Of a stretch of 59,206 bases of DNA, positions 1-59,206 are shown piece after piece. Position numbers and translations under genes: made by a program. The DNA lies in NCBI GenBank assembly GCA_902526005.1, contig CABZIW010000006.1:1-59206 (forward strand). The letters run 5' to 3'. The notes below the pieces were generated by a model. The model was not told where the DNA came from. It did no database searches and saw nothing but the letters and a program-made list of their open reading frames with translations. Position 1 is the first letter of the stretch; every line of letters begins with the position of its first letter. This stretch comes from an uncultured Pelagibacteraceae bacterium. Lineage in GTDB: Bacteria > Pseudomonadota > Alphaproteobacteria > Pelagibacterales > AG-422-B15.

Positions 1-1326
1 ACCTCTAGGTATTATTGTAGCTTTATGTATTGGATCTGATGCAGATTGATTTAATGCAACAACAGCGTGACCTCCTTCGTGATAAGCGGTAAGTTCTTTT
101 TCTTCTTGGCTCATAACAAGAGATCTTCTTTCTGACCCCATCATTACTTTATCTTTAGCTTCTTCAAAATCTACCATAGTAACAATTTTTTTATTTTTTC
201 TTGCTGCCAACAATGCGGCTTCATTTACGATGTTAGCTAGATCTGCACCAGAAAAACCAGGTGTTCCCCTTGCTATTGTTCTAATGTCTACATCAGGCGC
301 GACAGAGATTTTTTTAATATGAACTTTCAGAATTGCTTCTCTGCCTAAGATATCTGGATTAGGAACAACAACCTGCCTGTCAAAACGACCTGGTCTTAAC
401 AGAGCCGGATCAAGTACATCTGGTCTGTTAGTTGCGGCAACCAAAATAATACCTTCCTGAGTATCAAATCCGTCCATTTCAACTAGAATCTGATTCAGTG
501 TCTGTTCTCTCTCATCATTACCGCCACCAAGGCCTGCTCCACGGCTTCTACCAACAGCATCGATTTCATCAATGAAAATTATACATGGCGCATTTCTTCT
601 TCCCTGCTCGAACATATCCCTAACTCGAGATGCTCCAACACCTACAAACATTTCAACGAAATCAGAACCCGAGATTGTAAAGAAAGGTACACCGGCCTCT
701 CCCGCTACAGCTCTAGCAAGCAATGTCTTTCCCGTTCCTGGAGGGCCAATAAGTAGGGCGCCTTTTGGAATCCTACCACCAAGTTTTTGAAATTTTCTTG
801 GATCCTTTAAAAACTCAACAATTTCAACAAGCTCCTCTTTTGCTTCATCTATTCCAGCCACATCATTAAAAGTAACTTTATTTTTATTTTCAGTAAGTAA
901 TTTGGCCTTGGATCTTCCAAATCCCATTGCTCCGCCTCTTCCGCCCTGCATCTGACGCATGAAAAAAATCCATACACCAATAAGTAAAAGCATTGGGAAC
1001 CAGGAAATTAGAACTCCAAGAAGTGACGGATAGCCGTCGTCTAGTGGTGCAGCTGAAATGTTTACACCTCTATCATTAAGTCTATCAACGAGTGTTGGGT
1101 CATTAGCAGCATAGGTTTTAAAAGATCTACCATCTTCAAAAGCACCATTGATATTATTACCTCGAATAATAACATCTTTAATTGAGCCAGCTTCAACTTC
1201 ATCTAAAAATTGTGAGTATGTTAAATCAACTGTATTTCTGTCACCGCTGGTGGTGCTAAATAAATTAAAAAGTCCAAAAACGATTAAAGCAATAAAGAGC
1301 CAAAGAACTATATTTCGTAAATTCAT
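1..1326 (-). CDS. ftsH: ATP-dependent zinc metalloprotease FtsH (C-terminus beyond the left edge)
   Basis: Membrane-anchored AAA+ protease that degrades misfolded membrane proteins and short-lived regulators. I translated it from the minus strand. An N-terminal membrane segment ([16 protein letters not shown]) is followed by a periplasmic domain, a second membrane segment, and an AAA module with Walker A GPPGTGKT, Walker B IIFIDEID and second-region-of-homology residues [18 protein letters not shown]. The zinc site HEGGH is visible near the edge; alphaproteobacterial FtsH commonly has G where others have A. The rest of the protease domain is cut off. The start is the ATG at 1326; an adjacent ATG at 1329 is equally possible. 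It is last in the tol-pal-tilS run, a common alphaproteobacterial arrangement. Confidence 0.97.
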
Positions 1327-1421
1327 CATAATAAAGATATTGATATTATTAGATAATTACTATTTTTCAGCATACAAGAAAATATATCAATAAAATTTAA
1401 CATTATATTCAATAGCTTAGT

Positions 1422-2507
1422 CTAGTAATGCTCGATAAATTTTGTCCACTTTTTAGAAATGGCTAAATTTTGAGTCTTATTAGGTTTAGATATGTTGTTC
1501 TCAGACTGAATATTTACCACTCCCTTCTGCCCAACAAATGTGCAACTATTTAAGGTACGCTTAAAACTTTTTTCTTTCACAATTGAATTTATCAATTCTT
1601 GTACTGATCGCGATCTAGGCACTTTATTGCTTTTTCCAACAAATCTGCAAAGTTTTACAAGTACTCTATGTTGAATTTCTTCAGGTAAGTTTATAAATTC
1701 CTTAGACTTAAAACTAATAATTTTCTTTTGGTTGAATTTTACTTGTTCTTCTAAGTAATTACTAACTGCAGTATTAATTGCGGTATCTGCACTTTTTAAA
1801 TTCTTTAAGATGTTTTTAAACCTAACTTTACTGAGACCTTCATGTATTAATTGTTGAGATAACTTTCGAATACGAGACCTATCATACTTATTATTATAAT
1901 TCGTTCTGTCGTTTATATAAACTTGCTTTTGCTCTGATAAATACGCAATAAGAGATTTTTTTGAGTACTCGAGTAATGGCCTAACTAAAATTAAATTTGT
2001 ATTCTTATATCTAGATTTTACTTTCAATGATGAAAGTCCTTTTACCCCACTTCCCCTTATTAATCTCATTAAAAAATTTTCTATTTCGTCATCTAAATGA
2101 TGGCCTGTTAATAAGAATTTAATTTTTTTTATGTTACAATATTTTGATAAGGCCTCATATCGAAGTGTCCTTGCCTTTGAGAGGGTATTAGAGCTATTGA
2201 TCCTTTTTTTTAATTTAGTTGAGTAGAAGTTAATTTTATTCTTTTTTGCAATCTTTTCTAACCATACAATTTCTTTTGATGACTCTGCTCTAATTCCATG
2301 ATCAATACTTAATACAGTTAAATTAATATTATTATTTAATGCGTATCTATTAGACAAATGCATGAGTGCTAAACTATCTGGACCGCCAGAAACTGCTACA
2401 GCAATATCTGAATTTACTCGAAGTTCTCTCATCTTTGCTTCGAAATCTTGATTAGTTATTTTTACGACTTTTCTATGATTAATTGGCTTAACTAATTTCA
2501 CAGCCAT
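1422..2507 (-). CDS. tilS: tRNA(Ile)-lysidine synthetase TilS
   Basis: Converts the wobble cytidine of the CAU-anticodon tRNA-Ile to lysidine using ATP and lysine, so the tRNA reads AUA and is charged with isoleucine. The N-type ATP pyrophosphatase PP-loop SGGPDS is at residues 40-45, and the family signature GHHLDDEIENF is at about 135-145. The 361-residue length suits the short alphaproteobacterial form; the C-terminal half is lysine-rich and weakly conserved. The ATG start overlaps the end of cpoB by about 20 bases, so translation is probably coupled. A downstream Met (residue 26) is a possible alternative start. The product matters for the rpsU gene here, whose apparent start codon is AUA. 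Confidence 0.93.
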   Translation of the reverse strand: MAVKLVKPINHRKVVKITNQDFEAKMRELRVNSDIAVAVSGGPDSLALMHLSNRYALNNNINLTVLSIDHGIRAESSKEIVWLEKIAKKNKINFYSTKLKKRINSSNTLSKARTLRYEALSKYCNIKKIKFLLTGHHLDDEIENFLMRLIRGSGVKGLSSLKVKSRYKNTNLILVRPLLEYSKKSLIAYLSEQKQVYINDRTNYNNKYDRSRIRKLSQQLIHEGLSKVRFKNILKNLKSADTAINTAVSNYLEEQVKFNQKKIISFKSKEFINLPEEIQHRVLVKLCRFVGKSNKVPRSRSVQELINSIVKEKSFKRTLNSCTFVGQKGVVNIQSENNISKPNKTQNLAISKKWTKFIEHY

Positions 2508-3522
2508 TTTTTTCGATTTCTAGTTTACCCCTGTCTAATACAGCAGTATTTGCGTTTGGATAGGTATCTTTTAATTGTATAAAAGTTACACACCCTTGTT
2601 CCTTTTGATCCATATTAACTAAAGATATTCCGAGTTTTAAAAGTGCATCTGCAGCTTTTTTTGAGTCTGGATAAACTTGGTAAAGGCTTAAATAATTTTT
2701 AGCTGCGTCTTTATAATTTTCTCTAACATAATAAGTTTCTGCTAGCCAAAAGTTTGCATTACTTAATAGGCTAGTATCATTTCCGACAGTCATAAATTCT
2801 TGAAATGCCTTTTCAGCAAGTTCATAGTCACCTTGCTTGAGAAGACCCATTGCGTATTCATATTGACCTTTTTCATCTCCTTCAGGTAGTACCGCTAGTA
2901 CAATTTCTTGTTCTTCAAAAGCGACAATATTATCCTGAGAAATAGTATTTATTATTTCTTGCTCTTCCTCTTCATCAACATTTTTGATTTCAAATGGAGA
3001 AGCAGACTGCTCCTCTTCTGAAGACATATTTATTGTTCCAAGTGACTGAGGTTCTAAATTTACTTCCCCGCTCTTGTTACCTGCTAAGTTATTAGTTTGT
3101 GTTTCATCATTGGGTAACACCATAGATAATTGGTTTTTTTCTATACTTTCTGTTTTAGAATTTATATCGATAAACCTAAATTCAGTATCTTCTCTAAATG
3201 TATTAAAATTATTCACTGTAGATTGCATTGTAAATATCATTTCTTCGATTTTTGCTGTCAGTGATTGAACTTCATTTTGTAATTCAGCTATCTGAATAGA
3301 TTGTTTTGTAATAATTGATTGGTAATCATCAAGACTAACATTATTGCCAACGCCAGAGGTCGTTTTGCTAAATGTTGCCTTTTCAAGAACCTTTATTCTG
3401 CTTTCAATTGAGTCCAATTTTTGCAACAACTGACCTATATCTAGTTCTTCTGATTGAACATGGACAATCTGTACTAAAGAGATAAGAATAAAAAAGAAAA
3501 TAAATTGAATTCTTTTGAGCAT
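2488..3522 (-). CDS. cpoB: Cell division coordinator CpoB / YbgF (Tol-Pal associated TPR protein)
   Basis: Periplasmic partner of TolA that links outer-membrane constriction to septal peptidoglycan synthesis. I start it at the ATG at 3522; an in-frame TTG at 3534 also exists. It begins with a hydrophobic signal peptide (LKRIQFIFFFILISLVQIVHVQS). A coiled-coil trimerisation segment follows (roughly residues 25-110), then an acidic, low-complexity linker. Three TPR-like repeats close the protein, beginning at EYAMGLLKQGDYELAEKAF. Position after pal and before tilS is the usual one. The acidic linker (runs of E, D, Q) is longer than in E. coli. Confidence 0.9.
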   Translation of the reverse strand: MLKRIQFIFFFILISLVQIVHVQSEELDIGQLLQKLDSIESRIKVLEKATFSKTTSGVGNNVSLDDYQSIITKQSIQIAELQNEVQSLTAKIEEMIFTMQSTVNNFNTFREDTEFRFIDINSKTESIEKNQLSMVLPNDETQTNNLAGNKSGEVNLEPQSLGTINMSSEEEQSASPFEIKNVDEEEEQEIINTISQDNIVAFEEQEIVLAVLPEGDEKGQYEYAMGLLKQGDYELAEKAFQEFMTVGNDTSLLSNANFWLAETYYVRENYKDAAKNYLSLYQVYPDSKKAADALLKLGISLVNMDQKEQGCVTFIQLKDTYPNANTAVLDRGKLEIEKNGCEIS

Positions 3523-3594
3523 TAAATTAATCAAACCTAACCTTGATTAAAAGATTAAGCTTATCTTTTTGTCTAAAAAAAGGCGTCTTATAAA

Positions 3595-4113
3595 TTAGTT
3601 AGTTCTTACTGTTACAGAACGTCTATTTTGAGCCCATGCTTTATTATTAGATGCACTGTTAACTGGTCTTTCCTTACCAAAACTAATAGTAGTAATTCGA
3701 CTAGCGCTTATGCCTTGCGTCATTAAATAATCTTTAGCTGCATTCGCTCTTCTATCACCTAGGGCTAAGTTATATTCTCTTGTACCCCTTTCGTCAGCAT
3801 GACCTTCAATAGCAATAGTTACTGATCCATTTGCCTTTAACCATTTTGCTTGTTTAGCTAAAGTTGCCTGAGCTGCGCTTGTTAGTGAATAACTATCATA
3901 TGCAAAGAACACTCTGTCCGGCACATCAACAGCAAGCATTTCTACAGTATCAGTACCAACATAAACTCCATCTACGACTTCAACTTTAGATGCTGAACTT
4001 GATGATGATGATGTAGATGCAGTATCTTGTGGTGTTGTAGTACATGCAGCTAGAATGATTGCTGCAAAAGATAAAACTAAAAATCTATTTAAATTTTTAA
4101 ATGTTATTAACAT
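3595..4113 (-). CDS. pal: Peptidoglycan-associated lipoprotein Pal
   Basis: Outer-membrane lipoprotein that binds peptidoglycan and TolB and stabilises the envelope at the division site. The start is placed at the ATG at 4113, because GGGAG lies about 7 bases upstream and a lipoprotein signal peptide follows at once, with lipobox LAAC (Cys24). The longer reading from 4143 would put ten extra residues ahead of the signal. A Ser-rich linker leads to the OmpA-like domain, with the peptidoglycan-binding signature GHADERGTREYN and the conserved DRRANAAKDYL helix. At 172 residues it has the normal length. Confidence 0.96.
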   Translation of the reverse strand: MLITFKNLNRFLVLSFAAIILAACTTTPQDTASTSSSSSSASKVEVVDGVYVGTDTVEMLAVDVPDRVFFAYDSYSLTSAAQATLAKQAKWLKANGSVTIAIEGHADERGTREYNLALGDRRANAAKDYLMTQGISASRITTISFGKERPVNSASNNKAWAQNRRSVTVRTN

Positions 4114-4200
4114 TATAAACTCCCGTAATATTTGATCGCCCAAGTCCTAGTACTTTATTAATTTAAGTTACGCAAGTCTATAATAAAATAGCTGCGAATT

Positions 4201-4224
4201 GACTAAAATGGTCCTATTTTAGTC
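4201..4224 (-). other. 9-bp stem-loop between tolB and pal
   Basis: GACTAAAAT (4201-4209) pairs perfectly with ATTTTAGTC (4216-4224) around a six-base loop, ten bases after the tolB stop. On the transcribed strand no T-run follows, so it does not look like an intrinsic terminator. An mRNA-stability or processing element between tolB and the highly expressed pal is plausible, but this is inferred from position only. Confidence 0.5.
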
Positions 4225-4234
4225 GAAAAATTGC

Positions 4235-5557
4235 CTATTGTATCAATTTCGACCACGACGGGTCTGACGCATCAACTGGAGTTTCAAGCTTTCTCTCATT
4301 AAATCCTGTAAGATCAATTGACCAGATTGCTGAGGAATGGCCCTGACCTGCGTCATTAGACTTAGTTTCTCTATAAAATATCAAAACTCTTCCATTAGAG
4401 GACCAAGAAGGAGCCTCTTGATACCAATTTTCAGTTAAAAGTCTCTCTCCAGTTCCATCTGTTCTCATAACTCCAATAAAATATTGTCCCTGAAAATTTT
4501 TTGTAAAAGCAATGAGATCACCTCTTGGTGACCATACAGGTGTAGCATAATTACCTGTTCCTTTTGAAATTCTTTTTTGGTTTCTGCCATTACTATCCAT
4601 TACATAAATTTGTTGCGATCCGCCTCTATCAGAGTTGAATGTAATTCTTTTTCCATCTGGAGAATAGCTTGGTGATGTATCAATTGCGGGGCTGTCTGTT
4701 AACCTTTCAACTACTCTGGAAACTAAATCCATTACATATATGTCAGAATTACCTTCTCTAGCTAAACTCATGATGATCTTATTTCCATCTGGAGAAAAAC
4801 GTGGTGCGAATGTCATACCAGGAAAGTCTCCTACCACTTCTTGAATACCTGTTTGGATGTTTAATAAATATACTCGCGGAAGATTTTTAAAATAAGACAA
4901 ATAAGTGATCTCTTGTCTTACTGGATTAAATCTTGGTGTCAAAACAAGTTCTTTACCTGTAGTCAAAAATTTATGATTTGCTCCGTCCTGGTCCATTATC
5001 GCAAGTTTCTTAATGCGTTTATTTTTTGGTCCTTCTTCAGCGACATAAACTATTCTGGTATCGAAGTAGCCCTGCTCACCAGTTAGGCGCTCATAAATCT
5101 TATCTGCAATCATGTGACTAATTCTTCTCCAATTTTCAATTGTCGTAATTAAGACAAGTCCCTCGATTTCCTTTTCTGCTAGTGTATCCCAAAGTCTGAA
5201 CTCTACTCGAAGCCTTTCATTTTCAATTGATAGTTCTCCTGTTAATAAGCCCTGAGCCTTTATCAATCTCCAATCAGCAAAACGTGGATTTAAATGCATA
5301 GCTCTATTTTTTTGAATAAATGCATTTTCATCTACAGATAAAAATAATCCACTTCTCTCTAAATCATCAGCTATAACTTTACGGATGTTTGATGGTATAT
5401 TTTGATCCTCCAAAATACTATCGGTATCATGAAAAAATTCAGTAATGGCAATTGGTAGAGGTTCTCTATTACCCTCAGTAATATCAATTTCAATGATAGC
5501 AAATGAAATAGATGAAAAATGAAGAGCTATTACGATATATAAAAGTATTTTTTTCAT
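4235..5557 (-). CDS. tolB: Tol-Pal system protein TolB
   Basis: Periplasmic beta-propeller protein that shuttles between Pal and TolA to recycle Pal during constriction. The start ATG is preceded by GAGG about 9 bases away. Residues 1-20 form a Sec signal peptide. The N-terminal TolB domain (about 25-160) is followed by a six-bladed propeller with repeated WD40-like PD40 motifs such as [31 protein letters not shown] and [15 protein letters not shown]. Its length of 440 residues is standard. It sits 6 bases after tolA, in operon order tolQ-R-A-B. Confidence 0.97.
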
Positions 5558-5563
5558 AATAAA

Positions 5564-6376
5564 TTATCCTCTTAGTATCTCTCTAGGATCAAAATTCAAC
5601 TGTAAATTTTTCCAATTGTCATATCTTTCAACATCTGGAACTTTTATAGGATCACAACGTCTTACAGCTCTAAGGGCACTTTCAGCAAGAGTTCTAAAAT
5701 ATTTTTCGCTAGGCTTATTCATCCTTTCGTGCTGAACAACCTCTGGGGGTTTAAGTAAGGAACCATCTGTATTTAAATAAATCTTGATTTTAACAATCAT
5801 TGTATCATCATATGGAATTCCAAGAGGAATGCTCCAGCATTGCATGAATTGAGCTCTAATAGCATCCTCCTCTGATAAAGTTAGTCGTTTGTCGAGACTG
5901 GGTGTTGAGTCTAACGCTTCATAATCTTTTTCTATAATTTCTTCTGGATTATCCATTTTTGTATCTTTTTGTTTATCGATTAACTCAGCTAATTTAAGAG
6001 GATCAAATTTGTCTTTTTTCTTTACTTCAGGTTTTCGTACAGGCATGTTTTGTATCATTTTTTCTTCTAATTTTGTCTTTTCAATTTTTTCTTCATCGCT
6101 CGGATCTTTTACTTTTTCGTTGGATTTCTCATCTTTAGGTTTACTAATTGGCTGGTTTAATTTTGTTTCTTCCTTCTTTTTTTCAATTGGTTCTTTCTGT
6201 TCTTCAATTTTTTTACTAATTTGTGGGACATTTGTTTTTTCTGCAATTTCTATTAATTCAACTTGTATGACCGGCGGCATTTCCAAATCATTATTATTAA
6301 ATAATGGCAAAGATAAGACCGTGAATAAAAGTATAAAAACGTGTAGAAATATTGACCCTAAAACAGAAACTCTCAT
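5564..6376 (-). CDS. tolA: TolA, envelope-spanning Tol-Pal protein
   Basis: Inner-membrane-anchored protein that transmits proton-motive energy from TolQR to Pal and TolB. One transmembrane helix near the N-terminus (about residues 6-25) is followed by a Lys/Glu-rich helical stalk (about 45-160; for example EKKKEETKLNQPISKPK). A compact C-terminal domain of about 110 residues follows, with MQCWSIPLGIPYDD and ALRAVRRCDP. At 270 residues the stalk is short compared with E. coli (421) but usual for compact alphaproteobacteria. Confidence 0.92.
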   Translation of the reverse strand: MRVSVLGSIFLHVFILLFTVLSLPLFNNNDLEMPPVIQVELIEIAEKTNVPQISKKIEEQKEPIEKKKEETKLNQPISKPKDEKSNEKVKDPSDEEKIEKTKLEEKMIQNMPVRKPEVKKKDKFDPLKLAELIDKQKDTKMDNPEEIIEKDYEALDSTPSLDKRLTLSEEDAIRAQFMQCWSIPLGIPYDDTMIVKIKIYLNTDGSLLKPPEVVQHERMNKPSEKYFRTLAESALRAVRRCDPIKVPDVERYDNWKNLQLNFDPREILRG

Positions 6377-6392
6377 ATATAAATAGCTTTAA

Positions 6393-6797
6393 TTATTTAC
6401 TTAATGGCTTAGTAATCAAAGCAACTTTAGTAAAACCAGAACCAGATAGCTCACCTAAAACCATCATTATCTGTCCATAATCAATTGCTTCATCTCCTCT
6501 AACATAAATTTTTGTATCTAGCCTATTTTCTGTTATTGCTTTCATTTTTGGAACTAGTTCGGAAATTCCTATCTCGGTCTCTTGAATAAATATATTACCG
6601 CTCGCATCAATTGTTACCTCAAGTGGTTCATTGTCAGATTGTAAAGTATCAGCATTTGTTTCAGGTAAATCAACCTGAACTCCTACTGTTAACAAAGGAG
6701 CGGTTACCATAAAAATAATTAATAAAACCAACATTACATCAACAAATGGTGTTACGTTAATTTCACTGAATGGTTTTGATCGAGTGTTACGTGTCAC
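6393..6797 (-). CDS. tolR: TolR, ExbD/TolR-family biopolymer transport protein
   Basis: Proton-channel subunit that works with TolQ to energise TolA. The family signature lies at the N-terminus: SEINVTPFVDVMLVLLIIF, with the proton-carrying Asp in the single membrane helix. A periplasmic domain follows. The start is GTG at 6797; no strong ribosome-binding site is visible, and the gene lies 13 bases after tolQ, so coupling is likely. The 134-residue length is typical. Confidence 0.95.
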   Translation of the reverse strand: MTRNTRSKPFSEINVTPFVDVMLVLLIIFMVTAPLLTVGVQVDLPETNADTLQSDNEPLEVTIDASGNIFIQETEIGISELVPKMKAITENRLDTKIYVRGDEAIDYGQIMMVLGELSGSGFTKVALITKPLSK

Positions 6798-6810
6798 TAT
6801 TTAAAAATTT

Positions 6811-7515
6811 CTATTTCGAACTCAAGCCTCTTGAGAAAATGACATTAAAATGTTCTTTAAATCGATACATTCTTGCATTTTCATCATTCACCTGACTAGT
6901 AAATATATTGTAGGCTATAACAGCTGGTATTGCTGCTAATAAACCTAGAGCTGTTGCGAATAATGCTTCAGCTATTCCAGGAGCAACTACTGCAAGGGAG
7001 GTATTTCTTGAAATAGCAATAGATTGAAAAGAATTCATTATACCCCAGACCGTTCCAAATAATCCAATAAATGGTGTCGTAGCTCCTATTGTTGCCAAAT
7101 AACTAAAGTATTCGGATAGCTTCTCATTTTGAAAATCTATTGCTGCCTCCATAACACGATTTAATCTATCAACTAAACTATCTATTTTTTTTGTAGTTTC
7201 CTGATTAGACTTTTCAATCTCATCAACAGCTTCATTGAAAACATACTTAATTGGACTTTCTGGTAATTCTCTCGTGCTACTCGTGATTTCTTTTATTGAT
7301 CTTCCCGACCAAAATTCTTCCTCAAACTGCTTACTGATTTCTTTTAAAGAACGAAATAAACGAATTTTATGAATGATTATTGTCCATGAGAAAATAGAAG
7401 AAGCAAACAGAATTAGAATTACCAGCTTTACGACAATATCCGCTCTAAAAAAAAGTGAAATTAATGTAAACTCATCGTTTACTTGGCTAACACTTACTAA
7501 ATCTTCGTTTTCCAT
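6811..7515 (-). CDS. tolQ: TolQ, MotA/TolQ/ExbB proton channel protein
   Basis: Inner-membrane channel subunit that converts proton motive force into TolA movement. Three membrane segments are visible: one near the N-terminus (IVVKLVILILFASSIFSWTII), and two in the C-terminal half around GATTPFIGLFGTVWGIMNSF and ALFATALGLLAAIPAVIAYN, which are the family signature regions. I use ATG at 7515; a TTG three codons upstream is also open. It is first in the tol operon here, without the ybgC thioesterase gene that usually precedes it. Confidence 0.95.
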   Translation of the reverse strand: MENEDLVSVSQVNDEFTLISLFFRADIVVKLVILILFASSIFSWTIIIHKIRLFRSLKEISKQFEEEFWSGRSIKEITSSTRELPESPIKYVFNEAVDEIEKSNQETTKKIDSLVDRLNRVMEAAIDFQNEKLSEYFSYLATIGATTPFIGLFGTVWGIMNSFQSIAISRNTSLAVVAPGIAEALFATALGLLAAIPAVIAYNIFTSQVNDENARMYRFKEHFNVIFSRGLSSK

Positions 7516-7558
7516 AATTTTCAATTATTATTAAATATTGTCTTAATTAGGGCAAATC

Positions 7559-7939
7559 CTAAAGCCCTTTTTTACTATTAATTAATATTCGATAAAGTTC
7601 TATAAAATCGTCAAGTTTCAAAACACAAAGTGAGTCCCCTGTTGCCTCTCGATTTCTTCTCGTTATAACAATCGGCATTGAGTCTGATTTAGATGTTTCA
7701 ATATTTTCGCATACTTGTCTCATTGACTCATGAATTTTGAACTTTTCAGTTCTTTTAGCTTCGACGTATATATGAGGAGTATTTTTTAAATCACTACCTC
7801 CAGAAGATTTGATAGCACCACCACCTGACAAAGGCATACGTTGAACTTTATCTTCTCCATTAAAAATCTTTTCATTAAAGTACTTCGCAAGCTCTCTCTC
7901 GTATCCATCACCTTTTCTTTTTGGAGAACTACCTGGCAT
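7559..7939 (-). CDS. Small PD-(D/E)XK nuclease, Holliday-junction-resolvase-like
   Basis: A 126-residue protein with the layout of Hjc-type and phage-type PD-(D/E)XK resolvases. The GYEREL helix (Glu14/Glu16) comes first, then a Gly/Ser-rich loop RMPLSGGGAIKSSGG. Asp50 lies nine residues before Glu60-Ala-Lys62 (motif D-x9-ExK), followed by a helix with KIHESMRQVCENI and a strand PIVITRRNR. A closing LDDFIELY helix resembles phage nucleases of this group. The metal-binding residues are intact. It lies between yebC and tolQ on the same strand, a position that holds ruvCAB and ybgC in many proteobacteria. A role as junction resolvase is inferred; a phage-derived endonuclease is the alternative. 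Confidence 0.7.
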   Translation of the reverse strand: MPGSSPKRKGDGYERELAKYFNEKIFNGEDKVQRMPLSGGGAIKSSGGSDLKNTPHIYVEAKRTEKFKIHESMRQVCENIETSKSDSMPIVITRRNREATGDSLCVLKLDDFIELYRILINSKKGL

Positions 7940-8005
7940 AAAGCGAATCAGAATTACTTAATAATTTAAGATTAATTCATATAATTTTTTTTGAAAGTGA
8001 ATAAA

Positions 8006-8749
8006 TTAAGCAAACTTTGCTAATTCTTCGTCTGATGCCTCAAAATTTGAAAAGACTTGTTGAACATCCTCGTCATTATCAAGTTCATTGAGCAAGTTAA
8101 TAAGGGATTTAAGTTTATCTCCCTCAATTGCTACATACGTAACAGGTTTCCATTGGAAACCTGATGATACAGGTTCACCAAATTTTTTATCTAAATAATT
8201 ATATAAATTTGATAGAGTTTCCGGCGTGGATACTGCTTCATAAGTATCTTCTTCGATAAAACAATCTTCAGCTCCACCCTCAATTGAAAAGTTGAAAAAA
8301 TCTTCTTCACTTGTCACGTCTTTGTTGTAACGTACAAAACCATAATGATTAAATGCATGGGAGACTGAACCTGTTTCGCCCATTGAACCTCCAAATTTTT
8401 GAAATGCAGATCTTACATTTGACGCTGTTCTATTTCGATTATCTGTAAGTGCCTCGACAATTATCGACGTTCCGTTTGGACCAAATCCTTCGTACCTCAT
8501 TTGATCATAGTTAACAGTATCTTTATCCAAAGATTTTTTTATGGCTCTATCAATATTTTCCTTTGGGAAACTTGAGGCTTTTGCTAATTGTATAGCTGAT
8601 CTTAATCTCGCATTTTGATCAGGATCAGGTACGCCCAACTTAGCTGCTACTGTAATTTCCTTTGAAAGTTTAGAAAATAAACTGGCTCTCTTTTTATCTT
8701 GTGCACCTTTACGGTACATAATGTTTTTAAATTTAGAGTGGCCTGCCAT
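8006..8749 (-). CDS. yebC: YebC/TACO1-family regulator
   Basis: Family described both as DNA-binding transcriptional regulators and as translation factors that relieve ribosome stalling at proline-rich sequences. The N-terminal signature is MAGHSKFKNIMYRKGAQDKKR, close to the usual AGHSKWANIKHRK form. The YEGFGPNGTSIIVEALTDNRNRTASNVR block (about residues 82-108) and an acidic C-terminal domain ending in DDEDVQQVFSNFE are also present. The 247-residue length is normal. Its ATG abuts the stop of ymdB. In many relatives it precedes ruvC, which is absent here. Confidence 0.95.
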   Translation of the reverse strand: MAGHSKFKNIMYRKGAQDKKRASLFSKLSKEITVAAKLGVPDPDQNARLRSAIQLAKASSFPKENIDRAIKKSLDKDTVNYDQMRYEGFGPNGTSIIVEALTDNRNRTASNVRSAFQKFGGSMGETGSVSHAFNHYGFVRYNKDVTSEEDFFNFSIEGGAEDCFIEEDTYEAVSTPETLSNLYNYLDKKFGEPVSSGFQWKPVTYVAIEGDKLKSLINLLNELDNDEDVQQVFSNFEASDEELAKFA

Positions 8750-9550
8750 TTAATTACCGATTTTTCCTCCAACACGGATTGAACGAATGCTTTTTGCTAA
8801 GTAGTTTTCAGTGTTTGACTCTATAATAACCCCACATAATGTTCCTTCACCATCAGCAGGAGGTACCCTTTTTCGCTCAGTGTCTTGTGTAGCAAATTTT
8901 CTTACAAACTCCTCTTTTTTTGTGCCAATAACTGAGTCATAGTCGCCACACATTCCAGCGTCAGTTTGAAAAGCTGTTCCATGTTCCATAATTGTTGCAT
9001 CTGCTGTTGGAACGTGAGTATGAGTTCCAACTACTGCTGTTACTCTTCCGTCAAGATGGTGTCCCATTGCCATTTTTTCACTTGTAGCTTCAGCGTGAAA
9101 ATCGACAAATATAAATGATAGATCTTCAGTTTTTAAATTTTTAAGAACTTCTTCAATTTTAAAAAATGCATTATCACACGATCTCATAAATAGATTACCC
9201 ATTAAATTTATTACCGCAATTTTTTGTCCATTCTCATGCGTATAAGTATTTACACCTAAACCTGGGGAGCCTTCAGCAAAATTATAAGGCTTTAAAAGTT
9301 TATCATCTTTATCGATATAACTATTTATCTCTTTTTGATCCCACAAATGATTTCCAGTTGTAATTACATTAACTCCATAAGAATATAATTCGTTGCATAT
9401 TGGCTCTGTAATACCAAAGCCACCAGCAGAATTTTCCCCATTAGCAATAACAAAATCTATATTATTATTTTTAATAGCATCTGGTAAATGATCTCTCAAA
9501 GCATGTCTTCCAGATCGACCCATTACATCGCCTAAAAATAAAATTCTCAT
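8750..9550 (-). CDS. ymdB: YmdB-family metallophosphoesterase
   Basis: Member of the TIGR00282/YmdB metallophosphatase family, whose characterised members hydrolyse 2',3'-cyclic nucleotides. Metal-ligand motifs are in order: GDVMGRSGRHAL (Asp8), NGENSAGGFGI (Asn), TGNHLWDQKE, VDFHAEATSEK, and VVGTHTHVPTAD with paired His. The length is 266 residues. It is joined by four-base ATGA overlap to fau upstream and touches yebC downstream, so the three are probably cotranscribed and translationally coupled. Confidence 0.9.
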   Translation of the reverse strand: MRILFLGDVMGRSGRHALRDHLPDAIKNNNIDFVIANGENSAGGFGITEPICNELYSYGVNVITTGNHLWDQKEINSYIDKDDKLLKPYNFAEGSPGLGVNTYTHENGQKIAVINLMGNLFMRSCDNAFFKIEEVLKNLKTEDLSFIFVDFHAEATSEKMAMGHHLDGRVTAVVGTHTHVPTADATIMEHGTAFQTDAGMCGDYDSVIGTKKEEFVRKFATQDTERKRVPPADGEGTLCGVIIESNTENYLAKSIRSIRVGGKIGN

Positions 9551-10122
9551 TGGACTTTATATAAATGTTTTTCAGTTAAAATCCAATCAAGTCTTTCATC
9601 ATGATCTTCGACAGGAATTTCTTCTACTTCTTGAAATGAAAATGCTATTCCTATTTTTTTTACATCACCAATACCATTCTTTGATAAATACTTATCATAA
9701 TATCCACCCCCGTACCCCAACCTAAAGCCACTTTTGGAATAACCTAATAACGGTATTAAAATAATTTTTGGAAAGATAACTTTATCTCTTTTCTTAGGTT
9801 CTAAGATAGAAAATTTATTTTCTATTAGTTCAGTGTTTTTATCATACATGAAGAAATTAATTTCTTTAGTCTGAAAATCTATGGCTGGTAAAGCTAAATT
9901 AAGTTCTCTTTCAAGTAAATATTGGTTTAATTTTTTTGTATCTAATTCATCTCTGAAACTTATATAAGTTCCAATATATTCATTTTCTATTTCTTCTATA
10001 GCGGGCTTAATGTTATTAAGTATATTACTCTGAAAATTTATTGATGGACCAAGTTTTGAGCGTCGATTGATTAAAAACTTTCTTAATGCTTCTTTTTCTC
10101 TCAGCTGCACACCTTTCATCAT
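9547..10122 (-). CDS. fau: 5-formyltetrahydrofolate cyclo-ligase
   Basis: Converts 5-formyl-THF to 5,10-methenyl-THF with ATP, returning a dead-end folate to one-carbon metabolism. The family fold is shown by KEALRKFLINRRS at the start (lysine/arginine substrate contacts), IILIPLLGYSKSGFRLGYGGGYYDKYL (phosphate-binding loop) and EVEEIPVEDHDERLDWILTE at the end. At 191 residues it is full length. It lies just downstream of zapA. In many proteobacteria 6S RNA lies between these two genes, but the gap here is only 27 bases, so it cannot be at this site. Confidence 0.92.
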   Translation of the reverse strand: MMKGVQLREKEALRKFLINRRSKLGPSINFQSNILNNIKPAIEEIENEYIGTYISFRDELDTKKLNQYLLERELNLALPAIDFQTKEINFFMYDKNTELIENKFSILEPKKRDKVIFPKIILIPLLGYSKSGFRLGYGGGYYDKYLSKNGIGDVKKIGIAFSFQEVEEIPVEDHDERLDWILTEKHLYKVQ

Positions 10123-10149
10123 GTATAAAATGAAATCTAATTTTTTAAA

Positions 10150-10512
10150 TTAGTTTACAAGAGACAAGCGTGATAATAAATCTGTTAATCTATCGTTGCT
10201 AATGTCTAGATATTCCTGACTCTCTTTTTTCTGGTCAGTCAATTCTTTATCTTTTGAACCAATGTTTGCTTCAAGAGAATTTATTTTTTCAATATTTGTT
10301 TCAAGTTTTTTATTTAGCTCATGTATTTCATCTGCTATTAACAGTGAAGCCATTACCATTAATCTAGTTTCTCCAATTTTTCCAAATCTCTTAGTTAATT
10401 CTCTCACTTTATAGTCAATTTTTGAGCTTAAATGTTTAAGATGGTTTTCTTCACCCGGATCGCAGACAATTGCGTAATCTTGATCATTAATATTTACAAT
10501 TATTTCAGGCAT
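10150..10512 (-). CDS. zapA: Cell division protein ZapA
   Basis: Cytoplasmic FtsZ-bundling protein. The N-terminal ZapA domain is recognisable (VNINDQDYAIVCDPGEENHLKHLSSKIDYKVRELTKRFGKIGETRLMVMASLLIADEI is the span at residues 5-62), followed by a coiled coil to the end. The 120-residue length is typical. Only 3 bases separate it from the DUF4164 gene upstream, the usual alphaproteobacterial pairing. Confidence 0.88.
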   Translation of the reverse strand: MPEIIVNINDQDYAIVCDPGEENHLKHLSSKIDYKVRELTKRFGKIGETRLMVMASLLIADEIHELNKKLETNIEKINSLEANIGSKDKELTDQKKESQEYLDISNDRLTDLLSRLSLVN

Positions 10513-10515
10513 TGC

Positions 10516-10779
10516 TTAAGAATCTAATATATCTTTTATGGTATAAATGTTTTCATCGAGTTGAGAAGAAATATTGCCTGCAATATTTTTAAGTTCCATA
10601 AAATCTGACTTAAGAATCTTAATTTCATTTTCTAGATGAGAGTTATTTTCTTGTAATTTTTGATTTTGCGCTTCCAATTCTGTAGCTCTTTGAGCCTTTT
10701 TTGTTAATTTGTCGATTTCCTCACTAAGTTTATCAATTGCACCATTAAATTTAACTTTTGAATCTTGATAACCCGACAT
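10516..10779 (-). CDS. Small coiled-coil protein, DUF4164-like
   Basis: An 87-residue, almost wholly coiled-coil cytoplasmic protein (heptads from about residue 12 to 65, for example KLSEEIDKLTKKAQRATELEAQ). It sits directly upstream of zapA, as DUF4164 proteins do in alphaproteobacteria. A role with ZapA in Z-ring organisation is likely from context but not shown by the sequence. AGGGG lies 7 bases before the ATG. It is the first gene of the leftward operon. Confidence 0.7.
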   Translation of the reverse strand: MSGYQDSKVKFNGAIDKLSEEIDKLTKKAQRATELEAQNQKLQENNSHLENEIKILKSDFMELKNIAGNISSQLDENIYTIKDILDS

Positions 10780-10803
10780 TAAAACCCCTTGAAATTTTAA
10801 TCG

Positions 10804-10833
10804 AGTTTAACTGTCTTTTTTGTTCTCAGTCAA
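10804..10833 (-). promoter_or_regulatory. Putative sigma-70-type promoter for DUF4164-zapA
   Basis: On the minus strand TTGACT (10828-10833) and TAAACT (10804-10809) are spaced by 18 bases, about 25 bases before the DUF4164 start, in the divergent gap shared with tkt. The -35 is good and the -10 moderate. Confidence 0.4.
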
Positions 10834-10944
10834 CTTATAATATTGCAAATAGACAGATTATTTTTTTGTTAATAATTTGCTAAAATTTAAGACTCTTTAT
10901 AGATAATTGCTTATATTAAGCTCAAAATCCAATTTATTGATAAT

Positions 10945-12942
10945 ATGCCTTACAAAAAAGATCAGTCTGCAGTTACTCATGATGATTTAGCTAACGCAAT
11001 AAGGTTTCTTTCAATCGATGCGGTTGAAAAAGCAAAAAGTGGTCACCCAGGTTTACCTATGGGTATGGCAGATGTAGCAACTGTTCTTTTTACGAAGTTT
11101 TTAAAATACAATCCTAATGTTCCAAGGTGGCATGATAGAGATAGGTTCGTACTATCTGCTGGTCATGGATCAATGCTTTTATACTCACTACTCTATTTAA
11201 CCGGTCATAAAGATATGACTATTCAAGAAATCAAGAAATTTAGAAAGCTTGGTAGTAAATGTGCAGGTCATCCAGAGTATGGGCTCGCTAAAGGAATAGA
11301 AACGACGACTGGCCCACTTGGACAAGGTATCGGCAATGCAGTTGGAATGGCGTTAGCAGAAGAAATACTAAGAAGTCAATTTGGCGAAAAAATTGTAAAT
11401 CATTTCACTTACGTTATTGCAAGTGATGGTGATTTAATGGAGGGGATTTCTCATGAAGTTGCATCTTTTGCAGGACATCTAAAACTAAATAAATTAATTG
11501 TTTTTTTTGACGATAATGGGATTTCAATAGATGGACCTGTTAAACTGGCAAACTCAGAAAATACGGCTGAAAGATTTAAAGCCTATGGATGGAATACAAT
11601 TAAGATAAATGGTCACAAACCTAAAGAAATAATACAGTCAATTAAGAGAGCTCAAAAATCTAAGAAACCTACATTAATTTCTTGTAAAACTAAAATTGGT
11701 TTTGGATCTCCAAACAAACAAGGAAAATCATCAGTTCATGGTTCACCACTTGGTGAGGATGAAGTAAAACTTACTAGAACTAAACTGAATTGGCCACACA
11801 AACCATTTACAGTTCCAAAAAATATACTTGAGGAGTGGAAAAATCTTAGTAAAAAATCAATTGATGCATATAAGTCTTGGAAATTGAATTATGAGAAACT
11901 TCCAAAAAGCAAAAAGGCTCACTACATAAGAAGAATCGAAGGAAAGCTTCCATTAAAATTAATTCAAAACTTTAATCAGTTTAAGAAGAAATATATTAAG
12001 AAACCACTCGATGTTGCCACACGACAAGCATCAGAAATGGTAATAAATACAATTTCATCATCACTACCTGAATTGGTTGGAGGCTCAGCAGACTTGACAG
12101 GTTCTAACAATACCAAAGGTAATAAAATGGAAGTTATTAATTCTACAAATTACAATGGCAATTATATTTACTATGGAATACGAGAGCACGGTATGGCTTC
12201 TATCATGAATGGGTTGTCACTCCATAATGGAATTATTCCATTTGGTGGAACCTTTCTAATTTTTTTAGATTATTGTAAACCATCTCTTCGTCTTGCAGCT
12301 TTAATGAAACAAAGAGCTATATATATATTAACACATGACTCAATCGGTCTTGGTGAAGATGGCCCAACTCATCAACCAATTGAACAGCTTGCATCATTAA
12401 GAGCAACGCCAAATGTAAAAGTCTTTAGACCTGCTGATTTAATTGAAACTGCGGAAGCATGGGAATTAGCGCTTTCAAATTCAAAGGGACCAAGTGTAAT
12501 TGCGCTTACAAGGCAAAAACTTCCGATGATAAGAAAAAAGTATCATGCAAAAAATATTAGTGCTCAAGGAGCTTACGAATTAAAAAGTAATTCAAAAAAA
12601 CCTAATATTTCTATTTTCGCGTCTGGCTCTGAAGTCGAAATTGCACTGCAATTAATGACTATGCTTGAAAAAAAGAAAAAGTTAGTGAGAGTCGTTTCAG
12701 TACCGTGCATGGAACAGTTTAAAATCCAAAGTAAAACGTATCAAAAAATAATTAGAGGAAACTCTGAAATTAATGTTTCGATTGAGGCAGGAACTAATTT
12801 TGGGTGGAACCAAGTATGCCCTGAGAATACAATAAACATCGGTATGAAAGATTTTGGAGCAAGTGCTCCTTATCAAAAGCTCTACGATTTTTATGGAATT
12901 ACGGCAAAAAAAATATTCAAATTAATAAGTAAGAAAATATAG
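10945..12942 (+). CDS. tkt: Transketolase
   Basis: Thiamine-diphosphate enzyme that moves two-carbon ketol units in the pentose phosphate pathway. N-terminal ThDP-binding domain: SGHPGLPMGMADVATVLF, PLGQGIGNAVGMALAE and GDGDLMEGISHE, with metal ligand motif DDNGISIDG. Pyrimidine-binding domain: GIREHGMASIMNGL and HDSIGLGEDGPTHQPIEQLASLRA. At 665 residues it is complete. It is the first gene of a rightward cluster leading into gap, pgk and fba. The N-terminus has a normal short leader; ATG at 10945. Confidence 0.97.
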   Translation: MPYKKDQSAVTHDDLANAIRFLSIDAVEKAKSGHPGLPMGMADVATVLFTKFLKYNPNVPRWHDRDRFVLSAGHGSMLLYSLLYLTGHKDMTIQEIKKFRKLGSKCAGHPEYGLAKGIETTTGPLGQGIGNAVGMALAEEILRSQFGEKIVNHFTYVIASDGDLMEGISHEVASFAGHLKLNKLIVFFDDNGISIDGPVKLANSENTAERFKAYGWNTIKINGHKPKEIIQSIKRAQKSKKPTLISCKTKIGFGSPNKQGKSSVHGSPLGEDEVKLTRTKLNWPHKPFTVPKNILEEWKNLSKKSIDAYKSWKLNYEKLPKSKKAHYIRRIEGKLPLKLIQNFNQFKKKYIKKPLDVATRQASEMVINTISSSLPELVGGSADLTGSNNTKGNKMEVINSTNYNGNYIYYGIREHGMASIMNGLSLHNGIIPFGGTFLIFLDYCKPSLRLAALMKQRAIYILTHDSIGLGEDGPTHQPIEQLASLRATPNVKVFRPADLIETAEAWELALSNSKGPSVIALTRQKLPMIRKKYHAKNISAQGAYELKSNSKKPNISIFASGSEVEIALQLMTMLEKKKKLVRVVSVPCMEQFKIQSKTYQKIIRGNSEINVSIEAGTNFGWNQVCPENTINIGMKDFGASAPYQKLYDFYGITAKKIFKLISKKI

Positions 12943-12954
12943 GAGATACTAAAT

Positions 12955-13965
12955 ATGGCTGTAAATGTTGCAATAAGTGGATTTGGAAGAATTGGAAGGT
13001 TGGTTTTAAGATCAATCATTGAGAGTAAAAGAAAAGATATTAATGTCGTGGCTATAAACGATTTAGCCCCAATAGAAACAAACGCATTTTTACTTGCAAA
13101 TGATACGGTTCACGGCCCTCTTAATGAAAAAGTATCGTTCAAACGCAATAAAATGATCATTGGCAGAAAAAGTATTACAGTATTGAGTCAGAGAGATCCT
13201 CAAAAACTTCCTTGGAAAAGAATGAAAATTGACGTCGCTCTTGAATGCACTGGCTTATTTACTTCAAAAGATAAAGCGGCAATGCATATTAAAGCCGGCG
13301 CAAAAAAGGTTTTAGTCTCAGCGCCATGTACAAATGCTGATAAAACTATTGTATATGGAGTAAATGAAGATGAGATTACAAAAGAAGACTTAGTTGTATC
13401 TAATGCATCTTGTACAACAAATTGTCTAGCTCCTGTTGCAAAAGTTTTACACGATAAATTTAAAATTGTTCATGGCTATATGACAACGATTCATGCCTTT
13501 ACTGGTGACCAAAGTGTTCTGGATACATTTCACTCAGACTTAAGAAGAGCTCGAGCCGCGTCATTGTCAATGATACCTACATCCACAGGAGCTGCAAAAG
13601 CAGTAGGACTCGTTATGCCTGAGCTTTCTGGTAAGTTAGATGGAACCGCAATTAGAGTACCAACACCTAATGTTTCATTAATCGACTTTAAATTTGTTTC
13701 TAAAAAAAGAATGACAGTCGATAGTATTAATAAGGCTATGTCAGCTGCAGCAAAATCAAATAAGCTTAATGGAATCCTAGATGTAAATTCTAAACCATTG
13801 GTTTCATCTGACTTTAATCATAATCCTGCCTCGTCAAATTTTGATTTAACTCAAACACAAGTAATTGATGGAAAGTTTGGAAGAGTTTTAAGTTGGTATG
13901 ATAATGAATGGGGCTTTTCAAATAGAATGTGTGATACTGCAGTTGCAATGAAAAGATCTAGATAG
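12955..13965 (+). CDS. gap: Glyceraldehyde-3-phosphate dehydrogenase (type I)
   Basis: Oxidises glyceraldehyde 3-phosphate to 1,3-bisphosphoglycerate with NAD(P)+, or the reverse. The Rossmann motif is GFGRIGRLVLR at the N-terminus. The active-site motif is SNASCTTNCLAPVAKVLH, with catalytic Cys and a His in the following TIHAFTGDQ block, and the C-terminal catalytic-domain WYDNEWGFSNRM is intact. It has 336 residues. AGGAGA lies 8 bases upstream of the ATG, 12 bases after tkt. Confidence 0.98.
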   Translation: MAVNVAISGFGRIGRLVLRSIIESKRKDINVVAINDLAPIETNAFLLANDTVHGPLNEKVSFKRNKMIIGRKSITVLSQRDPQKLPWKRMKIDVALECTGLFTSKDKAAMHIKAGAKKVLVSAPCTNADKTIVYGVNEDEITKEDLVVSNASCTTNCLAPVAKVLHDKFKIVHGYMTTIHAFTGDQSVLDTFHSDLRRARAASLSMIPTSTGAAKAVGLVMPELSGKLDGTAIRVPTPNVSLIDFKFVSKKRMTVDSINKAMSAAAKSNKLNGILDVNSKPLVSSDFNHNPASSNFDLTQTQVIDGKFGRVLSWYDNEWGFSNRMCDTAVAMKRSR

Positions 13966-13966
13966 A

Positions 13967-15163
13967 ATGTTAAATGTTAAAGCTCTAAAAACATTTGATC
14001 AGAAAAATAAAACCGTACTTATTCGCTTTGACCTAAATATTCCGCTCAACAAAGAGGCCTCTACAATAAGCGATCGGATTACGAGAATTAAAAATCCAAT
14101 ACAAAACCTTCTTAATAAGAATAATAAAGTTGTAATTCTGTCTCATCTAGGAAGACCAAAAGGAAAAAGAAATGATGAGCTTTCACTCAATCAAATAATC
14201 GGCTCGTTAGAAAGTGTATTGCAAAAAAAAATAATATTTCTCTCAAATTGTATAGGCGATGAGATTGAAAAAAAAATAAATTCTTTAAGCCAGGATTCAA
14301 TTATTCTTCTTGAAAATTGCCGTTTTCATGAAGGTGAAGAACAAAATGATAAATTTTTTGCATCCGAGCTATCAAAATTAGCAGACGTTTATATCAATGA
14401 TGCTTTTGCATGTTCTCATAGAGCTCACGCTTCAATTGAAGCAATCACAAACTTCATACCATCTTATTGTGGCGAACTATTACATGAAGAAATATTAAAT
14501 TTAAATGACGTAGTTAATAACCCTAAAACTCCTGCATTAACTATCATTGGTGGCTCAAAAATCTCTACAAAAATTACAGTTATAAAAAATCTCCTGCAAA
14601 AAATGGACACAATTGTCATTGCTGGTGGGATGGCTAATAATTTTCTTAAATATTTAGGAAATGATATAAAAAATTCATTGATTGAAAATGATGTAAATCA
14701 CCTCGTAAAAGAAATTATTAGTTTTGCAAATGAGCAAAAATGTAAACTAATTTTACCTTTAGATGTCGTTACAGCTGAGAAAGTATCTGAAACTACAGAA
14801 ATAAACGAATGTGCAGTTGATGCTGTAAAAGATAATCAAATGATTTTAGATATTGGGAAACAAACTATCGAGTTGATTAAGAATGAAATTTCAAATTGTG
14901 AAACAGTATTTTGGAATGGACCGGTGGGTGTCTTTGAAACTAAACCATTTCATAAAGGCACATTCGAGATCGCTAAATTCATTGCTGAAATTACTGATAA
15001 AAATAGTCTTCGATCTTTTGCTGGGGGCGGTGATACAATTTCCGCGCTGGATATGGCGGCTGTTAAAGATAAATTTTCTTATGTTTCTACTGGCGGAGGA
15101 GCTCTACTTGAGCTAATAGAAGGTAAGAAATTGCCAGGTTTAGTTGCCTTAGGAGCTTTATAA
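13967..15163 (+). CDS. pgk: Phosphoglycerate kinase
   Basis: Transfers phosphate between 1,3-bisphosphoglycerate and ADP. Visible signatures: LIRFDLNIPLN (substrate loop), HLGRPKG, LLENCRFHEGEE, INDAFACSHRAHAS, GGSKISTKITVI (hinge and nucleotide site) and FAGGGDTISALD near the C-terminus. The length is 398 residues. The start codon falls two bases after the gap stop, so translation is probably coupled. Confidence 0.98.
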   Translation: MLNVKALKTFDQKNKTVLIRFDLNIPLNKEASTISDRITRIKNPIQNLLNKNNKVVILSHLGRPKGKRNDELSLNQIIGSLESVLQKKIIFLSNCIGDEIEKKINSLSQDSIILLENCRFHEGEEQNDKFFASELSKLADVYINDAFACSHRAHASIEAITNFIPSYCGELLHEEILNLNDVVNNPKTPALTIIGGSKISTKITVIKNLLQKMDTIVIAGGMANNFLKYLGNDIKNSLIENDVNHLVKEIISFANEQKCKLILPLDVVTAEKVSETTEINECAVDAVKDNQMILDIGKQTIELIKNEISNCETVFWNGPVGVFETKPFHKGTFEIAKFIAEITDKNSLRSFAGGGDTISALDMAAVKDKFSYVSTGGGALLELIEGKKLPGLVALGAL

Positions 15164-15176
15164 AAAGGAGAAGAAA

Positions 15177-16190
15177 ATGATACCAAAGACTTTAGAAGAG
15201 ATAGCAAATTACATTGTCAGTGATGGCAAAGGAATTCTGGCAGCCGATGAAAGTTCAGGAACCATTGAGAAACGATTCAAATCAATTAATGTTGAGTCTA
15301 CCGAAGATAATAGAAGAAAGTATAGAGAAATGTTATTTAGATCTCCGGTCATGGCAGAGGCAATTGGCGGAGTGATACTTTTTGACGAAACTCTCAGACA
15401 AAAGTCCGGTGATGGAGACTATTTAAGAAATGTTATACTTGATCACGGCTCACTGCCGGGAATTAAAGTTGATCAAGGAGTAAAAGAGTTTGAAGGTGGT
15501 AGTGATGAAAAAATTACTACAGGATTAGACGGACTTCATGAACGTTGTCAAGAGTACGAGAAGCTTGGAGCGAAATTTACAAAATGGAGAGCCGTTATAA
15601 ATGTAAATGATGAAATACCATCAAACAATTGTATAAGCGAAAATATGAATGCATTAGCTGAATATGCGCTCATTGCTCAACAAAGCAATATGGTACCGAT
15701 TGTTGAGCCTGAGGTTATTATGGATGGGTCCCACTCTGTGGAAAGGTGTCATGAGGTTACTAATCAAACACTATTAATATTATTTGAAATGCTTGATAAA
15801 AAAAATGTCAATATTAAAGGAACTCTTCTTAAACCAAATATGGTTGTATCAGGAACAGAAAATAACTACCAAGCCCCCATTGAAGAAGTTGCAGAAAAAA
15901 CACTTCAATGTCTCAAATCATCTGTTCCAGATGAATTACCTGGAATTGTTTTTTTATCTGGTGGTCAGTCAGACCTAGATGCAACAGCTCATCTCGATGC
16001 AATGAATAAAATAGGTGGCTTTAAATGGAAGCTAAGTTTTTCTTATGGAAGGGCTTTACAACAAGCGGCTCTCAAAACTTGGGCTGGCAAAGATGACAAT
16101 CTTGAAGCGGCTCAAAAAGCTTTTAGCCATAGAGCTGTAATGAATATGAAGGCTGCACAAGGTCAGTGGGATAAATCTCTCGAAGGTTAA
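15177..16190 (+). CDS. fba: Class I fructose-bisphosphate aldolase
   Basis: Schiff-base aldolase interconverting fructose 1,6-bisphosphate with dihydroxyacetone phosphate and glyceraldehyde 3-phosphate. The class I family is clear from GKGILAADESSGTIEKRF, FKSINVESTEDNRRKYRE, PGIKVDQGVK, KWRAVI, VPIVEPEVIMDG and the Schiff-base lysine segment KGTLLKPNMVVSG, then FLSGGQSDLDATAHL. It has 337 residues. A strong AAAGGAGAAG ribosome-binding site precedes the ATG. It is unrelated to the zinc-dependent class II enzymes found in many bacteria. Confidence 0.96.
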   Translation: MIPKTLEEIANYIVSDGKGILAADESSGTIEKRFKSINVESTEDNRRKYREMLFRSPVMAEAIGGVILFDETLRQKSGDGDYLRNVILDHGSLPGIKVDQGVKEFEGGSDEKITTGLDGLHERCQEYEKLGAKFTKWRAVINVNDEIPSNNCISENMNALAEYALIAQQSNMVPIVEPEVIMDGSHSVERCHEVTNQTLLILFEMLDKKNVNIKGTLLKPNMVVSGTENNYQAPIEEVAEKTLQCLKSSVPDELPGIVFLSGGQSDLDATAHLDAMNKIGGFKWKLSFSYGRALQQAALKTWAGKDDNLEAAQKAFSHRAVMNMKAAQGQWDKSLEG

Positions 16191-16196
16191 GAAAAA

Positions 16197-16760
16197 ATGA
16201 AAATTAATGGAAACGCTGTTAAACCAGGAATGATAGTTGAACACAAGGGAGAATTGTGGGTTGTGAATAAATCTCAATCTGTAAAACCTGGTAAAGGTGG
16301 TGCGTTTAATCAAGTTGAGATGAAAAATATTAAAACTAGTATGAAATTAAATGAACGTTTCAGAGCATCAGAAGAAGTAGAGAGGGTTAGAGTGGATGAA
16401 GAAAAATATCAGTATCTGTACAAGCAAGATAGCAAACTTTTCTTTATGAACAGTACTTCATATGAACAAATTGAAATTGATGAGGAAATAGTTGGAGAAA
16501 AGCTAGTTTTAATGAGTGAAAATGATGAGGTCATCCTAGAAATGTATAATGAAAAGCCAATAGGAATTCAACTTCCTAAAACCTTATCTTTTATTGTCAA
16601 TGAAACAGAGGCTGTTGTAAAAGGACAAACAGCCGCTTCATCGAACAAGCCTGCCATTCTTGAAAATGGTATTAGAGTAATGGTTCCACCTTTTATAGAA
16701 CAGGGTGAAAAGATAGAAATTAATACAGAGGACCTATCATATTCAAAAAGAGTTGACTAA
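16197..16760 (+). CDS. efp: Translation elongation factor P
   Basis: Ribosome-binding factor that relieves stalling at polyproline. The KOW-like N-terminal domain has the modification loop PGKGGAFNQ (conserved Lys33 at the tip), followed by two OB domains. The C-terminal signature is ENGIRVMVPPFIEQGEKIEINTEDLSY (abridged here to its key residues). It has 187 residues. It begins 6 bases after fba and its stop overlaps the suhB start (TAATG). No lysine-modifying EpmA gene is in the window. Confidence 0.96.
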   Translation: MKINGNAVKPGMIVEHKGELWVVNKSQSVKPGKGGAFNQVEMKNIKTSMKLNERFRASEEVERVRVDEEKYQYLYKQDSKLFFMNSTSYEQIEIDEEIVGEKLVLMSENDEVILEMYNEKPIGIQLPKTLSFIVNETEAVVKGQTAASSNKPAILENGIRVMVPPFIEQGEKIEINTEDLSYSKRVD

Positions 16761-17548
16761 TGAGCTACTCAGACCCTTATATCAATGCGATTTTTTTAGC
16801 CTGTAGAAAAACTAGTAAAAGCCTTATTCGGGATTTTGGTGAAGTTGAAAAACTTCAAGTGTCTCTGAAGGGCGTCTCTGATTTTGTATCATTAGCAGAT
16901 ACAAAAGCTGAAAAAATGTTAATTAAAGAACTAACTTATTCATATCCTAAAATAAATATTATTGCCGAAGAAACAGGTAATATAAAAAATTCTGATGAAA
17001 ATATTAGATGGATTATTGATCCCCTTGATGGCACAAGCAACTTTGTTTTTAGTATTCCACACTTTGCTATATCAATTGCGCTTGAAAAGAATAACGAGGT
17101 AATAGTTGGAGGTGTATATCAACCGCTTACTGATGAATTCTTTTGGGCAGTTAAAGGGAGAGGCGCCTACTGTAATAATCTGAGACTCAGGGTGTCCTCA
17201 AAAGAAAACCTTGAAGACTGTATGATTGGCACAGGCATTCCTCATAAAGGTATGAAAGGTCATGAAGAATATGTTCCTGGGTTAAAGCAAGTTATGGAAA
17301 AAGTATGCGGCATAAGAAGATTTGGCGCAGCGTCACTCGACTTAGCTTATGTGGCCGCAGGAAAATTTGACGGATATTGGGAAAAAAATTTAAAATTGGT
17401 TGATATTGCAGCTGGCTCATTAATTGTAAAGGAGGCCGGAGGAAAAGTAACTGATTTTGATGGAAAAGAGGACTATCTCAAAAGTGGAAGAATATTAGCA
17501 TCTAATTTTAGAATACATGAAAAGCTTAAAAAAATAATTGAATTATAA
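16760..17548 (+). CDS. suhB: Inositol-1-monophosphatase family protein SuhB
   Basis: Mg-dependent, Li-sensitive phosphatase family. Metal-binding motifs: IIAEETGN (Glu), IDPLDGTSNFVFSIPHFAISIAL (the DPLDGT signature) and KLVDIAAGSLIVKEAGG with the catalytic-site Asp (where SuhB usually has WDxAAG). The length is 262 residues. In E. coli, SuhB also joins the rRNA antitermination complex. It is the last gene of the tkt-gap-pgk-fba-efp run and ends overlapping the convergent small membrane gene by 6 bases. Distinct from the HisN-like paralogue at 28704. Confidence 0.92.
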   Translation: MSYSDPYINAIFLACRKTSKSLIRDFGEVEKLQVSLKGVSDFVSLADTKAEKMLIKELTYSYPKINIIAEETGNIKNSDENIRWIIDPLDGTSNFVFSIPHFAISIALEKNNEVIVGGVYQPLTDEFFWAVKGRGAYCNNLRLRVSSKENLEDCMIGTGIPHKGMKGHEEYVPGLKQVMEKVCGIRRFGAASLDLAYVAAGKFDGYWEKNLKLVDIAAGSLIVKEAGGKVTDFDGKEDYLKSGRILASNFRIHEKLKKIIEL

Positions 17549-17845
17549 TTTAAGTCCAAATCTGCTTAAAAATTTTTTTTCAAATGACCAAAAATATTGA
17601 AATTGTCCAAATGGCAGTGCAACAAGTAGCAGTAATATTTGATAGATTACAAAAAGCAATATTATTCTAAGCGGCCAAAAAATTATTGGATTTAAATTCT
17701 CTTCTTGAAGACCAATAAATTGAAATAATTCGACAGTGATATAAAGCGACAATGACCCTGTAATAGCAAAAATAATCATGATTACGATAAACTGAGAGAA
17801 ACTATGAATATTAAGCCGTCTCATCATTATTGAAATTATATTCAT
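17543..17845 (-). CDS. Small membrane protein, DUF6787-like
   Basis: About 100 residues with two hydrophobic segments (FSQFIVIMIIFAITGSLSLYI and IIFWPLRIILLFVIYQILLL), then FGQFQYFWSFEKKFLSRFG. The arrangement (RR near the start, ITGS, a P-L-R-I-I/L block, and the closing FGQF-FFW-FEKK-RFG) resembles the DUF6787 family that I know mainly from Bacteroidota. I start it at ATG 17845; a TTG at 17857 and ATGs at 17827 and 17824 are also in frame. No function is known. Convergent with and overlapping suhB. Confidence 0.6.
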   Translation of the reverse strand: MNIISIMMRRLNIHSFSQFIVIMIIFAITGSLSLYITVELFQFIGLQEENLNPIIFWPLRIILLFVIYQILLLLVALPFGQFQYFWSFEKKFLSRFGLKL

Positions 17846-17914
17846 AAAATTTAACAATTAACTGTTGATCAATAATATTATATAGGATATCTACTCACAA
17901 AAAATAGAACATAT

Positions 17915-18133
17915 ATGAAAAAAGATAAACATCCTGATTACCATAAAATTACAGTCGTGATGACAGACGGCACAAAATTTGAGACTATGTCTACATGGGG
18001 AAAAGAAGGTGATACAATGTCTCTAGATATTGATCCCCTTTCCCACCCAGCTTGGACTGGTGGACAGCAAAAAATTCAGGATAAAGGCCAAGTTAGTCGT
18101 TTCAAAAAAAGGTTCAGTAACCTCAAGACATAA
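17915..18133 (+). CDS. rpmE: Ribosomal protein L31 (zinc-free type)
   Basis: Large-subunit protein of the intersubunit bridge. The start [20 protein letters not shown], the [16 protein letters not shown] block, HPAWTGG and the basic C-terminus SRFKKRFS match the alphaproteobacterial 72-residue form. It has no cysteines, so it is the zinc-independent variant, as is L36 at 26939. Confidence 0.95.
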
Positions 18134-18148
18134 TTCAAATTTCTAGTA

Positions 18149-18177
18149 TTGAAAATTAATCATTAGTCACAACATAT
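18149..18177 (+). promoter_or_regulatory. RpoH (heat-shock sigma)-like promoter for hsp20
   Basis: TTGAAA (18149-18154) and CAACATAT (18170-18177) are separated by 15 bases. This resembles the heat-shock sigma consensus (CTTGAAA then CCCCATAT). Transcription would begin near 18183, which is where the first leader hairpin begins. Confidence 0.5.
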
Positions 18178-18181
18178 AAGG

Positions 18182-18262
18182 TGCTGATGGCATTCTGCGT
18201 CAGCAAACAAAGCTTAGCTCGTAAAGAGTAAGCAAATTTTTAATCGCTTAAGGAGGATTAAA
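18182..18262 (+). promoter_or_regulatory. Structured 5' leader of hsp20, possible RNA thermometer
   Basis: Three hairpins occur in a row before the ATG. The first is TGCTGATG (18182-18189) with CGTCAGCA (18198-18205). The second is GCTTA-CTC (18212-18220, one bulged G) with GAG-TAAGC (18226-18233). The third is TTTAATC (18239-18245) with GATTAAA (18256-18262), whose loop holds most of the AAGGAGG ribosome-binding site. Strong 5' hairpins and a weak last one over the Shine-Dalgarno is the plan of ROSE-type thermometers on small heat-shock genes. The canonical ROSE anti-Shine-Dalgarno pairing is not clearly present, so the class is uncertain. Confidence 0.5.
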
Positions 18263-18264
18263 TT

Positions 18265-18693
18265 ATGACTACATTTGACTTATCACCATTACTACGCTCT
18301 AGTGTTGGTTTCGATGCATTTGATAATATTTTTGACTCGGTTTTTAATTTAAATGAGTCCAGTGGAGCTTATCCACCATATAATATTGTTAAATCAGCCA
18401 ATAATTACACTATAACAGTAGCTGTAGCTGGTTTTTCAAAATCAGATTTAGATATATCTGTACAGGAAAATGAGTTGGTTATTAAAGGATCAACTAATGA
18501 CTCTAATAAGGAAATCGAATTTTTGCACAGAGGTATAGCAGGTAGAAATTTTGAAAGAAAATTTAGACTAGCTGATACTATAAAAGTTACTGATGCAAAT
18601 TACGAAAATGGGTTACTTCACATTTTTCTTGAAAGAGAAATACCAGAACATCAAAAACCTAGAAAAATTGCAATTAATTCAAAAATTAACTAA
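18265..18693 (+). CDS. Small heat-shock protein, Hsp20/IbpA family
   Basis: ATP-independent holdase chaperone with an alpha-crystallin domain. It begins with the IbpA-like MTTFDLSPLLRSSVGFDAFDNIF. The crystallin domain spans about residues 36-130: PPYNIVKSANNYTITVAVAGFSKSDLDISV, VIKGS, FERKFRLAD and a final strand ENGLLHIFLEREIPE. The length is 142 residues. A strong AAGGAGG lies 8 bases before the ATG, within a structured leader. Induction by heat through both the promoter and leader folding is inferred. Confidence 0.93.
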   Translation: MTTFDLSPLLRSSVGFDAFDNIFDSVFNLNESSGAYPPYNIVKSANNYTITVAVAGFSKSDLDISVQENELVIKGSTNDSNKEIEFLHRGIAGRNFERKFRLADTIKVTDANYENGLLHIFLEREIPEHQKPRKIAINSKIN

Positions 18694-18699
18694 AAAGAA

Positions 18700-18729
18700 T
18701 TAGGAGTCACTTTAGATGGTGGCTCCTAA
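18700..18729 (+). promoter_or_regulatory. 11-bp hairpin enclosing the ribosome-binding site and start of the quinone oxidoreductase gene
   Basis: TTAGGAGTCAC (18700-18710) pairs with GTGGCTCCTAA (18719-18729) with one T-G wobble. The loop is TTTAGATG, so the AGGAG ribosome-binding site is in the stem and the ATG at 18716-18718 is in the loop. No T-run follows, which argues against a simple terminator. It would block initiation unless melted or opened. Confidence 0.6.
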
Positions 18730-19711
18730 GATTAAAATGAAAGCAATATTACACAAAGAATTTGGTGGACCAGAGGTTTTAGTAGTAACTAATGATGTTG
18801 AGATACCTCAAATAGAAAAACATGAAGTTTTGATTAAAGTTCGCGCCGCAGGTATAAATCGACCAGACATTCTTCAACGATCTGGTGGTTATCCACCACC
18901 GCCCGGTGCATCAGAAATTTTGGGTTTAGAAGTTTCAGGGGAAATTGTTGATGTTGGTGAAGATATAAATAAAAATTTGCTCAACACAAAAGTCTGTGCA
19001 CTTGTCCCTGGTGGAGGTTACGCAGAATTTGTAAAATGTCATACATCAACAATTCTTCCTATACCTAAAGGCATTTCAATTATTGACGCTTGCACAATTC
19101 CTGAAACATTTTTTACAGTTTGGACAAATCTATTTGATCAAGCAAAGCTAAAACAAGGTGAGACATTATTAATTCATGGTGGTGCTAGTGGTATAGGTTT
19201 GACTGCTATTTCTATTGCATTAGCCATGCAAATTAAATGTATAGCAACTGTAGGATCAGACGAAAAATATAAATATTTGAAGGATTTGGGTTTAGAAAGA
19301 GTAATTAATTACAATCTTGAGGATTTTGAAAGCATAATTAAAAATGAACATAAAGGAGTTGATGTAATACTAGACATGGTAGGTGGGGATTATTTTCAAA
19401 AAAATATTAATGTCCTAAATAGACTTGGAAGGCTTCTAAATATCGCATACCTAAAGGGATCTAAGGTAGAAGTAAACTTACTGCCAATTATGTTGAAGCG
19501 ATTAACAGTTTCTGGCTCAACGTTAAGAATAAGAAGTAATGATGAAAAGAAACTCATTGCCGATAATCTTAAGAAACATATTTGGCCATTAATTGAAAAT
19601 GGCAATATTAAATTGCATATTGACCAAAAATTTGATTATGAGAATGTTCAAAAAGCACATCAATACATGGAAAATAATAAGAATATTGGCAAATTGCTGC
19701 TTAAATTTTAG
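18716..19711 (+). CDS. Quinone oxidoreductase, NADPH-dependent MDR family (PIG3-like)
   Basis: Medium-chain reductase without zinc-ligand motifs, of the group that reduces quinones with NADPH. Conserved segments: MKAILHKEFGGPEVLVV at the N-terminus, AAGINRPDILQRSGGYPPPPGASEILGLEVSGE, and the cofactor-binding LLIHGGASGIGLTAISIALAMQ. A closing HQYMENNKNIGKLLLKF matches the PIG3/TP53I3-like subfamily. The ATG at 18716 has a good ribosome-binding site but lies in a hairpin. The ATG at 18737 (residue 8) is the start seen in most homologues and is a real alternative. It lies 22 bases after hsp20 and is probably cotranscribed with it. Confidence 0.9.
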   Translation: MVAPKIKMKAILHKEFGGPEVLVVTNDVEIPQIEKHEVLIKVRAAGINRPDILQRSGGYPPPPGASEILGLEVSGEIVDVGEDINKNLLNTKVCALVPGGGYAEFVKCHTSTILPIPKGISIIDACTIPETFFTVWTNLFDQAKLKQGETLLIHGGASGIGLTAISIALAMQIKCIATVGSDEKYKYLKDLGLERVINYNLEDFESIIKNEHKGVDVILDMVGGDYFQKNINVLNRLGRLLNIAYLKGSKVEVNLLPIMLKRLTVSGSTLRIRSNDEKKLIADNLKKHIWPLIENGNIKLHIDQKFDYENVQKAHQYMENNKNIGKLLLKF

Positions 19712-19719
19712 GATATCCT

Positions 19720-19747
19720 TTGAAAAACTCTAAAATTAACTTATAAG
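19720..19747 (+). promoter_or_regulatory. Putative promoter for trcR
   Basis: TTGAAA (19720-19725) and TATAAG (19742-19747) are spaced by 16 bases, with the ATG of trcR 18 bases beyond the -10. The leader would be very short. Confidence 0.35.
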
Positions 19748-19765
19748 AGGCACTCTATAATTATT

Positions 19766-20407
19766 ATGAAAACAGCAAAATTACCATTAATGCCAAAAGC
19801 CACTGCAATATGGCTTGTTGATAATACCTCTTTGTCATTCAGGCAGATAGGTGATTTCTGTGGGATGCATGAATTAGAAATTAAAGGTATAGCAGATGGT
19901 GAAGTCGGTGTGGGAATTAAGGGATTAAATCCTATAACCAGTGGTCAATTAACAAAAGATGAAATCGATAGATGTGCGGATGATGAAGATGAGTCACTGA
20001 AGATTATTGAAAATGAAATCTCTGAAAAGACTGAGCAATCAAAAAAGAAAAAAAAATATACTCCTCTTTCAAAAAGACAGGATAGGCCAGACGCAGTTTA
20101 TTGGTTGATAAGAAATCACCCAGAACTAAAGGATTCACAGGTTGCAAGACTGGTTGGCAGTACAAAAAATACAATTGATGCTATTAGAAAAAGAACTCAT
20201 TGGAACATGGCAAATATCCGTCCACAAGATCCAATTGGACTTGGAATTTGTAGGCAAGTTGAATTAGATGAGGCTTTAGCTAAAGCTGAAAGATCAATGA
20301 AAAGAGCTCAAAAGAAAAAAGAAAAAGAAGAGAGATTGAGACTGCAAGAAGCAGATGAAAAAGTTTCAGACATAAATGAGTCAGAAACTTCTGCTGTCGA
20401 TACATAA
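19766..20407 (+). CDS. trcR: Cell cycle transcriptional regulator TrcR (DUF1013)
   Basis: Alphaproteobacterial DUF1013 protein; described as a regulator linked to RNA polymerase and cell-cycle transcription. The characteristic opening is [42 protein letters not shown] (residues 6-47). A central [44 protein letters not shown] block (residues 111-154) holds a helix-turn-helix-like segment. The C-terminus is a charged helix ([22 protein letters not shown]). The length of 213 residues is normal. The family is almost confined to alphaproteobacteria, so it is good evidence of taxonomy. Confidence 0.92.
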
Positions 20408-20418
20408 TAAATATTAAA

Positions 20419-20904
20419 ATGAAAAATCCTTCACTGGTAAGCATCATCATGGGCAGCCAATCTGATTGGCCCACAATGAAACATGCTTCAAAAATTTTAA
20501 AATTATTTAATATAAAACACGAAGTAAAAATTATTTCTGCCCATAGAACGCCTAAAAGAATGTTTGAATATGCTGAAAGAGCAGAACAAAGGGGGATAGA
20601 AATAATAATTGCAGGCGCTGGTGGAGCAGCTCATTTACCTGGAATGACAGCCTCTATTTCAAATATTCCTGTACTAGGTGTTCCAATTGAATCAAAAAAA
20701 CTAAAAGGCTTAGATAGCTTGCTATCGATCGCTCAAATGCCAGCAGGCGTTCCAGTAGGAACACTTGCTGTTGGAGAAGCTGGAGCAAAAAATGCTGCAT
20801 TACTTGCAGTATCAATCTTAAGCAGCAATAACACAAAACTGAAAAAGAAATACGCTTCATGGAGATCAAAACAAACTAAGTCAGTAAAAAATATACCTAA
20901 ATAA
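20419..20904 (+). CDS. purE: N5-carboxyaminoimidazole ribonucleotide mutase PurE
   Basis: Rearranges N5-CAIR to CAIR in purine synthesis. Class I PurE motifs: [41 protein letters not shown], and the C-terminal [10 protein letters not shown]. At 161 residues it is complete. Its stop overlaps the purK start (TAATGA), so the two are coupled. Note that N5-CAIR from PurK is the substrate of PurE, so both steps are encoded together. Confidence 0.97.
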
Positions 20905-21980
20905 TGAAAGCTGAAGTTTCCACTGTAGGCATAATCGGTGGGGGTCAACTTGGCATGTTTTTAGCTCAAGCTTGTCAAAAAATTGGGCTTATTACACATA
21001 TCTATTCAGATACAGATGATGCCCCTGCAAAAAAATATGCTAATAAAATTATTTATGGTTCTTTTAATGATAATAAAAAGTTAAATGAATTTAGAAAAAA
21101 TGTTGATTTGCTAACTTATGAATTTGAAAATGTTGCTATAAAAACATTAAAACAAATCAATAAACAAATAAAAATATACCCACCGATTTCGGCTTTAGAA
21201 ATAAGCCAAGATAGAAAAAAAGAAAAACTATTTTTTTCAAAGAATAAAATTAAACATGCTGGACTTTTTTTTATTAATAAGAAAACAAATTTAAATAAGT
21301 TTAAAGATAAAATAAATTTTCCAGTTATAATAAAAACCTGCAGATTTGGTTATGACGGAAAAGGTCAATACAAAGTAAAAAATTTTTCTGACTTAAAAAA
21401 TAAATGGAAAAGGCTTGATTATCAATCGTGCGTAATTGAGAAGGTAATAAAGTTTGATAGAGAACTATCTGTTATTTGCTCAAGAAACATAAAAAAAAAT
21501 ATATGTTTTTATCCACCATTTGAGAATATTCACAAAAACCATATTTTGTTTGAAACAATATCTCCATCACAAATAGATGAAAAAATAAATAAACAGTTAA
21601 TAAAAATATCAAAAAAGATTTTAAATAAGCTTAATTATATTGGCTTACTTACAATAGAATTCTTTTTAGATGATGGAAATAATATCTATGTGAACGAAAT
21701 TGCACCGAGAGTTCATAATTCAGGCCATATAACACTTGATAATGCGAATATGAGTCAATTCGAGTTACATATTAAAGCAATCACAAAAGATAAAATTAAA
21801 ACCCCAAAAATTGTTAAAAAAGGTCTTATGAGAAATCTTATTGGCAATGAGATCAAAAGAACCAAACAAATAAGTAAATTGAAAAGTTATGAGGTTTATA
21901 AAAAGAAGAAGGCATACGACTATGGTAAAAAAGCAATTAAACAAGGCCGTAAAATGGGCCATATTAATTTTGTAATGTAG
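20904..21980 (+). CDS. purK: N5-carboxyaminoimidazole ribonucleotide synthase PurK
   Basis: ATP-grasp enzyme that carboxylates AIR with bicarbonate and ATP. N-terminal preATP-grasp fold GIIGGGQLGMFLAQACQ; ATP-grasp segments FPVIIKTCRFGYDGKGQYKV, IEKVIKFDRELSVICSR, and the metal/phosphate site VNEIAPRVHNSGHITLDNANMSQFELH. Its 358 residues fit the family. It is strongly Lys/Asn/Ile-enriched, which reflects genome base composition. It is the last purine gene here; rpsU follows after 88 bases. Confidence 0.96.
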   Translation: MKAEVSTVGIIGGGQLGMFLAQACQKIGLITHIYSDTDDAPAKKYANKIIYGSFNDNKKLNEFRKNVDLLTYEFENVAIKTLKQINKQIKIYPPISALEISQDRKKEKLFFSKNKIKHAGLFFINKKTNLNKFKDKINFPVIIKTCRFGYDGKGQYKVKNFSDLKNKWKRLDYQSCVIEKVIKFDRELSVICSRNIKKNICFYPPFENIHKNHILFETISPSQIDEKINKQLIKISKKILNKLNYIGLLTIEFFLDDGNNIYVNEIAPRVHNSGHITLDNANMSQFELHIKAITKDKIKTPKIVKKGLMRNLIGNEIKRTKQISKLKSYEVYKKKKAYDYGKKAIKQGRKMGHINFVM

Positions 21981-22053
21981 ATTAAATCTTTTTCTTTTAT
22001 GTGGACAAGCGTGTATCCAAGTGCTAAAAATCCTCAAATTTTAACTTGCTCTT

Positions 22054-22061
22054 AAGGAGGG
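22054..22061 (+). promoter_or_regulatory. Strong Shine-Dalgarno fixing the ATA start of rpsU
   Basis: AAGGAGGG is the best Shine-Dalgarno match in this part of the window and ends 7-8 bases before ATA at 22069. It lies in the loop of a short possible hairpin (TGCTC 22047-22051 with GGGCA 22059-22063). It decides the start because no ATG, GTG or TTG is available in frame. Confidence 0.7.
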
Positions 22062-22068
22062 CAGAACA

Positions 22069-22266
22069 ATAGTCGAAGTAAGTGTTAAAGATAATAATGT
22101 GGAGGGAGCCCTTCGTATTCTCAAAAAAAAGATGCAAAGAGAAGGCATTTTTAAAGAAATGAAGATGAGAACTTACTTTGAAAAACCTAGTCAAAAAAAA
22201 TTGAGAGAGAAGGCTGAAAACATTCGTCGCTCACGTAAAATGGCTAGAAGAAAGATTTATAGCTAA
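22069..22266 (+). CDS. rpsU: Ribosomal protein S21 (apparent ATA start codon)
   Basis: Small-subunit protein near the anti-Shine-Dalgarno end of 16S rRNA. The 65-residue reading (first codon as Met, then [20 protein letters not shown]) continues with [19 protein letters not shown] and a basic tail [13 protein letters not shown], matching alphaproteobacterial S21 closely. In this frame the preceding stop is TAA at 22042, and only CTT, GCT, CTT, AAG, GAG, GGC, AGA, ACA, ATA and GTC separate it from the conserved sequence. ATA at 22069 is therefore the likely start, served by an optimally placed AAGGAGGG. Restarting at an internal ATG would remove the conserved N-terminus. Missed by simple ORF finding for this reason. 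Confidence 0.85.
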
Positions 22267-22270
22267 ATCT

Positions 22271-23668
22271 TTATAAAGCTTTAACAATACCTTCAACCAT
22301 TTTTTTTGCATCCGAAAATAGCATCATGGTATTGTCACGATAAAATAATTCATTATCAATACCTGCATAGCCGAGACCTCGTCCTCTTTTGACAAACAAA
22401 ACTGTATTGGCTTTTTCTACATCAAGAATAGGCATTCCGTAAATTGGTGATGCAGGATCTGTTTTTGCTATAGGATTCGTCACATCATTCGCTCCAATTA
22501 CAAAAGCAACATCAGCTTGAGAGAATTCAGAATTAATATCCTCAAGTTCAAAAACCTCATCATAAGGAACATTCGCTTCAGCTAATAATACATTCATATG
22601 TCCAGGCATTCTTCCAGCAACGGGATGTATTGCAAACGTAACTTTTACACCATTTGATTTTAGCGCATCTGTCATCTCTTTAAGTGCATGCTGTGCTTGT
22701 GCGACTGCCATTCCATATCCAGGAACAATAATAACTGAGCCTGCATTCTTCATGATAAATGCAGCATCATCAGCGCTACCTTCTTTTACAGGTCTTTGTT
22801 CCACATCTTTAGAAACCGCAGCATCTTCTGCTCCAAATCCACCAAGAATAACACTGATGAACGATCTGTTCATAGCAGCACACATTATATACGATAAAAT
22901 TGCTCCAGATGATCCAACTAAAGCACCAGTGATAATCAGCGCAGTGTTTCCAAGAGTAAAACCAATTCCAGCTGCAGCCCATCCAGAATATGAGTTTAAC
23001 ATTGATACAACAACAGGCATATCAGCCCCACCAATAGGAATAATAATTAAAAATCCAATCAGAAATGAGAGTGCGATAATTGCTAAATAAACATTTTGAT
23101 CCTGATTAAAACAAAAATAAACAATACCTGCGATTATAATCAAACCAATTAACAAATTTACGAGGTGTTGACCCTTAAATACAATTGGTGAACCTGACAT
23201 GATGCCTTGTAATTTACCAAATGCAATTACTGAACCAGAAAAAGTAATAGCACCAATCACGGCACCAAGAGACATTTCTACTAAACTTAAAGTTTTAATT
23301 TTTCCAATAGTACCAATGTTAAAAGCCTCGGGTGCATAAAACGCGGCTAATGCAACGAATACTGCTGCAAGTCCTACTAAGCTGTGAAAAGCAGCAACGA
23401 GTTGCGGCATCGCAGTCATTGCAATTTTCCTAGCAATCACTGAACCAATTAAACCACCAATAACTATTGCAATTAGTACTAATCCTATAGTTTGAATATT
23501 GGATGTAAAAAAATTAACGGAGAATAATGTAGCAAGCACAGCAATTAGCATACCAAGCATGCCAAAAATATTCCCTCTTCGAGAACTTTCTGGTGATGAT
23601 AGGCCTCTTAAAGCAATGATAAAGAATATTCCTGATATAACGTAAGCAACTGCTACAAGATTGTGCAT
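22271..23668 (-). CDS. pntB: NAD(P) transhydrogenase subunit beta
   Basis: Membrane and NADP(H)-binding subunit of proton-translocating transhydrogenase. The N-terminal half has about nine membrane helices (from [19 protein letters not shown] to about residue 265). The C-terminal domain III binds NADP(H): [69 protein letters not shown] and [18 protein letters not shown]. It has 465 residues. Its start abuts pntAB. The 3' end lies 4 bases from the convergent rpsU. Confidence 0.97.
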
Positions 23669-23991
23669 TATTTTTTATCCTGATTTTTTGGTTTCTTTTT
23701 ATACATTGCTAACATTCTTTGTGTTACTAAGAATCCACCAAATATATTTACCGCAGCTAGCAAAACCGCTATAAATCCAAAACTTTTGGATAAAACTCCC
23801 AGAAATGTCTGATCAGTGCTTGAGACAAGAGCAAATAACCCGCCAACAATTATTACTGACGAAATCGCATTAGTAACAGCCATTAAAGGGGTATGTAAAG
23901 CAGGTGTCACGCTCCAAACTACATAGTAACCCACAAAAATTGATAACACAAAAATGGTTAGTCTAAATATGTTTGGATCAATTACTTCCAT
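23668..23991 (-). CDS. pntAB: NAD(P) transhydrogenase subunit alpha part 2 (membrane)
   Basis: Separate small membrane subunit of the split alpha chain, normal in alphaproteobacteria. Three to four helices are visible ([59 protein letters not shown]) with the conserved [16 protein letters not shown] loop. It has 107 residues. One-base overlaps with pntAA and pntB indicate tight translational coupling. Confidence 0.95.
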
Positions 23992-25112
23992 TAGCTAAGC
24001 TCCTTATGCACGATTTCATTATTTTTTGTTACAAGTATTCCTTGAATAATCTCATCATCCCAATCAATACTTATAGACTTGGATTCGCTGTCGATTAATA
24101 ATGTTAAAAAATTAAGTATATTTTTTGAAAATAGCGCTGAAGCATCTTCAGAAATTGTTGAAGTTATATCTTTTGAACCAACTACGTGCACGCCTCCGAC
24201 CTCCTTAGTCTCACCAGCTACAGAGCACTCGCAATTCCCACCACTTTCGGCTGCAAGATCAATTATTATTGATCCGGGTTTCATTGATCTGACCTGTTCC
24301 TCTGAAATAAGTGTTGGAGCTTTCTTCCCAGGAATAAGTGCTGTACATATTGCAATATCCTGAGTTGCTAGGGTATCTGAAATAAGCCTTGCCTGCTTAG
24401 CCTTGAATTCATCACTCATTTCTTTTGCATAACCCCCGGATGTTTCTGCATCCTGGATCTCATCATCCTCAACCATAACAAATTTACCACCTAAACTCTC
24501 GACTTGTTCTTTTGCTGCCATTCTTACGTCAGTTGCTGAAACGATTGCTCCAAGTCTTTTTGCAGTAGCAATAGCTTGTAAACCAGCAACACCAGCACCA
24601 AATACCATAACTTTTGCAGGTGCGATTGTACCAGCAGCCGTCATCATCATTGGCATTGCTTTATTAAATAAATAGGTCGCGTCTATCACAGCCTTGTAAC
24701 CAGCTAAGTTAGATTGTGAAGAGAGAATATCCATAGATTGAGCTCTTGTTATTCTTGGCATTAATTCCATTGCAAACGATGTTACGCCCTTATCCCTTAG
24801 TTTATTTAGCGTCTCCCTACTATTATAAGGATCCAAAGAACCGATGAATAAAGAGCCTTCTTTCATTGATGCGATTTCATCGTCGGTTGGTTTGTTCACT
24901 TTTATTATGATATCAGCGTTTGAAATTTCGGAAGTATTATTAAAAATCTCGGCCCCGTTTGCTTTATAACTTTCGTCAGAAAAATTTGAGTCTTGACCAG
25001 CAGCAGTTTGTATATTTACAGAAACGCCTAGCTCAACCATCTTTTTTACGCTATCAGGGGAAGCCGACACGCGTAACTCTGACTCACTTTCTTTTAAAAT
25101 ATAAGCGCGCAT
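23991..25112 (-). CDS. pntAA: NAD(P) transhydrogenase subunit alpha part 1 (NAD-binding)
   Basis: Soluble NAD(H)-binding domain I of transhydrogenase, alanine-dehydrogenase-like. The start is placed at ATG 25112 ([29 protein letters not shown]), which matches the family. A longer reading from 25181 adds a cysteine-rich stretch that is only the oxidase subunit IV gene read in another frame. Conserved parts: [59 protein letters not shown], and the mobile-loop region [10 protein letters not shown]. It has 373 residues. Confidence 0.94.
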
Positions 25113-25123
25113 AAATTTAAAAT

Positions 25124-25234
25124 TTAGATTAAAAAAATTGCCATCAAAACTAATACAACAACAACGCCAACAGAACCCCATAAAATGAGTTTGCCGAAGA
25201 AACTATATGTTTTTTTTTGCTCTGATATGTCCAT
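25124..25234 (-). CDS. aa3-type cytochrome c oxidase subunit IV-like small membrane protein
   Basis: A 36-residue peptide: a short polar head (MDISEQKKTYSFFGK) then one membrane helix (LILWGSVGVVVVLVLMAIFLI). The composition and position fit the small aa3-type oxidase subunit IV family, which in many alphaproteobacteria lies immediately upstream of pntA. It ends 11 bases before the pntAA start on the same strand and was too short for the standard ORF cut-off. Function as an oxidase subunit is family knowledge. Confidence 0.75.
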   Translation of the reverse strand: MDISEQKKTYSFFGKLILWGSVGVVVVLVLMAIFLI

Positions 25235-25323
25235 GATAAGCAAATAATATATTTCTAAATATCGAATTTAACAGTGTTTTTTTTAGTTTATGTTGGATTA
25301 GAAATGATTGATTTATATATAGT

Positions 25324-26226
25324 TTACAGTGCTTTAGATGGTTTTGAATGATCCCAATCAATAATTAATGATCTTAAAGCTGAAACGAGCGCTAAAGGTT
25401 GATCTACCATAATATGATGATGAGCTTCTGGTATGTTAATTATCGGTGATTTCTTGTCCATTAATTCATTCATATATTTTGCACTAAATCCTGGAAAGAT
25501 AGATGATTTTTCACCCCTAAATACCGCGACTCTACATTTAAGACCTTTGAGTGTTTTTCTCAAAACAGCTTGCCTTTCTGCAAAATTTTCACTAGTAAAA
25601 ATATTCATATAACTTGGATCAAATTTCCATGTCCATCCACCTCTGACTTTTTTGATAGATTTTTCAGCTATGAAATTCATCGCATATTCAAGAGCGTCGC
25701 TCTGAGATGGAACTAATCTAAAACGTTCAATAATATCTGACATTTTTTTATAAACGTTATTAGCTCTGACTTTTAAATCGAATTTAGGAGGATTATCAGT
25801 AGGAGGCATTATGGCTGTATCTACTATGACTAAACCATACAATTTTTTTTTCATTAAAGAAGCAGCATACACACCGCACATCCCACCAAGGCTATGTCCT
25901 ATGAAAATAGGTTTTTTTAATTTTTCTTTTTTACATACACCAACTATTTCTGCGCCCCAAGACTCAACTGAATATTTTTTCTTCCATTCACTATCACCCA
26001 TCCCACCTAGATTCATAGCTATAACTCTATGTGTTTTCGCAAAATAGGGAGCGATAAAACTCCACCACTCTGCATGTGCCATGCCACCATGAATAAAAAT
26101 TAAGCCCGGTTTTGATTTGTCGCCCCAAGCATTGTAGGAAATTTTTGTCCCTTTTATTTTCACAGACAGTGCTTCAGGCCTATTAGCTATTGCTTTTTCA
26201 AACCACTTTGGAGCTACATTACTCAT
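25324..26226 (-). CDS. Alpha/beta hydrolase
   Basis: 300-residue alpha/beta-fold hydrolase, probably cytoplasmic (no signal peptide). The oxyanion region is GLIFIHGGMAHAEWW, nucleophile elbow GHSLGGMCG, an acid in the C-terminal half (VFRGEKSSIFPGFSAKYM) and a catalytic His in NIPEAHHHIMVDQPLALVSALRSLI. The pattern resembles MhpC/epoxide-hydrolase-like enzymes, but the substrate cannot be told. It follows the N-formylglutamate amidohydrolase gene by 7 bases. Confidence 0.88.
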   Translation of the reverse strand: MSNVAPKWFEKAIANRPEALSVKIKGTKISYNAWGDKSKPGLIFIHGGMAHAEWWSFIAPYFAKTHRVIAMNLGGMGDSEWKKKYSVESWGAEIVGVCKKEKLKKPIFIGHSLGGMCGVYAASLMKKKLYGLVIVDTAIMPPTDNPPKFDLKVRANNVYKKMSDIIERFRLVPSQSDALEYAMNFIAEKSIKKVRGGWTWKFDPSYMNIFTSENFAERQAVLRKTLKGLKCRVAVFRGEKSSIFPGFSAKYMNELMDKKSPIINIPEAHHHIMVDQPLALVSALRSLIIDWDHSKPSKAL

Positions 26227-26233
26227 TTTGTCT

Positions 26234-26932
26234 TTAAATCCTATTAATTGAATTATTAATTACCTGCTTTAATAGTACAGATACTCTGTGTATCTTAGTT
26301 GAGGAAGAAAGTAAATCGTTTCTGACCTCAATTAAAGTATGATGTAAATTATTTTTAAGACCGTGTTTGTACATCGTATCACCAATTAAGTTTCCCTCAT
26401 ACGGCTCATTGTTACCGACTTTTAATTTCCTTCTTTTCATTTCTGTAATTATACAATCACTCAGTCTTCTATCTTGATTTGATAAAATACCAAAATGAAT
26501 ATTTCGTTTTTGCTTTTTGAATATTGGATTAAATGAATGAAGAGAAATTAATGCCATTATATTATTATGTTTTATAGCTGTTTTAATTTTGTAATGATAT
26601 TTATTGTAGATCTCTGAAATTCTTTTTTTCTTTTCATAATTAGTTAGATTCAAATTTTTTGTTATTATTTTTCTATCAACAATTTCTGGAATTAATGTTG
26701 GATCTGAAATATCTCTATTTAAATCAATAATAAGTCTTGAGTATTCGCCTATAATGTAATTAGAGTTAAGAAGATTAGACAAATCAATACATAATTCTTT
26801 TACACCTACATCATACGCAATATGTGAATTTAATTGGTTTTCTTTAAGGCCTAAATTTTTTAATGAACTTGGTATATAATTTGATGCATGATCTGCAATA
26901 AAAAGAATTCTTTTATTTTTTTTAGACGACAA
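26234..26932 (-). CDS. N-formylglutamate amidohydrolase family protein
   Basis: Family whose characterised members hydrolyse N-formylglutamate at the end of histidine degradation. The 232-residue sequence shows the family features: DHASNYIPSSLKNLGL near the start, HIAYDVGVKELCIDLSNLL, YSRLIIDLNRDISDPTLIP, ALISLHSFNPIF (metal ligand), and the C-terminal HTLIEVRNDLL. The start is TTG at 26932, 6 bases after the rpmJ stop, and no ATG alternative is near. No hut genes are nearby, so the physiological substrate may be different. Confidence 0.85.
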   Translation of the reverse strand: MSSKKNKRILFIADHASNYIPSSLKNLGLKENQLNSHIAYDVGVKELCIDLSNLLNSNYIIGEYSRLIIDLNRDISDPTLIPEIVDRKIITKNLNLTNYEKKKRISEIYNKYHYKIKTAIKHNNIMALISLHSFNPIFKKQKRNIHFGILSNQDRRLSDCIITEMKRRKLKVGNNEPYEGNLIGDTMYKHGLKNNLHHTLIEVRNDLLSSSTKIHRVSVLLKQVINNSINRI

Positions 26933-26938
26933 ATATTA

Positions 26939-27064
26939 TTAGCCTTGACGAGCTTTCATCCGTGGATTTCTTTTATTAATAACGTATAAACGACCTTTTC
27001 TTTTAATAAGCTTATTATTACGGTCTCTTGTCTTAAGATTTTTTAGTGAGCTTCTTACTTTCAT
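26939..27064 (-). CDS. rpmJ: Ribosomal protein L36 (cysteine-free type)
   Basis: 41 residues: [20 protein letters not shown], then [21 protein letters not shown]. This is the YkgO-like form that lacks all four zinc ligands and is normal for alphaproteobacteria. Its ATG overlaps the stop of a 44-residue basic ORF (ATGA at 27061-27064), so it is probably translationally coupled to it. Too short for standard ORF cut-offs. Confidence 0.95.
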
Positions 27065-27195
27065 TGCTGAGACTCCGGTTGAGGTGCATTTGCTTCTTCA
27101 ATTTTTTTAAGTCTAACTTTTTCTTTACGAATGTTATTTTTTTTAGATCTTATCTTATTGAGTCTTGCTTCTCTTATTTTATTTGGCTTTTTCAT
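27061..27195 (-). CDS. Small, highly basic ORF upstream of and overlapping rpmJ
   Basis: Predicted 44-residue peptide, [20 protein letters not shown] then [24 protein letters not shown]. It carries a strong positive charge over residues 2-31 and would form one amphipathic helix, with a Pro/Gln/Glu tail. There are no membrane segments and no cysteine. The stop codon overlaps the rpmJ start by four bases (ATGA), which is hard to explain unless it is translated. I do not recognise a family. A ribosome-associated or leader-peptide role is inferred only from charge and coupling. No clear Shine-Dalgarno precedes its ATG. Confidence 0.6.
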
Positions 27196-27252
27196 AATAC
27201 TGCGATCTTTTATCTAATTAAGTAATAAAAAACAACATATAATTGAGATTTA

Positions 27253-27327
27253 TGGTGGGCACGGTTGGGATCGAACCAACAACCCCCACGATGTCAACGT
27301 GATGCTCTACCACTGAGCTACGTGCCC
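27253..27327 (-). tRNA. tRNA-Val (anticodon GAC), CCA encoded
   Basis: On the minus strand a full cloverleaf is visible: acceptor GGGCACG with CGTGCCC, D-arm AGCTCAGTGGTAGAGC, anticodon stem TCACG with CGTGG around loop TTGACAT (anticodon GAC at 27293-27295), and T-arm GTTGG-TTCGATC-CCAAC. The 3' end carries discriminator A and an encoded CCA. The length is 75 bases. It reads GUC/GUU codons. Confidence 0.95.
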
Positions 27328-27337
27328 AAAAATCGTG

Positions 27338-27364
27338 TTATATATCAAGGATATATAATTTTTT
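27338..27364 (+). terminator. Palindrome with T-run between tRNA-Val and the DUF1329 gene
   Basis: TTATATATC (27338-27346) pairs with GATATATAA (27350-27358) around loop AAG and is followed on the plus strand by TTTTTT (27359-27364). The stem is AT-only, so it would be a weak terminator. On the minus strand, where the flanking genes are read, the nearest T-run comes 6 bases later (ACACGATTTTT), just before the tRNA. Its AT tract also overlaps a possible -10 (TATAAC) for the tRNA. Confidence 0.35.
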
Positions 27365-27369
27365 AATTG

Positions 27370-28647
27370 CTATCTGGCAAATCTTTTTAACCCTTCAGGT
27401 GTAAACATTTTTTCATCATGAGGTTCACTAAGCCTCCATTGAATTTTAGGTATATCCTTTGATCTGACATTGGTTAATTGATAGCGTTTTGTAGCAAAGT
27501 CATACGTGGCACTATGAATTGATAAACACATGGGTTGATCATAAAAATTTATTATTGGAAACTCTCTATACGCCATTATTTCATTTTCATCATCATAAGT
27601 TTCTTCTACAAGCATGTTATGACTATCTAAATCAAAATACATAGTTCTATGAGGAATAATGTGTCTCTTATCTGATTTTAGATCTGCTTGAACAATATTA
27701 ACATTAACTAATTCATATCGTAAAAACTCTTGATTTACATGATATGGGGTTAATGTTTCTTCTATATTTGTCTCGTGAAATTCATATGCATTGTACGGCA
27801 TTAATTTTTTGGTCGTTCCCACAAATGACCAATTATATCTGTCTTTTGCGCCATTAAAGCCGTCGAACTGGTCTGTGGTTGTTAAACCTTGATTTGCTGA
27901 CGGCTTATAATCATAGGCTATATCTGGTGCTCTTCTTACTCTCCTCGTTCCAGGATTATATACCCAGGCCCGTCGAGGAGTTTTAAAAGCATTTAAAGAT
28001 TCAATTACGAGTAAAGAAGCATCTGCTAGTCTTGGTGGGTGAGTTACTTTTGACATTAGCATACCTTGCAAGCCTTTATCATTTTCAACAAAAGGATTCC
28101 AATAGTTGATTGCAATAGCTTCACCAGCGCCAAATGTTCTAGAATTATCTGGATTGACTATATAGAAAGGAGAAGCGCCATATATGTTTACCCCTCTATA
28201 TCTTAAAATATGATTCCATACATGGTGAAGTGCTTCACTTGGGTTTGGGAAAGGAATGCTTCCTACAATACCCTCTAATCCCTCTCCTTCATCGGTAAGT
28301 TTTGCATTTTCTTCTGTTAATTTCATAACCTCAGGAGGTACTGCACAACTCCTTCTAGAGGGATACACGTGCATCTTAAAGGTTTCAGGATATGTCTCAA
28401 ACATTTCAATTTGACCTGGTGTAAGAATGTCTTTCACGAAATTCATATAATTATTTTTATCTATGGTTAAGATAATTTGGTCGTCATTAAATGGGTTTGG
28501 ATAAGAGTTTATTTCAGGATCATACTGAGAGATTGGACTGATGATTGGCTCTCTCTCTCCGATATCTATGCCATGAATTTCACTATCTGCTAATGAAAAT
28601 GATGGCAAAAGAACAAAAATAAATAAAAGGATATTTTTTTTAGTCAT
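27370..28647 (-). CDS. DUF1329 family secreted protein
   Basis: Member of DUF1329, proteins with a Lol-like outer-membrane-lipoprotein-sorting fold, often encoded near RND exporters. The start is taken as ATG at 28647, giving a clear signal peptide (MTKKNILLFIFVLLPSFSLA); an upstream in-frame TTG at 28662 is also open. Family signatures include NPDNSRTFGAGEAIAINYWNPF, RRAWVYNPGTRRVRRAPDIAYD and TTDQFDGFNGAKDRYNWSF, and a C-terminal YDFATKRYQLTNV. It has 425 residues. No RND exporter is adjacent. Function is unknown. Confidence 0.85.
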   Translation of the reverse strand: MTKKNILLFIFVLLPSFSLADSEIHGIDIGEREPIISPISQYDPEINSYPNPFNDDQIILTIDKNNYMNFVKDILTPGQIEMFETYPETFKMHVYPSRRSCAVPPEVMKLTEENAKLTDEGEGLEGIVGSIPFPNPSEALHHVWNHILRYRGVNIYGASPFYIVNPDNSRTFGAGEAIAINYWNPFVENDKGLQGMLMSKVTHPPRLADASLLVIESLNAFKTPRRAWVYNPGTRRVRRAPDIAYDYKPSANQGLTTTDQFDGFNGAKDRYNWSFVGTTKKLMPYNAYEFHETNIEETLTPYHVNQEFLRYELVNVNIVQADLKSDKRHIIPHRTMYFDLDSHNMLVEETYDDENEIMAYREFPIINFYDQPMCLSIHSATYDFATKRYQLTNVRSKDIPKIQWRLSEPHDEKMFTPEGLKRFAR

Positions 28648-28703
28648 ATTTTTATGGTACAAAAGGATAATTAACCATTCAATACATAATATTTATATAT
28701 AAT

Positions 28704-29507
28704 ATGAAAAAAGATATAAGAAAATTTTTAAATTTCTCAATTATCTTAGCAGACGAAGCTCGTCTTATTTCCCTTAAATATTTTAAGAAAAAAATAGGGA
28801 TTAAAAATAAAAAGAAGAAAGGTTTTGATCCAGTTACAGTAGCAGATATTAAAATTCAAAAAAAATTAAATCATTTAATTTTAAAATATTATCCAGATCA
28901 TTCCATTATTGGAGAGGAAGAAACTCTTTCTAAAAATAGTGTTTATGAATGGTGTATTGATCCAATTGACGGGACCAAGTCATTCATACAAGGTATGCCA
29001 CTTTGGGGTACATTAATTTCGCTATCGGAAAATGACAACATTATTTTGGGTCTTGCAGATATTCCCGCATTAGATGAGAGATACATTGGATATGAAAAAA
29101 AAGCTTATAAGATCGTAAATGGTAAAAAAACCAATTTGAAAATTAAAGACAATAAAAATATTTCTGAATCAATATTAAATACAACTTCGCCATATTTATT
29201 TGCAAATAAAAGTGATCAGTCATCATTTGAGAGACTCAGTAAAAGAGTAAAACTAACCAGACTTGGTGGAGATTGTTATAGTTATTGTTTGCTCGCAGAC
29301 GGACATATAGATATAGTCGTGGAGAGTGGATTAAATTCTTGGGATATAAGAGCATTAGAACCAATAATTATAAACGCGGGGGGAGTATTAAAAACTTGGG
29401 ATAATGAAAAGATATCGAATGGTGGAAGAATAATTGCTTGCACAAATAATAAGGTTTTTAATGAATGCAGGACAATCTTAAATAAAAAAAAACCCATCCA
29501 AGAATGA
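28704..29507 (+). CDS. Inositol monophosphatase family, histidinol-phosphatase-like (HisN type)
   Basis: Metal-dependent phosphatase. Motifs: DPVTVADIKIQKKLN, SIIGEEETL (Glu), WCIDPIDGTKSFIQGMPLWGTLISL, and SGLNSWDIRALEPIIINAGGVLKTW (metal and nucleotide-side Asp). The combination IDPIDGTKSFIxGxPxWG with SxLxxWDxxALxPIxxxAGG is characteristic of HisN histidinol-phosphatases rather than SuhB. The length is 267 residues. Whether it serves histidine synthesis here cannot be shown, since no his gene is adjacent. Confidence 0.82.
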   Translation: MKKDIRKFLNFSIILADEARLISLKYFKKKIGIKNKKKKGFDPVTVADIKIQKKLNHLILKYYPDHSIIGEEETLSKNSVYEWCIDPIDGTKSFIQGMPLWGTLISLSENDNIILGLADIPALDERYIGYEKKAYKIVNGKKTNLKIKDNKNISESILNTTSPYLFANKSDQSSFERLSKRVKLTRLGGDCYSYCLLADGHIDIVVESGLNSWDIRALEPIIINAGGVLKTWDNEKISNGGRIIACTNNKVFNECRTILNKKKPIQE

Positions 29508-29527
29508 ATCAAAGATGGGTTAGTTTT
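29491..29527. terminator. Bidirectional intrinsic terminator between the HisN-like gene and the SCP2 gene
   Basis: AACCCATC (29491-29498) pairs with GATGGGTT (29514-29521). An A-run lies on the left (29482-29490) and a T-rich tract on the right (TAGTTTTATTT), so it can act in both directions for these convergent genes. The left arm overlaps the 3' end of the phosphatase gene. Confidence 0.75.
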
Positions 29528-29540
29528 ATTTATTTATGAT

Positions 29541-29855
29541 TTAAGCAAGTGCATCCATTACAGATTGTAACTTCATTGCAATTGACATATCGCCAGATAC
29601 TTTCAATTTACCTTGCATAAATGCTGAAGTTCCATCAACTTCACCTGATCTCATCTGTTCAAATGTTTCCAGAGACATAGAAAGTGTGCAATCTGCATCT
29701 TTGTCTTCATCTGATACAGTATTAGGATTTGATTTTCCGTCTAAAAAGATACATCCCGCACCTTCAAAATCAAACTTAACAGTAGCTCCAAGACCAGTAT
29801 CTTTACCTTCAATACCTTTTTGAAATTCAGCTAATAAACTAGCAACATCAGCCAT
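29541..29855 (-). CDS. SCP2 sterol-binding domain protein
   Basis: A 104-residue single-domain protein with the SCP2 lipid-binding fold. Its layout is ATVKFDFEGAGCIFLDGKS, then the CTLSMSLETFEQMRSGEVDGTSAFMQGKLKVSGDM stretch (residues 62-96), ending in AMKLQSVMDAL. The (S/T)-FMxGKLKxxGD motif is typical. No signal peptide, so it is cytoplasmic. A GGAG ribosome-binding site precedes the ATG. Binding of fatty acyl or other lipid ligands is family knowledge; the ligand here is unknown. Confidence 0.88.
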   Translation of the reverse strand: MADVASLLAEFQKGIEGKDTGLGATVKFDFEGAGCIFLDGKSNPNTVSDEDKDADCTLSMSLETFEQMRSGEVDGTSAFMQGKLKVSGDMSIAMKLQSVMDALA

Positions 29856-29885
29856 ATTTTTTCTCCATTAATTAATTAGAATGGC

Positions 29886-29914
29886 AATAAAACAATTTAC
29901 ATTATATATGTCAA
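29886..29914 (-). promoter_or_regulatory. Putative promoter for the SCP2 gene
   Basis: On the minus strand TTGACA (29909-29914) and TTTATT (29886-29891) are 17 bases apart, with TG as an extended -10 element. The SCP2 start lies about 30 bases beyond. Confidence 0.4.
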
Positions 29915-29934
29915 TATTAAATTTATTATAAAAA

Positions 29935-30555
29935 ATGAAAAAACCATATTTCTGGGAAAAAGCAAAAAAAGATTTAATTAGAAAAGACAAAAAACTTGGT
30001 AAAATAATAATCAATTATCAAAAAGATTTTCTTTTTTCAAAGTCTGATCCTTTTTATACCTTATCTAGATCCATTGTAGGACAACAGATATCAGTAAAAG
30101 CAGCACAAGCTGTCTGGGATCGTTATGAAAGTAAAATAATAGATATAACACCTGAAAATACAAAAAATATTCATTTTCAAAGTCTAAAAGCGTGTGGACT
30201 ATCTCGTCAAAAAATATCCTACCTTAGATCACTGTCTAAGGCATTTATTGAAAAAAAAATTAATCCAAAAAAATGGAAGAATTATTCAGATGAAAAAATA
30301 ATTGATGAGTTGGTACAAATAAAGGGTATAGGTCGGTGGACAGCAGAAATGTATCTTATTTTTAATCTTTGTAGACCAGATGTTTTTCCTGTGGACGATA
30401 TAGGGTTAATTAGGGGAATATGTAATTGTTACAACTTGAAATATCCAATGTCTAAAGATTGTGCTAGAAAAATGTCTCAAAAATGGAAACCATATAGATC
30501 AGTTGCTACTTGGTATTTTTGGAGAAGTTTAGATCCAATTCCTGTAGAATATTAA
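29935..30555 (+). CDS. DNA-3-methyladenine glycosylase, AlkA/HhH-GPD family
   Basis: Base-excision repair glycosylase for alkylated purines. Visible features: LSRSIVGQQISVKAAQAVWDR, helix-hairpin-helix IDELVQIKGIGRWTAEMYLIFNL, and the GPD region PDVFPVDDIGLIRGI, whose second Asp is the catalytic residue. The C-terminus WKPYRSVATWYFWRSLDPIPVEY is the standard AlkA-like ending. At 206 residues it is the short MAG1/AlkA-like form without the E. coli N-terminal domain. Confidence 0.92.
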   Translation: MKKPYFWEKAKKDLIRKDKKLGKIIINYQKDFLFSKSDPFYTLSRSIVGQQISVKAAQAVWDRYESKIIDITPENTKNIHFQSLKACGLSRQKISYLRSLSKAFIEKKINPKKWKNYSDEKIIDELVQIKGIGRWTAEMYLIFNLCRPDVFPVDDIGLIRGICNCYNLKYPMSKDCARKMSQKWKPYRSVATWYFWRSLDPIPVEY

Positions 30556-30556
30556 A

Positions 30557-31384
30557 ATGAAAAAAATTGATATTTCATATGCATCGAAATCAGAGCATAA
30601 CTTTGCTCAGAGAGTCTTAATTAAAACTATTGAACAATTTACTGGCAAAAGAAAATTGCAAAAGTTATATAGTGACTTTAAAAAAAATAATTATGAACCA
30701 TTACACTTTTGGACAGGAATACTTCAGACAATGAATATTAAAGTTTTGGATAAATCAAGTTCTGGAATATCTATACCTAAAGAAGGATCTTTAATAATGA
30801 TTGCAAACCATCCTTTTGGAATAATCGACGGTCTCGTGATGTGTTCTTTAGCCTCAAAAGTAAGAAGTGATTTTAAAATAATGACTCATGAAACCCTTCG
30901 ATTTGCACCAGAATTAGATAAATATATATTACCCATTGATTTCAATTCAAATATTAGAGAGACCATTAGAAAGAACATTCAAACTACAAAAAGAGCAAAA
31001 GAACACTTATTAAGGGATGGATTATTAATAATTTTTCCGTCAGGAAGTGTCTCAGTAGCAAAAGACTTGAGATCGTCGGCAAAAGATGACGAATGGAAGC
31101 ACTTTACTGCAAAAATTATAAATCAAACTAGAAGTGATGTGCTTCCAATATATTTTGACGGTAAAAATGGTTTTTTATTTCATATTTTTGCATCAAAACT
31201 CAAAAATCAAACACTAAAATACTCATCATACATTCATGAGACAAAAAAAATGATAGGAAAAGAAATCAATATATACCCTGGAAAAGTAATTAAGTTCTCT
31301 TCTTTAAAGGAAATAAGTAGCAGAGAAAAGTTAACTGAATATTTAAAAAATGAAACTTATAAACTGGGCAATTTGAATGCATAG
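30557..31384 (+). CDS. Lysophospholipid acyltransferase family protein
   Basis: PlsC-like glycerolipid or ornithine-lipid type acyltransferase. The active-site block is MIANHPFGIIDGLVMCSL, with the NHPFG-DG form that marks a subgroup differing from the classic HX4D. Substrate-binding block LLIIFPSGSVSVAKD follows. It has 275 residues, with a Lys-rich N-terminus and no clear membrane helix. It begins 1 base after the glycosylase stop and overlaps trhO by 8 bases, so all three are probably one operon. The acyl acceptor is unknown. Confidence 0.82.
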   Translation: MKKIDISYASKSEHNFAQRVLIKTIEQFTGKRKLQKLYSDFKKNNYEPLHFWTGILQTMNIKVLDKSSSGISIPKEGSLIMIANHPFGIIDGLVMCSLASKVRSDFKIMTHETLRFAPELDKYILPIDFNSNIRETIRKNIQTTKRAKEHLLRDGLLIIFPSGSVSVAKDLRSSAKDDEWKHFTAKIINQTRSDVLPIYFDGKNGFLFHIFASKLKNQTLKYSSYIHETKKMIGKEINIYPGKVIKFSSLKEISSREKLTEYLKNETYKLGNLNA

Positions 31385-32306
31385 TTTTGAGTTATATAGC
31401 TTTTATAGATTTACAAAGATCAGTAATAAGATTGAAGTTAAAAAAAAATTAGACCAATATTTAGAAAGTAAAATAGTTAGAGGAACTATATTATTGGCTG
31501 ATGAAGGAATTAATGCCTCTATATCAGGCAATAAAGAAGACTTGATTAAGATTTTTAAGTTTATTAAAAAAATTTTAAACATTCGAAAAATAAACTTAAA
31601 AATAAATAATGTCGATTATCTTCCATTCAATAGAATAAAGGTAAGATTAAAAAAAGAGATTGTTTCTTTAGGTTTAAAGCTTGCAATAGAAAATGATAAA
31701 ATTAATAATTATATTCATCCATCTAAGTGGGATGAGTTTATTTCAAAAAAAGATATAAAAGTTTTAGATATTAGGAATACATATGAAATTGACATTGGAA
31801 AATTTAAGAAGTCAATCAATCCTTTTACAGAAACATTTAGAGAATTTCCAAATAAATTAAAAAAATTGAACATATCTAAAACAGATCAAATTGCAATTTA
31901 TTGCACTGGAGGAATAAGGTGTGAAAAAGCTTCTCATCTTCTTAAAGAGAAAGGTTTTAAAAAAATATTTCAGCTTCAAGGAGGAATATTAAACTATTTT
32001 GCGCATAAAAAAAATTATAAGACTAAATCACTATGGAGTGGTGATTGTTTTGTTTTTGATGAAAGAGTATCAGTAAATAAATATCTAGAAAGTGGAAATT
32101 ATATTCAATGTTATGGATGTAGAAGGCCTCTTAATAAAGACGATTTAAAATCAAATAAGTATGTAAAGGGTGTATCGTGCCCAAAATGTTTTTATGAAAG
32201 GTCAGCGAGTCAGAAAAAAAATTCAATCAACAGGCAAACACAAATTGAAAAAGCCGAGGAACAAAGTCTCAATCATCCATTTAAAAAAATTAAACTTATA
32301 AGATAA
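31377..32306 (+). CDS. trhO: tRNA uridine(34) hydroxylase TrhO (rhodanese family)
   Basis: O2-dependent hydroxylation of U34 in tRNA (formerly YceA). The N-terminal acylphosphatase-like domain includes GTILLADEGINASISGNKEDL. The rhodanese domain (about residues 118-220) has VLDIRNTYEIDIGKF and the active loop YCTGGIRCEKASHLL, then QLQGGILNYF. A C-terminal Cys cluster (CYGCRRPL, CPKCFYERS) is also a family feature. It has 309 residues, and it marks the end of the core region before the polysaccharide locus. Confidence 0.95.
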   Translation: MHSFELYSFYRFTKISNKIEVKKKLDQYLESKIVRGTILLADEGINASISGNKEDLIKIFKFIKKILNIRKINLKINNVDYLPFNRIKVRLKKEIVSLGLKLAIENDKINNYIHPSKWDEFISKKDIKVLDIRNTYEIDIGKFKKSINPFTETFREFPNKLKKLNISKTDQIAIYCTGGIRCEKASHLLKEKGFKKIFQLQGGILNYFAHKKNYKTKSLWSGDCFVFDERVSVNKYLESGNYIQCYGCRRPLNKDDLKSNKYVKGVSCPKCFYERSASQKKNSINRQTQIEKAEEQSLNHPFKKIKLIR

Positions 32307-32309
32307 GAA

Positions 32310-33446
32310 CTATTTATTTTTATAATCTTGATAACTTTGTCTCACCAAAACAAATAAAAAAGAAAAAAAGACAGATAAGGCAATAATAATTGTGTATAGC
32401 AATGCTGTAGGCAAAGTTTGCTTATACTTTAATTGATTTAAATCAACTTTAACTGATTCAAAATTTTTAATCTTATCCAATAATTTGTTAATTTCTTTTT
32501 CAGTTAAATTAATTGACGAACTCATGTTGTTTAATTCGGTCTTTACAATAGCATATTCTGGATCAAAGAGTTCAATTCTATCTTTGGTTCTTTTTTCAAG
32601 CATTAGAATTTCTTGTTCAATGGCCTTATAACCTCTTAAATAGTAAGGTAGTATCATTTTATCTAAATAATTTTCTTCAAATTCACCATATTCTCTTCCA
32701 AATATAGCTTCTTCAATACTACTAATATAGTTACTATTAGTCATTTCGAGACCAAGTGATTTTGCTATGCTTAAATGTTCATTAAGGAATGATTTTTGTC
32801 TTTCTAATTTTAAATCATAACTCTTGTCTAAATAACGGAGATCATCATTTAATTTTTTAATTTTTCGCTCTTTAAATAATTCTAGAACTCTAGTTAATGT
32901 AACCCCGTAAATTTTAATATCATCAAATATTTGCGCATTTATTTCATTTACTGATCTTTCTAGAATATCTAAATCTTTATTTTTATTTCTTGTTTTAAAA
33001 ACTAAGAAATATTTAATATCGTTAGGTGTTACAGATTTTTCAATATTAAATTTATCTTTAACATTAATATTATAATCATCTGTTAAATTGTATGAATTGA
33101 AAAAATTATTTTTGACAATTCCTGAACTTAAAAAATAAGTAACAAATTTTTCTCTAAGTTTAATTGGATTGAATTTTTCCACAAAAGTTACCTGCTCCAT
33201 ATCTTCAAATTCATTTAACTCAGTAACATTAGAGTCAACAAGGTATGCATATTCAGCTAATTCTAATTCATCTACATCTGATATAGTAAATATTTCTACT
33301 TTAGCTGAATATTGAGGATTTCTTTGATTGTCGTATATAAAAGCTACAATTAATCCTATTAATATTGCTATAAATATAATCTTAATATTTTTTACAAGTA
33401 CATCCAAAATACTAATTAAATCAATTTTATCTTCCAGGTTAGTCAT
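32310..33446 (-). CDS. Wzz-like polysaccharide chain-length determinant
   Basis: Inner-membrane polysaccharide co-polymerase. Two membrane segments frame the protein: IKIIFIAILIGLIVAFIYD (about 21-40) and TALLYTIIIALSVFFSFLFVLV (about 347-368). A long periplasmic helical region lies between. N-terminal DKIDLISILDVLVKNIK matches the Wzz-domain entry, and the segment before the second helix has the usual LK-x-TLPTALL proline. It has 378 residues. No kinase domain follows. Its start overlaps the SET gene by 8 bases. It is the terminal gene of the locus and converges with trhO at a 3-base gap. Confidence 0.85.
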   Translation of the reverse strand: MTNLEDKIDLISILDVLVKNIKIIFIAILIGLIVAFIYDNQRNPQYSAKVEIFTISDVDELELAEYAYLVDSNVTELNEFEDMEQVTFVEKFNPIKLREKFVTYFLSSGIVKNNFFNSYNLTDDYNINVKDKFNIEKSVTPNDIKYFLVFKTRNKNKDLDILERSVNEINAQIFDDIKIYGVTLTRVLELFKERKIKKLNDDLRYLDKSYDLKLERQKSFLNEHLSIAKSLGLEMTNSNYISSIEEAIFGREYGEFEENYLDKMILPYYLRGYKAIEQEILMLEKRTKDRIELFDPEYAIVKTELNNMSSSINLTEKEINKLLDKIKNFESVKVDLNQLKYKQTLPTALLYTIIIALSVFFSFLFVLVRQSYQDYKNK

Positions 33447-33930
33447 AATTTTTTAATTTTTTTTTTACAAACCTTTTGTATTTAGGCCAGTCATCTTTAG
33501 AAATTATATATCCTATGCAATTCTTGCTATTACATCGACACTTATAATCTTTATAATCATCTTTATCAAATTCAAAACCATAATCGTAACTTAATTCTTC
33601 ATTTTTCTTAATAGTTCTTATTGAAGATATCCAAATCTTACCCTTTTTTATATCAACCTCACAGTTTGGACTACAAGAATGATTTATATATCTTGCTTTA
33701 TTATATAGTGGCGAACCGTCAATATCGAATTTACTATTTAACTCAAATATATATACTGAACCATACAATTTAGAATTTAAGTACTTAGAAAGTCTTCTTT
33801 CAGATCTTCGGTCACCCTCTTTTTTTAAAATTTTTTCACCAATATATTCAATAATGCGAGTATTTTTTTGAATTTCAGTCGTAGCAAAAATACCTTTGCC
33901 ATGAACTTTTGATTTTTTTAACTTCCACAT
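33439..33930 (-). CDS. SET-domain protein lysine methyltransferase
   Basis: A 163-residue stand-alone SET domain with its post-SET tail. The SAM site is HGKGIFA (10-16), the knot motif RYINHSCSPNCEVD (80-93), catalytic ELSYDYGF (112-119), and a zinc-binding CRCNSKNC (131-138) that would pair with Cys86. All catalytic residues are present, so it is probably active on protein lysine. The substrate is unknown. It is translationally coupled to wzz and follows the initiating sugar transferase gene, an unexpected place for a eukaryote-like enzyme. Horizontal transfer is possible. Confidence 0.93.
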   Translation of the reverse strand: MWKLKKSKVHGKGIFATTEIQKNTRIIEYIGEKILKKEGDRRSERRLSKYLNSKLYGSVYIFELNSKFDIDGSPLYNKARYINHSCSPNCEVDIKKGKIWISSIRTIKKNEELSYDYGFEFDKDDYKDYKCRCNSKNCIGYIISKDDWPKYKRFVKKKLKNYD

Positions 33931-33947
33931 TTTTTTAAAGGAAAATT

Positions 33948-34508
33948 TTAGTGTTTTATATAACTTAATCTTAACAGATAATAAACTGTTTTAATTATTA
34001 TTTTTATATCAAGTAATAAACTCATATTATCACGATAAATTTTTTCACACATAACTTTTTCTTTAATAGTTAATAAGTCTCTTCCATTTACTTGAGCATA
34101 TCCTGTAATACCTGGCTTTAATTCATCAATTTTATTTTTTTTTCTCAACTCAATTAAATCATATTGATTGAACAGTGCCGGCCGTGGACCAACTAAAGTC
34201 ATTTTACCCATTAATACTGTAAATAGTTGAGGCAATTCATCCAAGCTGGCCTTACGAATTATTCTTCCTACTTTTGTAATATAGTTATTAGGATTAATCA
34301 TTTTATGAGTTGCAACTTGAGGTGTAGAAATTTTCATTGTTCTAAATTTAGGCATGTAAAATTCTTGATTATTTTTTCCGATTCTTACCGACCAATGAAT
34401 TCCACCACCAGAGGAAGTAATGATGATTGATAAGTATATTATTACCATAGGTAAAATTAATATAAATATTAAAACAAGAGAAATAATGATATCAAATATT
34501 CGTTTCAT
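33948..34508 (-). CDS. Initiating sugar phosphotransferase (bacterial sugar transferase, PglC/WcaJ C-terminal type)
   Basis: Transfers a sugar-1-phosphate to undecaprenyl phosphate, the first step in building the repeat unit. A 186-residue small form: a membrane segment at the N-terminus (IFDIIISLVLIFILILPMVIIYLSIII), then FRTMKIS, RKASLDELPQLFTVLMGKMTLVGPRPALFNQ and LKPGITGYAQVNGRD. The catalytic Asp-Glu pair is in SLDELPQL. The sugar is probably a diNAc-bacillosamine-like or HexNAc nucleotide, but this is inferred. Confidence 0.94.
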   Translation of the reverse strand: MKRIFDIIISLVLIFILILPMVIIYLSIIITSSGGGIHWSVRIGKNNQEFYMPKFRTMKISTPQVATHKMINPNNYITKVGRIIRKASLDELPQLFTVLMGKMTLVGPRPALFNQYDLIELRKKNKIDELKPGITGYAQVNGRDLLTIKEKVMCEKIYRDNMSLLLDIKIIIKTVYYLLRLSYIKH

Positions 34509-35388
34509 CTATATTTTTCAATGTCTTTGGTTTATAATCTCTAGAAAAAATTGATATATCATCGCTATGATAATCATCTTCAAAAATTTTCTTAAAATAT
34601 AAATCAAAGTGTGAGTTAACTCTTGCAATTAATTTAAATATAATTAGAGGTAAAGGAATTGCTGGAACTTTATTTCCTTCTAATTCACGAAATATTTTTT
34701 GTATTTTATTGATAGAATATATATTTTGGTCTGTGATATATAAAACAGTTTCCTGAAAATTGTTAGACCTAATTGCGAGGTAGATCGATTGTACCACATC
34801 ATCAATATGAATTAGTTGTTTTTTATTATTTATCTCTAAAATTTTGGGAAAAATATTAAATTTAATTGCTGTTCTTAATAAATTTAAGTTGTTATTTATT
34901 GAAGGTCCATAGACTAGAGGAAATCTTAAAATATTTAATTCCACGTCAGTTTTATCAAATAACTCGATCAATTTAATTTCTGTGTATCTTTTTAATGATC
35001 CATAATCTTTGATTTCATCTTCATTTTTTATCTGTCCATGATTAATTGCTTTTGAACTGCTAATAAATATAAATTTTTTAGTTTTTTGTAAAATTGAAAT
35101 TTTACCTAGTTCGATTGTTTTGTGATGATTAAAATTTAAGTATTTTTTTTTATCCTTAAGATTAAACTTCCCAACATCAGAAGAGTAAGCGGCTAGATGA
35201 ACAACTACATCAATATTTAAACAGCAATCTTTTGGAATTTCATTATTTTCGTAATCACAAAAAATTATCCTTTTATGATTCATTTTTTTTCTGGATAAGA
35301 ACGAAATATTGAAACTCTTCTTCGATAAATATTTGTAAAGATTTCTTCCGATATTGCCGTTAACACCTGTCAATAATATATTTTTCAT
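34492..35388 (-). CDS. NAD-dependent sugar epimerase/dehydratase (SDR)
   Basis: Extended short-chain dehydrogenase with TGVNGNIGRNLYKYL (NAD-binding GxxGxxG). The catalytic SxnYxxxK is less clear: SSSKAINHG and GSLKRYTEIKLIE. The latter has Y-T-E-I-K, which fits YxxxK. The length is 298 residues. It overlaps the sugar transferase gene by 17 bases. In related clusters such SDRs reduce UDP-4-keto-6-deoxy-HexNAc to QuiNAc or FucNAc, which would feed the downstream initiating transferase; this is inferred from position. Confidence 0.8.
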   Translation of the reverse strand: MKNILLTGVNGNIGRNLYKYLSKKSFNISFLSRKKMNHKRIIFCDYENNEIPKDCCLNIDVVVHLAAYSSDVGKFNLKDKKKYLNFNHHKTIELGKISILQKTKKFIFISSSKAINHGQIKNEDEIKDYGSLKRYTEIKLIELFDKTDVELNILRFPLVYGPSINNNLNLLRTAIKFNIFPKILEINNKKQLIHIDDVVQSIYLAIRSNNFQETVLYITDQNIYSINKIQKIFRELEGNKVPAIPLPLIIFKLIARVNSHFDLYFKKIFEDDYHSDDISIFSRDYKPKTLKNIDETNI

Positions 35389-36251
35389 AAATAATTGTTT
35401 CTTTTTAAGTAGCTTTGTACAGTTCCCACATGACTATAAATAGTCAATATTTTCTCAAGCTTATAAACAAAAGATTTATTTCCAATACTTAGCCATTGAT
35501 TTTGTCTAAATAACCAATAAAACCTTTTAGCAAAATTTACATTTTTCATTTCATTAAATTTTACTTTAAAATCGTCTTCAGTAAGCAGTTCATATGGGTG
35601 AATATAAATAATTGGCACGTAGCCTTTATTTTCTGCTTCACGCATATAATTTAGAATTGTGTTAAGAGGAAGTAGTTTTAAAAATGTTCCTCCAATAACA
35701 CGAACACGCATATTAAGAAATTTTATTGGATTATATATTGGTAAGGTTAACATTTGATGAGCATTTTTTTTATACTCCTGGACAGGCTCAATGATATCTC
35801 TATCACTAAGATAACTTGAGTCATATTTAAATCTCTGAGCTATTTCATCAAAAGCCCATTCACAGTTTTTATTTATTGAAAAACTGGGTGCTCGGAAACC
35901 AATAATATCTTTTCCACTTGCTAGCTTCAAATATTTTATTGCTTTATCAAGTGATTTACCAAACTCTTGTCTACTTAGATCATATATCATGTCATGAAAA
36001 TTACCATGACATGCAATTTCATTATTATTTTCTGAAATTTTTCTAACAATGTCAGGATAGTCTCTTGCAACCTGACCTGTAATAAAATAAGTAACCTGAT
36101 TATTGCTATTAGTTTGTTTCAGGATTTCATTTAACTTATTTATAGATTTTGATAGTCCTTCAGGACTTCCCAAAATGTTATCAACTGACAATGATCGTTT
36201 AAGATCATGTTTGAAATCTTCAAAATCTATGGTTAGCAGACACTCCTTCAT
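35385..36251 (-). CDS. Polysaccharide deacetylase (NodB domain, PuuE/XrtA-associated type)
   Basis: Removes N- or O-acetyl groups from a polysaccharide or its precursor. Start LTIDFEDFKHDLKRS contributes the catalytic Asp. Then VTYFITGQVARDYPDIVRKISENNNEIACHGNFHD gives the metal-ligand His pair (HGNFH) at about residues 80-85, then GFRAPSFSINKNCEWAF and YDSSYLSDRD. The C-terminal PIIYIHPYEL matches the DUF3473-like tail. It has 288 residues. No signal peptide is visible, so it may act in the cytoplasm on a nucleotide- or lipid-linked sugar. Confidence 0.88.
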   Translation of the reverse strand: MKECLLTIDFEDFKHDLKRSLSVDNILGSPEGLSKSINKLNEILKQTNSNNQVTYFITGQVARDYPDIVRKISENNNEIACHGNFHDMIYDLSRQEFGKSLDKAIKYLKLASGKDIIGFRAPSFSINKNCEWAFDEIAQRFKYDSSYLSDRDIIEPVQEYKKNAHQMLTLPIYNPIKFLNMRVRVIGGTFLKLLPLNTILNYMREAENKGYVPIIYIHPYELLTEDDFKVKFNEMKNVNFAKRFYWLFRQNQWLSIGNKSFVYKLEKILTIYSHVGTVQSYLKRNNYL

Positions 36252-36259
36252 AAAAAGTA

Positions 36260-38035
36260 TTATTTATTTTTTTCTCTCCAATCATCATCGCAGATATAAT
36301 TGCCAATTATTAGAAAATCAACATTACTTTTTAAAAAGCATCTTATTGCATCTGATGGACTCTCAACAATTGGTTCTTGAATATTGAAAGAGGTATTTAA
36401 TAAGACTCCAATGCCGGTTATTTTTTCAAACTCATTTAACAAATTCCAGTATAGTTCATTTGATTCGCGACTTACTGTATGCAGTCTGGCTGTTCCATCT
36501 ATGTGAGTTACAGCAGGAATAATATTTTTTTTATTTTCTTTTACTTTTGCAACCATATTCATATATGGAGAGTTTTGATCGATATGAAAAAAATCATCTT
36601 TAACTTCAACCTTACATGAAGGCGCAAATGGTCTAAAAAGTTCTCTTTTCTTTATCTTTTGGTTAATTATTTCCCTGATGTTATCGTGTCTTGGATCTGC
36701 TAAAAATGATCTATTTCCCAATGCCCTGGGTCCAAATTCAGAGGAATTTTGAAACCAAGCAATTACATTTCCTTCAGCTATCTTTTCAGCTGAATAAGTT
36801 GTCAGCTTATGTTGATCAATTTTATTTGGCAAAATTAGATTTAGTTTTTTAAATGACTTTGATATCGCATCATCTGAATAAGAAGGACCTAAATATGCAT
36901 CATTCATATGGAATTTATTTTCATATTCTGAAAACTTCTTTTCAGCAATAAATGCTGCACCAATTGCACAGCCTGCATCATGCGGTCCAGGTGGTATAAA
37001 GATTTTATCAAATAAACCCTCAGAAATAATTTTTCCATTAGCGGTAACATTAAGTGCACAACCGCCTGCAAGACATAAATTTTTATATTCACTAAATTCT
37101 GATTTAGCCCATGAAAGTATATGTAAAAGTATTTCCTCAAAGGCACTCTGAACACTTGATGCAATATCTTTATGATTTTGCGTAAATTCTTCATCGTTAC
37201 CCCGAGGATTTCCAAAAAGCTCAATTAAATTTTTTGTGAATTTACCATGGAGTGCCATATGGTAATTTAAAATTTTTGTATTTAGTTTGTATGATCCGTT
37301 AACTTGTTTTGTTAAAATCTGGTCTAATATAATACTTTTATATTTAGGAACTCCATACGGAGCTAAACCCATCATCTTGTATTCCCCCTCTAACATTCTA
37401 AAACCTAAAAAACCTGTAAAAGCTGAATAGAAATGTCCAAGAGAATTTGGCCAATTAAATGACTTGATTTTTTTTAAATTGTAATTTTCATCACACAAAA
37501 ATATTGCAGTTGAAATTGTTTCTCCTCCTCCGTCATAGGTTAAACAAATTGACTTACTAAAATTTGATATATAGGACGAGCTTGCTGCATGACATTCATG
37601 ATGATCTAAAAAAACTATTTTTCCTTTGAAATTTTGAAATGTATCAAAATTAGATTTTAAAATTTTTCTTATAAAAAATAAATCAATCCACGATCCTTTT
37701 AATTCGGAATAATACTCATTCTTTTTTAGACCAAAAAAAGATGAAACAATACGATTAATAAAATATTTTAAGTAAGAGGGGTTTTCAATAAATAGTTTTA
37801 TAACTCCTTGAACTCTTACTGAAAGTCTCCACGGTTGCCAGTAGATTGCGATAACATTTATCTCCTCAAAAGATATTTTTGAAACATCTAAACATTTTTG
37901 AATAGAATTGATTGGAAAACTCCCATCATTTTTTATTCTAGTAATTCTCTCTTCCTCTACAGCAGTTAGTACCTCTCCATTAACGGCGATACAGGCTGAG
38001 CTATTACCCATAGTACATAAACCAAGAATATTCAT
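36260..38035 (-). CDS. Carbamoyltransferase, NodU/CmcH family
   Basis: Transfers a carbamoyl group from carbamoyl phosphate (through carbamoyl-AMP) to a sugar hydroxyl. The N-terminal Kae1-like domain begins MNILGLCTMGNSSACIAVNGE and has the metal-binding DHHECHAASS. Nucleotide-site motifs are LTYDGGGETIS and LCLAGGCALNVTANG, and the C-terminal domain has SSEFGPRALGNRSFLADPR and a late GIGVLLNTSFNIQEPIVESPSDA. The length is 591 residues. In O-antigen and nodulation clusters it makes carbamoylated sugars. Confidence 0.94.
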   Translation of the reverse strand: MNILGLCTMGNSSACIAVNGEVLTAVEEERITRIKNDGSFPINSIQKCLDVSKISFEEINVIAIYWQPWRLSVRVQGVIKLFIENPSYLKYFINRIVSSFFGLKKNEYYSELKGSWIDLFFIRKILKSNFDTFQNFKGKIVFLDHHECHAASSSYISNFSKSICLTYDGGGETISTAIFLCDENYNLKKIKSFNWPNSLGHFYSAFTGFLGFRMLEGEYKMMGLAPYGVPKYKSIILDQILTKQVNGSYKLNTKILNYHMALHGKFTKNLIELFGNPRGNDEEFTQNHKDIASSVQSAFEEILLHILSWAKSEFSEYKNLCLAGGCALNVTANGKIISEGLFDKIFIPPGPHDAGCAIGAAFIAEKKFSEYENKFHMNDAYLGPSYSDDAISKSFKKLNLILPNKIDQHKLTTYSAEKIAEGNVIAWFQNSSEFGPRALGNRSFLADPRHDNIREIINQKIKKRELFRPFAPSCKVEVKDDFFHIDQNSPYMNMVAKVKENKKNIIPAVTHIDGTARLHTVSRESNELYWNLLNEFEKITGIGVLLNTSFNIQEPIVESPSDAIRCFLKSNVDFLIIGNYICDDDWREKNK

Positions 38036-38045
38036 TTTTGTAAAT

Positions 38046-39173
38046 TTATATAATTTCTTTGTATATTCCTAAAGTTAAATCAACTATTCTTTTTTCATCA
38101 AATGTTGCAATCGCATGCTTTCTTCCATTCAGACCGTATATCTCACAAATCTTTGGATTATCTAATAAAAATTTAATCGCATTAACTAAGGAATCAATAT
38201 TCTTAGGCTCAACCAAAATTCCATTAAAATTGTGTTTAACTATTGATCTACATCCTGGCATGTCAGATGTAATTATTGGTTTTCCTATGGACGCAGCTTC
38301 TATTAATGCTTTAGGGACACCTTCTGAATAATAAGAAGGCATACATACAATTGAAGCTTTTTGATAATAAGGAATAACATTTTCGACATTGCCATGCCAC
38401 TCTATAAAACTTTTTTCGCACCATTTATTTATAACAGATTCTTTAATATGAGTTGGATATTCATTATCAACCTTTCCTAAAAGAATAACTTTTAAATTAT
38501 AATTCATTTCAACTAGTTTATTAGCGGCCTGAACAAGTTCTATTGCTCCTTTTTCTTTTATCATTCTTGCAGCAAATACAATTATATTTTTGTTTACAAA
38601 TTTTTTTGGCGGAAGATATTTTGAGGTATCCACTCCAGCACCAGGAATAAGACGTAAATTATTGCGATGCGTAATATTTGATCTAACAAGAAAGTTTTTT
38701 TCTTCTACATTTTGTAAAATAACTCTAACAGTTTTTGAATTAAAAAAAAATTTATATAGTCTTAAAATAAAAAATTTTAAGATCGAATTTTTTGTATTTT
38801 TATTTACAAATATGTAACCAAGTCCTGAGATTGAATTAATAATTTTTTTATGGTGCAATATTTTGCACACAAAATTTACGTAAATAATCGGTTTTATTGT
38901 TACATTGTGTATTAGTTGGGGCTTAACTCTAATTAATATTTTAAATAATAAAAGTAAAGTTTTGATTTCTATAAATATATTTTTAAATGTCCTTGAAAAT
39001 GGAACTTGATGAAATTTAATACCTTTTCTGATTATTTTTTCTAAATCAATTTTTGAAGCATCAGAGATTAAATGTACTTCATAGCCCTCACTTATCGCTC
39101 TTTCTGCTATATTAAGCCTGTGAGATAAGAAAAAATTGCCCTTATTAACAATAATAACAATTTTTTTACTCAT
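38046..39173 (-). CDS. Glycosyltransferase family 4
   Basis: Retaining GT-B transferase. The N-terminal domain shows RPQ-type entry VKPQLIHNVTIKPIIYVNFVCKI; the linker has NNLRLIPGAGVDTSKYLPPKK. The donor-binding domain contains FAARMIKEKGAIELVQAANKL and the EX7E region YYSEGVPKALIEAASIGKPIITSDMPG. The length is 375 residues. The HNVTIKP and GAGVDT(S)KY features resemble PglA-like GalNAc/galactosyl transferases. The acceptor is probably the lipid-linked oligosaccharide. Confidence 0.9.
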   Translation of the reverse strand: MSKKIVIIVNKGNFFLSHRLNIAERAISEGYEVHLISDASKIDLEKIIRKGIKFHQVPFSRTFKNIFIEIKTLLLLFKILIRVKPQLIHNVTIKPIIYVNFVCKILHHKKIINSISGLGYIFVNKNTKNSILKFFILRLYKFFFNSKTVRVILQNVEEKNFLVRSNITHRNNLRLIPGAGVDTSKYLPPKKFVNKNIIVFAARMIKEKGAIELVQAANKLVEMNYNLKVILLGKVDNEYPTHIKESVINKWCEKSFIEWHGNVENVIPYYQKASIVCMPSYYSEGVPKALIEAASIGKPIITSDMPGCRSIVKHNFNGILVEPKNIDSLVNAIKFLLDNPKICEIYGLNGRKHAIATFDEKRIVDLTLGIYKEII

Positions 39174-39884
39174 TTATTTTTTTTGAAAAAATGCCTTTGC
39201 AATTTTTAAATCTTGAAAAGTATCGATATCTATAGATCTCCATTTTTCCATCTCCACATACCCACATTTTTTTCCTATTCTTCCGTACTTTGAAAGTACC
39301 TTTTTGGTCATAACGTAAATTGCTTTGTTCTCTGCATATTGATTCCAATTTTCTTTTTGACGTGGCATTCTTTGGTTTGGATTGTAATTTGTTGGCAAAA
39401 TAGTTTTATTTTTTATTTTTTTCCATAAGTATCTCGTATCAAAATAAACTGAGATTGCAGAGTCATATTTTCCCAATTTAACTAAATCAATACATTTATC
39501 TATTGAAGCAACATCTCTAAGTGGAGCAGTTGGATAGAGCAATACTACAATATCCACATTAATGTTATTTATTTTTTCATATTTCTTCACTGTCCACTCA
39601 AGTAAGAGATCTACTTCTTGTAATATTTTATCGTGCGAATATTTTTTTGGCCTATCCATAGTTTTTGCACCATATCTTTCACTAACTTTTCTAATCTCTT
39701 TGTCTTCTGAACTGACAATAAAGTCAGATAATAGCTTACTTTTTTTTGCTTGATTGATTGTATGGGCAACAAGTGGAACCGATCCAAGTTTGCGAATATT
39801 TTTTCTTGGGATTCCTTTTGAGCCACCTCGCGCAGGTATAATGCCTAAGACGAATTTTTTATGAGTCAGTTTTTTTTTGTCCAT
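39174..39884 (-). CDS. CMP-sugar synthetase (acylneuraminate/pseudaminate cytidylyltransferase family)
   Basis: Activates a nonulosonate (or related keto acid) with CTP. The start is ATG 39884, because AGGAG lies 9 bases upstream; the longer reading from 39917 lies inside the preceding gene. Motifs: IIPARGGSKGIPRKN (nucleotide loop), PLVAHTINQAKKSKLLSDFIVSSEDKEI, VVLLYPTAPLRDVASIDKCIDL, RMPRQKENWNQYAENKAIYVM. The length is 236 residues. It overlaps the ligase-type gene by 26 bases. No NeuB/PseI-type synthase is in the window, so the substrate is uncertain. Confidence 0.88.
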   Translation of the reverse strand: MDKKKLTHKKFVLGIIPARGGSKGIPRKNIRKLGSVPLVAHTINQAKKSKLLSDFIVSSEDKEIRKVSERYGAKTMDRPKKYSHDKILQEVDLLLEWTVKKYEKINNINVDIVVLLYPTAPLRDVASIDKCIDLVKLGKYDSAISVYFDTRYLWKKIKNKTILPTNYNPNQRMPRQKENWNQYAENKAIYVMTKKVLSKYGRIGKKCGYVEMEKWRSIDIDTFQDLKIAKAFFQKK

Positions 39885-41076
39885 CAATTTTTTCTCCTGA
39901 AGTAATAAATGCATCATAAATTATCATGATCCAAAAAGGGGCTAGTGCTGCGCCGGTCTCAAAAACATAATACAATAATAAATAAAATGATAGAGAAAAT
40001 GGTATAATCATGTGTCTCGAGTCTCTTACTACTATTCGAGAAAACGATTTAAAAAAAATTATAAATGGCAATAAATGAAAACAAATTGATGGGATTAATC
40101 CAAATTTTAATACTTGGCTAATATAATTGTTATGAACCTCTAATTTTGAGAAAGATTTTTCTGCATAATCATTTGACCCGAAAAAATTATAATATTCATT
40201 TATCGCTTGGGTCCAACGAAAAGTTCTGTTGCTTGTGCCGTAAGTGCCGGGAAATCGCTCAAATTGATATACAAAATTTTCATAAAGAGAACTAAAAATT
40301 GGGGTTCCGGACTCTACATATTTATTTACTAAATAAAGACCACTGAATAAAATTAAAATTATAATTAAATAAGTATGCAATTTTGGCCTGATAAAACGAA
40401 ATATATTTTTTAATCCTCTACTATTATAAACAAAATTTGAAATAAATATAAATAAGATTGATATAAACAAAGGCGTTCTATTATTGGTAGCTAATAAAAC
40501 AACAAACGTTGCGATTAATAAAGTTATTAAAATAAAATTATGACTAGTAGGCTTTTTAAAAAATAAGAAATAAGAAAAAGAAATTAAAAATATATACCCT
40601 GACACTCTTCCCATTGAATTTGAGTCATCTAATATTCCTTGATATCTAAATAGTGTAAACGGTTCAAAGATGAGTGATAATAAAATTATTACTGCGCTGA
40701 TTAGAATCAGTCCTTGAGTAATTAAATTACCTTTTGAAAGCAATTTATTATCTGAAAATAATAGGTAAATAGACACTATTGCAATGTTAGTTACTAAGAA
40801 AGTTTTAAGGGGCCTCAAATCGTCAAGAACTATTGAATTTATTGAAGCTGCAATTGTACTTATTGCTAGCAAAAAAAGCACATAACTGGGAATTAGAGGA
40901 ATCTCTCTTTTATAAATAATTGAAAAAAGAGATAGAATACCAATAAAGATTAACATGTACTCAAGTATAAATTTAGGTCTTCCAATGATCTCTAGAGTAA
41001 TATTATTTGCTAATACAGCAGTTATAAAAATAAGAAATATTAAAAATATTTTTATATTTATTGAAGATCTAAACAT
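39859..41076 (-). CDS. O-antigen polymerase/ligase-like membrane protein (Wzy_C type)
   Basis: Polytopic protein of 405 residues with about ten membrane helices; most of it is hydrophobic (for example IKIFLIFLIFITAVLANNITLE and LISAVIILLSLIFEPF). A large periplasmic loop around residues 270-330 contains YQFERFPGTYGTSNRTFRWTQAINEY, the type of loop with conserved Arg/Ser found in Wzy and WaaL. No sequence feature separates polymerase from ligase. The presence of Wzz in the locus favours Wzy. Confidence 0.78.
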   Translation of the reverse strand: MFRSSINIKIFLIFLIFITAVLANNITLEIIGRPKFILEYMLIFIGILSLFSIIYKREIPLIPSYVLFLLAISTIAASINSIVLDDLRPLKTFLVTNIAIVSIYLLFSDNKLLSKGNLITQGLILISAVIILLSLIFEPFTLFRYQGILDDSNSMGRVSGYIFLISFSYFLFFKKPTSHNFILITLLIATFVVLLATNNRTPLFISILFIFISNFVYNSRGLKNIFRFIRPKLHTYLIIILILFSGLYLVNKYVESGTPIFSSLYENFVYQFERFPGTYGTSNRTFRWTQAINEYYNFFGSNDYAEKSFSKLEVHNNYISQVLKFGLIPSICFHLLPFIIFFKSFSRIVVRDSRHMIIPFSLSFYLLLYYVFETGAALAPFWIMIIYDAFITSGEKIDGQKKTDS

Positions 41077-41084
41077 TAACCTAG

Positions 41085-41957
41085 TTAAATTTCTGGGTAA
41101 ATCTTTTTGAAATTTTCATTCATAAAATTATTCACTGATATATCGTTATCAATAAAATACTTTAGAGCATTCCATTTATAATCTTGAAATTTTCTTTTTT
41201 TTGATATTTTTATATTAAATGCTTTTGTTTTAATAGAATTAATACCTGAACCATCAAAACCAATGTTATGCACAAGAGACTCTGGAGGGTAAATAGTATA
41301 GGTAGAAGTTACGTAATGTAATAAAATCCATGATATGCTCCAAATATTTTTAGAGCCACTCAGATATGCTTTGGAATTAGTCAAAAATTGTAGATCTTCA
41401 GAGAAATTCTTAATATTTATTCCTTTTTTTTTAGTTTTATTAACTATTTTTTTTAAATTAGGCTCATATTCTTTCCATCTATCTTTCCATGTTGCCCACC
41501 CCCATGTAAAAAACCTATTCATTATTAATAAATTTGCATTTGGATCTATTATAGCTTTATTACCTAAACAATTATATCCACACAAACTTCTTATTTTTTT
41601 ATTAGTACGTAAATTTTTTAATCCACTAAAAAAAAATTCTTTTGCCCCATCCAGAAGTATACAATCATCTTCTAACAAAATTATACCTTCATTTCCCCTA
41701 TCAAAGGTTTCATTCATCGCAGATACTAAATTTTTTGCAAGCCCATAAGATTTATTTCTTTCTATTAACTCAATTCTTATATTTTTAATATTTGATATAA
41801 ACTTTTTTATCTGTTTTTGTTGATTTTTATCATTTTCGTTAAGTGGATAATCAATATATGCTGTAACTTTATTTATTTTATTGCGTATCAAACTCTTAAA
41901 TAGTTTTTTTGTATGCTCAACTCTATTAAAGAGTAAAATTACAACTTCAATTTTCAT
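41085..41957 (-). CDS. Family 2-like / GNT-I-like glycosyltransferase
   Basis: GT-A fold transferase, 290 residues. It opens MKIEVVILLFNRVEHTKKLFKSL and has a DxD-like segment in GIILLEDDCILLDGAKEFFF (Glu-Asp-Asp, as in GNT-I-like enzymes), followed by SLCGYNCLG, NRFFTWGWATWKDRWKEY and IWSISWILLHYVTSTYTIYPPESLVHNIGFDGSG. Those later blocks are typical of sugar transferases in bacterial surface-polysaccharide clusters. Donor and acceptor are unknown. Confidence 0.82.
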   Translation of the reverse strand: MKIEVVILLFNRVEHTKKLFKSLIRNKINKVTAYIDYPLNENDKNQQKQIKKFISNIKNIRIELIERNKSYGLAKNLVSAMNETFDRGNEGIILLEDDCILLDGAKEFFFSGLKNLRTNKKIRSLCGYNCLGNKAIIDPNANLLIMNRFFTWGWATWKDRWKEYEPNLKKIVNKTKKKGINIKNFSEDLQFLTNSKAYLSGSKNIWSISWILLHYVTSTYTIYPPESLVHNIGFDGSGINSIKTKAFNIKISKKRKFQDYKWNALKYFIDNDISVNNFMNENFKKIYPEI

Positions 41958-41975
41958 AGTTAGGAAAATTATTTC

Positions 41976-43199
41976 TTACAAACTCATATAAATATGTTCA
42001 TCTGGAATTGGTTTCCCATCAGACAAAATATTTTGTATGAATTTTGATGCCTTAATAATCCCTTTTTTTTCTATTGAGCGGGATAATAAACTTGCAAAAA
42101 ACTGTTTCGACTCTTTTGTCTTAATAAGCTCAATAGTTTCTCTCCTATTTCTTATATTTCCAACACCTCTTGACATCAGTATTGTTAATCCAGACTTTTG
42201 AATAATTTCGCTACTTAATACTATATGATCAGATCCAAAACCAAATGGTATTACAGTTGTAGTTTCTTTTAACAATTTTCCATCTGTCCATAAGGGCGCT
42301 GAATTACCTGATGTACAGTCCATCAACAAATTTATATTTTTATTTCCAAAAAAATTATACGATTTATTATAAATTTCAGTTGTATATTTTTGTAATATGT
42401 TTCTAAATCCAACATTCTGATTTACTAATTCAAGTTCCCTTGATATTTTTTTTGGCAAGAGATAGGTTTCAACTTCACACGGAATAATTTTTTTTATTTT
42501 TTTGAGCCTTTCCTTTGAGTGGTCAATTACAAATATTTTAGATCCTGGTGAAGATTTTCCAAAAATATAAGCTGCTATTGATCCAGAAAAACCAGCTCCA
42601 AATAGCATCATTCTTTGTGAACGTAAAACATCAGGCAATCTAGTTAGAGCATTTCTAACATCTGCAACTAGAAAACTCATCATCATAGGCAAAAGATCTT
42701 TATTTTTTGGTCTTTCATATTTCTTAAAGCAAATTTCGTAAGTTTGTGGAGGAAGAATTGTGTACTCTGCAAATGTGCCATCATTTGAGTCTTTGCCATG
42801 TCCTAGTATTTGACCTTTCTCATATTCGCACTCTGTATACCTATGAAGAACGGTACAGGCATAGCAGTCATAATTTTCACACGGAGAGTGTCCAAATACA
42901 GAGACATAATCTCCCACAGATACATTTGATAAATTTGGTGAGGTTTTTATTACTTTTGCTAATCCTCCGTTTCCAAAAACAAAACCTCCTTTATTCATGA
43001 ATTCATTGCTTCTTGGATGTTTAATTTTTGGATCTGAGGCTAGCCAAAAACTTCCATGAATTGGTACATATAAGTTTTTTACTAGAATTTCTTGAGGCTT
43101 AAGTTTTCTTATTTTTACTTTTCTTGTAGTGGTTTTTAGATTTTTTTTTAAATTACTTTCCCAAGTTGTAAAAATCTGTTTGTTATACATTATCTTCAT
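41976..43199 (-). CDS. Medium-chain alcohol-dehydrogenase-like protein, catalytic zinc ligands not evident
   Basis: A 407-residue MDR protein. The structural-zinc lobe is intact: C-x4-C-x2-C-x7-C in GHSPCENYDCYACTVLHRYTECEYEKG. A nucleotide-binding loop MMLFGAGFSGSIAAYIFG follows at about 218. But the usual catalytic-zinc residues are not seen: the region that normally has C(G/A)SD reads HGSFWLASDPK, and the GHE site reads FGNGGLAKV. The family is large (threonine dehydrogenase-like), and the role is unknown. It overlaps the Ldh gene by 17 bases and is probably coupled to it. A second ATG lies at 43190. Confidence 0.8.
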   Translation of the reverse strand: MKIMYNKQIFTTWESNLKKNLKTTTRKVKIRKLKPQEILVKNLYVPIHGSFWLASDPKIKHPRSNEFMNKGGFVFGNGGLAKVIKTSPNLSNVSVGDYVSVFGHSPCENYDCYACTVLHRYTECEYEKGQILGHGKDSNDGTFAEYTILPPQTYEICFKKYERPKNKDLLPMMMSFLVADVRNALTRLPDVLRSQRMMLFGAGFSGSIAAYIFGKSSPGSKIFVIDHSKERLKKIKKIIPCEVETYLLPKKISRELELVNQNVGFRNILQKYTTEIYNKSYNFFGNKNINLLMDCTSGNSAPLWTDGKLLKETTTVIPFGFGSDHIVLSSEIIQKSGLTILMSRGVGNIRNRRETIELIKTKESKQFFASLLSRSIEKKGIIKASKFIQNILSDGKPIPDEHIYMSL

Positions 43200-44202
43200 T
43201 TCTCAAAAAACTATACATGTCTTTATCAATTGGAATCCCTGTTTTGAGTCTTGTTTTTAATTTATGAAGCTCAGGTTCACCTGGTATCATCGGATCATGG
43301 TAATTTTTATTTATTTTTTTTTGAGAGTGTATTCTTTTCACTATTAACTGCATATCTCTCATAAATTTTTTAATATTGTAAACTTGTTCAATATCTATTG
43401 CTATAAAGAAATGGCCTAATTTTCGACGTTTTTTTTCATTTGTTTCATACATTTTTGTTATCTTGTTTCCCATATTCATCCCAGACAAGCATCCACTAAG
43501 TATATCTACAATAAAAGAGAGTCCTATGCCTTTGTAACCTCCAATTGCTTGCAGAAATTTTGCTTCATTCGCATTTAGTGTTTCCTTTCCATGTACATTA
43601 AGTGCATCTCCTTTATTTAACTTTTGTTTTTTCATTTGTTTATTTTTTATTTCATTAAATGTTGTTTGTGTAGAAGCCGAGTCGTAACAAAAAATATTTT
43701 TTTTTGAAATTGGAGCAGTAAATGATATTGGATTATTGCCAAAAAAAACTGATCTTGTGTTTGGTAATAATATTCTTGGACTAGCGTGCGTCATAGATAT
43801 CGTAATAAATCCATTTTTAGAATAATCATGTCCAAAGTATGACATTGCACCACAATGACCTGAATTAAAAACTGAACAACAGCCTACTCCATTTTTCTTT
43901 GCTATTTTTATAGCTTCCTTCATTCCAACTGTTCCTGCGTAATGACCAAATGTATGATCTGCATTCACTCGAATAAAAGACCTTGCAGTAATTTTTTTAG
44001 TAATATCTGGCTTAGTGTTAATTATACCAGAGTCAATTTCTTTAAGATATTGTGGAAGTAACCTGATACCATGAGAGTCGATACCTCTTAAAGATGCCCA
44101 AACCAATGCATTGCTAACAATATTAGATATTTTTTTATTTACATGTCTCTTAGTTAATTTTTTTTTAATTAGATTCTCAAGAGAGTTAGCTTTTATTTTC
44201 AT
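43183..44202 (-). CDS. Ldh/Mdh-family NAD(P)-dependent oxidoreductase
   Basis: Non-Rossmann lactate/malate/sulfolactate dehydrogenase family (YiaK, ComC, AllD). Motifs: SLRGIDSHGIRLLPQYL with catalytic His, RVNADHTFGHYAGTVGMKEAIKIAKK, VFNSGHCGAMSYFGHDYSKNGFI and NPISFTAPISKK, with GYKGIGLSFIVDILSGCLSGM near the C-terminus. It has 339 residues. These enzymes reduce 2-keto acids or oxidise 2-hydroxy acids. Its presence within a polysaccharide locus next to a dehydrogenase suggests a keto-acid precursor or decoration, which is inferred. Confidence 0.88.
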   Translation of the reverse strand: MKIKANSLENLIKKKLTKRHVNKKISNIVSNALVWASLRGIDSHGIRLLPQYLKEIDSGIINTKPDITKKITARSFIRVNADHTFGHYAGTVGMKEAIKIAKKNGVGCCSVFNSGHCGAMSYFGHDYSKNGFITISMTHASPRILLPNTRSVFFGNNPISFTAPISKKNIFCYDSASTQTTFNEIKNKQMKKQKLNKGDALNVHGKETLNANEAKFLQAIGGYKGIGLSFIVDILSGCLSGMNMGNKITKMYETNEKKRRKLGHFFIAIDIEQVYNIKKFMRDMQLIVKRIHSQKKINKNYHDPMIPGEPELHKLKTRLKTGIPIDKDMYSFLRNEDNV

Positions 44203-45115
44203 TATGATAATAAAACTCTTTATTTATGCCAAGTAAACCCATTATTTTATTATTTGTTAAAAATGACAATGGATTTAGTGCTAAAGAAATAGTTAATCTG
44301 TATACAAAGCCAGCAAGATCACCTTTTTTCAAATAAAGCAGTGAGAGTACAAAATTCTCTATTCCTCTTCGATATCTATTTTTAATTTTATTTTTAATAC
44401 TGACTGCAAGTGCTGCGCCTTTTTCTAAATTTCTAATCTTATCGAGTCTACTTGATATCTGATTGCTAGTTTTACCAGTTATACTCTCGCTATATCTGCG
44501 CCAATATACTGAATATTTATCTATAAAAAAAATTTTAGCTTTTTGAGAAAAATCAAGAAATAAATCCCAATCCTGACCTATTGATATTTTTTCATTGTAA
44601 GGACCTCTTAAATCCTCAATTAGTTTTCTCTTAAAAACAGTAGAAGAATGTACAATAGGAAAAGTATAAGAAAAAAATTCATTAATATTTTTATTTGATT
44701 TTATAGATGCTTTAAATATGGCCTTTATTTCTCGATTCTCATTGATAATATAGGCCGCGCCTGCTAAGCAGTCAGCATTTTTATTTTCATCAAGATATTT
44801 TATTGCATTATTGAGCCACTCATCTGCCAATATATCGTCCGCATCCATATTCATTAAATAACATGAATTCCTGTTTGTATGATTTATTGCAAAATTAAGA
44901 GCTTCAGTCCTCCGGAGCATCTTCGATAAATTTATAATTGTAATTTGTTGATTAGATGAATATTTATTTAATATAGTTAGTGTATCATCACTTGATTTAT
45001 TATTTACTATAATAAATTCCCAATTAGTAAAGGATTGTTTGATAATACTTTCAATTGCTTGTTTGAGATAACTTTCTCCATTATGTACTGTCATATAAAT
45101 ACTCAGCTTTGGCAT
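44186..45115 (-). CDS. Glycosyltransferase family 2
   Basis: Inverting GT-A transferase. The start is set at ATG 45115 (MPKLSIYMTVHNGESYLKQA); a TTG at 45124 is also in frame. The donor domain has EFIIVNNKSSDDTL and MNMDADDILADEWL (DxD), then GQDWDLFLDFSQKAKI. The C-terminal third is helical with YRRGIENFVLSLLYLKKGDLAGFVYR. It has 309 residues. It overlaps the Ldh gene start by 17 bases. Confidence 0.9.
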   Translation of the reverse strand: MPKLSIYMTVHNGESYLKQAIESIIKQSFTNWEFIIVNNKSSDDTLTILNKYSSNQQITIINLSKMLRRTEALNFAINHTNRNSCYLMNMDADDILADEWLNNAIKYLDENKNADCLAGAAYIINENREIKAIFKASIKSNKNINEFFSYTFPIVHSSTVFKRKLIEDLRGPYNEKISIGQDWDLFLDFSQKAKIFFIDKYSVYWRRYSESITGKTSNQISSRLDKIRNLEKGAALAVSIKNKIKNRYRRGIENFVLSLLYLKKGDLAGFVYRLTISLALNPLSFLTNNKIMGLLGINKEFYYHNENKS

Positions 45116-45127
45116 AATACTCAATTT

Positions 45128-46003
45128 TTATTTTCTTAAAATAACATCAAATACTTTTATTTTTAGAACATCCTCCGGAACTGACTGAAATTTTTTATTT
45201 AACTTAGATTTTGGCAATGGTAACTTATCCCACTTTAATATATTTTTTATTTCAACATTAAATTTTGAGTCTTTGAATATTGCAATCATTTCATCAAACC
45301 TAATTCGATTTGTATAGAACCCAGATTGTGTAAATAGTTTTGATTCCCATATTTTCTCTGAAAAACGTAAATTATTTAAACTTTCATCTAAATGATCACG
45401 CAAATCAACCTGGTGTGAACTAACACCGCCTTTTTTTAATATTCTATAAAATTCATTAAACGTATTTTTAAAATCATCAAGGCTTATATGTTCTAATACA
45501 GCCTGAGAATAAATAAGGTCGATTGACTCAGACTTTATTTTTTTTAAATCTTTATAACCAGCGGTTAAGTAAGAAGCACTCGACTTAATTAAAATTTTTT
45601 CAAGATTGTCACTAGCTACTATATCAGGTGGGGAATAACCCATTTTTTTTAAATTATTAGATAATTTTAAATAAGTTGAAGTATTAGTTTTAGCATATCT
45701 ACCAACATCTAATAAAATTGATTTAGCTCCATATGAATATGATATTATTGCGGATGAGATACTATCACCTGGACCTACCTCCATTATTGTTTTCTCTTTA
45801 AGTTCTTTTATTTCACTTTTTTTTACATGGCTTAGAAAAACTTCTATTGCATATTGTGTATTATCCATTTTTCCATGTCTAAAAAGTCCGATATTTTGCC
45901 AAAATTGATAATTAAATGGCAACCTCGCAAGAATTATTTTGAGAAAAATTTTAGTCCACCATGGAATTTTTTGTTTAATTTTCATATTGTTATATATGCT
46001 CAC
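45128..46003 (-). CDS. SAM-dependent methyltransferase (class I)
   Basis: 291 residues. Motif I is KTIMEVGPGDSISSAIISYSYGAKSILLDVGRY, with motif II/III region IDLIYSQAVLEHISLDDFKNTFNEFYRILKKGG typical of type-11 methyltransferases. The N-terminus has a hydrophobic patch (WWTKIFLKIILARLPF). The start is GTG at 46003, overlapping the upstream stop (GTGA); ATG at 45985 is an alternative. It probably O- or C-methylates a sugar of the repeat unit. Confidence 0.85.
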   Translation of the reverse strand: MSIYNNMKIKQKIPWWTKIFLKIILARLPFNYQFWQNIGLFRHGKMDNTQYAIEVFLSHVKKSEIKELKEKTIMEVGPGDSISSAIISYSYGAKSILLDVGRYAKTNTSTYLKLSNNLKKMGYSPPDIVASDNLEKILIKSSASYLTAGYKDLKKIKSESIDLIYSQAVLEHISLDDFKNTFNEFYRILKKGGVSSHQVDLRDHLDESLNNLRFSEKIWESKLFTQSGFYTNRIRFDEMIAIFKDSKFNVEIKNILKWDKLPLPKSKLNKKFQSVPEDVLKIKVFDVILRK

Positions 46004-46947
46004 TTAAAATTATAATCACAGTAATTGAAGAGAGCTATCAATTCATCATTTAATGAATTTTTAACTTGAATTCCTAATTTTTTAAGCTTGTTTATACTAA
46101 AATCTAAACTTTCAAAGTTCTCATTTGAATTACTACACTCATAAATAATTTTGACTTTATTTTTTTTAAAATCATAATATCTTTCCGCTACTAATTCTGC
46201 CATTTTGCCTAATTGTATTGATTTTGTATTACCAACATTCAGAATAATACTATTTTTCAGTACTATTTTTTTATTTATAATCTGATTAAGAATATCATTG
46301 AAATCTGTTATTGATAAAAAATTCCTATAAATGTTTGGATTTGAAAAAACTTTTATATTTCTATTTGTATAAATTTGTTTACATATGTTATTAATATATA
46401 GATCCCAACAATTAATATTTTGTATATCAGGTTTACCAAAGATATTTGATAAACGTAAAATTTTGCCATTAATTCTATTTGAATTATGAAACTCTTCTAC
46501 AAATTTTTCTCCAATTAAATTAGACACAGCATAAGGATGATTATTATCTGTTTTAGAGTTTTCATCAAAAAATCCATTTAAATCTTTGTTGTAAACATGG
46601 GCTGTAGAAAGAAAAATAAATTCAGAAATATTTTGTTTTTCAGCTATTTCTAAAAAGAGTTTAGTTTTATATCCATTAAATTCATTTGCATAAACTGGAT
46701 CTTTAGAGCATTCCTTGGCATTCATACCCGCAAAATGAAAAATTATTTCATTTCCTCTTATTGCCTCTGAAATACTGGTTCTATCACTCCATTTTATAAG
46801 CCGTGTTTGTATTTTGCTATTAAATTTATAATTTAAAAATTTAGACTCTGAGCTTGTTCCAACTGTAATTTTATAACCCAAATTAGAAAAATAATAAGCT
46901 GCTCTTGCTCCCAGTAATCCATATCCACCGGAGATAAATATCTTCAT
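46000..46947 (-). CDS. NAD-dependent epimerase/reductase (SDR), CDP-sugar module
   Basis: Extended SDR with SGGYGLLGARAAYYFSNLGYKI as cofactor loop and YAVSNLIGEKFVEEF as the YxxxK-like segment. The length is 315 residues. It overlaps rfbF by one base and is followed by a methyltransferase gene. Given RfbF, RfbG and a 3,5-epimerase-like cupin immediately upstream in transcription, reduction of the 4-keto group of a CDP-6-deoxyhexose is the most economical role. That step is inferred, not shown. Confidence 0.8.
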   Translation of the reverse strand: MKIFISGGYGLLGARAAYYFSNLGYKITVGTSSESKFLNYKFNSKIQTRLIKWSDRTSISEAIRGNEIIFHFAGMNAKECSKDPVYANEFNGYKTKLFLEIAEKQNISEFIFLSTAHVYNKDLNGFFDENSKTDNNHPYAVSNLIGEKFVEEFHNSNRINGKILRLSNIFGKPDIQNINCWDLYINNICKQIYTNRNIKVFSNPNIYRNFLSITDFNDILNQIINKKIVLKNSIILNVGNTKSIQLGKMAELVAERYYDFKKNKVKIIYECSNSNENFESLDFSINKLKKLGIQVKNSLNDELIALFNYCDYNFK

Positions 46948-47723
46948 TAATTAGAATGATCTATTACCCAAGGAGCTTCTTTTGCATCATACATCTTTTG
47001 AAGCAATTCATGATCTCTCTTAGTATCCATACACTGCCAAAAACCCTCATGCTTATATGCTTTAAGCTCACCCATTTGAGCGGCTCTTTCAAGTGGTTCA
47101 CGCTCCAAAAGAGTTTCATCGTTATCAATGAGATCAAAAAACTCTCTATTGAATACAAAAAAACCCCCATTTATCCAGCCTTTTTGTAATTGTGGTTTTT
47201 CCTCAAAACTTTCAACACTATCATCAGATATATTTAATTCTCCAAACCTTGCTGTTGGTCTCACAGCTGTTACAGTTGCCATTTTTCCATGTGATTGATG
47301 AAATTTTAGCAAATTAGAAATATCAATATCAGAGACGCCATCACCATATGTTAGAAAAAAAGTCTTATCAGTGATAATATTTTGAAATCTTTTCATCCGA
47401 CCTCCGGTCATAGTATTTAGGCCTGTATCAATGACATTAACTTTCCAATTTAATTTTTCTTTTTTTATGGTCTCAATATTTCCATTCAAAAGATCTACTG
47501 TAAAATCACTATTGATAGCATGGTATTTCAAAAAAAAATTTTTTATAACATCTGCCTTATAGCCAAGCGCTAAAAAAAATTCATTAAAATTGTACGATGC
47601 ATAAATTTTCATTATGTGCCATAATATCGGTTTATTACCAATTTCTATCATTGGTTTTGGGATAATACCTGTTTCTTCAGAGATTCTTGTTCCGAAACCG
47701 CCTGCTAAAATAATAGTTTTCAT
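46947..47723 (-). CDS. rfbF: Glucose-1-phosphate cytidylyltransferase
   Basis: Makes CDP-glucose from CTP and glucose 1-phosphate. Clear RfbF signatures: MKTIILAGGFGTRISEETGIIPKPMIEIGNKPILWHIMKIY, LALGYKADVIKNFF, DTGLNTMTGGRMKRF, LTYGDGVSDI, WINGGFFVFNREFFDLI, and EGFWQCMDTKRDHELL (parts shown). The length is 258 residues, as in Yersinia and Salmonella enzymes. Its gene lies next to the cupin and RfbG genes, so CDP-4-keto-6-deoxyglucose is clearly made. Confidence 0.97.
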   Translation of the reverse strand: MKTIILAGGFGTRISEETGIIPKPMIEIGNKPILWHIMKIYASYNFNEFFLALGYKADVIKNFFLKYHAINSDFTVDLLNGNIETIKKEKLNWKVNVIDTGLNTMTGGRMKRFQNIITDKTFFLTYGDGVSDIDISNLLKFHQSHGKMATVTAVRPTARFGELNISDDSVESFEEKPQLQKGWINGGFFVFNREFFDLIDNDETLLEREPLERAAQMGELKAYKHEGFWQCMDTKRDHELLQKMYDAKEAPWVIDHSN

Positions 47724-48172
47724 TATTTATACTTTATATCCCATTTATAAGGTATTTTAGTATCATTATAAGGTTTCCTAACAATTTCACTTGGGTCATG
47801 AGGAATAGTTGAACAATTAGCTAGTATTGAGAGGTCTTTACCAACACTTTTGAATCCATTCCAAATACCAGGAGGTACATGGATTAGTGAATAATTTTCA
47901 GGAGAAATAAAAATTTCTTCAATTTCTCCTTTGGTTTGACTATTTTGACGATCGTCAAAAAAAACAAATTTAATTGCACCACTTACCACGGCATAATTAA
48001 GAGTCATTTCTTTATGTAGATGCCAGGCTTTAACAACACCAGGATATGTAACAGAGAAATATATTTCTCCAAATTTGCTGAAGTACTCTGAGTCATTGCG
48101 TAACATATGCATGACTTTACCTCTTTCATCAAAAATCTGTTTGAGTTTAATAATTTTCAATCCTTCTATCAT
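47723..48172 (-). CDS. dTDP/CDP-4-keto-6-deoxysugar 3,5-epimerase-like cupin
   Basis: 149-residue cupin of the RmlC-like group. Conserved elements: DERGKVMHMLRNDSEYFSKFGEIYFSVTYPGVVKAWHLHKEMTLNY (catalytic His pair in WHLH), then FISPENYSLIHVPPGIWNGFKSVG and the final SEIVRKPYNDTKIPYKW. The sequence is shorter than RmlC (about 180). It lies between RfbF and RfbG, so it probably epimerises CDP-4-keto-6-deoxyglucose, most likely at C3 and/or C5, rather than a dTDP-sugar. That substrate is inferred. Confidence 0.82.
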   Translation of the reverse strand: MIEGLKIIKLKQIFDERGKVMHMLRNDSEYFSKFGEIYFSVTYPGVVKAWHLHKEMTLNYAVVSGAIKFVFFDDRQNSQTKGEIEEIFISPENYSLIHVPPGIWNGFKSVGKDLSILANCSTIPHDPSEIVRKPYNDTKIPYKWDIKYK

Positions 48173-48178
48173 TGTAAG

Positions 48179-49225
48179 CTATAATCCAAAATATTGGTTA
48201 ATTTGATTAGATGTAATCTCTCTTAAGTTGTTTCTATTTAAATAATTACTATACCATGTTGCAGTTTGGTCAATTGTTTCATTTATATTCCATTTTGGAT
48301 ACCATCCTAAAAGTGTATTTGCTTTTTCACAATTTAACTGAAGAAGATTTGACTCAAAATGACTATTATCATTATTATCAAATGTGATATTAGTTTTATC
48401 AAAGTACTTGAGTATACCCGTTGCTATATCCTGAACTGAACCAAGTTTATTTGCTTGGGGTCCAAAGTTCCAAGCACCTGAATACTTTGGATCATTATAA
48501 AGAAACTTTGATAGCTTAATGTAACCAGAAAGGGGCTCTAGAACATGTTGCCAGGGTCTCGTAGAGTTGGGGTTTCTTATCACTAAATTTTTTTTTGTTT
48601 CAACTGCCCTTATGCAATCAGGCACTAATCTATTATCAGAAAAATCGCCTCCACCAATAACATTACCTGCTCTTGCTGATGCAATCCCTTTATTTTGTTT
48701 TGAAAACTCAAAAGATCTTAAATACGAACTAAAAACTATTTCAGCGCATGCTTTCGAGGCACTATAAGGATCTTTGCCACCTAATTCATCAATTTCTCTA
48801 TAACCCCAAACCCATTCTTTATTTTCATAACATTTATCAGATGTGATATAAACCAATGATTTAACTGATTTAGATTTCAATACACAATTTAGTATGTTTA
48901 CTGATCCATTTATGTTTGTTTCATAGGTTTCAACTGGATTAGCATAAGATTTTTTTACAAGTGCTTGCGCTGCTAAATGAAAAACTATATCAGGCTTAAC
49001 TCTATCAAATGTTTTCTGTAAAACTTCCAAATTTCTAATATCGCTATATTCTTGATCAATATCTCCATATAGTTTTAGTAAATTGTAATTTGATATTTTT
49101 TCTGGTTCTAAAGCAAAACCATACACATCTGCCTTTAATTTGCTCATTATAAATGTCAGCCAGGATCCTTTAAATCCTGTATTGCCCGTAATTAGAATTT
49201 TTTTGTCTTTAAAAAAATCAAGCAT
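48179..49225 (-). CDS. rfbG: CDP-glucose 4,6-dehydratase
   Basis: Converts CDP-glucose to CDP-4-keto-6-deoxyglucose with bound NAD+. The start is placed at ATG 49225, giving MLDFFKDKKILITGNTGFKGSW. The earlier ATG at 49255 lies inside the upstream glycosyltransferase gene. Typical family blocks: HLAAQALVKKSYANPVETYETNINGSVN, YITSDKCYENKEWVWGYREIDELGGKDPYSASKACAE and NSTRPWQHVLEPLSGYIKLS (parts shown). It has 348 residues. Confidence 0.96.
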   Translation of the reverse strand: MLDFFKDKKILITGNTGFKGSWLTFIMSKLKADVYGFALEPEKISNYNLLKLYGDIDQEYSDIRNLEVLQKTFDRVKPDIVFHLAAQALVKKSYANPVETYETNINGSVNILNCVLKSKSVKSLVYITSDKCYENKEWVWGYREIDELGGKDPYSASKACAEIVFSSYLRSFEFSKQNKGIASARAGNVIGGGDFSDNRLVPDCIRAVETKKNLVIRNPNSTRPWQHVLEPLSGYIKLSKFLYNDPKYSGAWNFGPQANKLGSVQDIATGILKYFDKTNITFDNNDNSHFESNLLQLNCEKANTLLGWYPKWNINETIDQTATWYSNYLNRNNLREITSNQINQYFGL

Positions 49226-50456
49226 TTCTTTTCTGATAAAGTTGAATATATGCATTAACAGATTTCTCTGCAGAAAAATACTGCCTATATCTTTTTAAAG
49301 CATTTTTTCCTATATTATCCAAGTTTAATTTTTTATTAAAAATCTGCTGAATTTTAGCAGCAAGTTCTTCACTATTACCAACATTAAATAAAAAACCGCT
49401 TTTATTCTCTTTTATTTGCTCTGGTACACCAGCAATTTTACTAGAAATAATTATTTTTTGTAAAGACATTGCTTCTAGAACAACATTGGGGAAATCTTCA
49501 CTTGAAATTGATGTCAATAGTAATACGTCTGCCAAATTAATTAAATCAAAAATATTTTTATAATTACGAATAAACTTAAAATATTTATTTAATCCTCTTT
49601 TCTTAATAAGATCTTTTAACGAGTTTTCTAACGGACCTTCACCCTCAATAATAAAAAGATATTTTTCTTGTAAAATTTTATCCTTTTTCAATAAAGTGAT
49701 AGCGTCAATTAATACTTTATGACCTTTTCGAGGAATTAATAATGCAACTATTAAAAATATTTTACCTTTAAAACTTGATAACCCTAATTGTTTTTTCATT
49801 TGGGTTTTATTTGATATTATTTTTCTTTTTTCTATTCCGTTAGGAATAGAGATTACTTTTTTATTTTCAATAGAAATTAATTTCTTCATTTTTTTTCCAT
49901 TGTATTGTGAACCAGTAACTATGATATCAACACAAAAATTAATAATTACATCCATTGGTAAATTCATAATTCGTCTAATCTTTAGATAAGGCTCAGGAGA
50001 ATTATTAATAACCAAAATAGTTTTATTTATACTCATTATTCTTGACGCAACAATCATAGCTTTAGTTGATAGAGTGGGCGGGAATCCACCACTGTTTATA
50101 TGAACTATCTGCGGTCTAATTTTTTTGATCATTTTACAAAGTAAATAAACTTCGTAAATAAAAAGGGGAATATTTACAAGCAATCTAACAAAAATCATAA
50201 TTATTCTTCTTATAATAAATGGTATAGAGGTGCCTAATAAATCTGGGTTAGATAAATCTACGAAATTCATCGGTATCCTATTTTGGATATAACTTACTCT
50301 TTTCTTTAAACCGAGTTCATAATCTTTTGATTTTCGATATGAAAAAAATACATCAAATTTATTATTTATTTTTTTAGAATTTAAAAAATTTGCCAGCATA
50401 TTTTCACAACCTGCAAAAAATCTACAATCTGTATAGTAAAGTAATTTACTTTTCAT
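49218..50456 (-). CDS. Glycosyltransferase family 4
   Basis: GT-B transferase of 412 residues. The C-terminal donor domain shows FLIVALLIPRKGHKVLIDAI, IIEGEGPLENSL, and NLADVLLLTSISSEDFPNVVLEAMSLQKIIISSKIAGVPEQIKENKSGFLF (EX7E block; parts shown). The N-terminal half has an amphipathic, partly hydrophobic segment (FIIRRIIMIFVRLLVNIPLFI), suggesting membrane association. Overlaps the rfbG start by 8 bases and the SDR gene by 11 bases. Confidence 0.88.
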   Translation of the reverse strand: MKSKLLYYTDCRFFAGCENMLANFLNSKKINNKFDVFFSYRKSKDYELGLKKRVSYIQNRIPMNFVDLSNPDLLGTSIPFIIRRIIMIFVRLLVNIPLFIYEVYLLCKMIKKIRPQIVHINSGGFPPTLSTKAMIVASRIMSINKTILVINNSPEPYLKIRRIMNLPMDVIINFCVDIIVTGSQYNGKKMKKLISIENKKVISIPNGIEKRKIISNKTQMKKQLGLSSFKGKIFLIVALLIPRKGHKVLIDAITLLKKDKILQEKYLFIIEGEGPLENSLKDLIKKRGLNKYFKFIRNYKNIFDLINLADVLLLTSISSEDFPNVVLEAMSLQKIIISSKIAGVPEQIKENKSGFLFNVGNSEELAAKIQQIFNKKLNLDNIGKNALKRYRQYFSAEKSVNAYIQLYQKRNA

Positions 50457-51366
50457 ATTTGAGAATTCTAACCAGCCCTTGTTTTAATTTAATTTTAGGA
50501 ACCCATCCTAAACGCAAGCGAGCTTTTTTGTTATCAATGAAATAATATGTGCATAGATCTTTCATTTTAGGATTAATTTTTGTAAATAAATGATCATTTT
50601 TCCTTGTTTGTATTAATTTTCTAAAAATCTCAACAACTTCAATTACCTTATGTGACTTACCATAGGATAAATTAAATATATCATTATGCATTTTAAAATT
50701 TTTACAAATAAGAGCTTTTATAATTCCTGTAATTAAATCATCAATATAGAGAAAATCTCTATATTGGTTACCTAAACCCATTTTTAAAATTTTTTTTGTT
50801 TTGTAACATCTTATCATAGTTGGGATAAACATATTATTATCTTGTCCTGGTCCATATACAACTGATGGCCTAAGAATTATGATTGGTAAGTTATGTTTCT
50901 TTTTAGCTTTTAATATTTCATTTGTAATTTTTAGTTTATATCTACCATAGTATTTTACTGGCCTAGGGTTACTTTTTTCGTTAACAAAAAAATTATTATT
51001 TCCATATTCATCACATGACCCCAAAAAAATAAATTTTTTTAAATTATCTAGTTTTATACATGCAGATATTATATTTTTCGCAAATATTAAATTTATATTT
51101 TTATTTGATACTGGTTTTATTTTTAAATTTTTTTTATTTTTAGTGTCAGCAAGATGAATAATATAATTTGGATTTATAATTTTTATGACATTCTCGATTT
51201 TTTTTTTCTTCGACAAATCTAATTTATAAAAATTCTTAAGATTGGAATTTTTATTTTTTTTTCTTGATATTAAATATAGATCATATTTTTTTAGATGATT
51301 ATGAGATAATAAATTTTTCGCAATAAAACTATTTGATCCAATTATTAAAAGTCTATTTTTTTTCAT
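50446..51366 (-). CDS. NAD-dependent sugar epimerase/dehydratase (SDR)
   Basis: Extended SDR. Cofactor loop IIGSNSFIAKNLLSHN differs somewhat from GxxGxxG, and KYYGRYKLKITNEIL provides the YxxxK motif, followed by LRPSVVYGPGQDNNMFI. The length is 306 residues. It is extremely Lys/Asn/Ile-rich. Which sugar it acts on cannot be told; similarity to RmlB/GalE-like and RfbJ-like reductases is general. Confidence 0.82.
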   Translation of the reverse strand: MKKNRLLIIGSNSFIAKNLLSHNHLKKYDLYLISRKKNKNSNLKNFYKLDLSKKKKIENVIKIINPNYIIHLADTKNKKNLKIKPVSNKNINLIFAKNIISACIKLDNLKKFIFLGSCDEYGNNNFFVNEKSNPRPVKYYGRYKLKITNEILKAKKKHNLPIIILRPSVVYGPGQDNNMFIPTMIRCYKTKKILKMGLGNQYRDFLYIDDLITGIIKALICKNFKMHNDIFNLSYGKSHKVIEVVEIFRKLIQTRKNDHLFTKINPKMKDLCTYYFIDNKKARLRLGWVPKIKLKQGLVRILKYEK

Positions 51367-51380
51367 TATTAAATCATTTT

Positions 51381-52646
51381 TTATTTTTGGTTCTGCAATC
51401 CATATAACTTATCTAATTCTTTTACGTATTCCAATATATCAAGTTTTAGTATACTCGTGATTGAACCAGAAATATCCGCTCCGCATTTATTTAAATTATA
51501 AAGAAATTTGAATTGAGTAATAGGGTCATGCAATACTGATAATTTTCGAAACTTTTCGATATCATTAACTTGATAACTTTTTGTTTTTGGGTAGTAATCT
51601 TCTGCTCTTCCCTTTGATAACATTAAATCATTATTATAAATTGAAATTTTATTTGCCCCACAGTAAATTAAGTCTGCCATAACGTAAGGAAGCATATTCA
51701 ATTCACCATTGTAAAGAAAGGGACCTAAATCTATATTTGTTCGGATTTTGCTTTTAATATTGTTATTTTTTTTTATTAATCTAGTAAAGCCATGAGTTTT
51801 AAAATTTACCCATAATAAGGTATTTGGAAAGTTAGAATTAAGTTTAGCAATAATATACTCAGTCTGAGATCCATTATAATAAGATATTTGTGTCAGTTCA
51901 TCTAATTTATTTGGATAATCTTTATGATTAAATTTAATTAAAATATCATGATCATTGTAATTTTCTTTAAGTATAGATTTCGCTGGTCCAATAATTGCAA
52001 TTGATTTTTTCTCTAAAAATTTTGAATACTCACTTATCTCATATTCTGACTCAATTTCGTGATGCCGAAAATTTTTATATAATTTTTTGTTAAATAATTT
52101 TGAGTATAATTTGTATATTTTTTTATCCTTTAATGAATCCCAGATTTCGAACGCCTGAGAAAATTTGGACATTTCAAAATAACATGCTCCTAATTTAATT
52201 TTCTCAACTTGATTTAAATTGTTGATATTTGAATTAAGGAGTACTTCTTGGGATTTGTGCCTCAAATAAAATGCCACCTCAATAAATCCTAATCTTAAAA
52301 ATAAACCATAAAGAAGTATCCAACTGCAGGAACTTAAAACGTCATAATTAATTTTCTTTGTTTCATTTACTAATTTTGAGTAGTTTTCATGATCGTAATC
52401 CAAATATAATTTATAGACCAAATTCCACCATTGATTATTTAATTTAAAATTTCTTTGTAAGTTTTTTTCTATTTCTGATTTAAAAAAATAAATATTTTTT
52501 CTATTAGAAATTTGAGAAAATGAATTCCTTAAATTTCTGCAACAATTCTCTATTTTTTCTAGATCGGAAATTGTGCCAAATTTGGAGTTTATAATTTTTT
52601 TGAAAAATTTAAAAATGATAAATTTATAGTAGTATATTATAAACAT
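51381..52646 (-). CDS. Putative glycosyltransferase with GT29 (sialyltransferase)-like motif
   Basis: 421 residues, no assured family. The N-terminal half is helical and TPR-like (for example LGACYFEMSKFSQAFEIWDSL). Residues 215-240 read SIAIIGPAKSILKENYNDHDILIKFN. That resembles the L-motif of GT29-like sialyltransferases (V-G-x-G-S-L, then D-x-H-D-x-V-I-R-x-N). A later MLPYVMADLIYCGANKISIYNNDLML segment could be an S-motif-like region. The locus also encodes a CMP-sugar synthetase, which would supply the donor. A CMP-sugar transferase is therefore possible but inferred. Confidence 0.55.
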   Translation of the reverse strand: MFIIYYYKFIIFKFFKKIINSKFGTISDLEKIENCCRNLRNSFSQISNRKNIYFFKSEIEKNLQRNFKLNNQWWNLVYKLYLDYDHENYSKLVNETKKINYDVLSSCSWILLYGLFLRLGFIEVAFYLRHKSQEVLLNSNINNLNQVEKIKLGACYFEMSKFSQAFEIWDSLKDKKIYKLYSKLFNKKLYKNFRHHEIESEYEISEYSKFLEKKSIAIIGPAKSILKENYNDHDILIKFNHKDYPNKLDELTQISYYNGSQTEYIIAKLNSNFPNTLLWVNFKTHGFTRLIKKNNNIKSKIRTNIDLGPFLYNGELNMLPYVMADLIYCGANKISIYNNDLMLSKGRAEDYYPKTKSYQVNDIEKFRKLSVLHDPITQFKFLYNLNKCGADISGSITSILKLDILEYVKELDKLYGLQNQK

Positions 52647-52678
52647 CTAAAAGCATTCAGTAATCAATTATCTAATAA

Positions 52679-53677
52679 TTAGTATGAGCCAATAGAATAT
52701 TTATTTTTCTGTATCCACAATAATAACTCATCATTCTTCATCCAATGAGCATTTATATTAGAGGAATAACTGAAATCTTTTTTTACTTTTTTTCCCGTAT
52801 ATTTAACATTTAAACCAAAATTATCTTTATGAGGGATAATTATAAAATGATTCCGATGTTCAAGAGTATTATCTGCGTCATCAATACTAATCATTTGCTC
52901 ATGTATTTTTTCACCTGGCCTTTTGCCTATAATAATTTGTTTAATATTTGGAGCAATTGTATCCGCGATATCAGTAACTTTCATGGATGGGAGTTTTTTT
53001 ACAAATATCTCACCGCCTTTCATATTTTTAATTGAGTCCCATACAAATTGAACTCCATCTTCTAATGAAATCATAAACCTTGTCATATCAGGATCGGTTA
53101 TAGGTATTGCTTTTCTTTTTTGCGACATGATATCTAAAAACAACGGGATTACAGATCCTCGAGATCCCATAACATTACCATATCTTACAACAGAGAATCT
53201 TGATCTTTTCGTTCCAACATAATTATTAGCGTTTACAAACAAATTATCAGAAACCATTTTAGTTGCACCATATAAATTTGAGGGGCTAGAGGCCTTGTCT
53301 GTTGAAATTGCTATTACTTTCTCAACATCAGAGTCCAATGCGGCATCAATTACATTTTTAGCTCCATCTACATTAGTCTTAACGCACTCAAATGGATCTC
53401 TCTCCGCGATGGGAACAATCTTATTTGCAGCAGCATGGATAACTAAATCAATCCCATGAAAAGCTCTGTATAATCGTTCTTTATCTCTAACATCACCAAT
53501 TAAAAATCTTATTTTATCATTACTTACATAATGATTTTTCATTTCCCATTGCTTCATCTCATCTCTTGAAAAAATAACTAGTTTCTTAGGTTTATATTTT
53601 TTAAAGACCATTTGTGTAAATTTTTTCCCAAAGGAACCTGTACCACCAGTTATTAAAATGGATTTATTTTTAAACAT
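52679..53677 (-). CDS. pseB: UDP-N-acetylglucosamine 4,6-dehydratase, PseB-type (inverting)
   Basis: First enzyme of the pseudaminate route: dehydration of UDP-GlcNAc with C5 inversion. Motifs: SILITGGTGSFGKKFTQMVFK, VIFSRDEMKQWEMKNHY, FLIGDVRDKERLYRAFHGIDLVIHAAANKIVP, ISTDKASSPSNLYGATKMVSD, RYGNVMGSRGSVIPLFL, and DMTRFMISLEDGVQFVW (parts shown). The 332-residue length is as expected for the soluble PseB group. It lies two genes downstream in transcription from the PseC-like aminotransferase; related large membrane dehydratase at 57675. Confidence 0.9.
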   Translation of the reverse strand: MFKNKSILITGGTGSFGKKFTQMVFKKYKPKKLVIFSRDEMKQWEMKNHYVSNDKIRFLIGDVRDKERLYRAFHGIDLVIHAAANKIVPIAERDPFECVKTNVDGAKNVIDAALDSDVEKVIAISTDKASSPSNLYGATKMVSDNLFVNANNYVGTKRSRFSVVRYGNVMGSRGSVIPLFLDIMSQKRKAIPITDPDMTRFMISLEDGVQFVWDSIKNMKGGEIFVKKLPSMKVTDIADTIAPNIKQIIIGKRPGEKIHEQMISIDDADNTLEHRNHFIIIPHKDNFGLNVKYTGKKVKKDFSYSSNINAHWMKNDELLLWIQKNKYSIGSY

Positions 53678-53726
53678 TTTTCAGTAATATATCCTTTATA
53701 GTGTCTTAATATTTAAAGATGAGGTT

Positions 53727-55478
53727 TTAACTTAAATGCAGCTTTCTATTTGATGTAATATATATCTTATCACATATTTCAAGATTTTTTAAATTGTGGG
53801 AAATAATCACTACTGTTTTCTTTCCTTTAAATTCAAGCAATTCCTCAAGAATTTTTTGCTCAGTTGATGTATCTAGTGCATTTGTTGCCTCATCAAGTAC
53901 AAATATTTGACGATCAAAATAAAGAGCGCGCGCTAAAGAAAGTCGTTGTCTTTGTCCACCAGATATTTGTAATCCCTTTTGACCAATTGAAGTATTAATT
54001 CCGTCATCAAGGTTATCTATAAATTTATCCAGCTTAACAAGAGACAGACATTCTCGAATCTTTTGTTCATTTATTTCATTTGCATTTTGACCAAAACAAA
54101 TGTTTTTTCTTATAGTATCATCTAACAAGAAAACTTCTTGAGGTAGGTAAGCAACAATATTATTGAGTTTTTTATAATTACCTGTGACATCTTCATCATT
54201 TAAAAAAATTTCTCCACTAGTTGGCTTTATTAGTCCTAATAAAATATTTATTAAGGTTGATTTACCTGATCCTGACTCACCATGAATGCCAATAAATTCT
54301 CCTGAATTTATTTCTAAGTTAATATTCTCAAATATGTTTTTGTCTAAGCTGTATCCAAATGTACAATTAACTAAATTAAGCTTTTTAAAATTGGTCTCAT
54401 AAAAATTTTCTGTTTCACTTTTTGAATAGAAGGGGTCATTTTTATGAAAATTTAATATATCATCATAGAGTAAATCAACAAAATTTGTTCCATATCTTAT
54501 AAGTGAAATACTTGAGATTATTTTGTTTAGAGATGGGACAATTCTTATTGATGCTACCCCAAACATTGAGAGTAATGGTATAAGAGTTGTTAATTCATTA
54601 TTTAAGTATAGTCCTAATATAATTGAAGAAACTACAAATAATATCAAAAGTAATTCTATTAAATATCTTGGTAACAAGTTCACATTTGCTACATATGTAT
54701 TGATGCTAGCGAATCTTTTGGCATCATTTTTTATATTTTCGAAGAAATAACTTTCTTTACCTAACAAACGAACTTCCTTGAATCCGTCTAATCCCTCTTG
54801 AATATTTTTAAAAATATTTCTCTGTAATTTATTTGTTTCAGCACCATATTTTTCAACTCTTTTTCTAAATAAGAAGTCATATGCAAGGGCTGAGGTACCA
54901 AAAATTACTGCAGCTAAAATAACTATTTCAATACTTTGATAAGATAAAAAAATTAAAATCGCAATAATTACTATACTTTCACTAATAACTCTAAAAACTG
55001 CCTGTAATACTCCTATTGAATATTTATCAACCACAACTTGAAGATTATTAGTAAAAAAAGAAGTATTTTTCCTGATAAAAGTTAAAAAATCCATGTTTTG
55101 ATAATTGTACATCAGCATTAATTTCAACTTGTATCCCTGATTAAAGCAAAAAAGTAAAATTATATAATTTAGAATTATCGCAACAATAGTCTTTAACAAA
55201 AAGATTGATATTAAAATATATCCTAAGTATATCAGCACTTTTTCTTTGGTATGTAAGCTTCCGAAAATAAATATATATATCTTTTGAAATAGTTCATTAC
55301 TTAAAATGATTTCTGGCTGTACAATTATTGAAACATAAGGAGCAACAAGTCCAATACCTACAACATCAATTAATGAGGAAAGCAAAAATAAAATTATTAA
55401 TAAAGGGACGTAATAAAAATCAGTCTTTAGCAAATAATAAATTTTAAAAATAAGATTTGCTTTATTATTGTTTGCCAT
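53727..55478 (-). CDS. ABC exporter / lipid-linked oligosaccharide flippase (PglK/MsbA-like)
   Basis: Membrane-ATPase fusion of 583 residues. The N-terminal half has about six helices (for example FYYVPLLIILFLLSSLIDVVGIGLVAPYVSII). The ATPase has Walker A GIHGESGSGKSTLINILLGL, Q-loop YLPQEVFLLDDTIRKN, signature QISGGQRQRLSLARAL and Walker B RQIFVLDEATNALDTSTEQ, plus the His in VVIISHNLKNLE. It sits between the pseB- and pseC-like genes, as PglK sits in glycosylation clusters. It may flip the lipid-linked glycan, because no Wzx is visible in the window. Confidence 0.92.
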   Translation of the reverse strand: MANNNKANLIFKIYYLLKTDFYYVPLLIILFLLSSLIDVVGIGLVAPYVSIIVQPEIILSNELFQKIYIFIFGSLHTKEKVLIYLGYILISIFLLKTIVAIILNYIILLFCFNQGYKLKLMLMYNYQNMDFLTFIRKNTSFFTNNLQVVVDKYSIGVLQAVFRVISESIVIIAILIFLSYQSIEIVILAAVIFGTSALAYDFLFRKRVEKYGAETNKLQRNIFKNIQEGLDGFKEVRLLGKESYFFENIKNDAKRFASINTYVANVNLLPRYLIELLLILFVVSSIILGLYLNNELTTLIPLLSMFGVASIRIVPSLNKIISSISLIRYGTNFVDLLYDDILNFHKNDPFYSKSETENFYETNFKKLNLVNCTFGYSLDKNIFENINLEINSGEFIGIHGESGSGKSTLINILLGLIKPTSGEIFLNDEDVTGNYKKLNNIVAYLPQEVFLLDDTIRKNICFGQNANEINEQKIRECLSLVKLDKFIDNLDDGINTSIGQKGLQISGGQRQRLSLARALYFDRQIFVLDEATNALDTSTEQKILEELLEFKGKKTVVIISHNLKNLEICDKIYITSNRKLHLS

Positions 55479-55499
55479 ATACTTACTTTTACTATTAAA

Positions 55500-56660
55500 C
55501 TATTTCACTATTCGCTTTAATTTATTAACGACATAATTTATTTCTTCATTTTTTAATTTTGGATGAATTGGAATACTTATCGCACACTTTGCATATTTCT
55601 CTGAATTCTTAAAATTTCCTTCTTTAAAGCCAAGGTTTCTATAGTAGGGCTGCAAATGAATTGGGGCATAATGTAAATTAACACCTATTCCAGCTTTTCT
55701 TAAAAACGAAAATATCTTTTTGTGGCTGTTTTTAATTAATTCTAAGTTTAATTGTATTACATAAAGATGAAAACTTGAATAATAATCCTTTGAATTTATC
55801 AATGGTAATCTAATAGGCAGATCAGAAAGAAGTTTATTATATTTTTTTGCGATTGAATTTCTTTTACGAACAAAATTATCTAACTTATTTAATTGGCTCA
55901 ACCCTAGAACAGCTTCAATCTCATTCATTCGATAATTATATCCTAAAAAAATCTGCTCATAATGCCATTCACCGTTATTTTTTTCTTTAAAATATTTTCT
56001 TTGTTTATTTATTCCGTGGGTTCTCAAAATTTCCATTTTCATACTTAAATCTTTATTATTGGTTGTGGCTACCCCGCCCTCTCCTGTAGTAATAATCTTT
56101 ACTGGATGAAAGCTAAAAACTGTGATGTCACTGAATTTACATGATCCAATTTTTTCGCTTTGGTATTTTGCTCCTAAAGCATGTGATGCATCTTCAATTA
56201 TTTTGAATCCATATTTCTTTTTTAATTGAGAAAATTTATTTAAGTCAACTGGCAAGCCACACATGTGTACTGGAATAATTATTTTAGGAAGTTTGTTATT
56301 TTTTTTAGCCTTTATTAACTTCTTTTCTAATTTCAAAGGATCAATGTTTAGAGTGCTAGGATCTATATCTACAAAATCAATTGTAGCACCACAATAGAGG
56401 GCACAATTAGAGGATGCGACAAAACTAATTGGAGAGGTCCAAACGATGTCACCTTTTTCTAAACCTAAAGACATGCAAGCAATATGCAAGGCACTCGTAG
56501 CAGAATTTACGGCAATGGCAAATTTTGAACCACAATATTTTGCAATTTCATTCTCAAAAGCTAATACTTTCGGACCCTGAGTAATTAAATCTGATTTGAG
56601 AACTTTATTAATCTCTCTAATATCAGATGTATCAATACTTTGTCTGCTATATGGTATCAT
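55500..56660 (-). CDS. pseC: PLP-dependent sugar aminotransferase, PseC-like (DegT/DnrJ/EryC1 family)
   Basis: Transaminates a UDP-4-keto-6-deoxy-HexNAc. It begins MIPYSRQSIDTSDIREINKVLKSDLITQGPKVLAFE, which is the PseC-type N-terminus. PLP features: VNSATSALHIACMSLGL, ASHALGAKYQ (Asp-Ala-Ser), and SFHPVKIITTGEGGVATTN with Schiff-base lysine. Then HGINKQRKYFKEKN and GYNYRMNEIEAVLGLSQL. The length is 386 residues. With pseB it would give UDP-4-amino-4,6-dideoxy-AltNAc. A related aminotransferase acting on another keto sugar is the alternative. Confidence 0.88.
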   Translation of the reverse strand: MIPYSRQSIDTSDIREINKVLKSDLITQGPKVLAFENEIAKYCGSKFAIAVNSATSALHIACMSLGLEKGDIVWTSPISFVASSNCALYCGATIDFVDIDPSTLNIDPLKLEKKLIKAKKNNKLPKIIIPVHMCGLPVDLNKFSQLKKKYGFKIIEDASHALGAKYQSEKIGSCKFSDITVFSFHPVKIITTGEGGVATTNNKDLSMKMEILRTHGINKQRKYFKEKNNGEWHYEQIFLGYNYRMNEIEAVLGLSQLNKLDNFVRKRNSIAKKYNKLLSDLPIRLPLINSKDYYSSFHLYVIQLNLELIKNSHKKIFSFLRKAGIGVNLHYAPIHLQPYYRNLGFKEGNFKNSEKYAKCAISIPIHPKLKNEEINYVVNKLKRIVK

Positions 56661-56666
56661 TAATGG

Positions 56667-57674
56667 TTATTTATAATAATTTAAATACCATTTGACAAAT
56701 TTCTTAACACCTACTTCTACCTTTGTTTTTGGTAAAATACCTAAATTATTTTTTATTTTTGAGTTATCCGAACTAGTTATTTCCATGTCATATGGTTTCA
56801 TAGGCATCAATTCTTTTTTAGCTTGTTTACCTAGTTCTTTTTCTAATAAATTAACGTAAGTTTCTAATTCTATTGGACGATTACTACCTATGTTATATAT
56901 CTCCCATGGAGCAGAACTTGAAGAAAGTTTTGGATTTTTTTTATCCCAAGTAGATGAGTTACATGGTGGAGCATCAATTACCTTAAGTATCCCTTCTATT
57001 AAATCATCAATATAAGTGAAGTCCCTTACATGTTTGCCAAAATTATATAATTGAATAGTTTCCTCGTTTAGAATTTTTTTTGTAAATTTTTGCAAAGCCA
57101 TGTCCGGTCTATCCCATGGTCCATAAACAGTAAAAAAGCGAAGTCCTGTACAAGGTAGATTGTACATATGACTATAGTAATGAGCTAATAATTCATTACA
57201 TTTTTTTGTTGCAGCATATAAACTTACTGGATGATCAGTTGTATGTAATTCAGAATACGGGATATCGCTGTTAAGTCCATAAACTGAACTAGATGAAGCA
57301 TAAACTAAATGTTCAACATTATAGTTTTTGCAGCACTCCAAAATATTCATAAAGCCTATGATATTTGAGTCAATATACTCAAATGGCTTTTCAGTCGAAT
57401 ATTCTACCCCTGCTTGCGCAGCAAGATTTACCACAATCTCAATTTTATTTTCTCGAAAGATATTATCAATTTCAGAAGTATTTTTTATATCTGTAATATA
57501 TATTTTAAATTTTTTATTATCACTATATCTTTTGAGTCTATCCTCCTTGAGAGTAGCATCATAAAATTGATTGTGATTATCAATACCAACCACGAAGTCG
57601 CCTCTTTTAATTAGTTCTATTGTAAGGGCTGAGCCTATAAAACCAGATGATCCTGTAACAAGTATTTTTTTCAT
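56667..57674 (-). CDS. UDP-glucuronate 4-epimerase-like SDR
   Basis: Interconverts UDP-glucuronate and UDP-galacturonate. Motifs: ILVTGSSGFIGSALTIELIKRGDFVVGIDNHNQFYDATLKEDRLKR (the DNxNxYYxxxLKxxR form is characteristic), HLAAQAGVEYS-equivalent NLAAQAGVEYSTEKPFEYIDSN, ASSSSVYG, and YAATKKCNELLAHYYSHMYNLPCTGLRFFTVYGPWDRPDMA (YxxxK). It has 335 residues. The product uronic acid may be a component of the glycan. It is followed by the large dehydratase upstream in transcription. Confidence 0.9.
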   Translation of the reverse strand: MKKILVTGSSGFIGSALTIELIKRGDFVVGIDNHNQFYDATLKEDRLKRYSDNKKFKIYITDIKNTSEIDNIFRENKIEIVVNLAAQAGVEYSTEKPFEYIDSNIIGFMNILECCKNYNVEHLVYASSSSVYGLNSDIPYSELHTTDHPVSLYAATKKCNELLAHYYSHMYNLPCTGLRFFTVYGPWDRPDMALQKFTKKILNEETIQLYNFGKHVRDFTYIDDLIEGILKVIDAPPCNSSTWDKKNPKLSSSSAPWEIYNIGSNRPIELETYVNLLEKELGKQAKKELMPMKPYDMEITSSDNSKIKNNLGILPKTKVEVGVKKFVKWYLNYYK

Positions 57675-59206
57675 TTATTTAAGATATTTAAATTCACTTA
57701 TACAGTCTTCTAACATTCTAACAACTTGATTTTCTGTATATTCATAGTTTGAATTAATATTATCTAAAATTTCAAAAATCTTTGAAGAATTTTCAATTTT
57801 TTCATTGGCAACCTTTACTTTTGGATGAGATGTCGGCATGTCCTCTTTATTAATTAGCAATTCTTCATACAGTTTCTCTCCCTTTCTTTTATTGATAATT
57901 TTTATTTCAATGTCACCATCTTTATTATTTTCATTTTTTAATTTTAATCCTTCTAATTTGAGCATATTTTTAATTAGATCAATTATTTTGACTTGCTTAC
58001 CCATATCTAACAAATAGACCTCACCTTTTCCACCAAAACTACCTGCTAATAAAACCAGCTGTGCAGCTTCTTCTATCACCATAAAATATCTGGTCATCTC
58101 TGGATCAGTAAGAGTGATTGGACCACCGCTTTTAATTTGTCTTTTGAAAAGAGGAATTACAGAGCCAGATGATCCTAGAACATTTCCAAATCTTACTATT
58201 GCTGTTTCCAGCTCTGTCGAAGCACGTAATTTACTTTGTATTACTAATTCAGCCATTCTTTTTGTTGCCCCCATAATACTTGTTGGCCTTACTGCTTTAT
58301 CAGTCGAAACAAAAACAAATCTAGCAACTTTATTTTTAATCGCGGCATTGATAACATTCATAGTTCCTAAGACATTGTTCTTAAAACCCATAAGGATATT
58401 TTCTTCAACAATTGGTACATGCTTATATGCTGCCGCATGAATTATAACATCGATATTCTCTTTTTTTATAATTTGATTAAGTGATGCATCTTCAAGTATT
58501 GAGCACAATATAAATTTTATATCAATATGATAGTCAATTTGCTTTTTTATTTCCTGCTCGAGTTTGTAAAGTAAGTACTCACTTATATCTAAAAAGATTA
58601 TTTTTTTTGGCTTAACAGTTAATAATTGTTTAGAAATCTCCGAACCAATAGAACCGCCTGCTCCTGAAATTAGTATTGATTTATTTTGATATTTACTTCT
58701 AAATAAATCATTATCTATTCTGACTTTTTTTCGACCAAGTACATCTAGGGGATTGATTTCAATGGGACTGATGATTGACTGTCCACTGAGTAAAAGTTCG
58801 TTTAAAGAAGGAATTTTTTTAATCTTTATTTCAAATTGTGTTAAATATTTAATAATACTTTCAATCTCACGATCATTAGCAGAGGGTATAACAACCCAAA
58901 TTTCAATAATTTTTTTTTGTATAAAATTTCTTTGGAAAGTTTCTCTTGAATAGATTTTAATACCTGAGATATATGTGTCAGTAAAACCTATTCCGTCATC
59001 TATCAAAGAAACTATTTTATATTTTTTCTTATCTATAAAATTAATAATATTTCTTCCTGCTGATCCAGCTCCAAAAATTGCAATGTTTGTAAGAGATGAG
59101 TTTGATTTACCTATTTCAAATGTTTCATTGATTTTAAGTGTATGAAAAATTATTAGGCGAGTAGACGTAAGTCCAAGTAATAACAAAGCCTGATAATAAA
59201 ATAAAG
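57675..59206 (-). CDS. Large membrane-bound nucleotide-sugar 4,6-dehydratase, CapD/WbpM/PglF family (N-terminus beyond the right edge)
   Basis: Dehydratase for UDP-GlcNAc (or similar) that makes UDP-4-keto-6-deoxy-HexNAc with retained configuration. The frame is open to the right edge (the last visible codons read LFYYQALLLLGLTSTRLIIFHTL), so the N-terminal transmembrane part is missing. The Rossmann pre-domain has AIFGAGSAGRNIINFI; the catalytic domain has SILISGAGGSIGSEISKQL, VIHAAAYKHVPIVEENI, VSTDKAVRPTSIMGATKRMAE and RFGNVLGSSGSVIPLFKRQI. It has a retained-type signature (TDKAVxPT-MGATKR), which separates it from the PseB gene at 52679. Confidence 0.95.
   Translation of the reverse strand, partial: LFYYQALLLLGLTSTRLIIFHTLKINETFEIGKSNSSLTNIAIFGAGSAGRNIINFIDKKKYKIVSLIDDGIGFTDTYISGIKIYSRETFQRNFIQKKIIEIWVVIPSANDREIESIIKYLTQFEIKIKKIPSLNELLLSGQSIISPIEINPLDVLGRKKVRIDNDLFRSKYQNKSILISGAGGSIGSEISKQLLTVKPKKIIFLDISEYLLYKLEQEIKKQIDYHIDIKFILCSILEDASLNQIIKKENIDVIIHAAAYKHVPIVEENILMGFKNNVLGTMNVINAAIKNKVARFVFVSTDKAVRPTSIMGATKRMAELVIQSKLRASTELETAIVRFGNVLGSSGSVIPLFKRQIKSGGPITLTDPEMTRYFMVIEEAAQLVLLAGSFGGKGEVYLLDMGKQVKIIDLIKNMLKLEGLKLKNENNKDGDIEIKIINKRKGEKLYEELLINKEDMPTSHPKVKVANEKIENSSKIFEILDNINSNYEYTENQVVRMLEDCISEFKYLK

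Follow-up and report, generated by a model that had tools for sequence, protein, structure and literature searches.

The window analysed here is a 59,206-nucleotide stretch of DNA (contig CABZIW010000006.1) from an uncultured SAR11 bacterium, the genome of which was assembled as 1.23 Mb in 23 contigs and is 92% complete. The SAR11 family to which the window belongs is designated f1 and its sister family in the same order f2; f1 is presumably GTDB AG-422-B15, and f2 Pelagibacteraceae. The window contains a block of genes in the order YmdB-like gene, yebC, nuclease, tolQ, tolR, tolA-like ORF, tolB, pal, cpoB, tilS, ftsH (Table 1). The YmdB-like gene is part of the conserved block (present in 78 of 80 f1 loci), the tolA-like ORF between tolR and tolB is without Pfam match, and the names pal, cpoB, tilS and ftsH were assigned by eye from the ORFs. 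The nuclease gene starts 66 bases after yebC and ends 34 bases before tolQ, and none of ruvC, ruvA, ruvB and ybgC was found within the yebC-tol-ftsH block of the window. A preliminary description had placed a lone nuclease between yebC and tolQ with the rest of the block intact, and the ORFs and Pfam matches confirm it; the end that it gave for the feature, 8006, is in fact the boundary of yebC, the nuclease ORF ending at 7939.

Table 1. Genes at and around the yebC-tolQ slot (feature, position in the window, strand, characteristics).
YmdB-like phosphoesterase gene	8750..9550	minus	upstream of yebC; Pfam YmdB, E 2.9e-102
yebC	8006..8749	minus	upstream of nuclease; Pfam TACO1_YebC domains
nuclease ORF	7559-7939	minus	126 aa; PDDEXK_15 and PHROG_244; predicted Holliday-junction resolvase
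tolQ	6811..7524	minus	downstream of nuclease; Pfam MotA_ExbB, E 2.7e-35
tolR	6393..6797	minus	Pfam ExbD, E 1.1e-26
tolB	4235..5557	minus	Pfam TolB_N, E 1.8e-27

The nuclease scored 35.2 bits against PDDEXK_15 (PF24608), above the curated cut-off of 27, and the PHROG_244 profile matched it with E 1.5e-20, covering residues 3-117 of 126. The annotation of PHROG_244 reads 'RusA-like'; neither RusA nor RecU was among the Pfam matches listed for the nuclease after filters that drop most weak matches, and no RuvC match was obtained in Pfam or NCBIfam. The score against archaeal Hjc (PF01870) was 13.2 bits, below the curated cut-off of 21.1. The features pointed out earlier were located at residues 12-17 (GYEREL), 34-41 (RMPLSGGG), D50, E60 and K62, and E14, D50, E60 and K62 are invariant across 41 aligned sequences. 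The active-site residues of Hjc are E, D and ExK, and by analogy with this site we take the four invariant residues to be catalytic; the predicted active site is intact. A single-sequence search of the PDB returned nothing useful. In a Foldseek search of the PDB with the predicted structure (model pLDDT 85.6), archaeal Hjc was the closest match, at moderate scores: rows 1-11 were all Hjc-type (Hjc or ST1444), followed by RecU in row 12, and a restriction enzyme (SwaI) did not appear before rank 13, in keeping with the resemblance to Hjc noticed earlier.

Relatives of the nuclease, 45-55% identical to it, are encoded at 67 loci of IMG/VR, and among 50,697 phage records the sole match obtained at E 1e-5 was a protein of Roseobacter phage CRP-810 (50.9% identity, with 90% of the query covered). 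The f1 nucleases form one clade (97/97) in the tree, among mostly phage proteins; the set around them (95/81) has 25 rows, 14 viral, nine from f1 itself and two from other bacteria. By these matches and this tree, the nuclease is of phage-type ancestry. It resembles the PHROG_244/PDDEXK_15 phage resolvases, such as that of CRP-810, in sequence family and in invariant residues; unlike theirs, its gene belongs to the chromosome, where it is conserved and has no phage genes beside it. A SAR11 single cell is reported to contain a temperate phage of the CRP-810 type as a prophage (PMC11288001). Two other views of the gene were rejected: it is not widespread in alphaproteobacteria, since profile A1 matched its own genome alone among 337 genomes of the class, and phages were not found to carry the slot with its neighbours, since the YebC, TolQ, TolR and YmdB-like proteins had no match in 170 viral loci (stretches no longer than about 10 kb).

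Within f1, the nuclease was present in 43 of the 53 sampled genomes and in all 12 genomes at least 90% complete; in two of the ten nuclease-negative genomes, which were looked at, yebC was missing too. No f2 genome had it (0/244). The order yebC-nuclease-tolQ was found at 80/80 f1 loci (two collections contributed 38 and 42 loci, and many genomes occur twice; 43 distinct nuclease gene sequences), which excludes chance placement. The median dN/dS of the nuclease was 0.042 over 253 pairs (highest 0.33), compared with 0.054 for yebC and 0.021 for tolQ; the gene is kept by purifying selection.

The absence of canonical ruvCAB reaches across the whole order, beyond the replacement at one chromosomal position that had been suggested. 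RuvB (TIGR00635) was over the cut-off in none of the 297 genomes of the order, in which the seven best candidates per genome were scored (all 14 in the genome of the window); the best score was 35 bits versus a cut-off of 299. Similarly, RuvC (PF02075) was over the cut-off in 0/297 genomes, with no match in the genome of the window, and the lone PF02075 match in the order (20.4 bits, in an f2 genome) is the RuvC-like slot protein of f2 described below. RuvA_N was found in none of 31 genomes (21 f1 and 10 f2). The numbers of control genomes over the cut-off were 10 for RuvB, eight for RuvC and 10 for RuvA_N (n = 14). As RuvB and RuvC are over the cut-off in none of the 297 genomes, several of which are single-contig, the absence is not an assembly gap. 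The preliminary description had left room for ruvCAB elsewhere in the genome and for a link between nuclease presence and ruvCAB loss across related genomes; the first is contradicted by these searches, and for the second the nuclease was found in f1 and not in f2, within an order in which neither RuvB nor RuvC was over the cut-off. Matches to RuvB_N over the Pfam cut-off were obtained in the genome of the window, the best (29.7 bits) being ClpX (676.6 bits) and the second scoring 28.6 bits; weak RuvB matches in the order were read as other AAA ATPases.

RecG had been suggested as the helicase to which branch migration is left. Full-length RecG was found in 17/21 f1 and 10/10 f2 genomes tested, with scores (597.7-658.4 bits) all just below the model cut-off of 659.4; the RecG of genome G002 passes another RecG model (862.1 versus 785). 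The four f1 genomes without RecG, including that of the window, lack the adjoining mfd as well, which makes a gap in assembly the likely cause. The suggestion is supported in that most f1 genomes tested have a full-length RecG; RecG was not found in the assembly of the window, and its partnership with the nuclease is presumed. In G002 (L453:1201-3567 and 3861-5918) recG and mfd are arranged head to head, and mfd is short (788 aa), the first 292 positions of its model being unmatched; no comparable mfd-like match was listed in 10 f2 genomes.

In f2 the same slot is occupied by a different protein. A RuvC-like protein of 159-166 residues adjoins yebC in 19/20 f2 loci, the twentieth being cut by a contig end. 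Its scores against NCBIfam RuvC were 14-21 bits versus a cut-off of 163 (4/4 proteins), and against Pfam RuvC 21.0 and 21.4 bits versus 22.2 in two of six proteins, the other four giving nothing; by these profiles it is not a canonical RuvC. All four proteins scanned matched PHROG_1770 (E 3e-38 to 6e-36). The nearest PDB entry was the chloroplast resolvase MOC1 (E 1.1e-20; canonical RuvC, 0.016), and residues D, E, D and D of the f2 enzyme align by eye with D, E, D and E of MOC1, which were mutated to make an inactive enzyme (PMC7078210). In the tree, the f2 enzymes form one clade (98/97) inside a set (97/92) that includes five viral rows; canonical RuvC lies far away. A profile comparison of the f1 nuclease with the f2 enzyme gave a probability of 0.2%, so that no relation is detectable. 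Since the f2 enzyme (L141-L160 except L159) is nearer in the PDB to MOC1 than to RuvC of bacteria, one may ask whether MOC1 itself came from a phage. In some f2 genera (loci L144, L143 and L150) ybgC lies between the RuvC-like gene and tolQ, whereas other f2 genera (L148, L149, L155, L142 and L153) and f1 do not have it there; the yebC match of f2 loci L156 and L157 has one TAA inside.

The slot was surveyed in other alphaproteobacteria. Canonical RuvC (TIGR00228) was over the cut-off in 104/115 genomes of the class, with two more weaker matches; it was not found in two members of the order and in seven other genomes of this set. Of these seven, two were without yebC, two had yebC at a contig edge, and the three loci readable beyond yebC (G319 of family f25, G326 of f32 and G345 of f51) all carry a single phage-type nuclease. 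A second set consisted of 80 further genomes, 77 with yebC, at 76 loci of which the slot was examined: ruvC or ruvA follows yebC at 60 of them (and at 25 of the 30 loci chosen for a canonical RuvC), a single nuclease is present in three (G450 of f25, G456 of f142 and G469 of f51) and neither in 13. In G413 (f119), reached with profile A2, yebC and ybgC flank a PHROG_1770-like gene. No ruv gene was found at the slot locus in f25, f32, f51, f119 and f142; RuvA and RuvB were judged at the locus in all five, and canonical RuvC genome-wide in G319, G326 and G345 and at the locus in f119 and f142. The genomes of these five families are small (0.8-1.6 Mb), and their habitat is assumed to be marine.

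The slot genes of f25 and f32 belong to PHROG_2002 (E 2.1e-6 and 2e-8), and that of f142 was typed by its 65% identity to f25; PHROG_2002 is at most distant kin of the f1 type (hhalign probability 81%). The f51 gene matches PDDEXK_15 (E 2.3e-21), and its product pairs with a viral protein in the tree (100/99), far from f1; its one match in PADLOC is weak (E 0.014). The f119 gene matches PHROG_1770 (E 7.7e-22) and falls outside the set formed by f2 and viruses, at a place where long branches meet. By our count this makes five captures (f1, f2, f25/f32/f142, f51 and f119) from three phage families if f25, f32 and f142 share one capture, and four if f119 shares that of f2. At f51 loci L249 and L270 the nuclease is directly followed by tilS, without the tol block between them. 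At loci L165, L166 and L168 of other alphaproteobacteria, a PHROG_1770-like gene, perhaps of a prophage, is on a different contig from yebC, and canonical ruvC and ruvA are beside yebC.

Known systems resemble the f1 arrangement in part. Archaeal Hjc and Hje have their E, D and ExK residues in the same order as the nuclease and come nearest to its predicted fold, at moderate scores; the nuclease differs in scoring under the Pfam Hjc cut-off and in being bacterial and phage-derived. RecU, which has a PD-(D/E)XK fold, is similar as a substitute for RuvC and by its place in the Foldseek list. In Firmicutes, RecU stands in for RuvC while RuvAB is kept, and its gene is away from ruvAB (PMC3403352), whereas in f1 RuvAB is gone too and the ruv position is kept. 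MOC1, the homologue of the f2 enzyme, has an RNase H fold and is unrelated to the window nuclease. RusA together with RecG does the work of RuvABC in E. coli ruvABC mutants. An E. coli strain deleted for ruvABC regains UV resistance when it is given the RuvC of phage bIL67 (PMC3864405). In both rescues, as in our proposal, a single phage resolvase replaces the function of RuvABC; they are laboratory rescues, unlike a natural replacement at the ruv locus.

We consider it probable that the nuclease is a phage-derived, Hjc-like PD-(D/E)XK resolvase that stands in for the whole ruvCAB cluster in f1, was captured once and kept, and probably acts independently of RuvAB with RecG. The proposal of the preliminary description, that the nuclease has replaced RuvC at the same position, is supported by the invariable slot order in f1 and by the lack of any ruvCAB over the cut-off. 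A single capture from phages into the yebC-tolQ slot would have preceded the diversification of the sampled f1. The product would be a compact metal-dependent nuclease, probably a homodimer, able to recognise and cut four-way junctions alone, without RuvAB, and RecG would move the branch point in place of RuvAB. Alternatively, the nuclease might be a general debranching enzyme acting on flaps and forks, junctions being cleared by RecG-driven reversal and other enzymes; compared with bacterial resolvases, those of phages are reported to be more promiscuous towards branched DNA (PMC3864405). We regard this as unlikely, in view of the location in the ruvCAB slot and of the other resolvase families, one of them homologous to the proven resolvase MOC1, that are used there by lineages without ruvCAB at the locus. 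A restriction- or defence-type enzyme located here by chance is very improbable: the fold is common to restriction enzymes, hence the SwaI match, but Hjc rows head the Foldseek list, no PADLOC family was matched at E 0.1, no methylase or other sizeable ORF lies between the nuclease and its neighbours in the window, and the gene has a housekeeping-like dN/dS and is present in every nearly complete f1 genome.

For the wider pattern, we lean towards the view that the ruvCAB slot by yebC is a recurrent replacement site, where small-genome, probably marine alphaproteobacteria have, on about five occasions, exchanged RuvABC in situ for a single resolvase that works without RuvAB, these resolvases coming from three phage families with little or no relation to one another. 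On this view SAR11 would finish recombination with phage-type enzymes, the looser junction specificity of which may feed a high recombination. It is possible, if less probable, that RuvCAB was not directly swapped for the nuclease, ruvCAB having been lost in the common ancestor and phage resolvases having entered an empty slot later, or one phage resolvase having replaced another: the whole order is without ruvCAB, yet the f1 and f2 resolvases are unrelated, so that what one or both of them displaced may not have been RuvCAB. Against this, a lineage for which heavy recombination is reported (PMC12374537) would hardly have gone for long without a resolvase, and no intermediate genome was seen among those surveyed.

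Bacteria are already known to have captured recombination genes from phages (PMC8987985), and gene displacement is known too, including that of RuvC by RecU; what appears new is the repeated in-place exchange of ruvCAB for phage-type resolvases. Judged by title or by the start of the abstract, no report that SAR11 has lost RuvABC or had its resolvase replaced was found among the matches listed, a search that covered few subscription papers, so that an earlier mention is possible. New resolvases may keep entering one slot owing to suitable operon expression, to serial swapping of phage genes or to a link with YebC, which has been proposed as a regulator of RuvABC (PMC3403352). The pattern also provides a natural series in which to study which functions of RuvAB a cell requires. 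Few groups of cells in the ocean are as abundant as SAR11. Its promiscuous recombination has been tied to missing RecBCD, RecF and MutSL (PMC12374537), and 'ruv' is absent from the main text of that article. If our proposal is true, a phage-type last step of recombination without RuvAB would be a further possible cause of promiscuous recombination in SAR11.
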